A stretch of DNA of 64,000 nt from Druceiella hillmani (taxonomy: Eukaryota > Arthropoda > Insecta > Lepidoptera > Hepialidae): contig JAYKKI010000149.1 of assembly GCA_039881145.1 (NCBI GenBank), positions 682,001-746,000 on the forward strand, in the 5' to 3' direction. This document shows positions 1 to 64,000 of the stretch, piece by piece; positions within the stretch are counted from its first letter, which is position 1, and each line of letters begins with the position of its first letter. The position numbers were made by a program, and so were the translations under genes. The notes beneath the pieces were generated by a model that worked only from the letters and a program-made list of their open reading frames with translations, had not been told where the DNA came from and made no database searches.

Positions 1-705
1 ATTTTGTATAAAGTTTCAAAATATTTTTAAAATACTTTGTAACATAATGGATCTGTTCAAAGAATGAGTTGCTAAACTAAAATCCGGTTGATTTTTTGAA
101 TTGGTCTGATTTGAAAAGAAAAATCAGCACCGTAGTAGTAGCAGCACTGTAGTGTCTACGCATGCTATTTCTTATTAAGAATCGTCAAAAAAGAATGCTA
201 CGGTATTGCAATATCCAGACTATATGGAGCGAGGACATAAATTAATTCAAAGCGCATAAACACTTGTGCTGTCATATCATGCGTTATCCTTTAATATATT
301 AATTTTATCATTTACGAATGTTAACATTCATACGTCGAGATCGATCAAGTCTTTTTCATTAACGAAAATTTAGCTTTATATATTATCGTAGACTAACAAA
401 ACCTACGATTTCTTAATTATTTTAGTTATACTCACTAAGACCAAGTTACTTAAATGGATCTACATTCATGCAAATAAAACCTAGCTTCTAGTAGTCCTAG
501 CTTCAATCAGTCGAAAAGCACATTCATGAGTTATAATAACTAACTTATGAATGAAATTACAGCGTTATTTTCGTTTTGATATGGAATCTTGAAAATACAT
601 GAATATGACTGTGAATTACGAAAGTATAAAGGTAACTCTGAAAGTTTTTAGAATGCAATAAATGGAAAAAACTACCTGCCGGTTCTATATAATTTCGTAT
701 TACAT
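1..705. other. AT-rich sequence, no gene seen
   Basis: No coding similarity, RNA gene or repeat recognised, apart from the distal end of the minus-strand mariner relic, whose 3' flank should lie in about 560-705. A 92-codon minus-strand open frame (557-835) overlaps the mariner relic out of frame and is not a gene. Confidence 0.5.
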
Positions 706-1480
706 TTATAATTTTTTTAAATAGTCTCCGTGATACTCTATGCATTATCTCATTCGATAGAATTACTACCGGCCCACTCACTTTTGTATGTCCATTAAAA
801 TACGTTTTCATAAGCAGTTGCCGCTTTTTCGGCATCCTCGAATCGTATTTCTCATGGTTTATCTTCTATTCTTGGTAATTAGTAGGAACTGTGCATCGCG
901 ATCTTAAGGCTGTATGGCGGATGATCCAAAATTTCTAGGTCTAACAAAGTTATATATTCGGTAGTTCGTCTGGCCAAGTGTGCAGAGAAGTTGTCGTGAT
1001 GAAGGAGGATTCTATTGTGTGGGCATTGCTCTCAATCTTTTTTAGAATAACAGGAAAATAATAATTATTATAGCAGAAGAACAAGAAGTAATTTTGTAGG
1101 AAAATCTGTAAAAGTTAACACACATTGCGCATTGACTACCTCATAGTATCGGGTTTTTCACACTATTTCCAGCTTTTGTGACCCGTAACAACACATTATT
1201 TGAATACAGTATTTGAAGGACCTCCAATCTCTCGAATTTTTTTGACATTTTGCCATGTCAATCAATCAATTCTGTTAAATCATGGTATATTCACCTAGGA
1301 CAAAACTTCCTGACGTGTAAATGGTTGTGTGGAATTTTCTCCTCTTGACTAGAATTTTCTGATGGTAATGCATCAACTTACCCAAATCTACTCATAAACC
1401 ACTTCCTTATTATTTTGTATCATGAGTCGCACAAAATTGACGTTGTGCTCACTTATCGCTATTGAAGCACGTCCTCATAC
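706..1480 (-). pseudogene. mariner-family transposase relic (minus strand)
   Basis: Read on the minus strand, pieces in several frames line up in order with a mariner (DD34D) transposase, the enzyme that cuts and re-inserts the element at TA sites. An N-terminal part near 1460-1400 reads SEHNVNFVRLMIQNNKEVVYE with a following stop. Then come TGHKSW (normally GDESW), ILLHHDNFSAH near 1010-970, HPPYS, FEDAEKAATAYEN, and finally CIEYHGDYLKKL with a stop codon at 706-708, which matches the usual C-terminus. The first catalytic Asp is His here, the second (HHDN) is kept, and the third, normally after PPYS, is lost. Several stops and frameshifts are present, so the gene is dead. I could not identify terminal inverted repeats on either side. 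The family call is from remembered motif order and is firm; the subfamily is not assigned. Confidence 0.85.
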
Positions 1481-4480
1481 AGATTAGTACGACCAAAGTT
1501 GAACTTGTTTAAATAAGTGTGATTCGAAGTTGTCAATAACTTTTCTGTCGATTGCGACAACAATAAAATTATAAAAAAATCATCGAATATTTTCTGATAT
1601 TCAATTCATCTTGATGTAATACACAAAAATTATAAATAGCCACAAGTTTGTAAAAACAAATGACAAATTCAAATAAAATACCTCGATACATTTCAAATTT
1701 TGAAATTTGAATGTATTTTTTGTTACCGTTATAGAAAATATTTTTAATTACCGTTATTGCAAGAAGTTCTAAGAAATTACCCTCATAAAATAATTATGTT
1801 TAAATATATAATGCGTGAAGATTAGTAGTTATTACGAATGTACGTAGTTTAGAAATTGAATGTTGCAAAAGGAGACTTTATTTCTAGAGATGATTCGATT
1901 AAATTAAACTAACTCTAGGCATCCCAACGCATTTAATACATTTTTTTCCGGGCTCCGTAGTTGAAGCAATGAATCTTTATAGCTTCGTAAAGTGCTTTCG
2001 TCCGTTGCTTATTGTGGCCTCACAGTTTCTACAGCAGTAGAGCTTTATGTATAATATTGGTATGCATATGTTTTAGATATAATATTCATTCTCTATTAAT
2101 ATGTGGCAAAACTTTAATTTTTCGCATTTTTCCCCATAGAAATTGTGGGTGGTTTTGGTCACGTCCCTCTTTGCGAAATATTTAACTTTAATGTGCAATG
2201 TTCACCGCTCCAAACTCGAAATTTTCAAAATATGAATTAGAAAAACCTCAATGTTTCGTAGGCCAGCATTTTATTAAAAATTTTAATTAAAATTATTTGG
2301 GCTAATTTTTATAAACAATTTAGTTAATATTAAATTATAGCACCTTATCGTATGCTTGTTTTTGACGAGGACTTAGAAGCTTTTGTCTGTTTAATGTTTG
2401 AGACATTGATCTAATTAATTCGACGTCTTTATTGCCCAGAGATATATATTATCGTGTTACTTGGAATTTCAGAATGTCGTTTCTTTAGGAATTATCTTAA
2501 TAGTTACAACTATCTACTGTTAAATTATGAACTGCCTTTCAATTTTGTTTTCATCTTTCGATTTGGTGTTGGTATCAAAACTGGCATTAGTTAAATCTTT
2601 GAAATGAATTGATCATTGTTTTAAATTATCAATATGTTGATTTTGCGTAAAGAATTTAGTTAATATTATCTCCATCACAATACTTAACTCATATTCAATA
2701 AATAATTTTAAGATATAAACTATATTTTTGCGCATATTATATTTAAAAATTGCAAAAATTGGACATACAAAAATGTTTTTCATTAAAATGAAAGAACAAT
2801 TTATATGGGAAATGAGATTTTTATAATTCAAATGAAATTATTAACCTCTGATATTTTAGGTCTCTTATCCATTTAATCAAAGTGAAAAATGATTAAGTAT
2901 TTTTCCATTTTATGTTATGATATGATGATGAAATCATCTTAATCCTTAAATGTTTGTTTTTTAGATATTCATGGAAAGTAATATAGCCAAATTATCTTAT
3001 AAAATTTTTTAACACGATTTATAAAAAATAAAAAACAGTATTCCTACACATCTTAACAAAGAAGAAATGTCAATTTAAAATTAAATATTGGTGAGCTGCA
3101 AACCGAAAGGCAGATCTACTTCGTATATTGAAAAATTTTCTTCTGAATTCCACTCTAGTTTTCGTTTTTCGAGTACACTAATCTAGCCATAGTTCCGTAC
3201 CAAAGTACTCTAATGAATGTGTTTATATACACACACACACATATGTCTAATTTCACATTGGACGTATCCGTAATGCAATCGAATTGTAATGTTTTCTAGG
3301 TTTTTAGTATAATAATTTAATTTCCATGGATATTTTAAAAAAGATAACTTATTTATTTGTTAACGGGAACCGTTATTTCCCTAATCGAGTAAATAATTTC
3401 CAACCAGAAATTAAAATTTCCAAAGTTCCATTCGAATTACTTAAGAGAAATCAAAATTTATCCCGTCGATCTTGATGGAAGAAACACACATGTTTTTTTT
3501 ATGATTGATATTTTGTAAAGATTTCACCGGTGTTGTTATTTTTTCTTGTGATGATGTTAAAATAATTGATTTAAACCAAGCTGGACCATAATTAAATAAC
3601 GGGAGATTTCGTAAATTAATTTAATTCTTATTGAATAATTGAAGTCACTAACAATACAACTTATTATGGATTCTTAACGTCGCATTTATATTCTAAGGCA
3701 CTATATATTTAAAACTCAGCAAGTGCAAGTTACACTTCGTGTTATAAGTACTCATTACCAAACCAATTATAAATTTTATGCACTATTGAAGAGTGTTATT
3801 AAATTTTCACAAGCAAACTTAACGCACATCTGGAGTGTGTACCAGTTACGCGTGAAGCATGCTCAACTTTTTGGTCTGCAATTTTCTGTGAAAACGTGCA
3901 ATGGCAAAAGTTTAATATCTTTATAAATAAAAAAAATATGGAAAAATATCAACAGTTCAGTTCTAATCTTTATTTATATTACTAACTTTTTTACGATAAT
4001 CATTACGGAAAATTATAGAAAATAGCCAAATGTAAAAATAATACGTTTAAAATCTTTTGGATTGATAATTTAAAATAATTGATTACCTCCATAGTTGGGT
4101 CTTTAAAGTTTTAACAGTCTTCTAAGTTTTTTTTATTTATTATTGTTACTAGCTTACCTTTTTTTCATTTAATACGTCATCTTTCCACGATTACAAGGAA
4201 ACATATTTAAAAATAAAATTTTGTTATTTCTTTTCTTGAAATAGTTTTATGTCATTAAAGTCATGTCTTCAAATTTTAGCTTACTCGCTGTAGATTTTAA
4301 AAGGCTGCGGCAGACAATCGGACGGATAGATATCGATGTCATCACTAAAAAATGTAGAAGAACCTAACAATTTGAAGAAACGACCATTATTATGCAGCAT
4401 CGAGCTCACAACTAAGAAGCTGATAAACTCCGTATCAAATATCAATATCTGAGGCTACCTACATATATATACAAACACAC
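1481..4480. other. AT-rich intergenic or intronic DNA
   Basis: No coding region recognised. The distal part of the first mariner copy may extend to about 1560. An imperfect hairpin lies at 1686-1716, and a short AC/CA run lies at 3228-3240. Open frames of 60-75 codons here have no recognisable motif and a composition expected by chance. Confidence 0.5.
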
Positions 4481-4650
4481 TGCAGGCTGGTGCGGTCGCG
4501 TCTAGTTTTAATATACCGAGTCGCTGCATAAGTTCAGAGCGGTTCCGCGAGCTTGGCGCTGTCTACACGTCCGCGCCAGCACCCGCACGAATGTCAGCAA
4601 CGGGCCCCTTCCCGCCTGCGCCAGGACCCTCGTCCTCACCCGTTCTTTCA
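4481..4650. promoter_or_regulatory. GC-rich island with core-promoter-like arrangement
   Basis: About 170 bases with many CpG dinucleotides stand out from strongly AT-rich flanks. Within it TTTAATATACC (about 4506) lies upstream of a TTCAGAGCGG stretch (about 4532), the rough spacing of a TATA-like box and an initiator. There is no open frame with recognisable similarity downstream. It could be a promoter or first exon of an unseen transcript, or a GC-rich transposon fragment such as an LTR. The composition is seen directly; the promoter reading is inference. Confidence 0.25.
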
Positions 4651-6035
4651 CTCAGTTTGAACACCATCAATTTTCAAAGACGTCAGCGAAACAAAGTTCC
4701 AAACCAATTCCTACATAAATGGACATTGTGGTTGTGCTTTATTTGCATCTGAATATGACTTCTTAATTATAGTTTGATTTTATTTACAAATTTCAATGCA
4801 TATATAACTACTCATCAGACGATTGATTTCAAATTTCAAATATGTTCAAACCTTCTCCTTAATAAATTGTTTAGTATAATGTGCGTGTTGATTATAAATT
4901 AAATAAATTCGCAATTAAATTAATTTAAAAAAAAACAGTGAGTACTCCATGGATAATATAGTAATAGTAAGAACATCCACAATATTTTCATTGTACTTCA
5001 AAAAACATTACTATTATCAGCAATATTAAATAAGGCATCTGCGGCCTTTGTCGCCTGGGATTTTGTCCACCTAACGGAAAGTCAAAATGCATATTATAAA
5101 ACCTAAATCAAACATAAACCCATGTTTTATTACGAAAAACGGTTAAGGGCGAGTAGAACTCGCGCCCTGATTTTCACAGTGTTATAACTTAGTGACATTT
5201 TTCCGATTTCAAGGATCTAGATTGGTTGGAAGTATCCTCCGTAGTTTATATGAGTGAATCACTATCACTAAAGGCAACATATTTGTGTTGCATTGAGTTA
5301 GAAGCTTGAATTTTTATAGGATTATGAAACTAGAAACTGCCTCATTTTATATTTTTAACTAGGAATCTCCGGTTATTCCTAAGGAAAAGGGTCTTGATAG
5401 ACATACAAAGGGACATACGGGCAATAAAGTGATCTTATAAGAGTTCTGACTTTATTCATTCGAAACGCCAAAATTAAAATAAAAACATATTTTTTATGAA
5501 TCATATGAATAGTGAAATGTATTCAGAAAAAAACATATTTTCGTTGAACTTAAGGGAGGTTATATAATAAGGACTGCCAACTAAATTAAACATTTTAACA
5601 AACAAAAGCATTGAAACGCCTACATTTGACGCAAAAACTATACTGAGATTGATATATAAAATAATGCTAATCTTTTCTCCAATTACCTAAAGAAGATCAT
5701 TATCAAATACACACTTTCTTTACCATTCCCTTTATTTTTATTAATTGGTGAAATAATAGATTTATGAAAACTTTGTGCAATGAAAATTAAAAGTCTTGAA
5801 AATTTCGAGAATCTCAGAAGGTCGACTTTAAATTCACTCGGCCACGGACATTGTGCACGGATATTTTTAGTACCGACATTGTGTATGTTACTATGTGCAA
5901 TGTTCGACGTCAACTATAGAATGGTAGGACAAGCGACATGAGGCTACAATATAACGGTAACAGAGCGTTAACATTATATTATACCGTTCCTTGTGGGTGT
6001 GAAGTTTAAAATTCAAGCAATTATTTTAAACGTGA

Positions 6036-6082
6036 CTGTGACTTATTGCACGATTTCTCTTTCCTGTGACTTATTGCACGAT
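6036..6082. repeat. 19-bp direct repeat, two copies
   Basis: CTGTGACTTATTGCACGAT occurs at 6036-6054 and again at 6064-6082, a period of 28 bases. A partial third relative, TTTATTGCAAGTG, follows at about 6090. No function is suggested by the context. Confidence 0.8.
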
Positions 6083-6180
6083 GGGTTTTATTTATTGCAA
6101 GTGTCTTCTATAAAATAAGTTACACTTGGACCGATGATTGTCATGTTTTTACGTGACTGTCTTATAATTTTGACCGCCAT

Positions 6181-6214
6181 ATAATTACTTGAGTTGATTA
6201 ACTCAAGTAATTAT
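6181..6214. repeat. Perfect 15-bp inverted repeat with 4-base loop
   Basis: ATAATTACTTGAGTT (6181-6195) is the exact reverse complement of 6200-6214, with GATT between. It is a small hairpin; no U-tract or gene end is nearby to suggest a functional RNA. Confidence 0.8.
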
Positions 6215-6900
6215 ACTTCAATAATTATATACCATAATCATAACAATTTTCGATAGTTATTTAAATATAAATATTTATTAATTGACTATATTTAATAATT
6301 GGACGATATTAAAAAATAATTATTTATCATTGTGTTCATTTTGAATATTTTCGTCGAAGACAATAACGTTCAAATATGTCATACAAGATTATGGTCATTC
6401 TTAAAATTTTTGCAACTTATGTTTATGTAAATTAAAAAATAGACAACTTGAGAAGAGTTATATATGCCAGTTAAATATAATGTAAATTACCCCGTGCGTT
6501 TCATTCAACGATTTAAAAGAAAGCCGCCAGTTCAGCGAGGCTACCTCAGAAAATTTTCGTCATTTGATTCTTTCAAACGCAATGGCTCTAGATCTAGATC
6601 TAGAACGTATGATTTACATCGATACTCAGTCAATTTATCTGGTTAGGGGTAATTATTCTGGTGCCCGAAACTAGGAGATAATTGATTTCTCACTTGTACC
6701 TATTTCGCTTTATATGAAGATATGTTTAATTTGATGTCTATCAATGGCGTTGTGAGTTTCATACTTATATTTTATTCTTCAAACCTTACTTTTCTTGCAG
6801 CAATAAAATGTTTCCTAATATTTTTTTTTTTAAATTTACATTTAAATTTTAAGAAGAATCTTTATTAGATAATTCTTTCGCAAAAAATATTGGTTCAATT

Positions 6901-6901
6901 A

Positions 6902-6946
<45 letters not shown>
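6901..6946. repeat. (TA)n microsatellite
   Basis: An alternating AT/TA run of about 46 bases with one TGTA interruption near the start. Confidence 0.95.
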
Positions 6947-6950
<4 letters not shown>

Positions 6951-7041
6951 TAGCATTCTTTAAAATAGTTTTCGCAATTTTCGTTCAAAGTAAGAAGGAA
7001 GTAGCATCGGTTTTCCACATATATTCCGTTATTTATTTCTT

Positions 7042-7303
7042 GCCATCAAAATCAAAAGAATGAACTGGGCTGCCCACGTATCTAGAATGAAAGATGAAAA
7101 CCCAGTAAATAAAGTTTTCATCGCAAAAACTTCTAACAACTCGTAGAAGAGGTAGACCAAAATTACGATGGATCGATTCAGAGGAAGAAGATTTTAACAT
7201 TCTCAGGATAAAGAACTGGAAAACCCAGGCGAAAAGTAGAACCTCCTGGAAGAATCTCCAACAGAAAGCTTTGGTCCACCCTGCGCTGTTGTGCCAAATA
7301 TGA
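7042..7303 (+). pseudogene. Non-LTR retrotransposon C-terminal tail, frameshifted
   Basis: The plus strand encodes the region that follows the reverse transcriptase domain in RTE-like non-LTR retrotransposons. It reads KRMNWAAHVSRMKDE, then after a frameshift near 7137 TTRRRGRPKLRWID, EEEDFNILRIKNWKT and KALVHPALLCQI, ending in a natural-looking stop TGA at 7301-7303. The pattern R-x-W-AGHV-x-RM, RRRGRPRxRWxD, and then xxWKxxAxxRxxW is the remembered signature. This is a 5'-truncated copy, as usual for such elements; the RT domain itself is absent. It is not the same family as the tail at 50316-50799, which carries LRWYGHVMRR instead. Confidence 0.8.
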
Positions 7304-8689
7304 TAATATTTCTTGTTTCTAGTGTAATGCAATTTACAAAAACGTAGTTTAAAACATCCTTAAAAATGTGATAACAGATAAGTGTAAATAAGAGAGACGG
7401 AAAAAGGGTAGACGTACTGTGCAAGTGCATGTGAACGCGTATGCTTACGATGAGTACCTGATAAAATGTATGAAGATGATTTACTGATTTGTATTAAGCT
7501 ACTTTGTCACATTGCAGCACTGAAGAAGTTTTCTAAACAGACTCTGTTTGCAAACAAGACGATAATATTTTTTTTATATCTTCACTATTAAAATTCTAAT
7601 GATTGCTATAATTAGCATGTTATGACTTCAACGTCTGACGAGTTCACCGTTCATTTTAATATCGCTTTGCGTTGAAGTATATTTTATTCTTCATTTGCGC
7701 GTTATTAACGTTATACGTACGAACAATCTCATTTAATACTTGCCTAATCCTTTGAATCGCGCTCCGTTCCACAATACTTTTTTTCCTTACGTCCTCGTTC
7801 TTTATCTTTCAAAAGTGATGTAATACCCAAGCTAAATTAATAATTAACTAACTTGAGAGGAGAAAGCCTTGATGAAAATAAAGCCCAAGTCGATAAATAA
7901 ACCTTGATCTAACTGGTACAAAAATGAAAGGCTATATAATTTATTCCATAGCGGGTGAGGTTAAATTTATAAATCGCAATGGAGAGAAAACAAAAGGTCT
8001 GGTTAGATGCGAATTTTCCTTTAAATTGATAAAACCTTTTAAGTGTTAAATTTTTGATGTAGCTTGAATAGACTTGCCCTAGTTTCACAAACTGCTCAAA
8101 TCCAATTAAGACATAAAATTTAAAACGTTGTATTTCAAACTTTACACTAATGGGACACATGTAAAAAATCACGTCGAAATAAAAGGAAATTATTTTTTTA
8201 GTAATAGTTTTAAAGACCCGAATAAACTATATGAAAACGTCAAAAAATATAAATTTTTGTTATATCACAAAAGTTTTCAGTTAAATTTAGTTTGGAAATA
8301 TGTGCGCGCATGCATTAATGCTTGCGTGTGTGTGTTTGTGTCTAAGCGTGGAACACAACAGTGATAGCGAATGATTAGGCAATTGAAACGCAATGACCAA
8401 TGATAAGGACCAACAAGGAATGCTTTTGCTTGAATTAATTTCATAATCTAATAGTTTTTCTTTTGAAATATGCAAATATTGGGTATTACTACTTGGGTAA
8501 CTACTTCAAGGCAAAAATAATGTATAGCATTATTTGATTTATACTTTATTTAATTAACAAATTACTTATTTCTCGAAAACGAAATCTTTTTTTTTTTAAT
8601 TTTCAATATTTCCCAACCATAATTACATTTAAACTTTCGTTATCATATACATAACATCTACGAAAAGTCGATTATTTTTTCTTCCCGGG
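7304..8689. other. AT-rich DNA, no gene seen
   Basis: It probably includes the 3' untranslated end of the non-LTR fragment just after 7303. Open frames at 7909-8172 (minus), 8128-8364 (plus) and 8287-8475 (minus) show no recognisable motif. A short TG-rich run lies at 8326-8340. Confidence 0.45.
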
Positions 8690-8830
8690 AAATAATACTC
8701 GCTTCGTTCAATATTCACGTACAAATAAGCGTACCGCGTGTCGCTTTGATGCTGCCGCGCAATGCTTTGATGCTGCCGCGCAATGTAGAACGCGCACGCA
8801 AGTAGAGCGTTGCGTACGGCGTCAAATTTA
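8690..8830. other. GC-rich patch with a 21-bp tandem duplication
   Basis: A CpG-rich stretch of about 140 bases sits in AT-rich flanks. Inside it GCTTTGATGCTGCCGCGCAAT is present twice head to tail (8743-8763 and 8764-8784, exact). It also contains GCGTACCGCG near the start and GCGTTGCGTACG near the end. It could be the terminus of an unrecognised transposon or an island. The duplication is seen directly; its role is unknown. Confidence 0.5.
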
Positions 8831-9919
8831 AGGATTGTCTAAAACTTAAGGTCAGTCTTCATAAGTGTACCAAAAAAAATGAACTGTTTTTTATTTTTAG
8901 CGGACCTAAGAATAATCCATTTCGTCAGGTCCATTTAAATTTATTAATTATCAGTTTCAAAATAAATTGTTTAATATTACTTCAATATCGCTTTGGCGAA
9001 AGCAGTACCTTTTTTAGGTTGCGTAGCCAAATAACAAAAACGAAACCCTTACAGTTTCGTTATCTCAGTTTGTTTGTCTACTTGTCCCTGTCTATCATAT
9101 CTTTGTAGTTTCTAAACTCTAACGAATAAATGTTTCGCATATAAATCTAAAAATGTAAAAAGAATTATTGTTGGCATAGCTAAAGTGGAAGAGAAATTAT
9201 TTATTCCACTTCCCCCATCAAGTGAAATAACAAAGGATGTGGGATGTGGTTATATGTGATACTGAAATTCTATTTTCCACTTTTCAATTGTTGCTCCGAT
9301 TTCGAAATATTAACGAACTTAGAAAATCAGGGAACCCTACTTCATGCATGTGCCGACACGCATTTGCCCTATTTTTTTTAAAGTAACTGAGACTCTTTTA
9401 TTTCTTTAAGTTTATTTTATCATTAATGAACCTTTTATTGGCACCATTTTTGGAATAATTTCACTTATTAATCTTAAAAAAAATCCTACTTTTATTATAC
9501 AAACAACAGTTTATAAATATTCACTTTTGGAAACTATAATAGATCAAATGAAACGACAAACGACATGAATGAACATCGATTTATTTCTCTTTGCAACTCT
9601 CTACGATTTGTTTTGAATGAATACATCGTGTCATCGCAAGGGTTAACCGAGTGAAACACCGCGACAGCGAGTCGATTGCCGCAATATATAATTTAGAAAT
9701 AGTCCATAATCCATATTTGAATAATTTGCTTGAATGGTTACTACGTAGTTGTTTCCCCTTTTTTAAATACAGGTTTCGTATCATATGAAAAAATATTATA
9801 TGTCACTTCAAATTTATTGCATAAAACTTTTATTAAAGATTTTTTAAATTGTGGTGTTATTTGATGTTCGCATAAACTTTTTCTTTTTTTTGTTAAGCGC
9901 CAATTTGTAAGATACTCAA

Positions 9920-9926
<7 letters not shown>
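8831..9926. other. AT-rich DNA, no gene seen
   Basis: No coding similarity or structured repeat recognised before the TA run. Open frames at 9581-9784 and 9741-9995 on the minus strand are chance frames; the second one reads into the TA repeat. Confidence 0.5.
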
Positions 9927-9976
<50 letters not shown>

Positions 9977-9982
9977 TATATA
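9927..9982. repeat. (TA)n microsatellite abutting a mariner terminus
   Basis: A TA run of about 46 bases, a GC interruption, then ATATATAT ending at the mariner terminus. Mariner elements insert at TA, so the repeat offers many target sites. Confidence 0.9.
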
Positions 9983-10568
9983 TTAGGTTGGCCACTTATA
10001 AACTCGCCACTTTTCTCAACCGGTTCCTGGAATATTATAGAAGCTTCCTTGTTGAAACAGATCCCAAATTAAAATCGCGTTGTTTGGCAAACCTATTTTG
10101 ATACTTTTATATGCAATGGTAAAGAACTTCATGCCTTAAGAAAAACGTGGAAATATTGCATTTGGCTACCACATGAGCTAACATCCTTTCAACTCCAAAA
10201 TAGTGCTAATGTGTGCTTGGTACTGTTGGGTTTTCATTGTACCAAAGAGACGCTAAAGTATCTGTTTGCAGAAGATGATAAGTGGATGGGTTATATTTAT
10301 TTTCCGCAGAAAAGCCAGTGGCTAGGAGCTGGGGAAAAAGCTGTATCTAGACCAAAATAGAATATTGGAACAAAGGTATTTTTGAGTAAATGGTGGGATA
10401 CAAATGGAGTTATTCATTGAGTTATTTAGTGGAAATTATTTTAAGCTAATAGTATAATTACAGCCAAGTTTAATTGTGGACCATTGAGCAAAGTCTCCAA
10501 ATCAAAGCCAAATTAATTTTTTACGCGGCAATGGTCGAACTCTCGTAGCAAAAGTAACGCATGAAAAT
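9983..10568 (+). mobile_element. Second mariner element, internally deleted
   Basis: It begins with TTAGGTTGGCCACTTATAA at 9983, which resembles the mariner (irritans-type) terminal inverted repeat. Coding homology starts only 180 bases in, so most of the N-terminal DNA-binding half of the gene is missing. The transposase core follows at 10163-10420 and a further short match, GRTLVAKVTHEN, at 10530-10568 corresponds to the ARPHxAxxT region. No matching right terminus was found, so the right boundary is only the last coding match. It is clearly a separate element from the minus-strand copy at 706-1480, which has different motifs. Confidence 0.75.
10163..10420 (+). pseudogene. mariner transposase core relic
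   Basis: One frame runs for about 85 codons with a single internal stop. It starts WLPHELTSFQLQN, matching the WVPHELTxxNLxxR block that precedes the catalytic core in mariner transposases. It then reads YLFAEDDKW, where GDEKW with the first catalytic Asp is expected; here the Gly is Asp and the acidic Asp/Lys/Trp pattern is kept. SQWLGAGEK and SKWWDTNGVIH follow, matching the RQWLxxGE and VWWDxxGVIH blocks. A TGA at 10418-10420 closes the frame. The residues for the second and third catalytic acids are not in an open frame. Not functional. Confidence 0.85.
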
Positions 10569-11890
10569 CACTTTTACTTGGAAGCATACTCCATATATAA
10601 TTTTAATATTTTCTAGAACTATGTATGCAATTTAAATGTTTGTATGTTCCTTTTGCATTTTTAGGTTTTAGTGGTGAAATAAAGAACAACATAATGTCAG
10701 TCTGTCCGTTCATCCATCAAAGGTTTGTTTCTACAAATTTTTGACGCATGAACGAATAAACTGCTCTTCGTATTTTTCTCTCCCCCCCCTTTAATTTTTC
10801 TTCCTTAGTCTTTGAGGCCTCACTAAAAATCGAAAACAGGCTTTTTTTAAACACTTTTTATCAAACACTTTAATGCAGTGATTATTTCGAGAAATTTAAA
10901 CTTGTCTTATCCTGCCCATTTAATGACATTTGTACAAGTTGATGTACGGTTATGCAGATGTAATATCACAATTTAGATTTAACGAAAAACAAGATGCTGT
11001 AAAGCGATGAACTTCTGTATTAATATTAGATCAAAATTATCAAATAAAATTATTTCGTTTAATGCATCATCTATTTTAAGAGCTGTACTACACTACGAAA
11101 GCTTGCTTTATGCCTCTCGCAACATCCACCTTATTGATTGTAATTCATTATTATTTTGGTTTTTGTGTTAATAATTCGGTACAGTTGTCCATTATATCGA
11201 ATATATCTTAATGTATTGTGCTTTAATTTATATGAAGATATTGTTTTATAAATATATTATCGCCAAATGCGTAAATCTGACTAAATACAATGTACGTAGG
11301 TACCCATTAAGGTCTGTAAATAAATAATACCCTAAATATCTCGTAAACTATAACCTTGTATTTTTATAAATTGCTATTTACGAGGAACTAGTAAAACTTA
11401 GCATGAATATTTGTAGTTACATAACATAAATATTAGCTAAATACTTACGTTATGTTATATAAAAATAGGTGTATATTTTATACTTGAAAAATCACGTAGT
11501 AATATGCTCCTAGCCTTTTTATAGACAGATTCGTATGCTTAATTTCTTCATCGCTTTTCTTCACATTTGTGCCAATCCCTTGCCTCCTCACAAAATTCTG
11601 TTATGAGTATGTCAAGAGATAATATTTTAAGAAACTTAAAAATTTGTAAAAAAAGAAAATAAAATATTTTTAGAAAATTTAAACTCATTTGTGTAAACTT
11701 TGCAATTGATTGACAAGTTTGGATATTAGATTTTAAACAAAAGATTTAACATTTTCATGTAAAATTTGAATTATTTAGTACATGTTTTTTCAAGAGTATA
11801 TATAATTCTCAGAGTATATAAATATTTTACTACCTTTGTTTCAAGTTTAGTTTCTCCCTAAATTTTTTAAAAGTATAGATTCTTAAATAC
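10569..11890. other. AT-rich DNA, no gene seen
   Basis: No coding similarity recognised. The missing right end of the mariner copy may lie within the first 200 bases. Confidence 0.45.
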
Positions 11891-12050
11891 TGTTAACCTA
11901 ATATTTCTTTGTATTCTTTAATACTTCTTGTGCTAAAAGTCCATCTGTCAGAACAATTAAACTAGCATATATCTAAATAACTAAAATACTAAAAAATTAT
12001 ATTACTTAAGAGTGCGTAATTTACAGTGAACGAGACAACACACACTTTAA
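11891..12050 (+). repeat. 5' LTR of the Gypsy element
   Basis: It aligns with 15708-15874. Shared blocks include AAAGTCCATCTGTC, CATATATCTAAATAACTAAA and ACGAGACAACACACA. The boundaries TGTTAAC at the start and CTTTAA at the end are set by the alignment and by the primer-binding site that follows. The alignment weakens over the first 30 bases, so the start could be as late as 11922. Confidence 0.75.
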
Positions 12051-12070
12051 TGGTGACCCCGACGTGATCC
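12051..12070 (+). other. Primer-binding site of the Gypsy element
   Basis: TGGTGACCCCGACGTG lies immediately after the LTR, where a tRNA 3' end would pair to prime minus-strand synthesis. It is much more GC-rich than its surroundings. The particular tRNA is not assigned. Confidence 0.7.
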
Positions 12071-12090
12071 GCGGAGCTACTGCTCTCAAC

Positions 12091-12730
12091 ATGCCGGACG
12101 ACAAAATTGAAAACAATAGCGATGCTTTAACTACAACAGTCGCTAGAGTAAGTGTAAATGTGTCTTTTTGGAAACAAGCCCCTGAAAATTTGGTTTCTGT
12201 AACTTAAAACGTAACTTAGAACTGCTAATATTACCGTCGACTAAACCAAATATGATTATGTTGTTAGAACTATTGACACAAACATTTTATCTCAAGTATC
12301 GGATTTGCTTCTTAAAGCAACAGAAACAGATGTATATGATGGTATTAAAACAAGATTAGTCTCACTTTACGCAGACTCTGAAACTAAAAAAACTCAAAAA
12401 CTGTTGAGTGAACGATATATCGAATCGGAACGGTAGATTATGGTGATAAAAACCCATGCAACTGTTATGTGATATGCAAAACTTGGCAGGTGATAGAGTA
12501 ACTGATGCTTTCCCAAAAACCCTTTGGTTACAATGATTTCCACTGCATATGCGCAGCATTTTATCAGCCAGCAAAAATGATCTCATAAATTGTCAGATAT
12601 GGTCAATAAGATTTGGGAGTTAAATCCTGTTAGTCCTCAAATTAATGGTGCTTTTTCTGTCGCAACGGACACTGAAATTATTAAAAAATTACAAAAACGA
12701 GTTAGTGATCTTTCACTACAAGTTGCAGCA
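12091..12730 (+). pseudogene. gag relic
   Basis: An ATG at 12091 starts MPDDKIENNSDAL and continues to about codon 36 before stops. Later fragments in other frames read ATETDVYDGIKTRLVSLYAD and LSERYIESER (about 12315-12435). Near 12538-12640 frames together give the pattern of the gag C-terminal half, HMRSILSASKNDL followed by SDMVNKIWEL. A coiled-coil-like EIIKKLQKRVSDLSLQVAA precedes the break at about 12730. The structural protein would assemble the retrotransposon particle. Several stops and frameshifts make it non-functional. A deletion probably removed the gag end and the protease start. Confidence 0.75.
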
Positions 12731-12759
12731 TAGTCCAAGCGATAAAGTAGATCCCTATT

Positions 12760-13290
12760 ACGTTACAGACCTAAATCAAGGAATCGCAATCACAGCAGTG
12801 CTCGGTTCGGGCACCTCTGTTATTTTCATCAGAAGTTTGGAGACAAAGCATTCAGATGCACTTCTCCCTGTAATAATTGCCGATGTAAATAAGCCAATCA
12901 TAGAAATAGACTTTCTCGCAAATTTCAACCTCCTTGTTGTACCTAAAAACCGAAAATTGATTGATGGTATAACCTTGTTTATAAATAATGGAACTCCTTA
13001 TCTTGGAGGCAATGACAATAAAGCACCAACTCTAAATCTCATTTAAAAACCATACAAACAAATATTTATTGACACCTTTCCAGATCCATTGAAATTTCAC
13101 GTAACCAACAGCAATATCAAACATCATAACATTGAACATTTCTTAGAGACTAAAGGCCCTCCTATCTTTGTTAAAGTTCGAAGATAATCGTTAGAAAAAC
13201 TCAAAGCAGCAAGAAAAGAATTCGATTTCATGTTACAAACCGGGTTATGCAGACCTTCTAAGAGCATTTAGTGCAGCCTACTATACTTAG
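12760..13290 (+). pseudogene. Protease and linker relic of pol
   Basis: The frame 12645-13046 carries ADVNKPIIEIDFLANFNLL and KNRKLIDGITLF, the conserved block after the aspartic protease in arthropod Gypsy elements. The catalytic DTG/DSG is not visible; the upstream part is degraded. After a stop, HHNIEHFLETKGPPIFVKVR and LEKLKAARKEFDFML follow (about 13123-13235), the usual lead-in to RT. Confidence 0.75.
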
Positions 13291-13292
13291 CC

Positions 13293-13754
13293 ATGAAAAA
13301 ATCAGGCGATTGGAGACCTTGTGGAGACTACCGAGCATTGCATAATGTTACCATCCCTGACAATTACATTTTACCATTTTCGACTGATAGCAGCTATATT
13401 CTACATGGTGCAACAAATTTTATTATTTGCAATACAATTTTATTTATTGATCTAATCAAGGTATATCAACAAATTATGGTTGGTCAAGAAGACATTCCAA
13501 AAACGACAATCATCACCCCCTATGAACAGACGTTCCAACGTTTCATGAACAGCGTTCTCCAAGGCTTGAATTTTGTATTCTGTTATTTAGATTATATTCT
13601 TGTAGCTTCTCCGGATGAAAAAACTCACAACCAACACCAACACCTTCATCTAGTTTTTATGAGATTAACAAACTTCATTTTGTGCATCGATACAACGAAA
13701 TGTGCATTGGTACAAGCAATACTTCCATTTCTAGGATACGAAAATATCTGCTGA
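13293..13754 (+). pseudogene. Reverse transcriptase relic of pol
   Basis: A 153-codon frame begins MKKSGDWRPCGDYRALHNVT and continues through IDLIKVYQQI, EDIPKTTIITPYE, TFQRFMNSVLQGLNFVF, CYLDYILVASPDEKTH and LPFLGYE. These are RT blocks in order. Two defects matter. The segment between ITP and TFQRFM, which should carry FxFxxMPFGLxNA, is deleted. The catalytic YxDD box reads YLDY, so the second metal-binding Asp is lost. The enzyme that copied the element's RNA into DNA cannot work. Confidence 0.9.
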
Positions 13755-13799
13755 AGGACTTAAACTTCTTACAACCAAGGTAAAAGAAATTAACAGTTC

Positions 13800-14400
13800 G
13801 GAACCAAAATCGTTTATCAGCTTACGCGGATTTTTGGGGATGGCAAATTCTACCATCGATTTATCTCTAACTGTGCAAAATTACAACAACCCCTGATAAC
13901 ATTACTTGCAGAATAAAGAAGAACAACCGAAAACAGATAAGCTTGACATATGGTACCAGAAACGCTTTTAAAAAACTTAACAAAGCACTCTGCCATGCCA
14001 TTGACTTAAAAGCAGAAATATCGCTGATAACTAATGCTTCAGATACTGCCATCGGAGTCGTCCTGCATCAGATTGAAAACAACGAGAAGCGGCCATGAAG
14101 ATTTTTGTCCAGGTCATTAACGCCAATGCAATAAAAATATAATGCTTACGACCGAGAACTATTAGCCACTTACACGGCCATGAAACACTTCAAACACATA
14201 TTAGAAGGCCGTAATTTCTCTGTATACACGGATCATAAGCCACTAACTTTTGCTTTCCAACAGAACTTTTAGAAGGCTTCCACCAGTCAGTCTAGACAAT
14301 TGTCGTACATCGAAAAATTTACAACGAACATTCTACACATCGATGGAAAGGAAAAAAACTGTGGCAGACGAACTTTCCCGTTTAGATTTTGAAACCATTG
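13800..14400 (+). pseudogene. RT connection and RNase H relic of pol
   Basis: SLRGFLGMANS at about 13819 is the RT-thumb block (usually SLRRFLGMxNFYRRF). The RNase H domain follows. ISLITNASDTAIGVVLHQ at about 14020-14070 corresponds to TDASxxAxGAVL, but the first catalytic Asp is Asn here. YDRELLATYTAMKHFKHILE keeps the catalytic Glu, and SVYTDHKPLTFAF keeps a catalytic Asp (about 14140-14255). After a frameshift, related C-terminal blocks run to about 14400. The separate frame 14250-14510 reads partly out of phase. Confidence 0.85.
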
Positions 14401-14779
14401 AAATTCCATCAGCAATATATTTTAAAAAGTTAGGAAGCTACCAAGAAGGCGAAGATGTTGAAACATGCAAAGAAAACTCTAATTTGAAAATAATTCGGAT
14501 ACCTATATGATTAATAATTCGGATAGATAGTGATTTTACAATATACTGCGACAATTCTATTGATTACAATTGGCCATACATACGTAAATAATTGCGAAAG
14601 TATTTTCACCTGTCCACAGTTTATCACACCTTGGAATAAGTTACTAACTAATGACCAGACGTTTTATTTGGCCCAACATTAACAAAGACTGCCAGCTTTG
14701 GACTAGATCGTATCTAATTTGACAACGATCTAAAGTTCAAAGACATACACAATCACCTCTAAACGACATCAAAGTTTCA

Positions 14780-15640
14780 CTGGAACGTTTTCGACATATT
14801 TACATCGATATCGTTGGACCATTACATTCATGTTAGGGCTTCCGATATTTGTTAACGATAATTGATCGTTTTTCAAGATGGGTTGAAGCAATACAATGGG
14901 TCGACCAATCGGCAGAAACTATTGCAAAAGGCATGATTTAAACCTGGATAGGTCGTTTTGGAACACTTTGCCGTATTATTTCTGATCAAGGTGGATAATT
15001 TGAAAGTGAACTTTTTCTATATTTGAGCAGATATTTTGGCTTTTAGACATCTAGCATTACCGCATATCACCCACAATCAAATTGGTTAATTGAAAGACAA
15101 CATAGAACGATCAAGGCTAGTTTGAGGTGTAATTTGCAACAAAACAATAATTGGGTTGATGCCTTACCATTTGTTCTTCTAAAGATACGCTCTCTGGTCA
15201 AGGAGAAGATTAGATACTTTTCTGCTGAGCTTTTCTATTGCAGCTCCCTCTGTTTACCCGGAGAATTCGTGACCAAGGTCCCTGAAATATCACATTCGGA
15301 TTTAGTTCAGGGGCTGCAAAGAATTATAGGCAGCGTGAAACTTTCTGCAACGACCACTCATGGCAAAAAATCCATTTTCGTTTTAAAAAACACACGTTTT
15401 TATGTACCATAACGCAGCTACTTCATCCTTGCAATCAGTTTATCTTGGTCCTTTTGCTGTTAAATACCGAGTACCAAAATACTTTCATATAGACATAAAG
15501 GGTACTGTCAAAAGGATTTCAACTAACAGAGTGAAAACATGTTTCTTTCTAAATGATCCTCCAAAAGTCACTGGAAATTTCCATGCCCAAAAATGGGAAA
15601 AGTGCTACTACCTCGTGCGTTCTGTCGGAAGGTTTTTTCA
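14780..15640 (+). pseudogene. Integrase relic of pol with intact DD35E spacing
   Basis: One frame carries all three catalytic residues: Asp in YIDIVGPLH (codon 14807-14809), Asp in IISDQGG (14984-14986) and Glu in LIERQHR (15092-15094). There are 35 residues between the second and third, the classic DD35E pattern. DRFSRWVEAI, TAYHPQSN and WVDALPFVLL are also present. Four stop codons interrupt this frame although no frameshift is needed to read it. Downstream, SVYLGPFAVKYRVPKYF and IKGTVKRISTNRVKT (15430-15540) correspond to the chromatin or DNA-binding C-terminal part. The zinc-binding N-terminus upstream of 14780 is too degraded to read. Confidence 0.88.
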
Positions 15641-15707
15641 TTTGTGAAATTTTAATCACTGTGTAACAGACCTGCCAACACGAATCAAATTTTCAAAAAG
15701 AATAATT

Positions 15708-15874
15708 TGTTGACATTTTATTTTTATTTTGAAATGCTTCTTGTTCTAAAAGTCCATCTGTCGGAATAATTAAACTTGCATATATCTAAATAACTAAAAT
15801 ACTAAGAAATAATATTAGTTAGGAGTCAGAGTATAGTCTGTGATTTACAGTAAACGAGACAACACACATTTTAA
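15708..15874 (+). repeat. 3' LTR of the Gypsy element
   Basis: It aligns with 11891-12050 and contains the same blocks, with a small extra segment near 15825-15840. It ends ACACATTTTAA, matching ACACACTTTAA in the 5' copy. Confidence 0.75.
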
Positions 15875-17099
15875 TACTATTGAGAATAAAAACATTTTTT
15901 TAAACAATAACCTTAATATATAGGTTTTTGTCTTACTTCGGAACGAGCAACATTTATTGAATATTATTTGTATAGAAATACTTTTATATTTCGTAGAAAT
16001 GAAACTTAAACTTTTAAATTAGCTGAACATTTTTAATAATGTGATATTTAATTAAGGTAAAATCAATTTTATAAAATGTTGCATTTCCGAATTGAAATAT
16101 TCATTTTACATATTTAAACCAAATGTTAGAAATAAGATTCGTGAGAATTATTAATGCATTCAACTTAAGAAAGTTGATTTTCATGACTTTTGTTTAAATG
16201 TATTGCCTATTATTATTGAAAAATAATAGAAACCGGATTAATTTTTCTTATTAAATATTATATATAATTTTATTATCTAAATTACACAGCGCTATATTTT
16301 GGTAGTACAATGATATGCGCCCAATTTTGTTACACGATATTTTCTACGTGTTTGGTTTAATATGATTTACCTAGTCGTACGGGAAAATACAAAAGTTAGG
16401 TAATTAAGTAACTAAGTTTTTATTAACGAATACAATAAAATATAGAAACAAATATACATCTCTCCAATGGTCTAGCTCCGAGAAATTAACCAGAGGAGGA
16501 AATAATTCATGGAAATTATGCTAAAAAAGTTTAAAATAACCAAAGGGTCATTACGCTTGACGTAAGTACTCAAGAAACATGTTGAATTCAAATTGCATGT
16601 GTAAATTTTCGCCAAGTACGAACATTTACAAGATCGCTTTTTGAAATATCCATAATTTCTAATAATGTCCAATGGGGTTTGCTTGTTTTAAAGTGGGAAG
16701 AAGAAACTTATATAATATTTTAATATTCTGAACTAAACTCTTTAGCAAAATTATTTTTTATTTCAAAGAATAGTCTCTTTGAAATCCTGCTGAACGCACA
16801 GCGTATGATCGTTTCGGAGTGGGAGGATATTTACCGTTAAACTCTTCGCAGTATTTAATGATATCATTAGAATACGAAGGAAATGTTTGGTACAGACACT
16901 CAAATATTAGAATGAAATGAACAAACGCGTACGACACCACACGTATATATGTAATTTTGTGCATACATGAAAAGGAAATTAAAAATAACTGTCCCTTTTT
17001 ATCCTCTGCCTACCTAGCAGAGCAAAAAGCTGGTATTTTATATAGCAGAAGTTGATTTTTTATAATTTGCTACGAACGTAACCATTTATTTCTTATTTT
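15875..17099. other. AT-rich DNA, no gene seen
   Basis: No similarity recognised. Short minus-strand open frames at 16472-16672 and 16758-16964 lack motifs. A small hairpin CTCTGC...GCAGAG occurs near 17005. Confidence 0.5.
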
Positions 17100-17290
17100 A
17101 TATCAAGAAAGAAGCAAGACTTCTCCCAATTTACCGGAACCCGGTCTGGTGTTTGCTGAATCTCCAATATAAATATTCGAATTAAAGTTTTCAACCCGAG
17201 ATCGCGGTTGCTATAGTAACTCTGCACCCACACTGTTGCGTCACAGAATTTAATGTGGCATCACGGTGCAGTCAAATATTGGACTCTTAT
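17100..17290. promoter_or_regulatory. GC-elevated patch with X-box-like and CRE-like sites
   Basis: GTTGCTATAGTAAC at 17207-17220 is an imperfect palindrome close to the RFX-factor X-box (GTTGCCATGGCAAC). TGCGTCAC (about 17236) resembles a CRE half-site region, and ACCGGAACCCGGT (about 17134) is a small inverted repeat. X-boxes often lie near starts of cilia genes in animals, but no gene is visible here. The motif is seen directly; regulatory function is inference. Confidence 0.3.
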
Positions 17291-19307
17291 AGTTTATATG
17301 TACGTATGCATTTTTTCATATTACTTCTTTGCTTGAAGACATGACATCAGATGAAATATTATTTAATTATCAAGACGTGCCAAAAAAAATATATCAAGTT
17401 TTTCATCTTTTTTCCTTACTAGTTAGATAAAAAGTATTATCTGCTGACGCGTTTTCATGCAACGCTGTAACTTAACAAGAATAGATTGTAAAGGTTGCTT
17501 TCGAACAAATTTTTGCAAGATTGGTCATCGGGTCAAAACATGCTATTGTGTTTCTTATTTTAGAGCTAATTGTTTCACTGATTCATAGTTCCATCAAATT
17601 TGTTTATGTTCACACTGCTTATGATAACATCATAATTAAATTGGCACATGTATGTCGTTTGAGATTATATATTTTCCAAGTGATATTAGTTATAAGTATG
17701 TGCAAATAATATTGCTTCGCAAAATATATTTCATTTGTGTTTACATCCCGGCATATTTTTAAGCCCTCAATAAATTATGGAACTCTGAAAGTGAATCATT
17801 ATAAAATTGATAGATTAACTCATTTATTTGAACATGAACTCGGATCGTGGTTAATATTAAATAATACACACGAGTTTTAGAGTTGTTCTACAATAATTGG
17901 TCAAGAAATATCTCGGCTACCAAAGGTGTCATTACAAAAATAAGAAGGAACAAATTTTGGCAAATGTGAGCTTTGGTTTTCGGAGTTTGTTTTGAAGTTT
18001 CGGAGTTTTTTTTGGAAAAAGTTTTCCTTTACAATGCTTACAGAGAAAAGATATTAAAATGTAGGAAATTATTACGTTTAATAATTAATTTTATTCAACC
18101 ATATATTAATTTACTAGAAGTGTTTGACAACAATTAACCACAAAATGCAAAATAATATTATATACTCCTTTTAATTACTTGTACCCAATCATATACATTT
18201 TTGCTAGAAACTAATATATACCCTTGAAAACAATTGACAATTTAACAAAAGTTCATTTTATCTAGGTTACAAGCTAACCAAGCTGAGTTTTGCGTTAAAG
18301 GTATTAATGCAGGAAAATTAAAATTTGGATTAAAACGTGAATAAAATACATAGTTAAAGAAAAAGGTAAGATATCAACGGGATGCACATAACGATTAGAA
18401 AGTAGTTACTTTAACATGGTATAGGGTGACAGAAAAATACTGTGGTAAAAAACGTGGCCCTAAAGTAATTTTTTGAAAATATTGTTTGTTCTTTGCCGCT
18501 GTTAAAAGTCGATATTTTTTCTTTATGTGCAACAAATGTAACGAATTTGATAGATGTATACGTTTTACAGAGTGACTCGTAACATTCTTGCCTTTATCTT
18601 CTCTAAAGAATATTATAATTAAAACAGTATATTCATTTTGTTCATGAGACAGACTTAGCTTACATTCGAGAGAGATTTAATCAGGCATATTTTGACGATT
18701 ATTTACAAATAATTAACAATATAGCCAAACTTTAATAGAATTGTAGACACCACATTTCTATTCTTTCAAAAGGTTCATAGAAGTGGAGAATAATCCCAAT
18801 TCTTTAACAAATTTCACTTTCGAATTCATAATTACGAAATGAAAGTTAAATTGGATGACAATTAGCCGCTTACAATTTATGTTATTGAGAATTGAAACGA
18901 TGTGCAACCTCAAAAAGACTTTCAAAGAAAATCTCCTTATTGCATTATTTCATGTTTTCTATTTACTTATCGAAATATGAAGATGGAATATTTTTAACAA
19001 ATGCATGAAGGAAATTGATATTGCTTATACTTATTTGCTGCATCGGCTGAATATGTTTTTCGCAAATCATTTATAGAAAAAAATGTCTTCACATATAGAC
19101 CGTTCTCAAGATTATCTCTAGCAACTATTCTGTGACATGAATAAAGCCAAATTAATATTCTTGTACAATTTTAAGTTACTTTGGATAGGTTCACTTATTT
19201 TTACATTTCACAATTTATCTTATTTTTATTTGGTATATCTAAAAATTTTGATATTAAAGAACTTTAGTTCGAATGGATTTACGACTTGTTTAAAGTGCTT
19301 AAAGTTG

Positions 19308-19406
19308 TATTTATGGAATGTTATATTAAATTGTTACAGCAAGCCGGTTTCTATGGTCACACATTTCAGTAATGCCATTATATTTATGGAATGTTATATT
19401 AAATTG
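19308..19406. repeat. 26-bp direct repeat, two spaced copies
   Basis: TATTTATGGAATGTTATATT plus AAATTG occurs at 19308-19333 and exactly again at 19381-19406, with 47 unrelated bases between. Confidence 0.8.
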
Positions 19407-22400
19407 TGGCACCATATTCGGTTATGAATAAATAATGAGCGATATGTGTGTTATTTCGCGGAAAGAAAAATATTTTAATACTGGTGATTCATCGGTTTTT
19501 TTAAGTTTTTTCATAGGTATTATATTTATGAAAATGAAACGTGTAAATTTAATAATGATTCAGAAAAAATTGCAAAATAAAGGTTTTTCTATTGAAAAAT
19601 GAATTATTGCTCAGTAATGAAAGCACAAATAAAAAAAATTATAAAAATCATATTTGTTTTATATTTTCGAGAGGAATTCTTGTTACAAAAATTAACCTAC
19701 AACTTTCTTGAATAAAAAAAATTGCAGTGAACTTGTTTATATCTATGAAATGTAGTTTTATATGACAACATAACATTTTTCGAGCTTCTCATCAGAGGTG
19801 TTGCATAAAACAGAATTAATCTTTGTGCTTTACCACTACGGCTTTGTGAAATCTTTTTAACATGCCCAAGCTCAATATTCGCATAACGTTTACGATGCAT
19901 GTGAAGTAATTCATAGTACAGGTGTCGTTTTAAATCCATTAAAAATATTAATTTTTTGTCTCACCCAGACCAATTTGGTATATTGTGCATGTACCAAAAT
20001 ATAAAAAAAATAACTAGCGCACGTCAGAAGAATCTAGAATAAGATATCGCGGACTTAACTTATTTATTATGTTCAGGGTTATTTACATTTTTTTTCATGA
20101 TTTATGCAGTACAAATCATTATGAAACTTATTATTTAAAAGAAGGAATTAATTAGCTAGCCACTGCGATAGAAGCTTGTTCCTTATGTCTAATTTTTATT
20201 CTGTTTCGACTTGGTAATAGCAGTACAGTGATAACAATTCATTATCATTACTTTTAGATGCTAGAAAACGTAGCCCAGTATGTTGCTCTTTGTGCAATAA
20301 TCGAGGGGCAGGTATTAAGGATTAACATTACATAGATACAATTCATTAAGCATTCATTAAGCTTAATTGATATTACCTTGTTTTAATAATAAATCGATAT
20401 ATTAATTAAACAAGGTAGCTACCTACACGCGGGTATCTAAAATTGTCACATAAAACACATTTTGTTTATAACATAGGCGTGTTTCTGTTTTCCTAAATCG
20501 ACTTTATTATATCAAATATTTTAACGTGGTTGTAGCATGGGAAGTTAACCTGTTTTTTAAAATAACTTTTAGTGTAGATAAAAAGTTCTACGTTAGTGTT
20601 CTATGTGTCTACAATTTATCTAAAATGTGTAAGGTATATTCGCATTGCTAAAATTTAATGAAAAAACTTGTTTGGTGATTTTTATTAATGTTTGAAAAAT
20701 ATTGTAATAATTAGTTGAAGCGTATTTACATTAAAGCAATTCTCAGTTAACAAAAGTTCTGGACAAATTCGTAACAATTGTTATAATAAACTATATAACA
20801 TTCGATTGTTTGTTTATCTAGAAAATGTGGCGTTCATAAATATTATGTTGTTCATCGTATGTAATAAAATCTAAATAATGTTCACACAAAGTTATGGGTT
20901 TCCGCTTTTTGTTCCGTACGTGATACATTAAAGAAAATAAAACTAATGTGTGGCGCTCATATATCAATAATCACTTAATTATTGACATACATTCTTGGAG
21001 AACATGCTTTATTTGGCAGTGTTTTGTTTCATTGAGGTGCAAACTGAAGCAGCTATAAATAAAGAGATGTTTAAATCACAAATACCTGTGTGGCATGACA
21101 TATAAATTGCATGGGGAGTTGTTCATATTTTTTACTAATTTCATAAAATGGTGAAAATAGGCTGATATTGAAGAAACAGAATATAATTTATTAAAAAGCT
21201 GGTATTTTAAGAATATAATTCAGCGACTGACGAATAGAAGAGAACAACAAATATAATGCTATTAGTAACCATAATACATATTCATAGACGTGTACGCATT
21301 ATATTTTTAACATAACAAGAATTGTCAATATGAAATACAAATAACAATAAAAGAATATCTGATCAATAGTGATCGGTAATACAGTATAACCCTTGCTTAA
21401 ATGAACTAAGAATAAAGTGGTAACTGATGTTCACATAGGTTTTGTGTTTCAAAAATGAACGTATTTCCAATATGAATGTATTTTTAATGGGTTAGAAAGT
21501 TACGATTCTATATTGAGGATACAAAGTTAGAGTATCTGTAGCTTGTTCATCTCGCCATTTCAAAGAATTCCATAGGAGCAGCATTTACAGGTAATTGCGA
21601 AAAATATTCCGACTTTTCATAATAAAATACAAAATTTTACTTCGTCTGATTGACGATTTAAACAAAACTTTAAGGAGTTTATATTTTTCATTCCCTTAAG
21701 AGTGGCAATTCTATTATTGTAACATTTGGGTATAAACTACATGGGTCTTTATCGATTTTATTTTTGCATTAAAAAAAATTTAAAACAAAAAATTAACATC
21801 CATTTCCGCACGAAGAAACTACAATTTTTATTATGTCGACATGTGGATATTCTTTTTCCAGTTGTTGTTATTATAAAATGACCCCTTCCCATTGTATACC
21901 ACGGCAGCGGATCACTCGTGACGTTATAGGTTACAATGTACGTATTAATGTGCAATCAGATTGTGTAACAACTAATATGAATTAAATTAAAACACGTGAT
22001 GCGGTGCTTTTTATAATAAACGCAGCCAAATTATTTTTAATTCGATGTTTTTTTATATAATCTGAAACTCAAAAGTGAGATAACAATACTGAAATAGCCA
22101 TATTTAGTTTCTCTCGTCACTCTTGTAGTGCATAAGCAAGTGTGAAAAATTCAAATTTAATTTTGTCGTTTTAGAATGATTTCGCCATTATCTATGGTGA
22201 ATGGATAAAACCATTTGGACTTACAGATATGTTACCCCATTCACACCTTTATTTCAATCACTTGCCTCATAATTGTAACTATCTCTTCTCATATGTACTT
22301 TTGATTCGACATTTCATTCTGTTGTCCCTGTTGTTCAATGTTTGAACATCTACATACAATTTTATAGTGTTTGTGTATTCTTTAACTACAACCATATATT

Positions 22401-22670
22401 TTCCTTATTTTATCATAGTAGAATGTGTCTCCGTCACATAACGTGGTTGCTTTTGTCCAGTTAAAAAAATAGCTATAAACATTTCAAACCAAGCCGCAAT
22501 TTCGTTGATAATGTTAATAATATAAGTGTATCAAATCATCTCCTAAATTGTAACGCTGGTTTTGAATTATTTCAACGTAATTCACCGAAAATTATCAAGA
22601 AACATACCTATAATACCTGAGTCAGATTTATTTTCAGCCTCAGATAAAATTGGTTACATTCCCTTTTCTT

Positions 22671-22687
22671 ATATATATATATATATC
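22671..22687. repeat. Short (TA)n run
   Basis: About 16 bases of alternating TA. Confidence 0.9.
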
Positions 22688-24775
22688 TATGAAAATGATG
22701 ACTGAAGCGCAATCTTTTGATTTGCTAAGTTCAGGCTTTCAAGTATCCACGCTTTTCCACCAGCAAACGGAATATTTTAAAAAGTGTAAACAAATTTATA
22801 CAATTAACGTTATTTGAGAAACTTTAAATTTTAATATATATTAATTTATAAGTTTCCAATATCAACAAAAAATTGCCAGTAAATTTTTAGAGTTGTAAAA
22901 TTAAGGTAGTTTATTTAACGATTTACAGTTTGTTCAATGTAAGGCAATTCTTTCGGACGCAAGTACCCGCCAGACGTAAAAAAAAATGTCACAGCATCAC
23001 AAGAGAAGGCGATGAATTTAGGCAATAACAAACTTGAGAGTGAAATCATAAGAATTAGAAAGTTTCATCAAGTCTATTTAAAACGTATAAATAACCTTCT
23101 GCATATGAAAATACTTCTCATATTTTAAAATTCATTCCCGATTAATTTTCATTTGGCCACTTTTATCATACCGTTGTTTGTATTATGTGCCAACAATGAG
23201 TTAATTTTTTGGAATGATAACGAAATCTTAGTTTTGTTAATTCGAACGCATTTCACCGGAATTTTAATATCATTGAGTTAAAATTGCTAACATATCAGGT
23301 TACCATGAAGAGCAAGGTACTAGCTTATTGTTTTAAATTTTATACAAAATATGAGTTTCAAGCAATGGAAATTGCTAAAGTAAAGATGTATGTGATTCCG
23401 AAGAATGTCAACAAAATAAAAAATGTATAAAAATATCTTTAACATAACTTGATGTTTGATTGTATATGTCACATGGACACCGATGTACCTAACCTATGCC
23501 TTAAATCTTTCAACAACAACTTCATGTAACATACTGTGCGACAAATTGAGTGAAACATGAAACAAAGTTTGAATTTCCCCTAGGAGAAATGTAAAGCTGT
23601 TAACTCAAGCCACATTGGTGTCTTGTGTAAAAAACTTATGATTTATTGTAAATAGGACGGGGGAAACTTGTGTATTGCTTTAATAAAATTTATATATTCA
23701 GACCAATAAATTTTTAGGTTAAAATAAATAGAAATATTTAAATAGAATATAAAAATACGTGATAATTCCTGCAGAATCAAATGATGTTTGTCAAGTACTC
23801 TGGAGTTTCACTAACACTAACTTATGGAATTTAATTCGATTAAAATTTATTATTACAATGCTATAGCTAAATTAATTTAATTTAAAATTTTCATTACCAT
23901 AAACATAAGACTTACTGTGAATCACATGAAAAAAAAGAAAAGAGTGGTTACACTATATATTATACGAGAAGTTCTTAGCTGTAAAAGACGAATTTCCTAA
24001 TTTTTTTTACATTGATATCCGACCTGTAATCAAGCACGCCGAAAAAAAACGTATATTTCTTAACTAATTCAATCAATTTGTCTGTTCACGTTCATTGCCA
24101 TGCACCACAAAATCATCCATAGATATGATAGTTATGCGCCGCGGCTCTATGGAAAATAGTAGAACAACGGCATATCAAAAATGGTTTTTACCAGTATTAT
24201 ACATTTCTGAAAAGCTCATCTTTAGCAAATTTTAGGACAATTAATACATTTATAACTATAATTTAACATTTACTGTAAAATAAATAAAAAAAAATGAGGT
24301 GAAAAAAGGAATTTTTTCAAGTTCATCGAGACTTTTGTCAGTTACCCGCGTCTCCTCACATTTTACATTCATAGATGATTTGTGGCCTAGTTATTCATAA
24401 GAAATATTTATTGAAATTAGGTGCAGATTTCTGCGGTTCCCGAAGTTATTGATAAAATGTGAGATATCTCAAAAATGGAAAACCACTATCTATTGCTGTT
24501 TCAAATGTGGACTATTCATATCAATAGTTTGTGATATGTTTTGTAATTTCATATGAACAATTTCTTGATAATAGGGCGTTTATCAATTTCGCATTCATTT
24601 TGCATGTGAAAAATTTAATCAACAAGTTTAATTCTTCAAATAGTTTCTTTGAAGAATTACACTAAAAATTCTTCTTCATTCAAATTTTATATTAGTAATT
24701 GAACAGACGTTTAATTCTAAGGAATATAATAGACTAAAGTTTTTTGTTAATTCTATAAAATTTCTACTTTCAAGT

Positions 24776-26695
24776 GTCCTAAGGGTGAAATAAAACTTTC
24801 CTATATCGAGGGAGGAAAAACGTTTGAGGCATTATCAACAGTTTTGAAAGAGAATTATCAAGTCTCTGAAGATAACATATGTTTTATCATCAGTGATATT
24901 CAAAGACATATTATTCCCGCTTTTTGATGAAAGTTTCACGGAAAAAATAGATTTTTGAAGAAGAAAAGTAGTTGGTTGAAATCAAAAGATTCAGTAACTT
25001 TACCTAACTCGGAAAACGTTACAACGGACTCCACACCTTCTGGTATGATATAATGTGACAGACCGTATGTATCTTATACCCACTCGACAAAATCGAGCAA
25101 AAAAAGGGAAAACACAGATGAATACGGATTTGAGCACGTGTACAATGCATATATTCAGATATTACGTTCGATAGGAGAAGGAATAGAAGCAAATTTTGTG
25201 GAAACATTAATGATTGCTTACAATGAAAATAAGACCTCATTTTCGAGTCTCATAGAAAAATCAAATCAGTTACAAATTTATTTGATTTTTACGGGTGTAG
25301 AAACATTGAGCATATTGATTGATTTAGATTTAACGAAGGCTCAATATATGTACTTAAGAAATTTAACAAATGAACAAAATTGTTTTATATATCCATAATA
25401 TTATAAAGTACAAGCACTTAAGTGCAACCACCTTCAGCAATAGAAATTACAAACACAATTGCAAAAATAGTAAAATTTAAAGTTTTATTGGATCACACTG
25501 CAGCACGAATTTTGAAAATATATTCTGTGTATAAGAATGGATTGAACTATTTACTTCTATACAGTAAATGGGGCTGTGACGGCTTATCTGTGCAAACCCA
25601 GTACAGGTAGTTTCAGAAGAGTCTAAAGATATTTGTGATGCAAATTTGTTTACCACTTCTTTGGTTTCAATTAAATTAATTAACGCAAATCACGCACGTT
25701 TGGCGAAATCTGGAACCTTCTTTTGTTCGTTTTTGTTGGCCTATATCTGTAGGATTTAGCAAAAAATTCCCGAAACAACTAAAGATGTTGCGGATGAAAT
25801 AAAGTACCAAATAAATTCTTTGAGCCCAACATTAATTAATGAAGTAGGTGAGGGGGTGCAAGTGAAGCACGAACTTTTCTTGCTATGATAGATTGCAAAG
25901 TAGCTCAGGTATTTACAATATATGGAAATACTCTACGGCAAATGAACGATTTAACTAAAATGGCTGCTAGGCCTTAAAATGAAAATTTTTATCAATACGG
26001 ACTATCTATAGTGCATGCTTGAATTCGTAGTATTGAAATTATATTATATATTTCCTACAGTCTTTCTTTCCAAACATGGTCACTTAGCAGCAAAAAAAAG
26101 ATACAACTAACGGAAGAGAAGAAAACTCTAGTACAAAAACCTATTTGTGACGAGCTAGGATTGATTGTCGATCAACCACGACAAGGAAGTGTTAATACTA
26201 ATGATGGTAATAATGTCAGAAGATTCGTTATAATGCAAGCTGCTCTGCTGAAGTTACAGGAGTAGATATTAATTAAACGACTTTATATAATTCTGCAGGA
26301 TCTTTTTTCAGGTGTGATGATAAATACTGGCAGTTATTCTACGAAAACTGCCAGGATTTATATGATTAATTATGGATGATATTAATTCATCAATCAAAAT
26401 TTTGATTAATGGAAAAAATATTATTTACTATTTTGCAGTACTTCTTATTGGACAACTTTCGGAACACGACTAAGGATTACGAACAATTTCGCCCACATCA
26501 TGCCAGAAAGTGCTCCCGATCAGCTACAAATGAGGATGTATTTCATACTCTTCTTTATGTTTCAGATCAGTACATACTCAGCATTATAAAACCGTATAAC
26601 AAAAACGTACAAAGAATTTGATGAGGATGTCCTAGACATTCTGAAAATGAATGAATTAATAAAAGATCCTGAAGTTCTCTAAATATAATAATAGC
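24776..26695 (+). pseudogene. Transib/RAG1-like transposase relic
   Basis: Pieces in shifting frames are collinear with the core of a RAG1-like (Transib-type) transposase family known from insects and cnidarians. In order: IKLSYIEGGKTFEALSTVLK (24788 on), EYGFEHVYNAYIQILRSIG (25120 on), LDHTAARIL, SKWGCDG (Asp codon 25578-25580), SDANLFTTSLVSIKLI, FLAMIDCKVA (Asp 25891-25893), GLSIVHA, DELGLIVDQPRQGSVNTNDG (about 26150-26210), SSIKILINGKNII, IGQLSE (Glu 26462-26464) and RKCSRSATNEDVFHTLL. The two Asp and the Glu sit where the DDE residues of RAG1-like recombinases are expected. At least half a dozen stops and frameshifts break it. The match is from memory of the family, without a search. The N-terminus is not resolved. 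Confidence 0.7.
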
Positions 26696-27020
26696 GTTTA
26701 TAATTAATCTATTTAAATATAAAATTTTTCAAGAAAAACGATTATACTGGTTTATATAATATATATTATTTTTTTATATTTCCTAACATATATAACCTAA
26801 CCTAACTTAAACAGCATTAGAAAACCGTATACCAAAAACGTGAAGGAACTTGGTGAAGACGCCCTAGACTTTCTGAAAATGAACGTTTTAATAACAGGTC
26901 CTGAAGTTCTCTTAATATGATAATAGTGTTTATAATTAATTTATTTACATACACACTTTTTCAAGAAAAATGATTATGCTCGTTTATATAATTCATATTA
27001 TTTTTTTTATATTTACTACA
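26580..27020 (+). repeat. Tandem duplication of the transposase 3' end
   Basis: The segment starting AGCATTATAAAACCGTATA at 26580 is repeated, diverged, from 26813, an offset of 233 bases. Both copies run through the last coding codons and about 100 bases of 3' flank (TTTATAATTAATCTATTTA versus TTTATAATTAATTTATTTA). The second copy keeps an open C-terminal frame, KPYTKNVKELGEDALDFLK to GPEVLLI and stop. The first copy is shifted out of frame after KPYNKNVQRI. Confidence 0.85.
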
Positions 27021-27296
27021 ATGTTATTATTAAAATTATTCGTTTGAAAATTAAGTAATAATTTAACTAATAGCATTCTTTTTTTAAAATTTTTTTTAGA
27101 TTGGTTTGTGTTTTGGAATTTGATGATAAGTTATGTACATATTTTAAATAATTTTAATAGCTCAAGAAGAAATACGTGTTTTTTTCATAATTTTGAAATT
27201 GACTCTGATATATATAATATAGGATATTAAAATTAATTATATCAAAATCCCATATAAAATCTTTATACACTACTTTATATTTCACACAGAGAAAAA

Positions 27297-27374
27297 ATCG
27301 GCTCGAGCGCACGTTCTGCTTACGTACGCTAGACGCGAATGCACAAATAGCTAATGTACACTATTTTCATTGTG
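27297..27374 (+). mobile_element. Candidate right terminus of the Transib-like element
   Basis: After the AT-rich 3' region the sequence turns GC-rich (GCTCGAGCGCACGTTCTGC onward) and ends CATTGTG at 27368-27374. Transib elements are known to begin CACWATG, whose reverse complement is CATWGTG, so this fits a right end. The next five bases, CTGTG, would be the target duplication. I could not find the matching left end, so the call depends on the motif and position only. Confidence 0.45.
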
Positions 27375-27379
27375 CTGTG

Positions 27380-29730
27380 CTAATACGTGTGCGATGGCGT
27401 CTGTTAATGTGAATCGAGCTTATCTCTTGCATTAATGTAGAAGTAGTGTATCTCGGTTGATTTACGGAAACAAATTTGATTAAAATCGATCTATTTTCTA
27501 CTCAAGAACACGTGAAATTTAATAACGTTTTGTATAGAAGAATGTGTGGCTACATTGTATTTGTTTTAGTAATTTTATTTATTAATGTCTTTCATCCACG
27601 GAAAATGTTCACATATCTAGTATTTATTCGTACATTTGAAATATGTACACATCTTGCTGTTTTACCTATAAGCGTAGGTATAAATAATCCTGATTATATT
27701 CATGGTATAAATAATCGATTTTATTGCTGTTCGTACAGAACCTTTGTGTATATTATCGTGCACATTTAGAACTAGTATTCATCACTACAGAAACAATATT
27801 TGTTTTAGCATTTAAATGTAGAAAACATCGGTCTTGATATTTTTAAAATTTGAATCTGCTAAGTGCTTGATTGAAACAAATATTACATTTTCCAGTCAGT
27901 TTAATCTTGGATTTAAACAAATTCACGTTAGTGGGGAATTGACCTTTTCATAGCCCCTATTCTCGTCATTTGGATTAATATTATCGATAATTTCTTCAAT
28001 TTCTATTTGTCCACACTTGTCATTCCTTATTTTAGTTCATAATTTGTGCAATGCTTACTGTTATACGTAGTGTTGCATTAATTATATAATATGCCCTCAA
28101 AATATTTTCTAAAATTTATCTGCAGGCACATATTTTATATCAGTCGATAACATTTGGGTGATTTGCTTTACTATAATTGGTAATAAATCATCTAAATGAT
28201 GTTTAAACTTATATAAGCGACCATGTGATCTTTGTTAGTTCATTTTCCTTTGAATTAAATTGTACTGAAAAAAAATTGCATTTGTAATGTCGTTTGAATT
28301 TTAGAAATTACTCAAATTTTTCAGAATTTCAAAAACAGCCAAGCTTATAAGGAATTCTGGTAGACAGAATTTAAATTCTGGTCAGTTTTTGCAGATTATT
28401 TAAAATTTGTTTTCCTTTGGGTATTTTTATTTCGTTAAAATGATCAGCTCCCAAACTTATGACCATTTTTAGTTGTTATCGTTTTATTAAAATAAACATA
28501 AAATATTACGAAAATTTAACGTAATTGTTACCACTCAGGGGCATTTAATATTATGGTAAGAATTTTATTTCTTTCAATTCATTCTGACGTGTTATTATTG
28601 CGATATTATATTTTTTTGGAACTTGTTTATTTGGAAGGCAATTATAGTTGAATTAGCATCTAACGATTACATTTACCAGTAATATTATAATGTTTGCTTT
28701 ATATATTTCACATGAACTACGATAGCTTTTAATTAATTTATCTTTTTAAAATTTTTAATTCGCTACCTTATCGTTGTATCCATGGAACAAACGTATGGGA
28801 ATTCTTTACCCCCATACTTTTTTTATATAAATGCTAACTACGAAATAATTATCAATACAATCCTAAATTATAATAAAAAAATATTAAAGTAACGAATTTA
28901 TATACAAGATATGTATGTTTGAGACCTTTTTCTATTCATTGTTTGTTATTTGACTTATTTCAGTAAACACTGGACGCATAATAAAGAAAAGGCCATATAT
29001 AACTGTTGGTGCCAAAATAATGGGTATTTGTGTAATGTAAAAAAAATTAAGGTCTGTTTGTCATGAAGGGCAAATTATACATAACAATAACAATTTTTGC
29101 AGCCCTTTCTCCATTTAATCTACTCTTTATTGATCATGACTTAGAGCTGTTCCGCTGAACAGTCGTTCGCTTGTGACACTGCTAGGTAGAGCTGATAAAA
29201 ATATTCCGACTAATGGTAGTAAAATCGAATATTTATGGACGTTCACTTGCTACCACATCAAAGGATTTTTCTTTATTGGATGTTTTTTCCTTATTGAAAT
29301 TCTGCAACATCTGTTTTACCATGTCAGCAGGTTCTATTACCAATATCTTCTCTCAAAAATTGTGGTAGGTGTTTTACGCCATTTTCAGATTCGGGGAGTA
29401 TTTAAGTGCTGGTAATTTATGAAATATCTATTAAGACACTTTCATCTTCCATCTCAGAGACCCAATCTCACTTAGTTAGAGACGCACGGGAATTTAATGT
29501 ATTCACTAATACCACTGAATTGTAGTTTACTAAAAAAATCTTGTTTGAGGAAAATTCGACAGCATAATAATTATTACATAATTAGAAGATTTTAGCATCT
29601 CTACGCATAAATAATGGGAACCTATTTAAATAATAATTTGTTATTGCTGCCATATACTTTACATAGCAATAGCTTTTATAATCCTGAAAGCTCTAGAAGC
29701 TTTTCACTTAAAATCGGTAAGTAATTACCG
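27380..29730. other. AT-rich DNA, no gene seen
   Basis: A 97-codon frame at 27476-27769 and an 80-codon frame at 29173-29415 look hydrophobic but show no family motif and are probably chance. GGTATAAATAATC is repeated at about 27675 and 27703. Confidence 0.45.
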
Positions 29731-29870
29731 ATGCCGTTGTGGCGTAGCGGCAAACAAACACCATCTCCCAAAGGGAGTTCATAATGAAAGGCCTGTGAGT
29801 ATAGTTACAGGGAGCTTTGGAAAGTAACTCTTCCTGACTTATGTCATTATTTTAGGGAATTTCTAATATT
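29731..29870 (+). repeat. Possible tRNA-derived SINE head
   Basis: GCCGTTGTGGCGTAGCGGC (about 29732) resembles a tRNA 5' end with an RNA polymerase III A box (TGGCGTAGCGG). CTCCCAAAGGGAG then forms a small hairpin in the anticodon-arm position. The B box is weak: GAGTTCATAATG stands where GGTTCRANNCC is expected. It is more GC-rich than its flanks. It could also be another short repeat. Confidence 0.35.
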
Positions 29871-30844
29871 TAAAATTAGTTCAACCTTGCGATGACGGAA
29901 ATAGCCACTATTATGTCAGCGATAAATGAGTAAGTATCTTATCCATTAGAGTGTCTTATCTTTTTGTGGATGTCCTATTTTAAATAGATATTGAGCATAT
30001 TTAGTTGAACAGTATAAATATACGTTGATGAGTAAATGATAATATATTGTTGAAACTCTTTTCTGATGTTAACCATTCGACTTTAAATTAAGATTAGTAG
30101 TTTTAAGGTACAGAAATTCTAATATGCCCTGTATAACACTCTGTATCGTCTATATACATATTAATAACAGCCCCTTATGATTTAAACAGAGTGAGTTTTG
30201 TTAAACGTTTTTTATTACAACATTATCTCAGTTCAAGGGATGGTCTACAGTTAGGACCAAGTTTAACTTTTTTTTCCAATTATTGAAGCAATATATCCTA
30301 GTGGTAGCATTTCAATGCTAAATGTTCTTTGGTCTTATTAAAAGTAGTCAAATTTACAGTCTTCCAGAAAATAATATAGATACTATATTCAATCCGTTGC
30401 ATCCAAGCATTATTTTTATTTATTTTGAGTATTTATTTTTCAATAAATAAACTCTTGCCATTATTTTGGTGCAGTTCTCTTTTTAATTCAATAGAGTTTA
30501 GTAGTTATTTATAAATAAATACGTCTCTATGCACAAATTAGATAGAATTTGGGAAATAGAAACCCATTGTTTTCAGGTTCGTTTTTTGTTTTGATTAAAA
30601 TGATCAAACTGAAAGATAGATTCACAGGTTACCTAGCAGTCAAAAGATCTCTGTTTTTCATTTATGACTTGGAACACAGCAAACATTTTATAAGCAGACG
30701 TCGAATATTTCTTATAATATAAATTAACAAATGAAGATTCATTAGTTGAAAGTATTTATTACTGCCACTAAAATGTTAATTAATTAAAATATTTTAATTT
30801 TACCCCATAAGTTAGAAAAGAAAAAATAATATTAATCGTCCAAG
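29871..30844. other. AT-rich DNA, no gene seen
   Basis: Nothing recognised except the probable AT-rich tail of the SINE-like unit at its start. Confidence 0.5.
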
Positions 30845-31062
30845 TAACCGTAATTTCGTGGAAATGCAAGAAATTTCGACTTCCATAAACATTTCCCGGA
30901 AAAAGCCAACGAAACTCTTGTCGCCCGTGGCTCTCCTAATTACGTCGCTCGCAGGAAAGAAAGAGCCGATGAAGACGATGGGACGCCATAATAATGTGTA
31001 TTTAATGGCGGAAAAAGAAAATTTATTTTTTTAATGGAAACCATTAATTAACGCAGAATTCA
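30845..31062. promoter_or_regulatory. Candidate cis-regulatory (conserved non-coding) element
   Basis: A non-repetitive stretch of about 220 bases has raised GC content and no open frame. It contains TTCCCGGAA (30893-30901), a perfect STAT-type TTCN3GAA site, and several homeodomain-type TAAT cores (CTAATTACG, CCATAATAATG, CCATTAATTAACG). GCCAT and ATGGC flank one of these clusters as a short inverted repeat. The composition and motif clustering suggest an enhancer, but this is inference; no target gene is in view. Confidence 0.3.
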
Positions 31063-32238
31063 TTTATTTCAACCATATTTAAGAAACGTAACTAGAGTTA
31101 ATTTATTTTATATTTGGGTCTGTTTGCGTAAAACAGCTATTTCGTAAAAGTTACCATTATACTAGTTTATTTATGCAAATTTTTCACTTCATTAATTATA
31201 ATTTGCAAGATTGAATTTATTTGAGTGAAGTCATTGTTCGGAAGAATTCAATTATAAATTTAAAGAGAAATTGTGCTAAATTAAAAATAAGCTAATTATA
31301 TACGTATGTATTTATTAATTTAATCACTTTGTTTATTGAATTTTACTGAGACTTGGAAATGTGGTACATGTATAGTGAGATTGTTGCTTCAGGAGTAATT
31401 TCTCACAGTAAAACACAATGCGGTGGGTGAAAAATATCAGCATATTGAAAGTCTATAAACAAATTATATAAGTAAGTTTAGGAATAATAAAGAAATAGAG
31501 GTAAAGTATTTATACATAAACATTTATCAGGAAAAGAAATATAATTTTAAATAAACTAAAACAAATCACTCGTCAGAGAAACTGAATTATGGAAAGGTTG
31601 TTGACTCTTTTTTTTCTTACACGATACGACTTTAGATAAATTTTGAAGACACATTGATTGTGTGCTTTGAATATATACAATATTTAGTTGTTTCCATAAT
31701 TTTGTGGTCTGTAAATTCGGATATTCACTTACCATAAATCGATTTTCACAGAATGTGGTTTTGTACTCAATAATCCAGAGTGTCCTTAACTCTAGAATAT
31801 CATTAAATGACACGAGCTAATAGGTACTGAAATTTAGTTGTTATTTGTGAATTAGAAAAAAATTTCTTAGGATTATTATAAGAAAAAAAAGGTAATAAGT
31901 TAAGATTTTGCCGTTTGCGTATCTCTGACCGTACACTCTCGATAAAATTAAAATTTTCACTTTGCATTCTTCCGTTATAGATCTTTAGCGAAAATAATCA
32001 TATAACAATTAGGAAGATATAATTATTTTTCTATTTACAAATGCCACATTGTCGTTGCGACAAAACTATAGCCACACATTCAATTTGGGGTTACTTATGA
32101 GAGGATTAAGACATTCTACTTTTATTTTGTGAGTAGTACACGTATTATACTTGTTGTCAATGTCTTGTTTTGTTCTCAGGTCTGGTTCTTTAAAAAAAAC
32201 AATACCCAAGGACGATATCAAAAATTGTATTGTGTCAA

Positions 32239-32243
<5 letters not shown>
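31063..32243. other. AT-rich DNA, no gene seen
   Basis: A minus-strand 85-codon frame at 31556-31813 shows no motif. Nothing else recognised. Confidence 0.5.

Positions 32244-32319
<76 letters not shown>
32244..32319. repeat. (TA)n microsatellite
   Basis: About 76 bases of TA with one TGTA interruption at 32278. Frames read through it on both strands give only Ile-Tyr repeats and are not genes. Confidence 0.95.
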
Positions 32320-32320
<1 letters not shown>

Positions 32321-35120
32321 CCGTCGCGCTTCATTGTCATTCGTTGGGCAATGTTCTTTCACAAAGTATTGTAATCTGTACCAGCGCAAAGGGCTTAAGG
32401 TTTATGGCTGTATGGATACGATATGAGCTAAAATGTTGATGCAATTCATGTATCTCTATTTTCACAGTAGAGAGAAAATCGTTTATAAACCATTGTAAAA
32501 TATGTGACGAGAATGATGCGATGACAGTGTCGAAAGCTATTTTGGTACGCAAGTCGAACTTTATTATATAAGCTTGTCTAATAGAAAAATATAAAACGAG
32601 TTCTCCTTATAAAAATAAATAGTTAAATAAAACTTTGATAGAGGTGTGATTAAAAATATTTTCCTAATAAAAGAAAAACTATTTATTTTACCATAATTAA
32701 TGCAAAAATAAAAAAAAAACAGATTTTTTTTAATATTCTGTCTTCGAGAGTTTCATTTCCCAAAAAAAGGAGTCCTTACAAGAGTACTCATATATCCATT
32801 CGCCTCTCCGTCTAGCCATTCGCAGGAACCAGAAACAAGTTTTGCATAAACCAATTGACGAGTAAATATGAAATTTGACAAAATTATGTATCATGCTAAT
32901 CCGCATATACATAAGTAATTAATACTAAGGGATATTCATGAGAAAACTTTAAAGGGGGCAAAAAATGAACAATTTTGAAATCTATTTACGAATTTTATAT
33001 CGTTTTATCCCCGAATAAGTCAAATTATAAAAAGGACGGAATTACTAGAAGTTCATCTAGAGTTTACCAAAAAACAATAGCGATGGTCCCAATATTTATA
33101 ATTTGTGATATATATCAATATATATTTCTACACATTACTATAAATTTGTGTGGTAAAAATAACAATATTGTTAAAAGTTTAATGGAAATATTTTTTCCCC
33201 AGAAATGCTGAAATGTACTTGAATATGTACAAAAACCTCGTAATTCGAATTTTACTCATATTTAATAGATTGGTTTTTAAATTTGTAATTTTTATAAATG
33301 CCAATTTTACATTGAATAATCTACTAAGTGGCAGGAACAAAGTGGCAGGTTACACGTAAAAAAATTAAGTGAAGGTAAACCTCTTTCATAATGATGATTG
33401 ATTATTTTTTATCATTATTAAATAACGGATAATGAAAGTCAGGCAGTAATTCAGATATACATAGGCGATTTTTTCTGTACATGAAATTAAATAAATTGGT
33501 GTAGGTGAATACATATGCAATTGGTTTAACGATAAATATGTTTATTGAAGTAACCAGATAATCAAACAAGTGATTTTAATGGAAATACAAAACAAAATTT
33601 TGAAATACGTGAAATTAATAAAAAAATTATCTCTTAATGATATCTTGAATATTATCTATACTGTTTCAGATCATCTTTTTCAATAAAAAATGTTTATTTT
33701 AATAACAGTAAGTACATGAATAAGTACAAAAGATACAAATAGAATATTTAGCTGTACTTGTTAGCTATATTGTACCTTCTTACACATTAAAGTAGTAAAA
33801 ACATTTAATACGGTAGATAAATTATATTTAAAACGTTTTAAATATAGAAGATCTTTATATTTTAAAGCTCCCACATATCACAGCCTCGTCAAACACAAGA
33901 AGTAATCATATATATGAAGATTATCACAATAAATTATTATCATTGACGTTCACTGCTATAACATTTTCAACAAATTTAATATTGTCCTTGTCAGATTTCG
34001 GTTTACTCGATAAATAAATTTGGTAATCCCGTACCCTTTCGAGATACATGGAATTGCATACTTTGAAAGTAGCATTCACACGATATTTATGGAATGTTAA
34101 CTATATATAGGTTATTCGGAGGTTTTAGGAAAGGATAATTTAGTTCATAGGTATATTGTTGACCACATATACGCAAAGTGGCATAGTTTTCTTGATATGG
34201 CTATTTTCAATTTTCTTGCTTGGTGACAGAATTCGTCAAAAGAAATGGAAATAAGAGACAATATGTAATGGTAATGTATTTTGTTTTGTATATTTTATCA
34301 AATAGATAATTTAATTTATTAGCATAGAATGAAAATACGGCTTACAGAGTATATAAACAGTAAAATAAACCATGGAAAAATTAGAGAAAAGTTATTGTCC
34401 GAAATGAAGTTTGTGAATTAGTTTGGTAAAATTTAAGAAAGAACTAGAAGAGCTACAAACATTCACTTAAGTACTTCATTAGTGAGTTTCGCTCTAATAG
34501 TAGCGGAAATTAAGTTTAGTGCGGTGAAGGAATGGTAATTACATATAATGCGTACACGAAATAAATCTATACAACAAAATCACTAAATATTTAAAGAATT
34601 TTTTTGCAAAACATAATTTTTTCGAAATACACAGTGGGCCAAATAATTGAAATGAAACAGATAAAGGTGAAAAAGGCCTTTGCGATTATAATATAGAATA
34701 GTTCAACAGACACTAATAATGTTATACGTCTGTATTATAAAAAACGTAATTAAACTCAATTTTTTGTTATTTAATTTCATTTATCTACCTAGTAGATCAA
34801 ATATTAATAAGCACCTTTGTTTAATTTATAACTGAATACTGCCATCTCAAAACTACTTATTTCACTGTTTTCATCACCTGCAGAAACAACTCTTACCTTG
34901 TTGATAAAATGAATTCTTGATTGGTTTTTGTTGATTCTTCATAGACAAAGAAGACTTATGTTCAATTGTAAGGAATAAAAACATGTGCCCTTAAACTTAA
35001 TATGTTTCTTTAAAAAATTTTAATGAGTAATTTTCCATTAATTTCTCATGCAAAAATTAGTTTGCAGTATTGGAAACCCTATCCATAAAGGTAAGCATAA
35101 AACTAAAAGACTTAATGTAT
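32320..35120. other. AT-rich DNA, no gene seen
   Basis: Short frames at 32337-32552, 32730-32912 (minus) and 32975-33211 (plus) have no recognisable motif. No repeat structure stands out. Confidence 0.5.
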
Positions 35121-35293
35121 AAAATATGTGGTAATTTACATTAAATACAAATTTAGATAAAAGTAAAATAGCAACTTCGGTTTATCAAAAGTTATCTAGC
35201 TATAAATAGGAAAATATGTGGTAATTTACATTAAATACAAATTTAGATAAAAGTAAATTAGCAACTTCGATTTATCGAAAGTTATCTAGCTAT
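35121..35293. repeat. 90-bp tandem duplication
   Basis: AAAATATGTGGTAATTTACA at 35121 recurs at 35211 and the two units match almost base for base, ending GTTATCTAGCTAT at 35293. There are only a few substitutions (for example CTTCGG versus CTTCGA), so the duplication is fairly recent. Confidence 0.9.
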
Positions 35294-36048
35294 TTGTGGA
35301 AATATTTTCATACATTATCGTCTCGCGTTCTGCAATTAAATTAACCTCTATATATCCAAACAGGAAACTAAATGGTATAAATGTCACGTAAAAAAACTAA
35401 TCCATTTATTTAGTTTCCTCCCTAACATTTATACAGCGAAAATAAATAACGGACTGAAAGAAATCACAATTTTAGTCAAAATACTGTACGTAATTGAGTA
35501 CAGTGTAATTACGAAATAACGCCCTGTGCAGAATCACATATAGTGTTCTTTGACGTTGTGTACACTATTGCGTTATCCTATGGTAATGCGACAGCAATTA
35601 AATACATTTTGCTAATTATTCTCTCATTTTCATACATTTTCTTTTTCGTACTGTTACGTGGTAAAGCGTCAATATAACCTAATTACTTTTCATGTAATGT
35701 ATCTATTTCGCGGTGATTAACATAATTTCATTTGAAATTTGAATTTTATTTCTTGAATATGGTTATTGGTTATGTAAAATTTCACGCTTTGGTGAATTAG
35801 ACCTGCGCCGACCTCAGTCCAGAGATACTTCGCTCGTGTTTCTTCAGTGCGAGAATAAGGTCTTCGGTAAACAATATTTGGTTACATCCTGTGGGTTGTC
35901 CCTGTGTACGCGCACTGAGGTTAGTTTTGGTCATTATATATGATACTGAGGTTAAATTTATGTTATCTGCGCTAGGGGTTAGGGGGAAAATGAAAATGTA
36001 CGGAAGTTGTAATAGAAAAAGTGTGTAATAAAAAAGCTGATCCCGTGA
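35294..36048. other. AT-rich DNA with one GC-raised patch
   Basis: The patch at about 35800-35930 is less AT-rich. Its minus strand gives an open stretch, TKTNLSARTQGQPTGCNQI and onward, which runs on into a TA repeat. The residues are more gene-like than elsewhere, but I recognise no family. It may be an exon or transposon relic. Confidence 0.3.
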
Positions 36049-36059
36049 ACATATATATG

Positions 36060-36126
<67 letters not shown>
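36049..36126. repeat. (TA)n/(CA)n compound microsatellite
   Basis: ATATATATGTATATATACAC, a short CA run, then TA repeats to 36126. Confidence 0.95.
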
Positions 36127-36128
<2 letters not shown>

Positions 36129-36827
36129 ATATAAATATATTGTAAGAAAGTGTAAAATAATTTATTAATGATGACATACAAAAAATAATGTTGAAAGACA
36201 TTAAAATGGACGGAGATGAGGAAATTAAGTGTGCCTAATTTAACAACATAAGATTGAAAATACATATGAAGTATTGAGAATATTGCAAAAATAATTCATT
36301 TGTGCTTTGGTCTTCGATCATTATTTTAATAATAAAACTTTGTTTTTGGAGGTAATGCAAAAAGGTATGACGGTAGTAATAACGAAGCAGCGGACAGAGT
36401 TTGATGCTCGTTGGACATAGACTCATCAATTGAGATTTTTAGTGGATATCAATAACGTAATAGAAAACTAAACGATTTTATATCATTTTTGCACTATATC
36501 GTCTTAATCTTTGTTCCGTTTTTTATTTTGTATACTCTAATGAAAAGAGTAAAATTTATAGCACTTTAACTTAATACATTAGCGACGAAAATTCAAATAA
36601 AAACAAAAATCCCGGATTGCCCGTATGAACACTAAAATATTTCAAAACTATTCCAAGCGTAATATATTACTTAAAATTATTCAAATGAATAAAAATCATC
36701 TACACCCTTTCAATACTTCATCTATTGCAATATCGTAGTACTTACTCATTGTGTGAACAAAATGTTCAAACTAACACACGTGCAATTTCTACACATATAA
36801 TTAGTATTATGACGTAAAAACATTCAA
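36127..36827. other. AT-rich DNA, no gene seen
   Basis: A minus-strand 64-codon frame at 36235-36429 has no motif. Nothing else recognised. Confidence 0.5.
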
Positions 36828-36984
36828 CAACTGAGTAGCACTAGGAACATCTGGAATGCTTAACTATGTCATAATTGCGAATATTACCTGAAAACATGAC
36901 GTAATATTCGCAATTGTGATTGTGAAAACATAACGTAAATTTACGTAGTTAAGTATTCTAGATCCTCTAATACTATTCAGTTTT
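36828..36984. repeat. Imperfect inverted repeat, fold-back MITE-like
   Basis: Inner arms AATTGCGAATATTAC (36873-36887) and its exact complement (36901-36915) are flanked by outer arms 36831-36866 and 36946-36980. The outer arms pair imperfectly along their length, for example CTTAACTA with TAGTTAAG and CTGAGTAG with CTATTCAG. A spacer of about 30 bases on the right side is unpaired. It has no coding capacity and resembles a small fold-back element. Confidence 0.7.
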
Positions 36985-37864
36985 CAACTTGCTTTAAGGC
37001 CTTTACCGGATTTATATCTCTTGAACTTAAAGTCAATAATTGTGAAACGTATGCTTAACGTTGAAACGTATGCATATATTCAGTGAAACACGTAAATAAA
37101 AACATGGCGTGAAAACCCAGATTTAAATCATAAAATTTACACCGACGGTGAAGCGGTGTAAATTTAGTAGCAGTATTACACGAAAGGAGCAAGTTTTAAT
37201 ATCAAAAAATATAGACATTCTGCTCTGAAGTTCCAAATAAACAATAAAATGTGTATGAAAATTATTGGTTCTCTTAACATTAATTTTGATTGAATAATAA
37301 TATTTTAACAAAAAAATTCACCATAACACATATTACCTTTAGATATCTATATCAATAAGAGACTCTGTTAAGTCTTCAACCTCAGAGGAGATAATAAATG
37401 TATCTAATATATCTTCCAGTGATACAAAATTGTCTTTATACTAGTAAATTGTCTTTATACACTAGATACCTATCTAGATATCATACAATTAACGTCGTGT
37501 GTAAACAGTATGAGAACATTTTTTTTATCGCTTTAGATCAACAAAGCCCTATGCTAACATTCCCACAATCATGTGACCTTTTCACCCTCTTGCATGGTGC
37601 GATTGAATTTGTTCTTTAAAAGCCAGGATTTATTACGACACAAAATATATTCGTGAAGATTTTGGAAATTAATTTCGTTAGAAAATTCATTATCATATGG
37701 AAATTCATTTCATTATCATTATTATTGTGTATTATAAATAACATAAACTATTAGCTCATCTCGGATCAATACTTAGACCCTGTCAAGATTGGAAATATCA
37801 CCATCAGTCATTAGGAGTTCAGTCTTCTGACTGTTTAAATTACTTTTGTCTACAAACTTAATTC

Positions 37865-37964
37865 CATAAATAGTTTTCATCTAGCTTATAATCTCCAAAG
37901 GTTTTTGAAACCTATGTGTTTGAAAAACCTTTGGAGATTATAAGCTAGATGAAAACTATTTATG
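37865..37964. repeat. Perfect 42-bp hairpin
   Basis: 37865-37906 (CATAAATAGTTTTCATCTAG and onward) is the exact reverse complement of 37923-37964, with a 16-base spacer GAAACCTATGTGTTTG. One mismatch past the inner end would extend pairing. A transcript would form a long uninterrupted stem. No coding frame or flanking duplication is evident. Confidence 0.95.
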
Positions 37965-38354
37965 AAAAGGTCTAGCCATTCTTATTTTGATATAAAAACC
38001 CTTATTTTTGTACGATATTTCTTTAAACTGGTTTTTAATCTGCCGTTTATCAAAAGCTAAAAAGGTCAATCTGCGTTTGCTAACATTTTCTTACCATTTT
38101 CATAATTTGTTTATGTTTCAAAAAAATCGCTTACCGACCTAGGTATTTCCTGCAATTTTTGCAACGCTACGCATGTCTGAAAAAAATAATCACAATGAAG
38201 TTTTAAGAAAACTTATTCAATAATGAAAAATTTCCCCCTTAAGGATGCCAGTCTTTCAAAATTTGAAGCAAAAAACCTGATGATCCCGAATGCATCTCGC
38301 TCCCCACAGATTAGCATAATTAAGCACTTATAAATACTTAATATATTTTTTTAT

Positions 38355-38630
38355 ATATTGAATATATTTGGCGTTAATATTGTAGAAATTCATTATTCAC
38401 AATTAAATTAAACTAGTTGGTGTAGTATTATTTCCACTTTCTTTAAGTTCTTTACCACGACCGATGTTTCGTTGTATTACAACATCTTTATGTGGGCTAT
38501 TAGCAAAGATTCTAGCCCACCTGAAGTTATTGTAATGCAATGCCCACCTGAAGATGTTGTAATATAATGAAACATAAGAAAGTAACAAAGAAAGTAGAAA
38601 TAATACTACATCACGTAGTTTCATATTTTT
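38355..38630. repeat. Fold-back element, copy C
   Basis: Left arm and flank (ATATATTTGGCGTTAATATT, then AAACTAGTTGGTGTAGTATT) and right arm (AATACTACATCACGTAGTTT) match the copies at 46441 and 60867. The centre is rearranged, with a second partial CCCACCTGAA unit (38517 and 38546). The hammerhead-like cores are damaged on both strands. The minus-strand one reads AUAAAGA in place of CUGAAGA but keeps GAAAC, a different tetraloop, and GUC followed by GUGG. Confidence 0.85.
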
Positions 38631-38639
38631 TTATATCAA

Positions 38640-39390
38640 AATATTTATATTATCATTTATATTAAACCATTTACAATTATTAAGACAAGCAAGTGTAAAA
38701 ATATCGTAAAAAGGTCTCAAAATACAAAACAAAATCCGGAGAATTTTTAAAACATTTATGACGTATAATTTGTAACAACTTTTGGAATTAACTAATAAGA
38801 TAATTTTTGTTCTGTGCAATATCTGAGGCGTCAGAAATGATAATAATTAAGGGAAAACGACATCTGCCATGGATAATTCACCTGTTTTGAGATGAGATAT
38901 TAGATATGTTATATAATATATGCAATGATTAATACTTATTTTATTAAGTAAAATCCACCGAGTCGTAGGGATAAAGAAATATAACTTTGAAAAGCATAGT
39001 TACAGAGCATTTAAAAGGCAAATCCGGTTGCTTCATGGCCAGTTTCAAATATCGAGATTGAACTTAAAAAATTGTGATGTTTTGGAATAGATTTGCAAAA
39101 AAAAGTTTCTCGAATATTTAAAAGCAGTAAAACAATACAATGATCTATACAAAACTGATAAAATATATTCACAATGATTCCTTAAAACTCTACCTTTGCA
39201 AAAACAAAGATAAGACCTGATTTTTTAAAATATATTTTTCTTCTATGGTATGAAATGTCATAAAAACCAGGCCTACATATTATGGCTGCTAATATATTAT
39301 ACCGTCGCACAGTTATGTTTCAAGTTACGATTATTAAAATAAATTTAATTACTGAGAAATATAACAAAAATAGTACCTTCCTGATCTGAC
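38640..39390. other. AT-rich DNA, no gene seen
   Basis: Nothing recognised. A 62-codon minus-strand frame at 38631-38819 has no motif. Confidence 0.5.
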
Positions 39391-39422
39391 GTTCGCGGGT
39401 CCATGAAGCGAGATAAAAAGGT

Positions 39423-39492
39423 TTCATTGTCATCTCACTGCTACATCCAACGCAGCCCCCCGTTTAGGATGTAGCAGTGAGACGACAATGAA
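39423..39492. repeat. 26-bp inverted repeat with GC-rich loop
   Basis: TTCATTGTCATCTCACTGCT and on to 39448 pairs with 39467-39492 with one mismatch. The 18-base loop contains GCAGCCCCCCG. The surrounding 39390-39560 is GC-raised. It could be the core of a snap-back transposon or a hairpin RNA; no outer terminal repeats were found. Confidence 0.9.
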
Positions 39493-39559
39493 GCTTAACG
39501 CTAATGCCACCTTAGGGAGGGATAAGGATTCACCTCTAACCCTATAATAACCCCAGGGT

Positions 39560-41321
39560 CGATGGTGTCTTACTTTTTTTTTATTTCAAACGCTTCCAGT
39601 AATAAGTAAAATATAGGTAATTGTATATTCTCATTCATTAAAATTAAACACATTCAAACATTTTCAATATCAGTTTTTGAGAGAGACGATAAACTCATTC
39701 CATTACGGATTAAATAGGTTTAGTTAAGTAATATAAACGTTGAAAGAGCGATTCAATTACAATAAATTTTTGAAAGCACAAAGACAGTAACAAAATTTAA
39801 TGATCGAATTAAACTTTTGTGTTAAATTTTTACTATGAAACGAACAGGGCATTAAAGAAAATATGGCTTCCATTATCTTTAAGTGACCCAGAAAATTCAT
39901 ATACGAAATTTTGTGGTTTCCAGCAAAACAAAACCGTTTTGATGGGTTTCAATATATTGTTACAACGACGACGTGACTGTTTTATGACCTTTCAAATTTC
40001 ACGATCTCTTGGCAAAGGCAAAGCAAAATAGTTCTATGAAAATGCTCCCAAAGGTCAGAGGTTAAAACTATTGCCATATTATTATATTTTAGCGACGTAA
40101 ATCACTAAAAGAGCGTAGGTTGTTTACAACACAGCAGTTGCATCAAAATAAATACTTGGTATTGAGATTGAAACGCAAGCGTAAAGAAATTGTAATAATA
40201 TCGCTAAACAAAAACACAAGTTATTTACACGTCTAAGGAAGTAATTGCCCTAAAATAAAATTTAAAATCCTAAACAAGTTACGTGACGAAAAAAGCACCT
40301 TGCAACATTTGTCCGTTCTGGTGTGAATAGTTAATAAATAAATAATCCGCAGATTCGTTTTTCTCAGCACATTTCGAAAACTCCGCGACTGACAAGGGTG
40401 AATATTAACAAATGTATGAACACGTATATATTTTTAAAAATTTCATAACTAACGTAGGTGTATATAATTACATATATGTGATTTATTCCTTATTGTTATT
40501 TATTCCAATGCAGTAAATTAAATAAAACTTTGACTGTACATAATTCATAAAAGTGCATCAAATTTCCATAGGGCTACCTTGACAGGAAATTTTTGTGCTA
40601 TTTAATGCTTTGTCCATAGACTTTTATTTCCAAATTTTAGTTTTGTGCAATAAACTGTGGTAGGAATATTATCCACAAACTCTTACATCTTTTAAAGGTA
40701 TATAATATTCCGTTAATTCGAAGTTAATTTGTTTTAATTATGGTGATGGTGATAGTTATTAAAATTATAATCCAAAACACTGTTTTAGAGAATAGTTATT
40801 TAAATAACTCGTGTTCTTTTAGTTATTCCTTTTTGTGTGTTTTACATTTGCACTAGGTTGAATAAACAAAAATATGTGGAATTTCAATTTTTTTTCAATA
40901 TGTTCTATGTTAGATGATACCTATTATATGATTTACTAATTTAATTTATGAAAATGAATATATGGGATGAATTTCATTTTGTTATTCCATATTTTTACAT
41001 TCCTAAAACTAGTAGGCTCAAAGATCAATACAGAAAAGGGAGAAAATATTTACTACCATTTATGAAGAAGAATAGTGCTGACAAGTGTGGTTTTCCCATT
41101 TGATATTTAAAAGACTTCGTTAGATTATATTTGAAATAAATTATGAGTATTTTAGTAACTGCGAAACGTAGATAGACCTTTATACTTACGCTGTAAAGTA
41201 TCAAAGTGTATTTATCAAACACCAATTTTGTATGACTCTTTCTTCGATACTCATTTTTTTCCAAAGAATACCCGTTTTAGTATTTTTTTTTTAAATTTTC
41301 ACAAAGTACTAATGAATTTTA
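39560..41321. other. AT-rich DNA, no gene seen
   Basis: A 70-codon frame at 39819-40031 (plus) and a 79-codon frame at 41025-41264 (minus) show no family motif. No repeat recognised. Confidence 0.5.
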
Positions 41322-41373
41322 AAGGATCCTTCTTTTGAAGTTATTTTTAAAGGACTTCAAAAGAAGGATCCTT
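41322..41373. repeat. Perfect 20-bp hairpin
   Basis: AAGGATCCTTCTTTTGAAGT (41322-41341) is the exact reverse complement of 41354-41373, with the spacer TATTTTTAAAGG. The outer part AAGGATCCTT is itself a palindrome. Confidence 0.92.
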
Positions 41374-44300
41374 GGAAATACATAAAGTAAAATAATCCAT
41401 TTATAAAACAATCCATTTTTGCAGTAAATGAGAAAAAGTAAAAGTGCTCAAAATATTTCGAATTCAAGCACGTTGAATAAAAAAACTTGATTTAAAAAAC
41501 GTATAAAAGACAAAAAATAGTATAATAATTAATTAATTTTTATTTGAAATTTGGGTTATTATTGTAATTTATTTAATTTCTATTTGAAATTCGAGTTATT
41601 AAGTAAAAAAAATGTTTTGTAACTCGTATTAAAAAATCATGTCATAACATAAAATGAGGTAGACGTTTTCTTTCAGATTAATATAGAGAAGGAATCGATT
41701 AAAACTATTTTCATGTTATAAAATGTTTTTGGTCGTCTAATTAACTGAAAAGATGTTAAACCACTCGCCCATTAAAAGAAAATCCATCCATGTTAAAAGC
41801 GCGGAATCATCATTATTTTCCATGAGCGAACTTAAACAAAATCGAGTTTAGTTATTATTTGGGCATGCTAATATATTTGTTATGGCCACTTATTCACGAG
41901 CACTTTTGGTTTTTAACTGGGTTTGTTAAGATTGCCTTCCATTTGTTAGATTTAATTTTATGGTAAGTTTTATTTTATAATGGATCTGCGTCAAATCGTA
42001 CATAGATCGTGTTTTATGTCAATTTTGCTCAATTCGACTTGGATTTGCTGGAAATGAGTTATGTACGACTTTGTCCGTATTTAATTGTGATTCAATTCAA
42101 ATCGGATTAAAATGGGAATAATTTTGATTTACAGATTATATTGGATTAATTTTAGATATTGCATTTGTTCCATTATTGCTCCATTTTGAATTTCAGTTTA
42201 AAGTAGAGTTGACAAAACGGAACGGATTTTTTCACGTCAATTTATATTGGGATTTATTTCTAATTTGAGCATGACTTGGTTTGAATTAAGTTCGAACTAG
42301 GCGGAATTAAGTCATTTTATTCGGGTTAGATTAATTTAGATTAGTATAGTGTCCTTTTGTATCGGATTTGATTGCGGTAGGGATTTGAATTTCGGATACA
42401 CCTGGAAGATTGTTTTTAATTATAAATGTTTACCCGAGATAGACGCAAATAAAAATCAAGTGACCGCAGAATGCGTGTAGCCATGAATATTTTACGGCTT
42501 TAAGCAGTAAAGTTACACATTTTTTATCCAACACTAAAGATAAGCAAAATCTAATGTGACATAAACATTTAAATATATTCTGTGAAGGCGCTACTATTTC
42601 AGGGTTACACTATGGTATAAGCAGGCTATGCGGACGAGAGCAGGTGTGCTTAAACCTTTCCCCTAATACGATATAGCGTGTTCTGCTATATCAGTAATTT
42701 GCTTAAATAGTCTACGCCACCGTTATTAAAAAAAACGAAGCAAGTTTGAAAAAGAATTAGACATTCCGTAACAAGTTATAACGAAATATTTGGAATTTTG
42801 CTAGTAGATTTCAATTCAATTTATATTTGCAGATTAGATTTATATGACTTGTAATTTCTGTGTCAAAAACTGAAAACTTTATTTGCGAAGAGATCATGGA
42901 CGCTTGTCCGTCCGCGTAATTTGTTGAAAACTAGTAAGTAGATGGAACGAACATTTTTCCTAAAAAAAATCCTTTGAATTTAAATTTCACTTAAAACGTA
43001 TACGACAAATTTTATTCAGGTTTTCCACACAAAAGTCTTAGTTCTTCTAACATTTTTAAGCAATTATAATTTCTGAATTCGATCTATATTGAATTTCCTA
43101 TGGTGTTAGTTCGCTACATTTCGAGAGCAATTCGAACGCTGTGTCGTGTCGATGATTATGTTATCAGATAGTAGTGAAGTTGTTCAGAAACTGCAGACGG
43201 TCTTCCCACTTTTACAATTCTTCTTTATAAAATTCTAATAAGGTTTTAAAAATGGTTAAATGTGCGAAATAATATTAATATTTGCGACATGAAATTTAAC
43301 TTTTCTAAAATATGTGTTTAAACAGAATAATCCGAAAAATTTATTCGTAAGTACATCCAAAACACATTATTACTTTAAGCTATTATCGAGATTTTAGTTA
43401 TTTATCTTGCTACAAAAATATATAATGGGTGCTCTGTGCCTGTGTACTAGTTTTTAAATCAAATTGTACCAAAAACCAAAAATACTTTTTATGCTTGTCT
43501 GTTATTAAATTTTTAATAGCCAATTATGAAAGGAAAGATATATAAAATAAATTTATTAACTAAACTAAAATATAACGTTTCCAGTTAAGCAATGAAAGAT
43601 ATTTTTTAACAATTGGTACTTTTGAGAACTAGAAATGATTTTTAATTGGCATAAGAACGGAAATGAGGAAAAAATGAAAAATACGGACAGGGTGTAACCA
43701 GAAGAGTGAATAGGAAGTATATGGAAGGACTTATGGGAGGGGGAATTTTGAGACGACCCTTGAAAGTATAAATGGAAAAGATATTCTATATATAGTGTTT
43801 TAATTTATATAGAGCCAAATAACGAAGAAAATAAACGAGGTACTCAATTTGCGAATTTGTAGACTACGTAATTTCTTCGAAAGTAGGCAAAGGTATTAAA
43901 TAGAGATAGATATAAATTTGGAAGCGAGATAAGAAGGAATGTGCGGATTATTAAAACGCTAAAAAGTAGCACAAGGATATATTTTGCATTCATCATTCAT
44001 TTTCAACCACTCTAGTTGCGTCTTAAATTTAGAAATAAAATGAAAGTATATGTAACAAAAATGTAACAAAAAATGTAAACTGTAACAAAAATCAATGTAA
44101 CAACAATGATGGTAACAAAGGTGAATTAAAAATAATATTCGGCAAATAAATATTTCCATCAATTAACTAAGCATAATTTGCAAAAATTATGACGATATTA
44201 CCATAAATTTATTCGCCATATAAAATCATAATTACATAAATTTGGAACATATTTAAGACTTTTCCAGCTCACAGTCGTTGGTTTAGTCGTGTACCAGATG

Positions 44301-45360
44301 TATTTTTGTGTAATAATTAGGACATAAACTTTCAGATTCAGAGATATCCAAAATGTAAATGACCTGTCAGGCACTTTCAGTACTCACGGAACTGTATTTA
44401 AAATTAAAATGTAAATTAATTCGATTTCATGCTTCCGAGCAAAGCGTAGCATGTTTTCTTTTTTCCATATTTTGTAATTACATTTGACAAAAATGAATAT
44501 TGAAAGTTGCACTTAGTTTTTTGAGTATGCTAATTGATAATATTAGAAAATTTTGCACATTTGTTTAGTTTACTCTGTACTTATTGCTACACAGGCTAAC
44601 TTTATCTGGCAATAATAACTATGAAAGTTTAAATATTTAGAGTCGATTCTATGAAAACATCTAATTTTTTAGAATTATCTTAAACATTTAATGATCGTAA
44701 TTTAATTACGCACCAACATTATTCAATCCTAGCCGTTATTATAGATTTAACAAACCAATATTGCGTAAAAAGCGCTTTAAATAAATGACAATTTACGATA
44801 GCATTTAAATTGTTAAACAATTTTTGCATTTACTTCTCTTTACGAGAAAAATCTTAATTAAAACACACTTTTACGTATCAAAGAGAGTGGCTATAAGTTG
44901 GGAATTTATGACATTATTCTAACCATTCTTGTATATATTTAGTTCAATCCCCTCAGCAATATCATTTAAGTCACTAAAATCACTATCAAAATGCTCACAG
45001 TCCCCATACCTCTAATTCCGTTTCCAGTCAATATTAATGTCTTAAATATGTAAATAGAAGTATCTAATGACGCACTTCTTAGTAAAATTATGGCAGTTCA
45101 ATGAAAAATTATTAGTTTCCAAAAAAAATGGTTTTCAGTATAATGAGTTCTTATATGTAGTATCTTTGATATTATCGAAAAACGTTGATATCAACAAGTC
45201 TAAAAGAAATAAATAATATTTACACACATTGATTACGTAAATACACAATGTGAATATATGTACGTAAATATATGTATATAATACGCGACGTTGCTTACCA
45301 GTTCGTTCGCTTATAATTTGAGTTCTACCTGATGGTTTTGTACTTCTACATACACACTCA

Positions 45361-45363
<3 letters not shown>
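41374..45363. other. AT-rich anonymous DNA
   Basis: No gene recognised in about 4 kb. A small 8-bp hairpin (GATATAGC...GCTATATC) lies at 42670-42692. 43660-43760 is purine-rich. The minus strand at about 45015-44940 reads RYGDCEHFDSDFSDLNDIAE, an acidic stretch too short to assign. Confidence 0.45.

Positions 45364-45407
<44 letters not shown>
45364..45407. repeat. (TA)n microsatellite
   Basis: About 44 bases of uninterrupted TA. Confidence 0.95.
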
Positions 45408-45410
<3 letters not shown>

Positions 45411-45866
45411 TATATTAAGAATAGTGTTGAAAATAATTGGAACAATTACCGTACACAAAGCTCGGTGGACGACGTTATATATTTATCTTATCTCATAAAC
45501 TTCTATATTTCTATTCTCTGGTGATAACCCTGTATAAGCTTAATTTAATCTCCTTAGGTTTTAAAGTAATCCACCCCGATAGATGCGGGTGTCCCACATG
45601 TAATTTTATAAGACCCCATTAAAACTCAATAAAAACAACGATAAAAAGTTATGTAAACATGATCTGCGTAAAATTCCAATATTCTATTCGTTTATGATCA
45701 TTTTATGATGATCGGTTTCGTAGGTGAAACGTAAAAGGGAAACAAACAAAAAACTTTCAATTATATTAATTGGAAAGACAAAGTAGTTAATGTTGGTAGT
45801 TACGAAATTATTATCTAAGCAATACATATTTGCAATTTTAATAATTACACACTAATTAACAATTTA

Positions 45867-45974
<108 letters not shown>

Positions 45975-46440
45975 TAATTATGAGAAAAACATTAGAAAAA
46001 ATAAATCAAAGTTAATGAAAACGAATACGACTTATTGAGTATTGACATCCATGTGGAATGACATATACCGAAATATGGTATAAAGTCAATATTAAAAGGA
46101 CATGAAGGCAAGAATAATTTAAAATAAAAAAGAGACAGATTTTCTTTCGAAAATAAATCTTGTAATTTTTCTTTATATTCCATGCATAAAACCAAGCTAC
46201 CATATTTGAAAAATACGAAAGCTACTTTAGAGTGAACTTCAAAACTGCATCTTTGTAGCTTCACCTAACATATACTTTCTATTAAGTAAATAATTAGTCA
46301 TGCGGAAACCAATCTTGGCTAGAATCGATCCTCACGTTGCACGTAGATTTGTTATTTTATATTATAATACTGAAGCAAAAAGTTGTAATTATGTAGTTAC
46401 AGTAATTGTCAAGAAAACTTCAAAAATTTTCATAATAAAC

Positions 46441-46740
46441 TTTATATTGAATATATTTGGAGTTAATTTTGTAGAAATTAATTATTCACCGTTAAATGAA
46501 ACTACGTGGTGTAGTATTATTTCTGCTTTCTTTAATTTCTTTACTACGACCTAGGTTTCGTTGTATTACAACATGTTCAGGTGGGCTATTAGCAAAGATA
46601 TTTGCTAATAGCCCACCTGAAAATGTTGTTACACAACTAAACTTAGGTCGTGATAAAGAAATTAAAGAAAGTAGAAACAATACTACACCACGTAGTTTCA
46701 TTTAAGGGTGGATAAATTTTCTAATTATTTCCGTTTCGTA
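46441..46740. repeat. Fold-back element, copy B (near-perfect palindrome)
   Basis: About 105 bases on each side pair around a 4-base loop GATA at 46597-46600. The innermost arms GGTGGGCTATTAGCAAA and complement (46580-46596, 46601-46617) are exact, and pairing continues with scattered mismatches out to about 46494 and 46703. Weaker similarity to the other copies extends further (ATATTTGGAGTTAATTTTGT on the left). Because it is palindromic, near-identical 69-codon frames appear on both strands (46492-46701 and 46496-46705); neither is a gene. Hammerhead-like cores lie on both arms, but G8 is changed in each. Confidence 0.92.
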
Positions 46741-47059
46741 GAAATGTCGACGAAAAAATATGAGCCACCGTAAATAAGGAGCAACACATATTTATGAGTT
46801 ATATAATGGGCTACAACAGTCAAATTCCTCATACATATCAACACACTCCATCTACGAGGACTTTATCGACTAAGATGATTTTACATTCTCTATCTTATTG
46901 GTTTCTTTTGTTGCCGTTATATCCGTTTTTAGGATTGAAAAAAGACTCAGATGCGTTTTCAGAATTCCACAATGCAATAGTCATTCGTCTGCTTATGCGT
47001 CTTTATAAACCACATCTTTGAAGTTTCTACAGTTCAATATTTAAGTAAATTAAATGTGT

Positions 47060-47705
47060 TAAGTATATGGCGATCTCAACAAATATATTAAATAACGATA
47101 GCGAGATATGGCGATCTCAATAAATATGTTGAATAACATTTTTAATATACTTCTCACATATGCATAGTAGCATCTAAATAAATAGGTTAAATAACAACTT
47201 TTAATACACTTTCCATCTTGCATAGTGCGATATGGTTACTCCAATAAATATGTCGAATAAAATTGTTTAATCTACTTCTCTCATATGCATAGTGGAACAT
47301 GGCGAGCTGAATAAACAGGTTAAATAACAATTTTAATGCACTTCTCATCTCGTAAAGTGGAACATGGTTACCTCAAAAAATATGTTAATTACCAATTTTT
47401 AATGTACCTCTCATTCATGTGTATTGATATATGACGATCTCAATAAATATGTTAAATAAAAATTTTAATGCTTTGTAATAATTACAATTTTTATTGCATT
47501 TCCTATACTTGTATAGCGGAAGCTGGCGATCGGAATAAATATGGTAATTAAATAATTTTAATGCTTCTCCCGTACATGAAATTTGGCGGCCTCAATAAAT
47601 ATGGTAAATAAGATTTTTTAATCCACTTCTCACACACACACAGTGGAACATGGAGGTCTTAATAAATATGTTAATTAACTATTTTGGCGCACTTCTTATA
47701 TATGT
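47060..47705. repeat. Degenerate minisatellite, about ten units of 60-67 bp
   Basis: The consensus unit is roughly: ATGGCGATCTCAATAAATAT, then GTTAAATAACAATTTTTAAT, then GCACTTCTCATATATGCATA, then GTGGAAC. Anchors of the unit occur at about 47068, 47107, 47170, 47231, 47298, 47363, 47430, 47523, 47583 and 47649. The first unit is short and the seventh carries an insertion. Units differ by many substitutions and small indels, so the array is old. Confidence 0.9.
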
Positions 47706-47905
47706 AGAAAGATAATTTAAAATTATGATTTCTTACCATTTTAATTTTAAAGGCTAGTTGTGAAATATTTGTATTCAAAATGGCAGGCGTTGTGCCACTC
47801 CCATTCTAATTTTTCGTCAATGGGTCAAAATCTGATAAAATTCTAGAAATTTGATTAAAACTTTCCAATAAACTCATTTTCGTTAACTTAATACAATATT
47901 TGCAG

Positions 47906-48115
47906 CTACGGAAACCTATTATGTACGTGTTGCACACTTGATAGGTTTTTAGTAATAACAATATAGAAACCCGTCATAGTTTTACAGAAACGATACGAAC
48001 ACCCTGTGGGGGGAGTAATTGGTACTGATAAAGTACTATCCTCCCTGTTACCTCTCTCCAACCTGCCTATTTTGACGCGGCAACGGGCTCTCAGTAGAGC
48101 CATAAAGAAAGATGA
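47906..48115. other. GC-raised patch of unknown origin
   Basis: The minus strand is open for 65 codons (RCRVKIGRLERGNRED, then TPPTGCSYRF) and less AT-rich than its flanks. I recognise no protein family, and no polymerase III boxes are convincing. It may be a fragment of an unlisted repeat. Confidence 0.3.
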
Positions 48116-48119
48116 TGCG

Positions 48120-49148
48120 CGTGGTCACAGTAATCACAACTGAAATATATTTATTAACTTTTTACAATTTTAATTTTAAAAAAACGTAGTACGACTAAAT
48201 TTCTCCCAAGTTTTAGATTTTAACCACTTTTTTACTGCTTTACGTCTTTTTGAAAAACGGCTCTTTCAGCGTCAAGCGTATAGCTTAACATAAACACACT
48301 ATATTATTAAAAATTACAGTTTTGTTTCGTATATTATTTTTTTGTAATTTTTTACAAACACTACGAAGTTACAAAGACTATACGTTACAGCGTAAACAAT
48401 CTTAAGCAAAAGAAAATATTAACCGTAAAAACTTACTTAATGGCAAGATGAAGCGAAATACTTAGCACCGAAAACTAAGTTCACGGAGGAAATACAACTG
48501 AGAAATCAAAGAATTTAAAAAAAGGCCATCATGCGGATTTATTACAAGTCAAAATGACCACATGGAAAAATTAGCACTAAATTTTTATAAAGTCGTTTAC
48601 ATAACATCGATAACCCTAAAAAGATAATTTTTTACTGTTATAGCCATATTGAATAATCACCAGAGTCATATCAATTTAAATGCATTCTCAAAGGCTCACT
48701 GGGAGTGTTTACATGATTAGAGCGAAATTAGGCTAATTTTGAATTCGCGAACATTATTATCGATGAAGTTATTAATTGGCCCGTTATTATGTTACATTTG
48801 CAGATTTACACAGCTTTAGCAGTAAATTAAAAACTGAAGTACCACATATTAATTCTTTAATAAACGAGGAACTACTTCGAACCGAGAAGTGAACGAGATA
48901 TAAAATATTATTGATATTAAGAAAATGTGATCGAATTATCTCCTACCGAGCGTAGCGATGATGAATACTTATTTTTACTGTGAATATACATATAGTTTTT
49001 CATTACAGTAAACATCAGTAAAACTCCTAACAATATCTTCTTTTAATGAAATCTAATTCTTCCCTGCAGTTTATTACTCACCACAACCGATCGTTCATGT
49101 GCATATATTTTTATAATAATGAACCCTGCAAATATTCCTTGATTTGGT
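48120..49148. other. AT-rich DNA, no gene seen
   Basis: Nothing recognised. Confidence 0.5.
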
Positions 49149-49174
49149 GTATATATATACATACATACACACAC

Positions 49175-49214
<40 letters not shown>

Positions 49215-49221
49215 GTACATA

Positions 49222-49279
<58 letters not shown>
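49149..49279. repeat. (TA)n/(CA)n compound microsatellite
   Basis: Alternating TA with ACATAC, CACACA and TGTACATA interruptions over about 130 bases. Confidence 0.95.
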
Positions 49280-50315
49280 GGACAAATTAAATGTAATCTG
49301 TACGAAGGTAACCGTTCAGTTTCAGTTATCCTAGTGATGGTCGTAGTAGTTGTTTGTTGGGTTGTCATTGTTTAAGAGAAAGCCTCTATTTGAGTGAAAA
49401 GCTTAAAATAATCACAACAAACTAAAGTGTCGGCTTTTTATTGACTATTACGTATCACAGTTCATTTGTAAATAATTTATCATTTTATCAGCTGACTGCT
49501 TACGTTAAATAACGTATCACGTGACTAGGGCCAATTTTCAACTTTTACTTGCGTGAGTCGTGCCTCTTTAACGCGCATACAAAGTGCGTGTTAAATGAAA
49601 TACCGACCTTAGGGGATTAAACTAAAGAAACTAAAGTGACCATTTTCCAGCGTCTCGATATTTATGCTTTTATAACCATGTGAAAACTTCACACTTTTTA
49701 CATGGTGAAATGGGCATGTCCTAACCAATGCAACATAATGTTAAATAATCAGTATCAATTGCAGTTTTGAAATTAATTGCAATATCGTTATCACAAATGC
49801 GTTAGTTTATATCAATTCGTATAAAAGGGAATATAAATTTATGAAAATCAATTAAATTTTAATTACGAAAGTATATAATTCTTACTTAATAATCAAAACT
49901 TTTTGAAAATAATAAGAATTCAGGGAAATATTCTTAAATAAATTAATTTCTGCTTAGTATCATAATTATTAACTACTGTTAAACTATTAAAAGCTACTAA
50001 ATAGTTATATAAGTTTTTTTATTTATAGGTTAATGTACGGGAATATATAATTAATATTAAATTATTCCCTGAATTCTGTTATATTCAAATGACACTCTAA
50101 TAGTATTTCGTTCAAAATATCTGGAATTTTTATTCATTTACATCACATTAATAATCTAAAGTAATTATAAACTGGCTTCTATTACACAATATCATTTTAT
50201 AGACATACCAGTTATTCAAGGTCTCTCTTACCATTTTTTCACGTCGTATATCCAATAGAAATATTTTTTATTCTTTCACAATTTTCGAATATGCGTTCGA
50301 TGTAATGTAAAAATA
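49280..50315. other. AT-rich DNA, no gene seen
   Basis: A 13-bp inverted repeat AGAATTCAGGGAA lies at 49915-49927 and 50065-50077, about 137 bases apart, and might bound a very small element. Nothing else recognised. Confidence 0.4.
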
Positions 50316-50799
50316 CCATCAGGCCTAAGGACAAAGTTAGTAGGTTGTAGTAAATACAAAACAGTTGTTAGAGCAGTTATGATGTATGGTAGTGATGCAT
50401 GGGCCACAAAGAAAATTCTTATAAATAAACACTATTTGACCGATATACGTATGCTGCGCTGACCGGATGGAGTAACGTTGAAAGTCAAAATACGAAATGA
50501 ATATATAATGGGGAGTTTCAAGGTTTCTCTAATTACTAACAAAATCCAGGAGGCGATACTAAGATGGTACGGTCACGTTATGCGCAGACCTGAAAAGCAG
50601 TTCCTGGAAAGTGCCTGCCTATCGCTTCGAGAAAAAAGAGAAAAGCAATACTTACTACTACTTGGCTAACAAATGTCAAGCGCGCCGTGATGTAATTTGA
50701 TCTATCCAAAGACGACACTTGCAAGAGACACAGATTGTGTTTAAAAATTTCAAAAGCCGACCCCATGTTGCAGGATGTGACAAGGACAAATAATATGAC
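50316..50799 (+). pseudogene. RTE-like non-LTR retrotransposon C-terminal fragment
   Basis: A 5'-truncated copy encodes the region after the reverse transcriptase active site. One frame from 50358 reads KTVVRAVMMYGSDAWATKK, DIRMLR, stop, VKIRNEYIMGSFKVSLITNK, and IQEAILRWYGHVMRR. After small frameshifts it ends TWLTNVKRAVM and DLSKDDTCKRHRLCLKISKA, then DP and a short tail near 50799. The pattern YGSExW, MRMLRW, IRNExIR, LRWYGHVxRR and a final ADP is the remembered signature of RTE-type and related non-LTR elements. The Trp of MLRW is a stop codon. The catalytic FxDD box is upstream of the truncation and absent. Confidence 0.85.
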
Positions 50800-52121
<1,322 letters not shown>

Positions 52122-53073
52122 TGTTTACTATTTTCCTTTTTTATAATTAAAATATTCACTCCCTTTGGAATAAAATCGTTAATATGATAATTTATACAGT
52201 AAGTGGATAATAAGCAGTAATAACAGAAAAAGTTCCCCATTTTACATTTTTTATTCCATTTTCACGCAAATGAAGTTAAAACTATTAATTAATAAGTATA
52301 ACATAATTTTTAGAACTTAACTTTTCGAGGGTTCATAGAAGGCAAACATGAGGTTAGGAGGGTAACGTAGAAAAAATCCCGGAGCAGAAGAACGCTTCCA
52401 TAGGTGAAAAAGGTTAAATAGAAGAGAATCTAAAGGTTAGAAAGGTTGAGAGTTGAATCTTATACTCAAGTCTATAAGTGTAACTCGATGGTTCATTGCC
52501 AAAATAATACTTGTATTTGATTGGAATTTGTTTGCGGTTTTTTTATTTACCTAAGCCTACATTGAAAACAAAAGTGCAATTCAGTATCAGAAATATATCC
52601 CTTCTAATAATTTATAATTAATACAAAATACGTGAACCATATGTTAGTCATAATTTACTATAAAAAGTAAAAGGTACTTGATTATTTGAAAACAAGGTGT
52701 ACCTTGCCAAAATTACATCTCAAAATACACAAAAATAAGTATGGGTTGATTGGAGAATGCACATAATTTTAAGTCAATCAGTAATTATAACCTTATAACT
52801 TTGGAACTATAACCATATATTGTGGATGAACAGGAATGATGTGTACGCCTATATCGTACGTATTCTAAAAAACCTCAAGTCTATGTCATGTACGTTTGCT
52901 TAAAACTAAGTGTGTATTAAACTTTTATTGCCAGTGTTTAGTATGTTTGTTTCTTGATTATTTTCAATATCTTATTTTTATATAAAGTAATGTCGATTGT
53001 GAGTAACGATGTCATGGTGGCTGAAGAGCATTTAAATGTTCATCTTTTTGGCGAATTATTAATATAGTATTCA
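52122..53073. other. AT-rich DNA, no gene seen
   Basis: Nothing recognised. A purine-rich segment lies at 52340-52450. Confidence 0.5.
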
Positions 53074-54740
53074 TAGTAGGGGAGCCCGGGATGCTAAATT
53101 TTCAGTTACTAAAGCGTCATGGGGACCTATTGGATTGTGAAGATAATGTCCTAAACCGAAAAAAACTTTATGTAAAGTTTTCGATTTTGTTGGGGAGGGG
53201 AGGGTAATTTTCAAAAATGTAAAAAAAAAACGGTCACATGGAAATACTCGAGCGCGTCAGAAATTCATAGTGTATACGCGCAATGTCATTTTGAAAACCG
53301 AGAGATATTAATCTGACGAGTAACTAGGGGAGGGTGGCCGTAAAAAGGGGTTGAAAAAAAAAAAGTTATTCGAGCGTGTCAGATATTCAGAGGGAATGTT
53401 AAGTGAACACAAGAAAATGTCCTATTTAAATGACTGACGATTTGGATGGGGCCAAAAGTCATAACCGATTTTTGAAAATGTAAAAAAAAACTGTGACCTT
53501 GAAATACTCGAGCGCGTCAGATTTTTATACAGACAGTTCAATTTCATGTCCTAATCAAACTAAATGATAATCTGACAATTATATGAAGGCATATTCTTAA
53601 TCTGACAAATTGAATTTTTTTTTCATTAGTGGATGTAATCAAGCTATATACATATATATAAGTACGATTATATCATTTATTAATATAAAAGTAAATAAAA
53701 CAATATAAAAATGATATTCTCAATATTCATCCTCACTGGATTCATCTTCAGCAAGTTCTGGTGCATCATCACATTCCTGCGCATTTTCCGATTTAATTAC
53801 ATTTTGCCTTAGAAAATCGGACGGTATTTTGATAGCTGTAAAAAGTTTGTAACACGGGGCATGATAGCCATTATTTAAAGATGTATCATTAGAAAGTTCG
53901 ACCGTAGCATAAGCGTTGCTAGATTTTCTTTGAACTGGTTTCACTTTACGATACTTTAAAATAGTTTGACATTTTTTTAAAGTTTCTGGAGTAAACTTTT
54001 TAATTTTTTCACATGTTTCATTTCCACAAAATACACATTTCAAACTTAAATTACTCATTATTGTAACTTGTACATTACTCATTATTGTAATTGTACTTAT
54101 TACATTTAATTCACAAATTTATTTTTAGACACAACAAACAAATCAAAACGTCGTACATCTACAATAACAAACACGTCATTCTGATCAGCTGAGATGGCGT
54201 CATGGCGGCAGACGGTAGTGTGGGGATGGTATGAGAGAGTAAGAGATAGAGAAAGAATGAGAAGGAACGAGAGACGCGGAGTGGGAAACACATAGTTCTT
54301 AGCAGCTGTACGCTCCACACTTTATTTATGGTTTTAGCTACATCTCCCCATGAAAATCGTCAGATTATATATTTCCCGTAATCCTTAAAGGATTTCCTTC
54401 AAAATAAAAAAAATTCAATCGCGCTCGAGTATTTCGAGGCGAAGTTTTTTTTTACATCCTTATGACTCGCCAATTTCCTTATGCCACGCTCAAATCGTCA
54501 GATTATTGAAATATACACTGTTTTGCATGTACTTAACATACATTGTCTTAATCTGACGCGCTCGAGTTTTTCTGAGGATCGATTTTTTTATACCAATCTG
54601 ACGGGCTGCCCTCAACGCACGCCCCTATATTAAGGGTTCATATATGGTAGGGATACATTACAGGGTACAAAGTTTCTCCCCATATGATTTTCTGACGCGC
54701 TCAAGTAACGCGCAAAATCCCCGCTTGGGCTCCCCTAGTA
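53074..54740. mobile_element. DNA transposon with TIRs, subterminal repeats and 5-bp target duplication
   Basis: The element spans 53079-54735. It starts GGGGAGCCCGGG and ends with the complement GGGCTCCCC. Inside, the ends continue to pair imperfectly (AAATTTTCAGTTACTAAAGCG versus a left-reading GATTTTGCGCGTTACTTGAGCG, quoted in parts). TAGTA flanks it on both sides (53074-53078, 54736-54740), a 5-bp target duplication. A motif CTCGAGCGCGTCAGA occurs inward of the left end at 53246, 53369 (variant) and 53507. Its complement TCTGACGCGCTCGAG appears at 54419 (partial), 54552, 54597 (variant) and 54691 (variant) at the right. TCTGAC cores recur elsewhere within. One short ORF lies on the minus strand. 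I do not recognise the superfamily. It is probably non-autonomous. Confidence 0.8.
53720..54082 (-). CDS. Small zinc-binding-type protein of the TIR element
   Basis: A 120-codon frame without interruption, inside the transposon and on its minus strand. The N-terminal half carries CVFCGNETCEKIKKFTPETL, a CxxC pair, and later NGYHAPCYKLFTAI, an HxxC pair, which together would suit one zinc ion. This module is similar to the N-terminus of transposon-derived proteins seen in insects. The C-terminus is strongly acidic (DDAPELAEDESSEDEY). No DDE catalytic region follows, so it is either an internally deleted transposase or a separate accessory protein. Two in-frame Met codons eight residues apart make the start uncertain; the second, just before SNLSLKC, sits in a locally duplicated TTACTCATTATTGTAA. 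An intact frame in such decayed surroundings suggests a fairly recent insertion. Substrate and partners are unknown. Confidence 0.6.
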   Translation of the reverse strand: MSNVQVTIMSNLSLKCVFCGNETCEKIKKFTPETLKKCQTILKYRKVKPVQRKSSNAYATVELSNDTSLNNGYHAPCYKLFTAIKIPSDFLRQNVIKSENAQECDDAPELAEDESSEDEY

Positions 54741-57700
54741 TTAAAAGAAAAAAGGTTTTTAAAATTTTTCAATTTATTCCTTAATGTTTAAATACCAGTG
54801 AAAGATGTAAATGAAAATTTTTTGATTTACAGCACATTATATCCAGTTAGAAAAATGTTGTTTTTATAAAAATCCGTTTAAAGTTTTCGATATCAATACT
54901 TATTCAAAACTACTCTGAATATTAGCCAATGGTTGTTTGAAAATATCGGATTAAAATATTTTACATTTGAGACTCTAAACTATAATTATAAATATATATA
55001 ATATATATTAATATATTCCTCAAAAACTGTAAGCACTCCACCGAAAAAGATCGTATCTTAAGAGTACACGGGAAGGAAAATGTGGTAAAAATCGATTTTA
55101 ATTACAAAGTTTTGTTAAATTGGTATAGTTAATAAAAACCCGCTTCTAAGTGTTCTCTCGTACGATCTCTCGACGACTACAACTGACCATTTTTTTTCTT
55201 TTTTTCTTCGTTCTTGAGATGTGCATCACAAGATTTTAACGTCAATACAAGGGTTAGGGTTCCTGCAGTGCAGCACATCTAGCGTTGCGGTCAAATCCGA
55301 TTAACGTAGTGCGGCGAACAATTTAATTTTGCTACTTATAGTAAGCGACACGAGTATTATTTTGCGGAAATTGATATACTGGTAATTTTTATAAAGCTTT
55401 TTTTTTCATACAGTTTCTATTTATAACAATGAAATGTTTAGGCTCGGAAAATGATGATATTAAAGAACGTTAATTGAAAAATAATTTATTTTTCAGTATT
55501 GAAAGAAAAAATAATGTTATATACATTATTTCTAACTTATGTCTTTGAGAAGAACATGAAAAAAAATTGCTGTACTAATCAAGCGACAACTTGTATATAA
55601 AGGAAATGTGTTTTTATAAAGACGGTGTTTGAATTGGTAGCATATTATTTAAAAATTCACTAATTGTTTTATTTGGTTATAGTACTTAATTTCTATAAAA
55701 TAAGTGTATTTACTTAAAGAACTTAAAAAACCAAGTGAAATGGAGTAAAACAATAATTTCAATTCACAGACATATTTTGAAACCCTGAAACTAACGGTAG
55801 AGCCACATATCATATTAGATGATTTTAAAAAAAAAATAACATATATTTTAAATACTGTATTTAATATTTAAATTATAATTTTAATATGTAAATTTTTTTA
55901 CTATTTTTATATCTCTGATTTAAAATTATTTTTTTTAACTTGTCTTGTTTACTTTATAAAAGCCAGGTTTTTCAATATTTCAAAATGTACACATTTACGA
56001 GTATATAACACTTAATAGTCTTGAAAATCTTGAAATCAAAATCTTGTAATCAATCGCTTTCGTGTGTGATCTTACAGTTTTAAAAAAGTAGATCCGGGTT
56101 AAGTTAACTGGTTGGACATTACATTTTATATTACAAAAGTAATTTTGTGGGCTCAATACACTGCGATTTTTTGTAATATTCATAATAAATTATCAAATTC
56201 TTTCACTTTTTTGGTGTCGCCATTGAAAACCTGAGCGACTGACTTAGATTGCAATAAAAATAACAAAATTTACTTGCCATATTGACCACCTTATGGTGTT
56301 TATTTTGATCAAAAATTTGCAACTTTAAAACACTTTGCCTTGCTCGCCATTTTTGTACCGTCACAATAAATTTTTCTTACATGAAAACGAAAAATTGTTA
56401 AATCGCGTGATTTGACTCAATGGGCAAGGACTGTAAATCAATGTGCAAGGACTGATTCAAATAAACAGAGGAGTGAAATTGGTATAAGCGCGGTAAAGTA
56501 CGTTTAACAAAAATTGGCTACGGTAATAAACAAAAAGTCCACCAGATTTTTTCCTGAAGATTTTTTTTCTGAAACATTTGAAACTTACCTAGGAATACAA
56601 AACTTTATATGATAAATTATATTGATTTGTTTAGCAAAATAACGCGATGTTGTTTTAGTCGTTACACTACTAATTACTTTAATTAATAATACTACCTTTC
56701 ATACATCAAATTTTGTTCAATGAATGAAAAGATACATGATACGAGTTAAACCTTGCACAATGGATGTAAAGATCATATATTATTATATCATATATCGCAT
56801 AAATGAAATGCGTACCAACCGCGTAAGAAGCGGTACGTAGGTTGTGTTACCGTCATTAGAACTTGATAAATACAATTTAAAAAAGCTATTAGAATATTGT
56901 TTAGGGACTTTAGTGACAAATTAACACAAGCCATTACTTTTTTGCCATCAACTTTGATGATAGTTTTATCGGTATTTACAGTGATATTAATAGTTTTCCT
57001 TCAAAACTGATCTCATTTTATGCACATTTGCAAGAGTTGTTGACAAATTTATCGTTTAATAATTCTAAAAATATAGAAGCGAGAATGAACAATGAGGAAC
57101 AATTTAATGTAGTTTTTAAAACTCTTTGCTCTACCGTAACTTTCAACTGAAACATAAAGACAGAATTCTCGAATTATTTTGGAGTAATTTTAACAAAACT
57201 TTGCATTATATCCAATTGTCGGATTGCTAAATTAAAAGGTTTAAATTATATTAAGACCGTGGCAAGTAATGGAACAGATAGACGTGGAGACAAAACCATA
57301 AGTATTATGTTCCCTCCCTTGGTCTGGAGCACTCAAACTGAGGAAAAATATTGATGACAGAAATAAAGGGAATAAAAAGGCATATATGGAGTATTTTATG
57401 TGTCTACTTGATTCCGGGTACGACCCATCTCATTGTGTTATAAACAGATCACAATTTTTAATGTGTTTATCATGCCAATTTTTAAATTGTAATTTTACGT
57501 GATATTTCATTCATGCTGTCACTGTAGATAGCAGGCAGCAACAGAAAGTGAGGAAATGGAACGGAATGAACATTTTCACTACACGTAAGACAGGAAATCT
57601 AAATTAATTTTATCCCAGACTCTACTGCGCGCAACATTACTACTTTAGTCTGAACCGAGTAGTTTCCCGTTCAATCTTGTGATTTGTAGAGTACGCCACT

Positions 57701-60560
57701 TACGAATGGTCTAATAAATTCTCCACACACACATACACACAAATATGGTTTCTTTATTTGCCTTATCTAACATTTCTTCATAAATATTTTTGGGAGTAAA
57801 ATTCACTTAAAACTTCCCTTAAAAATAATTTTTGTTATTAGTGGTCTTGATAGATGATGAAAATTATTAACAATAATGCAGATCGTTGTAAATGAGTGTA
57901 AGTTTTTCTACGCAGCCTCAAAACTTCAAGTTACATAGTATAACAGGAAAATGATTTAGAATTTTATTTTGGAATCGACATCAAGATCTTTATATATGTT
58001 AAATTATAAATTCCTTTAATGATTCTTATTCCTACTAACGTTAATCGTCTCGATGAATGTGAAATAAAATGTTATAATTTTTTTTAAAGCTGTTACGCTT
58101 TTAACTGGTAGAGGTGAAATTGATGTGATTTATAGAATTTGTAATGTCTATGTGATATTTAATTTCAAAAAGTCACACACAAAATAATAAAGTGATAAAA
58201 TTACGCTGAGTGTTCTCAGCGACGTAGCACAATACTAAATTGTGTAATTTAAATAGAGGCAGTACAGTTAAAATTTAACGTTTAATGTAAAGTTTACAAT
58301 GGAAAGGGTGATAATTACATATATTACTATTAGCAAAACTACAATAAAGGTAACTATCATAGCTCGTAGCTGTTTGCAATAGTTGTTCTCGAAATAATAT
58401 TAAACTGTACTGTTTTCTCTTGTACCTAGGCGGTCTCTTATATCCCATTAGCATGATAGTCGATAACTGTTTCTGGAGACAAAAATTAAAAAAAAAACTG
58501 ATTTTACAACTGGAACTAACTTCAAACTTATCACAGTTACGTAAAAAGTTGTCGTGTTTTTTGTGCACAGTTTTTAATCCACAATATATCGGAAACAATG
58601 AGCTGTTTTTGGTGTTGTGTGATATTAATGTGAATATCTTTGTGTAAATATTTTCTTTTCATTATCAAATACACATGAATATTTTTGAAAATAAGTTAGC
58701 TACACGTAATAAATGTTTTGTACTTATTTACAAAAAATATCCAAATATATTCGAAAGTGAAAAAAAATATTTACAGAAAAATATTAACATCAATAAATAT
58801 CACACAAAGCTGATTACGGGTATGGAGTGAGAGGTATATGGATATTAAGAGATGATAATTTGCGTCAACCTGAAAATTTTTGACCCTATTTACAATTATG
58901 CAAAGCAGCTTAGTTGTCTTGAAATAGCCATTTTTCATATGAGAAAAAGTTAATTAAACATCATGTATAATCGTACTGTACTTTTTGCATTATTTTTCAA
59001 CTCAAAAGTTTAGGTTATTATTACAGAAAAATTAACTGTTTTTAAGTAGGAAGCAATAAAATAGTGTGTATAAAAGTTAAAGAAAACATGATATCAAACA
59101 ATATTTTTAACTTTTTGTACTCGGTTTAAGAAACGGAAGCTAAAAAGTTACAAAAATTCAGATAATTTGAAAATTATTCCAATTCCGATCAGATCAAATT
59201 ATCCTTGGAAATGAAGATCAGATTATCCTTGAAAGGTCAGACACTGAAGAAAATTTCTAGACTTTATTTTTCACTTCGTAATTCGTTTGAAAAGTAAGAT
59301 TAGACTAGTCTACATTTTAATCTACTATCTTTTATTTCAAAGTAACCATTACCTTATATAATAACTATAACATGGATTTGCTTCAACCAATACAGCTGTT
59401 TGGATAGGTTTTGTCGAAATATTCATGCACAGCTTTTTAATAATACGCGCAATATCTATGATATTGATTTATAATATCTCTCCTCAAATATTGTAACATA
59501 TTCTCAGATATTTAAATTGTCTGGATAATTAAACATAATGCAGGCAAACAATTATCGGGTGAAAATATTCATCCAAATATTGACGTTGATTTTTTTTTGT
59601 TTCCAAAAATACACATTATATAAATATGTTATGCCATTTTGCAAAAATGTTATTCATTGATCCAAATAATTTTCTTTAAAAATATCTACGTTCAAGAAAA
59701 AATATTATATATATAAGCAGGATTTCACTTTTCTAATCCTCGTGGCCGCGAATAAAAGTTTTTCAACCTTAAATATCGTGCACATAGCACTACGTTTTCA
59801 AAATTTGAAATTTCCTCTTGCCCTGAGTTTAATAATTGTATTTTAGATTACTTTACTGTTATGATTTCTTTAATCAGAAAAGCGTTCCCGACATAACGCT
59901 CTAGTTTAATTGCTGTCAACGAGCCCACACGCCAAAATATTGTTCACTTATCTATCTTTCTAACATGTATCAATTATAGATACTTGGACTATTATAGATC
60001 ACTAAATAGTCGAAAACAGCACTCAACTAAACGTCTAAGGATTTAACAAGAGGAGTTTCAACTTAACACGATGGAGGAATTACAATTACGCGTAATGAGT
60101 GCACGAAACAGACATCAGACATCAATACACGATAGAAGCAAACAGTAGACTTGTTTATAAGAATTAAATTTTGCAAGGTATCGTTGTTCCAAAATACACA
60201 AGGTGCGGGTCAGAAACCCTTTTATATTTAAAAGACGGAATATTTGAATGGCATCAAGGAATTTTCATTCATACTTCAGTATCTTACGTTTAACTTTAAC
60301 TTTCTTAGAGTTTACTTTTCACTTCGTCATTTCTTTCCTATTATTATAACTTAAAATGTTGAGTACACAAAATAATACAAATTACGTCTAAAGCTGTAAT
60401 TTAATTTATATTTATTTCTACTTATTTCTTGACGCTGAAAAATAATTAAAAGTGGCTGAAAAAACTGTGACTCTTTTCACAATAGTGGTATAAATATTCA
60501 AAATTAATTTTCTTGAAATTAAATGTAGTAAATGGATTAAAATGTGTTGATACTGTTATT
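54741..60560. other. AT-rich anonymous DNA
   Basis: No gene recognised in nearly 6 kb. Minor features: GGGTTAGGGTTCC near 55250 (too short to be telomeric), a repeated GCAAGGACTG (56425 and 56443) and a repeated GATCAGATTATCCTTG-like unit near 59190-59230. Frames at 55995, 58275 and 58420 have no motif. Confidence 0.45.
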
Positions 60561-60574
60561 AAACCCAGCTGTTA

Positions 60575-60637
60575 CCTGATGTATGTTTGTGTTCGGCTGT
60601 TACATCATGTATATTTACCCTGATGTATGTTTGTGTT
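60575..60637. repeat. 19-bp direct repeat, two copies
   Basis: CCTGATGTATGTTTGTGTT occurs at 60575-60593 and 60619-60637. A related CATCATGTATATTTA lies between, suggesting three degenerate units. Confidence 0.75.
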
Positions 60638-60866
60638 GCTGTATCCAGCTCAATGTCACCATCCTAAGTCTTCAAACGATCATTCAGTTTGTTCGTGAGA
60701 CCGGGATTTATGGGACGGAAGCCATCAAGTCAATGAAAGACGACTGAATAAATAATACACCATAACGCATCGATATTTTATGTCGTTAACACTGCATTAC
60801 TTCCACAATAAAATTCATATTATGAAATAACGCGACCTTTAACATATCTCGAACAACAATTATTAT

Positions 60867-61030
60867 CAAAGATTCATCTTTGCTAATATCCCACCTGAAG
60901 ATGTTGTAATACAACGAAACCTAGGTCGTGGTAAAGAAATTAAAGAAAGTAGAAAGAATACTACATCACGTAGTTTCATTTAATTGTGAATAATAAATTT
61001 CTGCAAAATTAACGCCAAATATATTCAATT
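60867..61030 (+). repeat. Fold-back element, copy A (single arm)
   Basis: It begins at the palindrome centre (CAAAGAT, TC, ATCTTTG at 60867-60882) and continues along one arm only. It matches the right arms at 46601 and 38530 and then the outer flank TTAACGCCAAATATATTCAA. The left arm is missing, apparently truncated. This copy has the best-preserved hammerhead-like core of the three. Confidence 0.85.
60891..60931 (+). ncRNA. Hammerhead ribozyme-like motif (type I, short stem III)
   Basis: Read as RNA: helix I strand CCAC (60891-60894), then core CUGAAGA (60895-60901), matching C3-U4-G5-A6-N7-G8-A9. One extra U (60902) follows. Helix II is GUUGU/ACAAC with loop AAU (60903-60915), then core GAA (60916-60918). 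Helix III is AC (60919-60920), loop CUAG, GU (60925-60926). The cleavage triplet GUC ends at C17 (60927), and the helix I strand GUGG (60928-60931) pairs with CCAC. All conserved catalytic-core bases fit. A self-cleaving RNA of this type would be expected to cut after 60927. The two-base-pair helix III is like metazoan retroelement hammerheads, some of which act as dimers. Oddities: the extra base before helix II and a helix I of only 4 bp before an interruption. Activity is not shown. Confidence 0.6.
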
Positions 61031-64000
61031 ATTATCAAGTTAAAACACAAATATAACTAAATATTTTTGGGTTTCAAAACGGAATATTATAATTTAAGAG
61101 TGAAATATAATCATATTTCAAACCGAAATATATTCATATTTTGTTTTTTGGGTAATTAATATAAGGTACATTAATTACCCATTAGTATACCTAATTCAAA
61201 TAAAATTTGATTTCTCAACTTCTATACATTTAACCTACCATTTGTGAGGTATATGATCTACAAGACCGTAAATTTTTGTGAAACTAATTATATAATTACT
61301 TAATAAATTGTTAGATTTTAATTCGTATATTCCTTCCACCGATCCTTGTAATTTGTATTCTGCTAATTGGTGAATAATGTATTTAGATCTAATCGACATA
61401 CACATTATTACACCCAAATCTTTTGCCGTATTCATATTTTAAAAAAAATTGTTAACAAGAAGGATCACAATTTTACCACAATCTTTCTTCTTTCGTTTTA
61501 TTTTCATATTTAACATTTATTATAAAAACAACTACTTTAATATTTATGTATCTGTTGTACTTAAGGCTCAATTAAACTTAGCTCTACAAAGTAGATGATT
61601 AGAGCTATATATATAGAAATATTAAAATCTTGTTTTGCAGAGCAATTTCAATAAATTTTAATACAATTATTAATAACTTTTGTAGGCAAAGAATCAGGTA
61701 TTCAACTGATATTATAAGATAATTATATTAACACCAATTTAAATTTCAAAATGACCATTCATATCTCCCAAAATATTTAAATAAAGCGACGGAATATAAA
61801 TGTTCTACATTATATTCGCGTAAATGCTTACATTTTTTATCATATTTTCGGTGTAAAATTTAAGGGCTTTATGTGGAAAAGTGAACAGAAAAATGTGGTT
61901 AAAATAATTCTGTCATTGTCTCTCTTGGCTTAATTTCAACCTCCCTCCTCCATTTCAACCTTATACGGTGGCGCCCTTGTGTATATTTTATAAATTTATG
62001 TTTGTAAACAAGATTCTTGTAATAATATCCCGGGAGTGAAAGAGCTTTTCTGTTAACTCAATCCTCTTTTGGATCAACAAGCTTTCATGAGTTGCCTTGT
62101 ATTTATGTAGCGCCTTGTGCTTGACATTAAACGTATTTTTAAAATAACCTTGTTTGTTTCTTTCCATAATTTTCTCAATATTAAAATATTTTCTACTAAC
62201 TTATAACTATATGAACAATATTTTCAATTCGATATATTTTGCTATTTTTTAAACTGTACAACGTTTGAAAACAATGTACAAATTATTAATGTGTTATGTT
62301 AGAGAAAGTGTGAAATTTTATTATCATTAAACAATAATAATCGTTGTATTAAAATCATATACTGTACTTTCGATACATTGTAAGAGATTATTTACTACTC
62401 ATATTTGGGACGATTCTCATTAAGTTTTCATGAGAACTGAACCTATGGGATTTTTCCTTCCTTTTGCTTACTGAAAAATTCCAAAACATTGGTTGAAACT
62501 GTTTGAACAATGAAGGAGGATAAATCAATTGTTTAATTCGTCTTTTTATCCTTTTTGTTTTGTAAATTCTCTTCCTTTTAACATTAATATTTTTTTAATA
62601 TAAATTCTTGATACCAACATAACAAGTTTATAATTAGTACAGACATTCATTTCTCAAAATAAAGGAAAAGGTAAAAAATAACAGTATTTCTTTTGATTAA
62701 AGTTTTAAATTAAACATTGAGCGAATATCAGTCTTATCATTTTGAGTTAAAAAAAATAATTTATTTCGCTTATTCTACCAGTTCTCAAAATTCATTTTAC
62801 ATTTTATCTCCTGGTGAGTTAAATTTTCAATTAATCTAGAATCTAAAGAGTTAAATAGAGAAAGAATTTTAAATAGTAATTAAATAGGAAAAAATAATTA
62901 AATCAGATAAAATAGCAAAATTTCTGATATAGAGAAAAGAATGGCAAAACTAAAATAGGATTGGGCAGAGTATTAAGGCAGAAAAGTCGACACGTTGAAA
63001 TGAAAGGCATACTTTAATGGAAGATCTTGCTAAATTAGAGGGAAAAAGATTAAAAAAAATACAAATGAAGTGCAAGGACGATATTTAAAAAGTGGTAGTT
63101 AGCAATTTTATTTTTGTTTATACTAAGAGACAAAAATAGCGGGGTTCGTAGTAAACAATGAAAGGCAAAACAAAAGAAGTGAACTAAAAATGAAAAGAAA
63201 AAATTTTACCTTTAACTTTATTTTTGTTCTTTTCATTCCTTATTATTTGTCGTACCGGTGTGTCTAATTAAGACTTTTTGTTATTGTTTTTTTAGGAGCA
63301 CAATAAATTAGTTACTTAATTAGTTTAGTTTCTCCAATTATTTTGGGTATATCACTGGAAGAAATAGGTCTTTGTAACAATAAATTCTGTATTAGAAATA
63401 AAAAATTTGGAAAATTTATAAATGTTTTTAAAAAATCCTGTCGATTCCGACTGTTGCAGCTTTTTATACAGTTTTAGAAATGAAACAATAAGTTTCACGA
63501 GATAACGAGATGTTATACGCATTTACATTACATGTGTTTGAATAGATGCAAATCAACGTTTGGAGTACGCTTGTTATAGTTTTGCAAACCTTTAGCAAAT
63601 TTCAAATATTTTATTTGTCGAGGCAATTATCTTTGTAAAATATATGAACATTTTAATTTTATTCAATTTTTAATCGAGATTAGCAAAGTAATACCTAGGT
63701 TTCTATTACTTTTGTGATATGGCAGACTTTGTCGTGGTTAGAGCTGTGAGGTATAAAATTTACTTCGAATGACAAACGAGAGCGGTGACATCTTATCGTA
63801 CTCATGTGAGTAGATTCTAGAATCAGCTCAATTTAGATGTACCTGATTAATCCTAACATTTTTATTGCGGTAGTGAGTTTCTTTGTTGGTCAAACGTTCT
63901 GCTTTCACGCCTCTAAATCAGGTCAAATTATAAAGGAAAATAGGCAAAAAATATACTATAAGTTTTATCAAAAACTTTTTCAATTAAAGATAATATCCTA
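61031..64000. other. AT-rich DNA, no gene seen
   Basis: A 12-bp inverted repeat TGGGTAATTAAT lies at 61149-61160 and 61170-61181. A 66-codon minus-strand frame at 61235-61435 has no motif. Nothing else recognised to the window end. Confidence 0.5.

Follow-up and report, generated by a model that had tools for sequence, protein, structure and literature searches.

A hammerhead-type motif with one extra U in a single copy of a short repeat of probable Penelope-like origin

A hammerhead-type motif with every core base in place lies at positions 60891-60931 (plus strand) of the window, that is, the whole 64-kb stretch of DNA that was analysed, and it is real in one copy (copy A) of a repeated unit of 154 nt. 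The motif is a putative self-cleaving RNA. The unit that carries it is probably an old remnant resembling the pseudo-LTRs (pLTRs) of Penelope-like elements (PLEs), devoid of an ORF of its own and moved by PLE machinery. A hammerhead in a PLE-type repeat is a further case of a known association rather than a new kind.

Hammerhead motif in copy A

Read directly on the plus strand, copy A contains C3 U4 G5 A6 N7 G8 A9, G12 A13 A14, the A15.1-U16.1 pair and H17, surrounded by three helices of 4, 5 and 2 bp, plus one extra U after A9. The parts are as follows, all on the plus strand.

60891..60931: hammerhead motif, core intact (reading, descriptor scan, two covariance models)
C60891-C60894 / G60928-G60931: helix I, CCAC/GUGG (direct reading)
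60895-60901: core stretch CUGAAGA (direct reading)
60902: extra U between A9 and helix II (direct reading; same extra U in viral hammerheads)
60903-60907 / 60911-60915: helix II, GUUGU/ACAAC, loop AAU (direct reading)
60916-60918: core stretch GAA (direct reading)
A60919-U60926 and C60920-G60925: helix III, 2 bp, loop CUAG at 60921-60924 (direct reading)
60919..60926: ACCUAGGU, helix III with its CUAG loop, a self-complementary 8-mer that may allow a dimer
60927: C17, with the predicted cut directly 3' of C60927

A preliminary description of the window had recognized the hammerhead consensus here, with an extra U between A9 and helix II as its single deviation, and both statements hold, the consensus base for base and the deviation as U60902. 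A strict descriptor (helices of at least 4, 4 and 2 bp, with 0 or 1 extra base) run over both strands of the 64-kb window returned 60891-60931 as its sole match, and only 1 of 200 dinucleotide shuffles held a match (mean 0.005). With a laxer descriptor (stems of 3, 3 and 1 bp and a longer helix III loop) the site was still the sole match in the window; since 25 of 200 shuffles then also held a match, the claim that the motif exceeds chance rests on the strict form.

The motif also overlaps an ATG at 60901-60903, which begins at A9 and takes its T from the extra U60902. The reading frame shuts after two codons (ATG TTG TAA), and the predicted cut lies 27 nt downstream of this ATG.

Viral hammerheads with the same extra U

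An extra U at this place is said to be able to raise the cleavage rate, a finding attributed to De la Pena and Flores in 2001. To judge the negative Rfam result described below, IMG/VR was scanned for CTGANGATG...CGAAAC...GTCGTG(G), with the pairing of helices II and III left free, and a second scan fixed three helix I pairs by their letters. Together, the two scans with the extra-U pattern gave 39 matches in 35 loci, and all three helices are formed in 35 of these matches (at least 4 pairs in helix I, 4 in helix II and 5 in helix III). Dropping the other four (L004, L008, L012 and L024) and nine duplicate sequences left 26 distinct hammerheads. Standard pairs make up 99.0% of their 390 pair cells, and both partners have changed in 78 cells, as against 18.0 in shuffles. 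The formation of three helices in 35 of 39 matches, together with the pairing and covariation in the 26 distinct sequences, indicates that viral contigs contain hammerheads with just this extra U. Judged by these sequences, the extra U after A9 is not disqualifying for a hammerhead. The view of the preliminary description that an extra base is tolerated there is borne out by these viral matches. The plus hammerhead of CChMVd has an extra A at that place according to a figure legend (PMC3705267).

Like copy A, these viral type I hammerheads (L001-L035 except the four loci just named) have the extra U after A9, CCAC/GUGG adjoining the core and CGAAAC, letters that belonged to the search pattern. 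Unlike copy A, they have longer, co-varying helices II and III, and for 24 of 26 the hammerhead pairs are present in the best fold predicted for the monomer. They show no sign of shared descent with the unit in the window, and patterns specific to the window had zero matches in viral contigs or prokaryote genomes.

A covariance model built from the extra-U viral hammerheads (R1) placed 60890-60932 at the top of the window (31.7 bits, E 7.5e-06), with an arm of a second copy of the repeat (BR, see below) as runner-up (13.5 bits, E 0.33). Run unfiltered over 38-64 kb, the same model gave five matches, the best four being arms A, CR, BL and BR of the repeat (31.7, 18.3, 17.4 and 13.5 bits). A second model (R2) was made from viral hammerheads lacking the extra U; 52 matches yielded 30 that passed the pairing count, and removal of one by the length limit and of five duplicates left 24 distinct sequences. 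Its single match in the window is the copy A site (26.8 bits, E 9.6e-05), where it places the U as an insertion. It should be noted that the viral search patterns borrowed letters from the window (CAC/GTG and CGAAAC, and the U for the first set), which makes the E-values of R1 and R2 optimistic; this bias does not touch the shuffle test with the strict descriptor.

Several minor observations were made on the viral contigs. Two of them (L016 and L032) are matched by both the with-U and the without-U patterns. By eye, some of the 22 no-U matches that failed the pairing count resemble hammerheads whose helix II has a bulged A, and in L016, L036, L040, L046, L052, L053, L056, L060 and L071 a bulged A seemingly comes after G10.1 at the start of helix II (GAGC...), another deviation at the same boundary. 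Other small ribozymes are found above Rfam gathering scores in L005 (two Pistol ribozymes) and in L006 (one Pistol ribozyme and a type-P5 twister ribozyme).

Rfam searches

An Rfam hammerhead search of the window, put forward as a check in the preliminary description, was negative: no hammerhead was reported at the gathering score in the 64-kb window, nor at E<=10 in the 401 nt around the motif, where only three unrelated families appeared. This silence is weak evidence, since viral loci with complete hammerheads also go unreported. At the gathering score Rfam reported no hammerhead in 8 viral loci, 6 of them with a complete extra-U hammerhead, or in 11 further viral loci holding hammerheads with and without the U, 10 of which have at least one that is complete by pairing count. 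Hence, a negative Rfam result at the gathering score says little about hammerheads of the layout seen in copy A.

At E<=10, three of the seven no-U hammerheads of L032, L070 and L073 appear (E 0.083, 1.9 and 1.9), and none of the three complete extra-U hammerheads of L013, L028 and L032 does. The extra U may lower the Rfam score and is not the sole cause of the silence; an explanation by the extra U alone was rejected because hammerheads without it also go unreported at the gathering score.

The carrier unit and its copies

By unit alignment, the carrier unit spans 154 nt from ATCTTTGC to TTCAAT. It occurs at three places in the window, and its arms and flanking duplications are listed below, with the strand of each arm.

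60876..61029, plus: copy A, single pLTR-like unit of 154 nt (unit alignment), preceded by a few nt of an inverted arm, AGAT at 60870-60873
60857..60869: left 13-nt flanking duplication of copy A (duplication search)
61026..61038: right 13-nt flanking duplication of copy A, overlapping the unit end by 4 nt
46446..46599, minus: left (long) arm of copy B, BL; motif at 46543-46585 with G8->C
46598..46711, plus: right (short) arm of copy B, BR; motif at 46612-46654 with G8->A and G12->U
46435..46446, partner 46712-46723: possible degenerate flanking duplication of copy B (10/12 identical, P 0.03; exact match P 0.35, not significant)
38357..38510, minus: long arm of copy C, CR; motif at 38454-38496 with C3->A and G5->A
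38513..38622, plus: short arm of copy C, CL; 27-bp direct duplication at 38515-38569; lacks the GUC side of the motif
38343..38356: left 14-nt flanking duplication of copy C (duplication search)
38623..38636: right 14-nt flanking duplication of copy C (duplication search)

Copies B and C each consist of two units standing head-to-head with a palindromic junction and with their arms touching, and copy A has a rudiment of this arrangement only. The arms are unequal, one being shorter by about 40 nt in copy B and by 50-52 nt in copy C. Perfect flanking duplications were found for copy A (13 nt) and copy C (14 nt), each reached in 0 of 1000 random placements, and an exact one was not found for copy B. 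The A+T content of these duplications is 85% for copy A and 100% for copy C, and it is 85-100% over the flanking stretches of all three copies. The 27-bp duplication in the short arm of copy C is a copy of the 5' half of the hammerhead.

Between the duplications, copy A holds 154 nt and copy C 266 nt. An ORF with reverse transcriptase (RT) and GIY-YIG is absent between the pLTRs, copies A and C being bounded by their duplications and too short, and no GIY-YIG was found in the 10 scanned of the 24 window ORFs of at least 95 aa, among which there is only one RT. In view of this lack of an RT/GIY-YIG ORF, the copies are filed as a non-autonomous remnant derived from PLEs and not as a PLE. No published account of this family of 154-nt units was found in the open-access literature.

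Arms at the same locus are not each other's closest relatives: identity is 89.8% between the B arms, 80.0% between the C arms and 92.9% between A and the left arm of B. One A is private to the two C arms and one G to the two B arms, and A and CL have a T in common. That arms of one locus are no closer than those of other loci counts against one template per insertion. Relative to the ATG, long arms end at +129 and short arms at about +77 to +89. At the other side, the start lies 52 nt upstream of the predicted cut in four of the five arms, which implies that their templates lacked a 5' end made by the ribozyme, and the fifth (CL) begins about 10 nt later.

Conservation of the core and predicted folding

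The arms of copies B and C now carry cores that are broken by sequence: BL lacks G8, BR lacks G8 and G12, and CR lacks C3 and G5. The change in BL, G8->C, is the same as the G8C change that alone abolishes the hammerhead of an Anolis PLE (PMC11167929). The preliminary description had taken copy C as a sign that the structure matters, since the loop there reads AUCG with AC, GUC and GUGG kept. Those letters are indeed present, but the same arm has lost C3 and G5, its loop change destroys the palindrome needed for a dimer, and compensatory changes were found in 0 of 11 helix pairs across the four arms (nine pairs invariant, two broken in one arm each). This part of the earlier interpretation is therefore abandoned.

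These data bear directly on the first alternative to be weighed, in which the hammerhead is a mere relic or coincidence that never cleaved in this family, the carrier being a PLE remnant or some other repeat. The broken core in all three other alignable arms and the absence of compensatory change are in its favor, as is the variability of the core, whose cells differ as often (5/33) as those of the unit outside the motif (27/299, P 0.34), which means that the core enjoys no protection. Perreault et al. have also described repeats with cryptic mutant hammerheads (PMC3088659). Against it, copy A combines every core base with three helices, every base that is broken in the core of one arm is the consensus base in the remaining arms, and paired cells differ less (2/66) than unpaired cells of the motif (10/57, P 0.012), although the comparison of paired cells with the unit outside the motif gives P 0.13.

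Predicted folding adds a further point for this alternative, as the best fold of the copy A monomer is another hairpin, at -8.8 versus -4.8 kcal/mol for the hammerhead (tertiary contacts lie outside the model); in that hairpin, AGGU of helix III is paired with letters of the core. Taking both sides together, we regard a relic or coincidence as quite improbable.

Two strands of copy A are predicted to form a double hammerhead at -25.0 kcal/mol, compared with -26.0 kcal/mol for the best co-fold, tertiary contacts again lying outside the model. The self-complementary ACCUAGGU could permit such a double hammerhead, and by these folding models cleavage, if there is any, would most likely proceed as a dimer through it. 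Dimeric cleavage with a weak or palindromic helix III is reported for amphibian type I motifs, and it is described as possible for PLE hammerheads (PMC6155905, PMC7229834, PMC7761336). In copies B and C, a transcript across both arms is predicted to form a long duplex (-165.0 kcal/mol for B and -92.9 kcal/mol for C), which would compete with any hammerhead.

Likeness to Penelope-like elements and possible origin

The motif, the head-to-head arms, their unequal outer ends and the duplications of copies A and C are observed in the window. A PLE-derived carrier is favored on the basis of the motif statistics, the head-to-head unequal arms, the duplications of A and C and published traits of PLEs. 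The guess of a Penelope-related pseudo-LTR, made in the preliminary description, thereby gains independent anatomical support from the head-to-head arms, the tail and the duplications.

Penelope elements of Adineta vaga are reported to have inverted pLTRs that are mostly head-to-head, with palindromes at the junctions and an inverted pLTR shorter by 37 bp, as well as an optional tail of 31 bp and duplications of 8, 9 and 10 bp (PMC3846280). The window copies likewise have head-to-head units, a palindromic junction, one shorter arm, a tail of similar size and short target duplications. They differ in that the Adineta pLTRs described mostly bound an RT/endonuclease ORF or captured DNA, whereas the window arms touch directly or one is nearly absent.

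For the Poseidon PLE of Anolis carolinensis, both target strands are reported to be cut and extended at AT-rich targets, with a tail of 30-40 bp between two start sites of reverse transcription, which begins 111-118 bp into the ORF (PMC11167929). According to the same source, the ORF begins at stem II of the hammerhead, C3 and G8 precede the start codon, and the cut lies 26 bp downstream, compared with 27 nt in copy A. Copy A resembles it in having a minimal type I hammerhead whose helix III is weak and which spans an ATG where helix II begins, again with C3 and G8 before the ATG, and the position of the ATG at A9 is apparently as in the Anolis element. The window unit shares the AT-rich targets, the optional tail and ends that lie downstream of the ATG. 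Unlike Poseidon, which has an ORF, copy A has none (the frame closes after ATG TTG), and its helix III is of 2 bp with a palindromic loop.

These parallels suggest a pathway in which a PLE protein, acting in trans, would cleave an AT-rich target on both strands, and each DNA end would prime cDNA synthesis at one of two sites within the RNA. Joining of the two cDNAs 5' end to 5' end would then yield a head-to-head palindrome (as in B and C, with a few nt in A), one arm would gain the extra tail, the target would be duplicated at the flanks, and the hammerhead would have belonged to the source RNA. Two-sided priming and 5'-end joining would explain the head-to-head arms, the unequal ends and the duplications together. 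PLE machinery and two-sided priming are what we infer as most likely from the anatomy and the Anolis biochemistry, and any cleavage is putative. Hammerhead mutants of the Anolis element leave insertion in vitro unaffected (PMC11167929), a result with which the evidence from the copies is in line, and the role of the hammerhead in PLEs is called unknown in PMC7761336. For the head-to-head arrangement itself, the Adineta paper favors self-priming on an antisense template (PMC3846280), a route that may also apply here.

Some observations count against a PLE origin: no PLE protein gene was found in the scanned ORFs of the window, the two arms of a locus are no more alike than arms of different loci, copy B lacks an exact duplication, and the tail of copy C is over-long, its 50-52 nt exceeding the 30-40 nt published for PLEs (that of copy B is about 40 nt).

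Another alternative is a metazoan non-LTR retrozyme, a small repeat with a type I hammerhead that would spread as circular RNA and be copied by a PLE or LINE. Its small size and type I hammerhead agree with the unit, and retrozymes of 170-400 nt are reported in many invertebrates, insects included (PMC7229834). Hammerheads of amphibian and other metazoan retrozymes are also described there as having, like copy A, a very weak helix III with a palindromic tetraloop cap, those of amphibians acting as dimers. However, metazoan retrozymes are tandem repeats (PMC7229834), and no direct tandem units bounded by hammerheads were found in 38-64 kb, where the only tandem repeat within a copy is the 27-bp duplication of copy C; moreover, the four arms that begin 52 nt upstream of the cut do not begin at it. 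We consider a retrozyme highly improbable.

The least probable of the alternatives is a fold-back or MITE-type DNA transposon with terminal inverted repeats and an incidental or hitch-hiking hammerhead, since the near-perfect palindrome of copy B and the short flanking duplications, which would suit it, are outweighed by arm outer ends that mismatch by 40-52 nt, by duplications of varying length (13 and 14 nt), by the perfect 13-nt duplication of a copy A that is essentially one arm, and by matching terminal inverted repeats not being seen at both outer ends, which are unequal in B and C with a single arm in A.

Within the preferred reading of a PLE-derived remnant, a more specific version can be proposed, although we think it rather unlikely: a self-standing, ORF-less family of pLTRs only, whose copying in trans by PLE protein would be primed on each strand of the target to give head-to-head palindromes with one tailed arm, and whose RNA could act as a double hammerhead joined through the palindrome and bearing the extra U. 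If true, such a pLTR-only family would be the PLE counterpart of SINEs and MITEs.

Other features of the window

Decayed pieces of a gypsy-type LTR retrotransposon lie at 12624-15412, including an RT domain at 13272-13754 that is of gypsy type by its relatives (gag-pol proteins included, from several animals) and a weak integrase match at 15047-15412. An ORF of 132 aa at 53720-54118 (minus strand) matches no Pfam family above the cut-off and has 13 relatives, of which the two with a species name both come from the ladybird Henosepilachna; identity is 69-70% to relatives in H. vigintioctopunctata and in unnamed sequence sets. At 47114-47471 there is a diverged tandem array whose units measure about 66 and 132 bp, and long TA/AT microsatellites are present at 45865-45972, 49150-49279 and 51996-52121.
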